From JBFMHD01 sp040752395 [NCBI: Candidatus Hydrogenedentota bacterium] (GTDB taxonomy: Bacteria; JBFMHD01): 8,185 bases of DNA. Under the pieces are notes generated by a model that saw only the letters and a list, made by a program, of their open reading frames with translations, did no database searches and had not been told where the DNA came from. Of this stretch, positions 1 to 8,185 are shown one piece after another. Numbering within the stretch: position 1 is the first letter of the stretch; every line of letters starts with the position of its first letter. The position numbers were made by a program, and so were the translations under genes. The stretch spans positions 1 to 8,185 of the forward strand of contig JBFMHD010000123.1 in the NCBI GenBank assembly GCA_040752395.1, written 5' to 3'.

Positions 1-18
1 GGCACAAAGTATGAAAAG

Positions 19-83
19 AGTCACAAGTCGCAAGTCGTGAGTCAAAACAGGACTCGAGACTCAAGACTCAAGACTCAAGACTT
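19..83. repeat. Degenerate simple tandem repeats (GACTCAA heptads)
   Basis: From 51 to 78 four 7-bp units follow each other: GACTCGA, then GACTCAA three times, followed by a partial fifth unit. Just upstream (about 19-43) runs a looser array of the inverse motif (AGTCAC, AAGTCGC, AAGTCGT, GAGTC), so GAGTC at 40 and GACTC at 51 could fold back on each other. No coding potential is evident. Similar low-complexity arrays recur at 421-460, 4693-4713 and 4830-4848. Confidence 0.75.
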
Positions 84-175
84 TTCAGCAGGCTTTGGGC
101 TTTTGGCTCCAGCCGGCTGTAGTCCGTCGCCTGTAGCCTGTACCCCGAATTATTAGAGTTACAGTGTTTTTCAGA

Positions 176-267
176 GGAGGGGTGGCCGAGCTTGGTTGAT
201 GGCACCGGTCTTGAAAACCGGCAGCGTCGAAAGATTCTCGGGGGTTCGAATCCCTCCCCCTCCGCCA
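176..267 (+). tRNA. tRNA-Ser (anticodon TGA, reads UCA)
   Basis: This is a complete 92-nt class II serine tRNA. The acceptor strand GGAGGGG (176-182) pairs perfectly with CCCCTCC (257-263), followed by discriminator G264 and an encoded CCA (265-267). The anticodon stem CCGGT/ACCGG (205-209 and 217-221) closes the loop CTTGAAA with anticodon TGA at 212-214. A long variable arm lies at about 222-239, with a short stem around a GAAA loop. The T arm is GGGGG, loop TTCGAAT, CCCTC (240-256). The TGGCCGAG block after the acceptor stem and the long variable arm fit tRNA-Ser. Immediately downstream (278 on) comes an element whose first 11 nt are the exact reverse complement of this T arm. The last part of the tRNA is repeated at 395-413, so the gene's 3' end resembles an integration target. 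The gene itself appears intact. Confidence 0.97.
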
Positions 268-277
268 GTTAATTACA

Positions 278-403
278 GGGATTCGAACAGGCATTTTGCG
301 CCGACCTTATGGGAGGGAAAATTCACAGGGATGTGAATGGCAGCAAAATGCCCAGCCTGTAATAATTTTTACGTGATGTAAAAATTATGGAAGGTCGAAT
401 CCC
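278..403 (+). ncRNA. Structured repeat element, copy 1 (unassigned RNA-like element)
   Basis: The element starts 10 nt after the tRNA with GGGATTCGAACAGGC (278-292). Its main stem pairs GGCATTTTGC (290-299) with GCAAAATGCC (343-352). An inner hairpin pairs ATTCACA (321-327) with TGTGAAT (332-338) around a GGGA tetraloop. A purine-rich internal strand carries GACCTTATGGGAGG (303-316), whose GACCTT is complementary to AAGGTC at 391-396, giving a possible pseudoknot. A further 11-bp AT-rich hairpin pairs 362-372 with 378-388. GGGATTCGA (278-286) pairs perfectly with TCGAATCCC (395-403), which could close the whole element. CAGGC (288-292) can alternatively pair with GCCTG (355-359), in competition with the bottom of the main stem. 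A second copy at 478-584 preserves the stems by compensatory changes, which argues for selection on folded RNA or single-stranded DNA. The strand is assigned by repeat orientation only. I do not recognise the family, and transcription is not shown. Confidence 0.6.
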
Positions 404-413
404 TCCCCCTCTG
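395..413 (+). repeat. Second copy of the tRNA-Ser 3' end (att-like direct repeat)
   Basis: The 17 bases TCGAATCCCTCCCCCTC at 395-411 exactly repeat the T-loop and acceptor 3' strand of the tRNA at 246-262. The wider match, 393-413 against 244-264, is 19 of 21 bases. The copies lie 149 bp apart with structured element copy 1 between them. Such a repeat is what site-specific insertion at a tRNA 3' end leaves behind, but no integrase gene is present. Slippage or gene conversion between element and tRNA is also possible. Confidence 0.6.
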
Positions 414-420
414 AATACAA

Positions 421-463
421 AAGTTAAAAGTAAGAAGTGGGAAGTGAGAAGTGAGAAAAAAAA
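421..463. repeat. Low-complexity AAGTGAGA-type repeat
   Basis: This is a degenerate 7-8-bp array (AAGTTAA, AAGTAAG, AAGTGGG, AAGTGAG, AAGTGAG) ending in an A-rich run. It separates the two structured element copies. It is purely low-complexity, with no gene or signal visible. Confidence 0.7.
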
Positions 464-477
464 GAGTTGTTTGATAA

Positions 478-584
478 GGGATTCGAACAGGCAATTTTCA
501 GCTGACCTTATGGGAGGAAGAGTTCACAAGGAAGTGAACGGAAGAAAATTGCCGTGCCTGGAGTGGACGAGACCCAAGGTCGAG
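478..584 (+). ncRNA. Structured repeat element, copy 2 (unassigned RNA-like element)
   Basis: This copy has the same orientation as copy 1 and begins with the identical 15 nt GGGATTCGAACAGGC (478-492). The main stem is GGCAATTTTC (490-499) with GAAAATTGCC (544-553). The inner hairpin is GTTCAC (522-527) with GTGAAC (534-539). The invariant GACCTTATGGGAGG lies at 504-517 and its partner AAGGTC at 576-581. Relative to copy 1, two base pairs of the main stem and one of the inner hairpin are changed on both sides so that pairing is kept. Landmark spacings are identical (18, 22 and 12 nt) except for a 1-nt difference near the 5' end and loss of 16 nt where copy 1 has its AT-rich hairpin. The 3' end here (TCGAGAG) lacks the tRNA-derived tail, so GGGATTCGA has no cis partner. 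Reading frames are not conserved between copies, which argues against a peptide. Confidence 0.6.
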
Positions 585-621
585 AGAAAGAAAATAGGTA
601 ATAACTATTGAGATGGATTGA

Positions 622-1749
622 TTAAAATAAAGTATTATAAAAAGTTTCGTAAGAATTTATAACTTTAGTTATATCAAAATATTTTGTTATTGTATCTTTA
701 ATGTTTATTGAAAATTCATAAAGTTTGTTCGGATTATCAATCAGGATTTTTAATCGACTTTTTAAACTATTGATATCGTTAGACGGAAAAAGAAAGCCAT
801 TATAACCATCTATTATTATCTCTTTATTACCGTCAACATCAGAAGCAATCGCAGGTATGCCAAGGAGCCCGGCTTCAATTAAAATGTGTGGTAATCCTTC
901 CCATAGTGATGGTAAAACAAGCGTATCAAAAGTTTTTATATAAGGCATCACATCAAAAACTTCACCGGTGAAGATAAATTTATTCTTATAACCTGAACCC
1001 TCAATTAAACTTATTATTTTTTCTTTCTCTTCACCATCACCAACAAGTATACACTCTATATTATAATTTTCTTTTAGAAGCTCTATACAAGCTTTAACAA
1101 GCACAGAAACTGATTTCTGGATAGAGAATCTTCCTATATAACCCACTCTAAAGATATCCTTATTATTTTTCTTTATTTCTTTTGGAATAGTAATAGTAAG
1201 AGGGTCTATTAATTCGATACCATTTGGTATGTATCTCATTTTTGGAGTCGGATAAAAACTATTTTTTATTGATTTTTCATAATCGTTTTTTGAGACAAAG
1301 ATGAAATAATCAGTAAAAAGATCAAGGAACCGCTCAAGTATAAAGAGTATTCTTTTTCTTGTTCTGTCATAAAACCCGGTTTTAGTTCGTTCGAGATATG
1401 CTCTGAACCCAAAGCCATGGATAGTCATAATTATATATGGTTTATCTAAAAGAAAAAACGTGGCTAATCGAGCCCATATCCCGATCTTTGGCGTCTGGCA
1501 GTTTATTATATCAAGATTATACTCTTTGATTAGATTTCTAATTCTATAGATTTCTTTTATGTCAAAGCGTTTATTTAAGTTTAGTGTTATAACCTTTTTT
1601 GAGACAGAAGCAAATTTCTCAAAATATGGGCCATCATCAGGACAAAAAACATAATTATTGTATTTTTTATCAGTATATTTTAATAAAAGATACAAAGATT
1701 TTTGTGCGCCGGCTATACAGGAAGACTCTATAAAGTATCCTATGTTCAT
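622..1749 (-). CDS. GT4-type (GT-B fold) glycosyltransferase
   Basis: A 375-residue protein with the two-domain layout of family 4 glycosyltransferases, retaining enzymes that move a sugar from a nucleotide-sugar donor to a lipid-linked or polysaccharide acceptor at the inner face of the cytoplasmic membrane. The N-terminal acceptor-side domain (about 1-165) has the loop AGAQKSLYLL near residue 13, a variant of the usual GGAQ motif, and HG at 111-112. The hinge motif PNGIE lies at 175-179. The donor domain (about 200-345) has GRFSIQK (206-212, phosphate-contacting R207 and K212), ILVGDGE (234-240) and the EX7E motif SLWEGLPHILIEA with E284 and E292. No transmembrane helix or signal peptide is seen. 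The ATG start follows directly from the conserved N-terminal strand (MNIGYFIES), with a weak AGGA 11 nt upstream. It stands alone, with no other polysaccharide genes next to it, so the substrate and product (LPS, exopolysaccharide, glycan) cannot be named. Its DNA is very AT-rich. Confidence 0.92.
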   Translation of the reverse strand: MNIGYFIESSCIAGAQKSLYLLLKYTDKKYNNYVFCPDDGPYFEKFASVSKKVITLNLNKRFDIKEIYRIRNLIKEYNLDIINCQTPKIGIWARLATFFLLDKPYIIMTIHGFGFRAYLERTKTGFYDRTRKRILFILERFLDLFTDYFIFVSKNDYEKSIKNSFYPTPKMRYIPNGIELIDPLTITIPKEIKKNNKDIFRVGYIGRFSIQKSVSVLVKACIELLKENYNIECILVGDGEEKEKIISLIEGSGYKNKFIFTGEVFDVMPYIKTFDTLVLPSLWEGLPHILIEAGLLGIPAIASDVDGNKEIIIDGYNGFLFPSNDINSLKSRLKILIDNPNKLYEFSINIKDTITKYFDITKVINSYETFYNTLF

Positions 1750-1769
1750 AATAAATATGATCCTACAAT

Positions 1770-1821
1770 GGTTACCTGAAGGCGACCTGCTGGTCTAACC
1801 ACTAATTTTTTCACACGTTCT
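1770..1821. repeat. Isolated mobile-element end: hairpin plus 20-bp inverted-repeat arm
   Basis: CTAATTTTTTCACACGTTCT at 1802-1821 is the exact reverse complement of 4414-4433, and its last 13 bases recur at 4492-4504. Directly to the left a stem-loop can form: GGTTA (1770-1774) with TAACC (1796-1800), and inside it GACC (1784-1787) with GGTC (1792-1795), leaving a 9-nt bulge. The segment is more GC-rich than its surroundings. A terminal repeat next to a subterminal hairpin resembles the end of an insertion sequence, but no transposase remains nearby. The rest of the 1750-1911 spacer holds the protease upstream region. Confidence 0.5.
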
Positions 1822-1911
1822 AGTAGAGTGCTTAATTTATACTTAAAGCATTAAAAAATTCAATAAAAAGTTCTTTTATACCGATAATAATTTAAGAAGA
1901 GAGAACCGAAT

Positions 1912-3471
1912 ATGCATAAATTTAAACAAATCATAACTTATAGATTACTACTTATAACTTTTATACTTAGTTATTTTATCCAAAGCACGTATGTGATTAC
2001 AGAGTGCAGCGCGGTTCCATATCAGGAAGGTGTTTTACTTGTAGGTATAAAAAAGACAAAAAAAGGGCTTAATCTATCAAGTCTTTATCAACCAAAAGAA
2101 GTTATACAGACTAATGAAATATCTATTATTAAAATAAACTTATTACCAGGTGAGGATATAAATACTAAAATAAAAGAGTTGCAAACACAGAAAGGTGTTT
2201 TATTTGTTCAGCCTAATTATAAATATGAGCTAAAAGCAGTCCCTGCGGATCCACTATACTCAGAGCAATGGTATTTGAATAATACAGGTCAGGGTGGTGG
2301 TAAAATCGGTGCTGATATAAAGGCTCAGAACGCATGGGATATTACAACAGGTGATACCACAGTAAGGATAGCGGTTCTTGATTGTGGGATTGATACCTCT
2401 GCTAATGATTATGTTTCTTATGTATCCGGGTTTGATTTTGTTGATTCTGATAACTCTTCAACGATCAGTGCTGGTAATGGTACTGACGATGATGACGATG
2501 GATTCATAGATGAGAATCTGCATCATGGCACAGCTATCGCAAGTATTATAGGTGCAAAGGGTAATAATTCTACAGGGTTATGCGGGATTATCTGGAATGC
2601 TCAAATATTTGATATAAGAGTATTTAATGATGATGGCATGAGTTATAGTGATTCTATAGCGTGTGCGATTAGGTATGCTGTGGATACCAATGCAAAGGTA
2701 TTGAATTTAAGTTTTGGGAATGATGCTGGAACCTATGACAATACAGTTGCTTCTGCTATAGATTATGCTCTTAGTAAGAATGTAATACTTGTAGCAGCTG
2801 CTGGTAATGGTGGTGGTAATACAATAGATTTTCCTGCTAATTATTCTTCTGTTATAGCTGTTGGGGCAAGTGATAGGAACGATTTACGGTGTGCGTTTTC
2901 TGACATAGGGCCAGAACTTGATATCGTTGCACCAGGGGTTGATATTATTAGTTATAAAGTTGGTGGTGGAACACAGGACCAAGACGGCACAAGTTTTTCA
3001 ACTGCAATGGTTTCAGCAGCAGCTGGATTATTATATTATCTTAATAACACTCTCACACCTTCAAGAATATTAACGATATTAAAAAATACAGCTGATGATT
3101 TATTACCAGCTGGTATAGATATTTATACAGGTGCAGGAAGGCTTAACTTATATCGAGCACTGAAATACTTAAGTATCAATGCTACAACATCGATAACAAG
3201 TGTTAATTATCCTAATCCGCTTGATTTTAGAACCTACACTTATACAACGATAGAATCAGATGCTATAACGCAAGGGGCGTTGATAAAATTGTATGATATA
3301 AAAGGCAGAGAGGTATATACGATACCGAGCAGTGATATTGATGGCACAGATGGTAAAGCTGTATGGCGTGGTATAAATTTTTCGAACGAAAGAGTTTCAG
3401 CAGGGATATATCCCTATCATATTAAAGGCAGCAGGGGGGAAGCGAAAGGGTTCGTAGTGGTAGTAAAATGA
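1912..3471 (+). CDS. Secreted subtilisin-family (S8) serine protease with C-terminal FlgD-like domain
   Basis: A 519-residue exported peptidase. Residues 1-34 form an export signal (basic MHKFK, then a long hydrophobic stretch to about 29). Residues 35-107 look like a fervidolysin/subtilisin propeptide ending in the GVLFVQPNY motif. The catalytic domain (about 115-415) shows the full triad: D157 in RIAVLDCGID, H205 in HHGTAIA and S361 in DGTSFST, plus oxyanion N299 in AAAGNGGG. An acidic run, D192-D196 within TDDDDDGFIDE, resembles a calcium-binding loop. The usual GTSMATPHVAG reads GTSFSTAMVSA, so the conserved Pro and His after the serine are replaced. Residues 430-519 (YPNPLDF... LYDIKGREVYT... 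VSAGIYPYHI) match the FlgD Ig-like/type-IX C-terminal domain style that anchors or sorts cell-surface proteins. A purine-rich AAGAAGAGAG precedes the ATG, with a weak promoter-like GATAAT at 1883-1888. It overlaps the next gene by 4 bp. Its substrate is unknown. Confidence 0.93.
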   Translation: MHKFKQIITYRLLLITFILSYFIQSTYVITECSAVPYQEGVLLVGIKKTKKGLNLSSLYQPKEVIQTNEISIIKINLLPGEDINTKIKELQTQKGVLFVQPNYKYELKAVPADPLYSEQWYLNNTGQGGGKIGADIKAQNAWDITTGDTTVRIAVLDCGIDTSANDYVSYVSGFDFVDSDNSSTISAGNGTDDDDDGFIDENLHHGTAIASIIGAKGNNSTGLCGIIWNAQIFDIRVFNDDGMSYSDSIACAIRYAVDTNAKVLNLSFGNDAGTYDNTVASAIDYALSKNVILVAAAGNGGGNTIDFPANYSSVIAVGASDRNDLRCAFSDIGPELDIVAPGVDIISYKVGGGTQDQDGTSFSTAMVSAAAGLLYYLNNTLTPSRILTILKNTADDLLPAGIDIYTGAGRLNLYRALKYLSINATTSITSVNYPNPLDFRTYTYTTIESDAITQGALIKLYDIKGREVYTIPSSDIDGTDGKAVWRGINFSNERVSAGIYPYHIKGSRGEAKGFVVVVK

Positions 3472-4409
3472 AAAGGTTCAAATTTTTCATAGTAATTTTA
3501 TTAAGTAGTGCGAGCATACTAAAATCTGGTACCCCTAATGGTGCTTCTTTTCTTGAGATGGTAACTCATCCGCGGCCTGCTGCGCTCGGCGAAGCGTATG
3601 TTGCAGCTGGAGACGATGTTTATAGCTTAACATACAATCCATCAGCTTCAGCAATTATAAAAACCCCGGAACTAGGGGCTGCATATCTCAATTTATTTGA
3701 TGAGATAAATTTAAATAGTTTTTCTATAGTTTATCCGTTTATGGATAGATTTGCTGTTGGGGGCGATATATTTTATTTTTCGTTTGATGACATAAGAAGA
3801 GATGAAAACGGGACCGCTAATGGCGAACTGAGTGTTAATAGTTTTGCAGTAACGCTTAACGGAGCGTTTAAAATAACAGATTACTTGGCAGCTGGTGCTA
3901 ATGTAAGATGGTTAAGGGAGGATTTTGATGTTGTGAGTGGAACTACTGTTGGGTTTGATCTGGGTGCACTTCTTAAGGTTCCGTTATATAAAGAATATGG
4001 TGAACTCAAGGGTGGTATAGCTATTCGGAATATCGGACCTGATATAGACCTTGGCAATGCTTCTGATAATTTACCACTAACAGCAGCTGTGGGTCTATCA
4101 TATAAGATTTTAGATTCGCTTTTATTCACAGCAGAATACCAATATGAAGACGATGATTCTTATAATCTCGGAGTTGAATATGTCTGGGCTGAGATGTTAT
4201 CATTAAGGATGGGCGCACGTTTTGATTCAAGGCAACCGGATGATAGCAGATTAAGGTTTGGTTGTGGGTTTAAATATCCTCGATTTGGGGCATTAGATTA
4301 TACATACGAGGACCAGGAAAATTTCGGTGCTATGCACCGAATCTCTTACAGATATATATTTAGGGAACAAGAGAAAACGCCTACCATTGGTTCAAAATAC
4401 AGACCATAG
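3468..4409 (+). CDS. PorV/PorQ-like outer-membrane beta-barrel protein
   Basis: A 313-residue protein with an N-terminal signal peptide (KRF, then a hydrophobic stretch at about 5-17). The motif PRPAALGEAYVAAGDDVYSLTYNPSA (35-60) is the hallmark of the PorV/PorQ family (also annotated UPF0164), followed by alternating beta strands and an aromatic-rich C-terminal strand (HRISYRYIF). In Bacteroidetes PorV shuttles type-IX secretion substrates at the cell surface. In other phyla relatives are common beside proteins with FlgD-like C-terminal tails, but their exact role is not established. Here the ATG overlaps the protease stop codon (ATGA) and no good Shine-Dalgarno is placed for it, so translation is probably coupled to the protease. 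An outer-membrane partner for that protease is the natural reading, by inference. The last roughly 15 residues (REQEKTPTIG...) form a polar tail beyond the barrel. No other secretion-system genes are in the window. Confidence 0.88.
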   Translation: MKRFKFFIVILLSSASILKSGTPNGASFLEMVTHPRPAALGEAYVAAGDDVYSLTYNPSASAIIKTPELGAAYLNLFDEINLNSFSIVYPFMDRFAVGGDIFYFSFDDIRRDENGTANGELSVNSFAVTLNGAFKITDYLAAGANVRWLREDFDVVSGTTVGFDLGALLKVPLYKEYGELKGGIAIRNIGPDIDLGNASDNLPLTAAVGLSYKILDSLLFTAEYQYEDDDSYNLGVEYVWAEMLSLRMGARFDSRQPDDSRLRFGCGFKYPRFGALDYTYEDQENFGAMHRISYRYIFREQEKTPTIGSKYRP

Positions 4410-4413
4410 ACTG

Positions 4414-4504
4414 AGAACGTGTGAAAAAATTAGACTTTTTTAGAAAATGGGGACTGATAATAAAAAAGTTAGCAGGTATTAATGTTGATTATTTCACACG
4501 TTCT
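4414..4504. mobile_element. Short inverted-repeat element (MITE-like, 91 bp)
   Basis: The perfect 13-bp terminal inverted repeats are AGAACGTGTGAAA (4414-4426) and TTTCACACGTTCT (4492-4504), with weaker similarity continuing inward. The left arm extended to 20 bp also matches 1802-1821 in inverse orientation, so this is a family of ends and not a chance hairpin. The interior (about 65 bp) has no coding potential. It begins 4 bp after the PorV-like stop codon and could also act as a large stem-loop at the 3' end of that mRNA, but there is no T-tract typical of an intrinsic terminator. A non-autonomous remnant of an insertion sequence is most likely. Confidence 0.55.
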
Positions 4505-4529
4505 GAGGGAATACAAAAAAATTCATAAA

Positions 4530-4801
4530 GAGGTCTCTTTTAAAACCCTGATTATCGCATCTAAAGATGCTCACTACATTTTTTATTTTTTGTAATTCCA
4601 ATATAATTATTTAATGCTGTATAAATAACGAGACTGTACAAAGAAAAGACACTTTATCTTTCTTTTCCGTTATCTTGCCTCTTGCTTCTAAACAAAGGCA
4701 CAAAGGTACAAAGATAAAAAGATTAAATGCAAATTGCAAAATTAGTCTCATTACTAATGCAGAGGTCAATAATATAATGTAGTGAGGGTCACAAGACCCG
4801 T
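4530..4801. mobile_element. MITE-like element copy A, interrupted
   Basis: The left part, 4530-4607, starts with the 18-bp end GAGGTCTCTTTTAAAACC. Its 4542-4607 matches 7950-8015 at 64 of 66 bases, including the hairpin palindrome GCATCTAAAGATGC (4557-4570). The right part, 4771-4801, matches 8008-8038 at 29 of 31 bases, including the stem-loop GGGTC-ACAA-GACCC (4786-4799). In the downstream copy these two parts are contiguous; here 163 bp separate them. The right terminal repeat seen in the other copy is missing or decayed. No open frame in it looks like a gene. Confidence 0.65.
4608..4770. other. 163-bp insertion inside MITE copy A, flanked by AATATAAT
   Basis: AATATAAT occurs at 4600-4607 and again at 4771-4778, but only once at the equivalent place in the uninterrupted copy (8008-8015). 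This is the pattern left by an insertion with an 8-bp target duplication. The insert carries a subterminal inverted repeat, TAACGAGACT (4626-4635) against AGTCTCATTA (4744-4753, one mismatch), and a CAAAG-rich simple repeat at 4693-4713. TGCCTCTTGCTTCT (4676-4689) inside it is the exact reverse complement of 4822-4835 outside it. No gene is seen. Confidence 0.45.
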
Positions 4802-4819
4802 AGTAGACTGAGGGGATAT

Positions 4820-4974
4820 CAAGAAGCAAGAGGCACAAAGGCACAAAGTTTTTTCTGACTTCTGCAATGAGATACCCGATCAACTTATTATTTACAGAAA
4901 TTGTTTTATTCAAATAGTGTACACGCATTTAAAGATGAAACATAAAGTAAACTGAAAGAGAAGATAGAGATTTT
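4820..4974. repeat. GGCACAAAG simple repeat and gene-free remainder of the spacer
   Basis: GAGGCACAAAGGCACAAAG at 4830-4848 is a short tandem array of the 9-mer GGCACAAAG, which also opens the window (1-9) and recurs within 4697-4705. AGAAGCAAGAGGCA (4822-4835) is the inverse of 4676-4689. The remaining bases to 4974 are AT-rich, with no recognisable gene, RNA or clear terminator for the histidine kinase gene that ends at 4975. Confidence 0.5.
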
Positions 4975-7830
4975 TCAAGCTATTGGCAATATGATTGTAA
5001 AGACAGCGCCTTGTTCAGGATGGTTTACAGCCACAATGGTGCCATTATGATAGGATAATATTCTTTTAGCGATAGCGAGCCCGAGGCCGGTTCCCTGTTC
5101 TTTATCTGTATAAAACGGTTCGAATATTTTATCAAGGTGTTCTTTTTTTATTCCCGGGCCACGGTCTCTAATTTCTACTGATACAGTATTATCACTTCGA
5201 TGTCTCAAAGTGATATTAATAATCTGGTGTGGGCTACTAACTGAGGCAGCGTTATCTATAACATTCAGGAATACTCGGGTAAGAAGGCTTTCATCCGCAT
5301 TAATCCACGGTATCTCTTCAAATTTCTGGAACTCAAAGTTATAATTTTCAAATTTAGGCGAGAGAGTTATACATTTTTTAAGAAGGTTTTCTACATTTAC
5401 AGCCTTTTTATTTAGAGTATATTCGCGGGTATAATCAAGGATATTTTCAACCATCTTTTCAAGTCTCTCGGTCTCTTCAAGAATAATGTGTAAATAATCA
5501 GCTCTGTAACCTGTTTTGAGCATTCGTCTTACATAACCGCCAACAGAGGAAAGTGGATTTTTGAAATCATGTGCGATAGTAGAAGCCATCTGACCAACAG
5601 CAGCCAATCGTTCGCCCTGAATAAGCTTATCTGTGGTGTCTTTCAATTCCGAATGTGCATTAGTAAGTCTCTGATATAATGAGACACTTTCTATTGATAG
5701 TCCGGCAAGATTTGCGATTGTCTGGAGACTCGAGGCTTTTTCTTTTGTTGGTTTTTGTTTGGTGTATAAATTGTCTACAGATAAGATACCTATATTTTTT
5801 TCTTTTGAGACTATGGGTACTACTACCATGGTATCAGCATCGACAAGATTTAAAAAGAGGGGATGAATTTTTGTAGGTGGGTCGATATGAGCAGTGAAAG
5901 GATATCCCTGGAGAAAATTTACAATCGGGACTGAGTCTTTGTCTTTGAGCGGTATTTTAACGCTACAGACACGTTTATTGAATTTACTCTCTTTTATATT
6001 TTTTATATCGATATCGGTATAGAAAAAGTCTTCAAGACGTATCCCGACTTTCTGAGCACTTCTCCAGAGTATATCCACTTCATCAATAGTAGCTGGTCCA
6101 ATAGCAAAGGTGCCAACAAGAAGATCGCCGTCCTCTAGAAATATAACACAGCGATTAAAACCGACCCCAACACCAGCGGTTACAGCAGTAGAGATGATAT
6201 ACATTATCTGGTCAAGATCCATTGCGCCAAGAAGTGAAACACTAATTTTGTTTATGAGATTGAGTTCATTATAACTTTTATCTTTTTCTCTTTCCCGTTC
6301 AGAGAGCTGATGATGGAGTTTGGCATTGCTGTATGATTGTGAAGCGTGTAAAGCAAAAATTGACAATAGATGTAAATCAGCATCAGTAAAATTTGTGATA
6401 TTACCTGATGGTGTTAGTTTATCGTAAACAGTAATCGTTCCTATAACGTTATTTTTTTCTAACAATGGTATACAGATAGCAGAATGGACAGCACTTTTAT
6501 TTATTTTACTGCATCTTGGGTCTTTAGAGACATCTGGTATAAGAACGCTTTCTTTATGTTTAGCTACCCAACCGGCAAGCCCCTCGCCGATTTTTCGTGA
6601 ACTATCGTACGAATAATCAGGGTCTATACCGTAATGGGATACTATCTGTAATTCATTCTGCTCATTTAATATTCGCAGAACACAGCCACGGCCGCCAATA
6701 ACTTCACAGCTGTACTGGACGATATTATTAAGAACAGTTGATAAGCTGAGAGAGGCACTTAAGAACTTAGATTTTTCAAAAAGTAAGGAGAGTTCTTTTG
6801 TTTTACGCGTCATTTCAGCGTAGAATTTTGCGTTTCGCAGAGCACCGGATATCTGATTTGAGAGGGTTAATACAAAATCAATTTCTTTATCTGAAAAATG
6901 TCTAAAATTTTTTGTGAAAAGAAAAATTATTCCTTCGATATTTTCATTATAAGTAATAGGGACGCATAAAAGAGAACGAATGCTTATATTTGGTAAAGAA
7001 CCGATTATTAAAGGGAAATATTTTGATTCCTCAGAATGCATTGAGATTGAAGTATTATTCTTTATCTCTAAAAGAAATTTTTCGATTTTATCCTCTGAAA
7101 TCTCGATATGATGAATAAATTCTTCAGGAACACCACACCCGGATTCAAGAAAAAAGCGCGGTATTGTGGTAGATGTATCTTTTAACAGTATAAAACTACC
7201 ATCGGTATTGATTACACTCGCTAAAGCGCCTGAAACAACATCCAGTATCTTCTGGATATCAAGGGTCGAGGTAATAAATATTGAGAGGTCCCTTATTGTC
7301 TCAAGCTGTTCAAGCTCAAGACTTTTTGAAGGAGTATAAGTCTCTTTACTTATAAGCTCAGAGATAGTATTTAAATATTTTAAATCAGTCGAGATTTCAG
7401 AAAACCGTTTTAAAGGGACACTCTCATAAGAAGAAAATAAAAATTCAGGTTTGAAACTATAATCAGCTGCAATCTTACTGAAATCAGGCAGTGTAGAGCC
7501 TATCTGTCTTATACCGCACAGTAGTATCGTATAACGTTCTTTCTCTGATAGCTGAAATTTTGAAGAGATTATTATTAAACCAAATGGGCAGGTATTTATC
7601 ACTGAATGTGGAGATCCTAGGCCTTTTGAAGTGATATCAGCCCAGCATTCCTCACACTCTATTCTACTTTTATCACTTGAATGTATGAGTTCGCAGAAAG
7701 GGTGAGGTCGGTTATTACTTCCAAGTAATATTTTGCCATCTGATTTCAGAATAATATTATAAGGCCAGTCAGAGAACGACCTTTTAAGATATTCTTCAAT
7801 CTTTTGAAAAAATGATTTATCTATCTCCAT
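4975..7830 (-). CDS. Soluble PocR-GAF-GAF-GAF sensor histidine kinase
   Basis: A 951-residue cytosolic sensor kinase, with no signal peptide or membrane segment. Residues 1-115 resemble a PocR ligand-binding domain, with cysteines spaced C46-x12-C59-x2-C62-x18-C81 plus C105. Three GAF-type domains follow at about 185-335, 355-505 and 525-720; the third is the most divergent and longest. They are linked by helices likely to be coiled coil (about 335-355, 500-530, 715-745). The HisKA domain has phospho-acceptor H754 in TIAHDFKNPL. The ATPase domain shows the N box N856/N860, G1 D889-x-G-x-G893, F box FEPFY (903-907) and G2 GTGLGLA (913-919), so the kinase should be active. The family autophosphorylates and passes phosphate to a response regulator, but none is encoded here, nor is a receiver domain fused, so it is an orphan. 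PocR domains bind small organic ligands in characterised cases; the cysteine pattern could also hold a metal or sense redox. The ligand cannot be told. The gene is bracketed by two MITE copies. Confidence 0.93.
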   Translation of the reverse strand: MEIDKSFFQKIEEYLKRSFSDWPYNIILKSDGKILLGSNNRPHPFCELIHSSDKSRIECEECWADITSKGLGSPHSVINTCPFGLIIISSKFQLSEKERYTILLCGIRQIGSTLPDFSKIAADYSFKPEFLFSSYESVPLKRFSEISTDLKYLNTISELISKETYTPSKSLELEQLETIRDLSIFITSTLDIQKILDVVSGALASVINTDGSFILLKDTSTTIPRFFLESGCGVPEEFIHHIEISEDKIEKFLLEIKNNTSISMHSEESKYFPLIIGSLPNISIRSLLCVPITYNENIEGIIFLFTKNFRHFSDKEIDFVLTLSNQISGALRNAKFYAEMTRKTKELSLLFEKSKFLSASLSLSTVLNNIVQYSCEVIGGRGCVLRILNEQNELQIVSHYGIDPDYSYDSSRKIGEGLAGWVAKHKESVLIPDVSKDPRCSKINKSAVHSAICIPLLEKNNVIGTITVYDKLTPSGNITNFTDADLHLLSIFALHASQSYSNAKLHHQLSEREREKDKSYNELNLINKISVSLLGAMDLDQIMYIISTAVTAGVGVGFNRCVIFLEDGDLLVGTFAIGPATIDEVDILWRSAQKVGIRLEDFFYTDIDIKNIKESKFNKRVCSVKIPLKDKDSVPIVNFLQGYPFTAHIDPPTKIHPLFLNLVDADTMVVVPIVSKEKNIGILSVDNLYTKQKPTKEKASSLQTIANLAGLSIESVSLYQRLTNAHSELKDTTDKLIQGERLAAVGQMASTIAHDFKNPLSSVGGYVRRMLKTGYRADYLHIILEETERLEKMVENILDYTREYTLNKKAVNVENLLKKCITLSPKFENYNFEFQKFEEIPWINADESLLTRVFLNVIDNAASVSSPHQIINITLRHRSDNTVSVEIRDRGPGIKKEHLDKIFEPFYTDKEQGTGLGLAIAKRILSYHNGTIVAVNHPEQGAVFTIILPIA

Positions 7831-7838
7831 ACTTTACT

Positions 7839-7888
7839 ATTATAAATTTCTTCACATTATTATGCAACAATTTTTAAACCAGGTTGCA
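7839..7888 (-). promoter_or_regulatory. Candidate promoter of the histidine kinase with overlapping inverted repeat
   Basis: On the minus strand TTGCAT (7862-7867) and a consensus TATAAT (7839-7844) lie exactly 17 bp apart, a sigma-70-like arrangement. The -10 box ends only 8 nt before the ATG at 7830, so the transcript would be nearly leaderless, and no Shine-Dalgarno is evident. TGCAAC (7863-7868) and GTTGCA (7883-7888) form a 6-bp inverted repeat over and upstream of the -35 box, a possible operator. In AT-rich DNA such matches arise by chance, so confidence is low. Confidence 0.35.
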
Positions 7889-7938
7889 CATCATATTACT
7901 CACCAATGTGGTTTCTTAATCTCGCTTCTTAATATAAC

Positions 7939-8069
7939 GAGGTTTCTGAAAAACCCTGTTTATCGCATCTAAAGATGCTCACTACATTTTTTATTTTTTG
8001 TAATTTCAATATAATGTAAAGAGGGTCACAAGACCCGTCTTTAAAAAATGAGGTTTTAAAAGAGACCTC
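7939..8069. mobile_element. MITE-like element copy B, uninterrupted
   Basis: This is a 131-bp element with imperfect terminal inverted repeats. The left end is GAGGTTTCTGAAAAACC (from 7939). The right end is GGTTTTAAAAGAGACCTC (8052-8069), an exact reverse complement of the left end of copy A (4530-4547). The interior carries the palindrome GCATCTAAAGATGC (7965-7978) and the stem-loop GGGTC-ACAA-GACCC (8023-8036), both shared with copy A. There is no coding potential. It is probably a non-autonomous transposable element; the conserved internal hairpins could alternatively mean a small structured RNA. Confidence 0.65.
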
Positions 8070-8080
8070 ATAACCGTGGG

Positions 8081-8111
8081 TTGACACTACCTAATGCTGG
8101 TACGGTATGTT
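8081..8111 (+). promoter_or_regulatory. Possible promoter near the right edge
   Basis: A perfect TTGACA (8081-8086) lies 12 bp right of MITE copy B, followed at a 19-bp spacing by TATGTT (8106-8111). A plus-strand gene may begin at or just beyond the window edge: ATG at 8171 follows GAGAAG, but the space between them is only 2 nt, and GGGAG at 8173 could instead be the ribosome site of a later start. The window holds only five codons, so nothing can be said about a product. Both the promoter and the gene are tentative. Confidence 0.2.
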
Positions 8112-8185
8112 TTTAATAATTGTTAAAGACCTGTAGATTTGTTCAAATAGAATAGTTCTTGCGAGAAGATATGGGAGATTTAAAC

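Follow-up and report, generated by a model that had tools for sequence, protein, structure and literature searches.

Behind the tRNA-Ser(TGA) gene in the window (the whole stretch of DNA analysed, 8,185 nucleotides of a Candidatus Hydrogenedentota bacterium contig, with a G+C content of 36%), positions 277-360 and 477-560 are a real duplicated structured element with a well-supported fold, and the element is most likely an RNA. Both copies carry a GGA hexaloop of the form recognized by CsrA-type proteins. The explanation that is developed here, to which we give a probability of roughly 0.3, is that the copies are paralogues from a local tandem duplication behind tRNA-Ser and that, as structured RNAs made by read-through from tRNA-Ser, they would titrate a CsrA-type protein. 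The features on which the argument draws are as follows.

176-267, + strand: tRNA-Ser(TGA), identified by ARAGORN; Rfam tRNA, 54.3 bits
277-360, + strand: structured element copy 1, beginning 9 nt past the end of tRNA-Ser
277-292 (copy 2, 477-492), + strand: invariant 5' block, AGGGATTCGAACAGGC, 0/16 differences
290-299, + strand: main stem 5' arm of copy 1, GGCATTTTGC, partner 343-352, with two compensated pairs
343-352, + strand: main stem 3' arm of copy 1, GCAAAATGCC, from re-reading of the bases
301-316 (copy 2, 502-517), + strand: hairpin A, CCGACC-UUAU-GGGAGG in copy 1 and CUGACC-UUAU-GGGAGG in copy 2; contains the 14-nt invariant block GACCTTATGGGAGG, 0/14 differences
321-338, + strand: hairpin B of copy 1, 18 nt, stem ATTCAC/GTGAAT (321-326/333-338), fully paired
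327-332, + strand: hexaloop AGGGAU of hairpin B, copy 1, directly on the 6-bp stem
362-388, + strand: A+T-rich 11-bp hairpin behind copy 1 only, from the fold
391-403, + strand: AAGG and then TCGAATCCC, the putative duplication junction
395-411, + strand: perfect 17-nt copy (17/17 nt) of the tRNA-Ser 3' part (246-262), flanking copy 1
414-462 (approximate limits), + strand: 49 nt of mostly simple sequence of the GTGAGAA type, a 49-column gap in the alignment of the units
477-560, + strand: structured element copy 2, on the same strand as copy 1
490-499/544-553, + strand: main stem of copy 2, GGCAATTTTC/GAAAATTGCC, fully paired as in copy 1
522-539, + strand: hairpin B of copy 2, 18 nt, stem GTTCAC/GTGAAC (522-527/534-539), fully paired; ACAAGGAAGT
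528-533, + strand: hexaloop AAGGAA of hairpin B, copy 2, directly on the 6-bp stem

The tRNA-Ser gene is the only tRNA gene in the window. When the window was searched with a covariance model of the element (R2) in a cmsearch-type scan, the only two matches were the tandem copies, with scores (109.6 bits for copy 1 and 106.4 bits for copy 2) that are high by construction, as expected of a model scored on its own two copies. The copies are 79% identical in a stretch of 67 nt and 95% identical in another of 21 nt. The strongest constraint between them falls on the two invariant blocks, which lie mostly outside the main stem arms and together have 0/30 differences, while the remaining segments differ by 17-50%. 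Within the 5' block, GGGATTCGAAC is the exact reverse complement, over 11 nt, of the tRNA-Ser T-arm sequence GTTCGAATCCC (244-254). The 49-nt tract separates copy 2 from the tRNA tail copy and has no counterpart in unit 1. Simple-sequence tracts of the GACTCAA and GTGAGAA types flank tRNA-Ser together with copy 1 (1-80 and 414-462).

Each copy has the shape of a three-way junction in which a 10-bp main stem carries hairpins A and B. An earlier note on this DNA had described two same-strand copies with common spacing and fold and diverged sequence, and re-reading of the bases and coordinates bore this out, as it did the paired changes listed for the main stem and the inner hairpin. Main stem pair 5 is T-A in copy 1 versus A-T in copy 2, pair 9 is G-C versus T-A, and the first pair of hairpin B is A-T versus G-C. 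Across the 16 pairs of the main stem and hairpin B, three are changed on both sides and none on one side only, and all are still Watson-Crick. The six stem differences fall into three pairs with a hypergeometric P of 0.0018, and of 200,000 trials with six random substitutions, 0.038% kept every one of the 16 pairs standard (P = 0.00038); the stems and the ungapped register had been picked after inspection, and these P values, like the folding z-scores, were computed afterwards. Relative to dinucleotide shuffles, folding z-scores were -5.48 for copy 1 with flanks (268-415; 0/200 shuffles as good), -3.57 for copy 2 with flanks (469-600; 0/200), -3.44 for the core at 282-366 (1/200), and -2.50 for the core at 479-562 (3/200).

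The register of the alignment influences how the changes are counted. MAFFT places the one-base length difference between the copies inside the main stem, and in this gapped alignment the 20 pairs that include hairpin A have one double change and three pairs broken in one copy; the single one-sided change is C-G to U-G in hairpin A. The covariation in this alignment was not above that of shuffles (243/500 as high), in a comparison of two sequences that has almost no power. The register of hairpin A listed above is seen in the copy 2 fold, and the copy 1 fold gives CCUU/GAGG; the modelled hairpin may close by tandem G.A pairs. In the minimum-energy fold of 268-415, part of the tRNA tail copy (396-404) pairs with 277-285. 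A pseudoknot between YGACCUU and AAGGUCG was considered and rejected, its longest complementary run of 7 being reached by 274/300 and 150/300 shuffles.

The folding z-scores, the compensated pairs, and the diverging frames support the proposal of selection for a fold as opposed to a peptide. Open reading frames across the copies (196-336 and 387-611) have RDSNR in common and then diverge, so that there is no shared reading frame, and the spacing between the blocks is 25 nt in copy 1 versus 26 nt in copy 2, as had been stated correctly before. A protein-coding repeat was rejected because the frames diverge and the block spacing differs. The element is without an Rfam family, and the earlier statement that it could not be assigned to a named RNA family therefore holds for the Rfam comparison. 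Over 262-610, Rfam gave two snoRNA matches only (11.5 and 11.2 bits; E values of 7 and 4), far under the cut-offs. In the whole window, the only match reaching copy 1 was sX4 at 161-321, which lies mostly over the tRNA and scored 37.4 bits versus a cut-off of 70. Integron attC sites, IS200/IS605 ends, and ribozymes were also considered and set aside, and Rfam lent them no support.

According to PMC4005645, a high-affinity CsrA/RsmE site is a hexa-loop ANGGAX that sits directly on a stem and whose N and X positions vary. The CsrA SELEX consensus has been reported as RUACARGGAUGU, and 51 of the 55 ligands had GGA in a hairpin loop (PMC7652899). The two loop differences between the copies sit at the N and X positions of ANGGAX, and hairpin B of copy 1 contains ACAGGGATGT, which agrees at every position with the ACARGGAUGU portion of the SELEX consensus. 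When 268-600 is folded, the GGA bases of both hexaloops are unpaired with a probability of 1.0; in the copy 1 hexaloop, the outer A and U are paired in the minimum-energy fold. Counted strand by strand, ANGGAN hexaloops account for 2 of the 42 Watson-Crick hexaloop hairpins in the window with a stem of at least 5 bp, and both are the hairpins B of copies 1 and 2. Under a first-order Markov null the mean was 0.083, with one such hexaloop in 5/60 random windows and two in 0/60; the motif was noticed after the fact, and because the copies are related the two hexaloops are not two independent finds.

ACARGGATGT occurs once in the window (expected, 0.02; 4/200 shuffles reach one). The looser pattern WCANGGANGW matches only the two hairpin B sites in the window and is weak taken alone, because 32/200 window shuffles reach two. 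Over 277-610 there are 13 GGA, versus 9.2 in mononucleotide shuffles (p = 0.098); two are in the ANGGAN hexaloops, and the others are partly paired or single-stranded. The invariant blocks (16 and 14 nt) are superfluous for a simple GGA sponge. The CsrA domain PF02599 was found in 0/2 distant genomes and 3/14 controls, a comparison that is uninformative on the host of the window. The suggestion of a small RNA, one of several in the earlier note, remains the best option and can be sharpened to a CsrA-type docking hairpin; the hexaloops themselves are new to this analysis.

The tRNA tail copy at 395-411, which the earlier note had not recorded, bears on the origin of the tandem. Judged by its sequence, the tandem appears to have arisen when the segment between two TCGA sites, one in the tRNA T-loop (246) and the other at 580, was duplicated locally. 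The junction would join the downstream edge AAGGTCGA (576-583) to the same 9-nt piece of the tRNA (246-254); past copy 2 the sequence reads AAGG and then TCGAGAG (576-586), and the tRNA counterpart is GGTTCGAATCCC. A duplication at TCGA microhomology would leave both the AAGG junction and the 17-nt repeat. Since local tandem duplication explains the arrangement, no mobile element or integrase is needed. In unit 2, the tRNA piece differs at 1/19 positions, which is less divergence than in most of the element, although the numbers are small. No third tRNA-tail repeat was found in 561-700, behind copy 2.

In the CsrA reading, we infer for the steps past the fold that transcription would read through from tRNA-Ser into the element and that tRNA 3' processing would then free the element RNA. 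The hexaloops would bind a protein of the CsrA/RsmA family, holding CsrA away from mRNAs, and the two copies would form a small sponge through which CsrA activity is coupled to the transcription of stable RNA, as has been suggested for RrA/B/F. The specific form in which the ANGGAN hexaloops of a multi-branched read-through RNA would set the level of free CsrA according to stable-RNA transcription (compare PMC4682653, 2015) is rather doubtful. A consensus scan of 1-900, from which the host's own signals may differ, gave no + strand terminator-like site and no + strand promoter-like site before tRNA-Ser. It placed + strand promoter-like sites at 322, 337, 708, and 857 (4 versus 1.7 in shuffles), of which two weak ones (322-349 and 337-366) fall within copy 1 or on its edge. 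It is possible that copy 2 might have its own transcription start.

A structured RNA with another role, perhaps exerted through the T-arm-antisense 5' block, is about as likely as a CsrA sponge. Such an RNA would be a tRNA-linked small RNA or trailer in which the GGA hexaloop is incidental, and its blocks GGGATTCGAAC and GACCTTATGGGAGG would either base-pair, with the tRNA or with some other RNA, or bind a different protein, for example to control tRNA-Ser maturation. This tentative alternative draws on the exact 11-nt match to the T-arm, which is identical in both copies, on the minimum-energy fold of 176-415, which pairs the 5' block with the T-arm, and on the blocks being where constraint is strongest; copy 2 likewise has a T-arm-like piece upstream, in the tRNA tail copy. 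However, the folds of 176-366 and 176-600 keep the acceptor and T stems of the tRNA, part of the T-arm match is cheap in that TTCGAA is a palindrome common to many T-arms, and the searches returned no homologs against which the idea could be tried. The element could also be palindromic DNA that evolves neutrally, an inverted repeat that was duplicated, has no function, and owes the continued match of its arms to template switching, and this seems unlikely. Matched palindromes can indeed also come from template switching in DNA, the neighborhood is rich in repeats, only two copies in a single record are at hand, and covariation in the gapped alignment did not exceed that of shuffles. Set against this are the 30 invariant bases of the blocks, mostly outside the main arms, amid differences of 17-50% elsewhere, the three compensated pairs with none broken in the ungapped register, and the retention of both hexaloops.

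The earlier note had also raised a tRNA-linked mobile element, which is not favored. Site-specific integration is possible. A small element that had integrated at the 3' end of the tRNA and survives as a remnant, with attL/attR-like direct repeats and activity as a folded single strand, would place copy 1 between the 17-nt perfect direct repeats at 246-262 and 395-411; a direct repeat of the tRNA 3' part is what integration into tRNA genes usually leaves. That such a remnant accounts for the locus is nevertheless improbable. The third repeat is missing from 561-700, the unit is just 149 bp, and the window has only the two tandem copies and no dispersed ones. The four large open reading frames encode a glycosyltransferase, an S8 peptidase, a PorV-like protein, and a histidine kinase, and no integrase, recombinase, or transposase was found among these four proteins, to which the scan was confined, other open reading frames of at least 40 aa lying outside it. 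There was no phage match, and plasmids gave only two 33-nt matches (E values of 0.03 and 0.3). Microhomology duplication accounts for both the repeat and the AAGG junction. As a whole, the earlier interpretation is partly supported.

The reading as a CsrA sponge has parallels among known RNAs. RrA, RrB, and RrF are E. coli sRNAs reported to be transcribed within the rRNA transcript and to interact with CsrA and Hfq, and deletion of the rRNA-operon sRNAs is described as having modest effects only (PMC8144298). The likeness, drawn by description, is that of a short structured RNA behind a stable-RNA gene, in paralogous copies, with read-through in the E. coli case; contact with CsrA is shown there and proposed here. 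The present element differs in lying behind a tRNA gene, in its two tandem diverged copies, in having no Rfam match, and in being known from sequence alone. CsrB/CsrC and RsmX/Y/Z likewise present GGA in stable hairpin loops of the ANGGAN form, repeated within one locus. In contrast to those RNAs, the present element has no Rfam match, a single strict hexaloop in each copy, large invariant blocks, and no terminator of its own in the consensus scan of 1-900. The covariance models of the CsrB/CsrC/Rsm families in Rfam had no match over the element. The element may work like a Csr-type sponge but is not assigned to CsrB/C or Rsm. The leuZ 3' external transcribed spacer is a tRNA trailer sRNA that pairs with other sRNAs, and the element resembles it as a putative RNA from sequence behind a tRNA gene but differs in its multi-branched fold and two copies.

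No homolog was found in the viral, phage, plasmid, or sampled genome sets, which need not include this lineage, so that absence from them is weak evidence; the further homologs, whose lack the earlier note had named as refuting its proposal, were likewise absent from all sets searched. Exact block patterns had 0 matches in viral contigs and 0 in genome contigs, and blastn of 260-610 gave no match in phages. The two plasmid matches, over 270-302 (90.9%, under a GNAT gene of Yokenella) and over 428-460, were both taken as chance. The 15-mer of hairpin A retrieved 49 viral stretches, and R2, searched over these and the window, gave 28 further matches at E ≤ 10 (best, 18.6 bits), which were also taken as chance. 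At E ≤ 0.1 per genome, R2 matched 1/198, 0/99, 2/240, and 3/249 genomes, with scores of 18.9-22.7 bits; the samples were centered on genomes with distant peptidase relatives and were searched with stricter filters and no known-positive control genome. Three of these six matches (L007, L060, and L061) are situated within long or overlapping open frames, and their similarity is mainly to the 5' block, the other three were judged from their alignments alone, and all six were treated as chance. The tRNA-Ser pattern was found in one viral contig (L057), in which other sequence follows the tRNA and R2 has no match at E ≤ 1. In the titles and opening abstract lines of a limited literature collection, there was no description of the element.

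The rest of the window contains further repeats and a group of large genes. The S8 peptidase (1912-4409) has a weak T9SS-type C-terminal sorting domain (TIGR04183, 21.6 bits versus a cut-off of 23), and its gene overlaps that of a PorV/PorQ-family protein by 4 bases; it is possible that the two form a secretion pair. Inverted repeats related to AGAACGTGTGAAAAAATTAG surround the S8 peptidase and PorV-like genes (1802-1821, 4414-4433, and 4488-4507), and 4411-4430 together with 4488-4507 is a short inverted-repeat element. The histidine kinase (951 aa; 4975-7830) combines a PocR sensory domain with GAF domains. Kinase and peptidase queries found no relatives in viral contigs. In genome contigs, the S8 peptidase had six distant loci, with a best segment of ≤34% identity, and the restriction to six such loci would fit a poorly sampled lineage. 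A MITE-like repeat is present in two copies, 4530-4801 and 7950-8069, which are 97% identical over 66 nt and 94% over 31 nt; positions 4530-4547 (GAGGTCTCTTTTAAAACC) match 8052-8069 exactly in inverse orientation. Within the copy at 4530-4801, the matching pieces are 163 nt apart (4608-4770) and AATATAAT bounds both sides (4600-4607 and 4771-4778), as if the 163-nt piece were another, inserted element. The 4542/7950 repeat pattern had no match in the sets searched.

If the CsrA reading is false, a multi-branched element with 30 invariant bases and without an Rfam match still merits a metagenome search. If it is true, the element would represent a small RNA that binds CsrA and is coupled to a tRNA gene, and one transcript would link tRNA output and post-transcriptional control.
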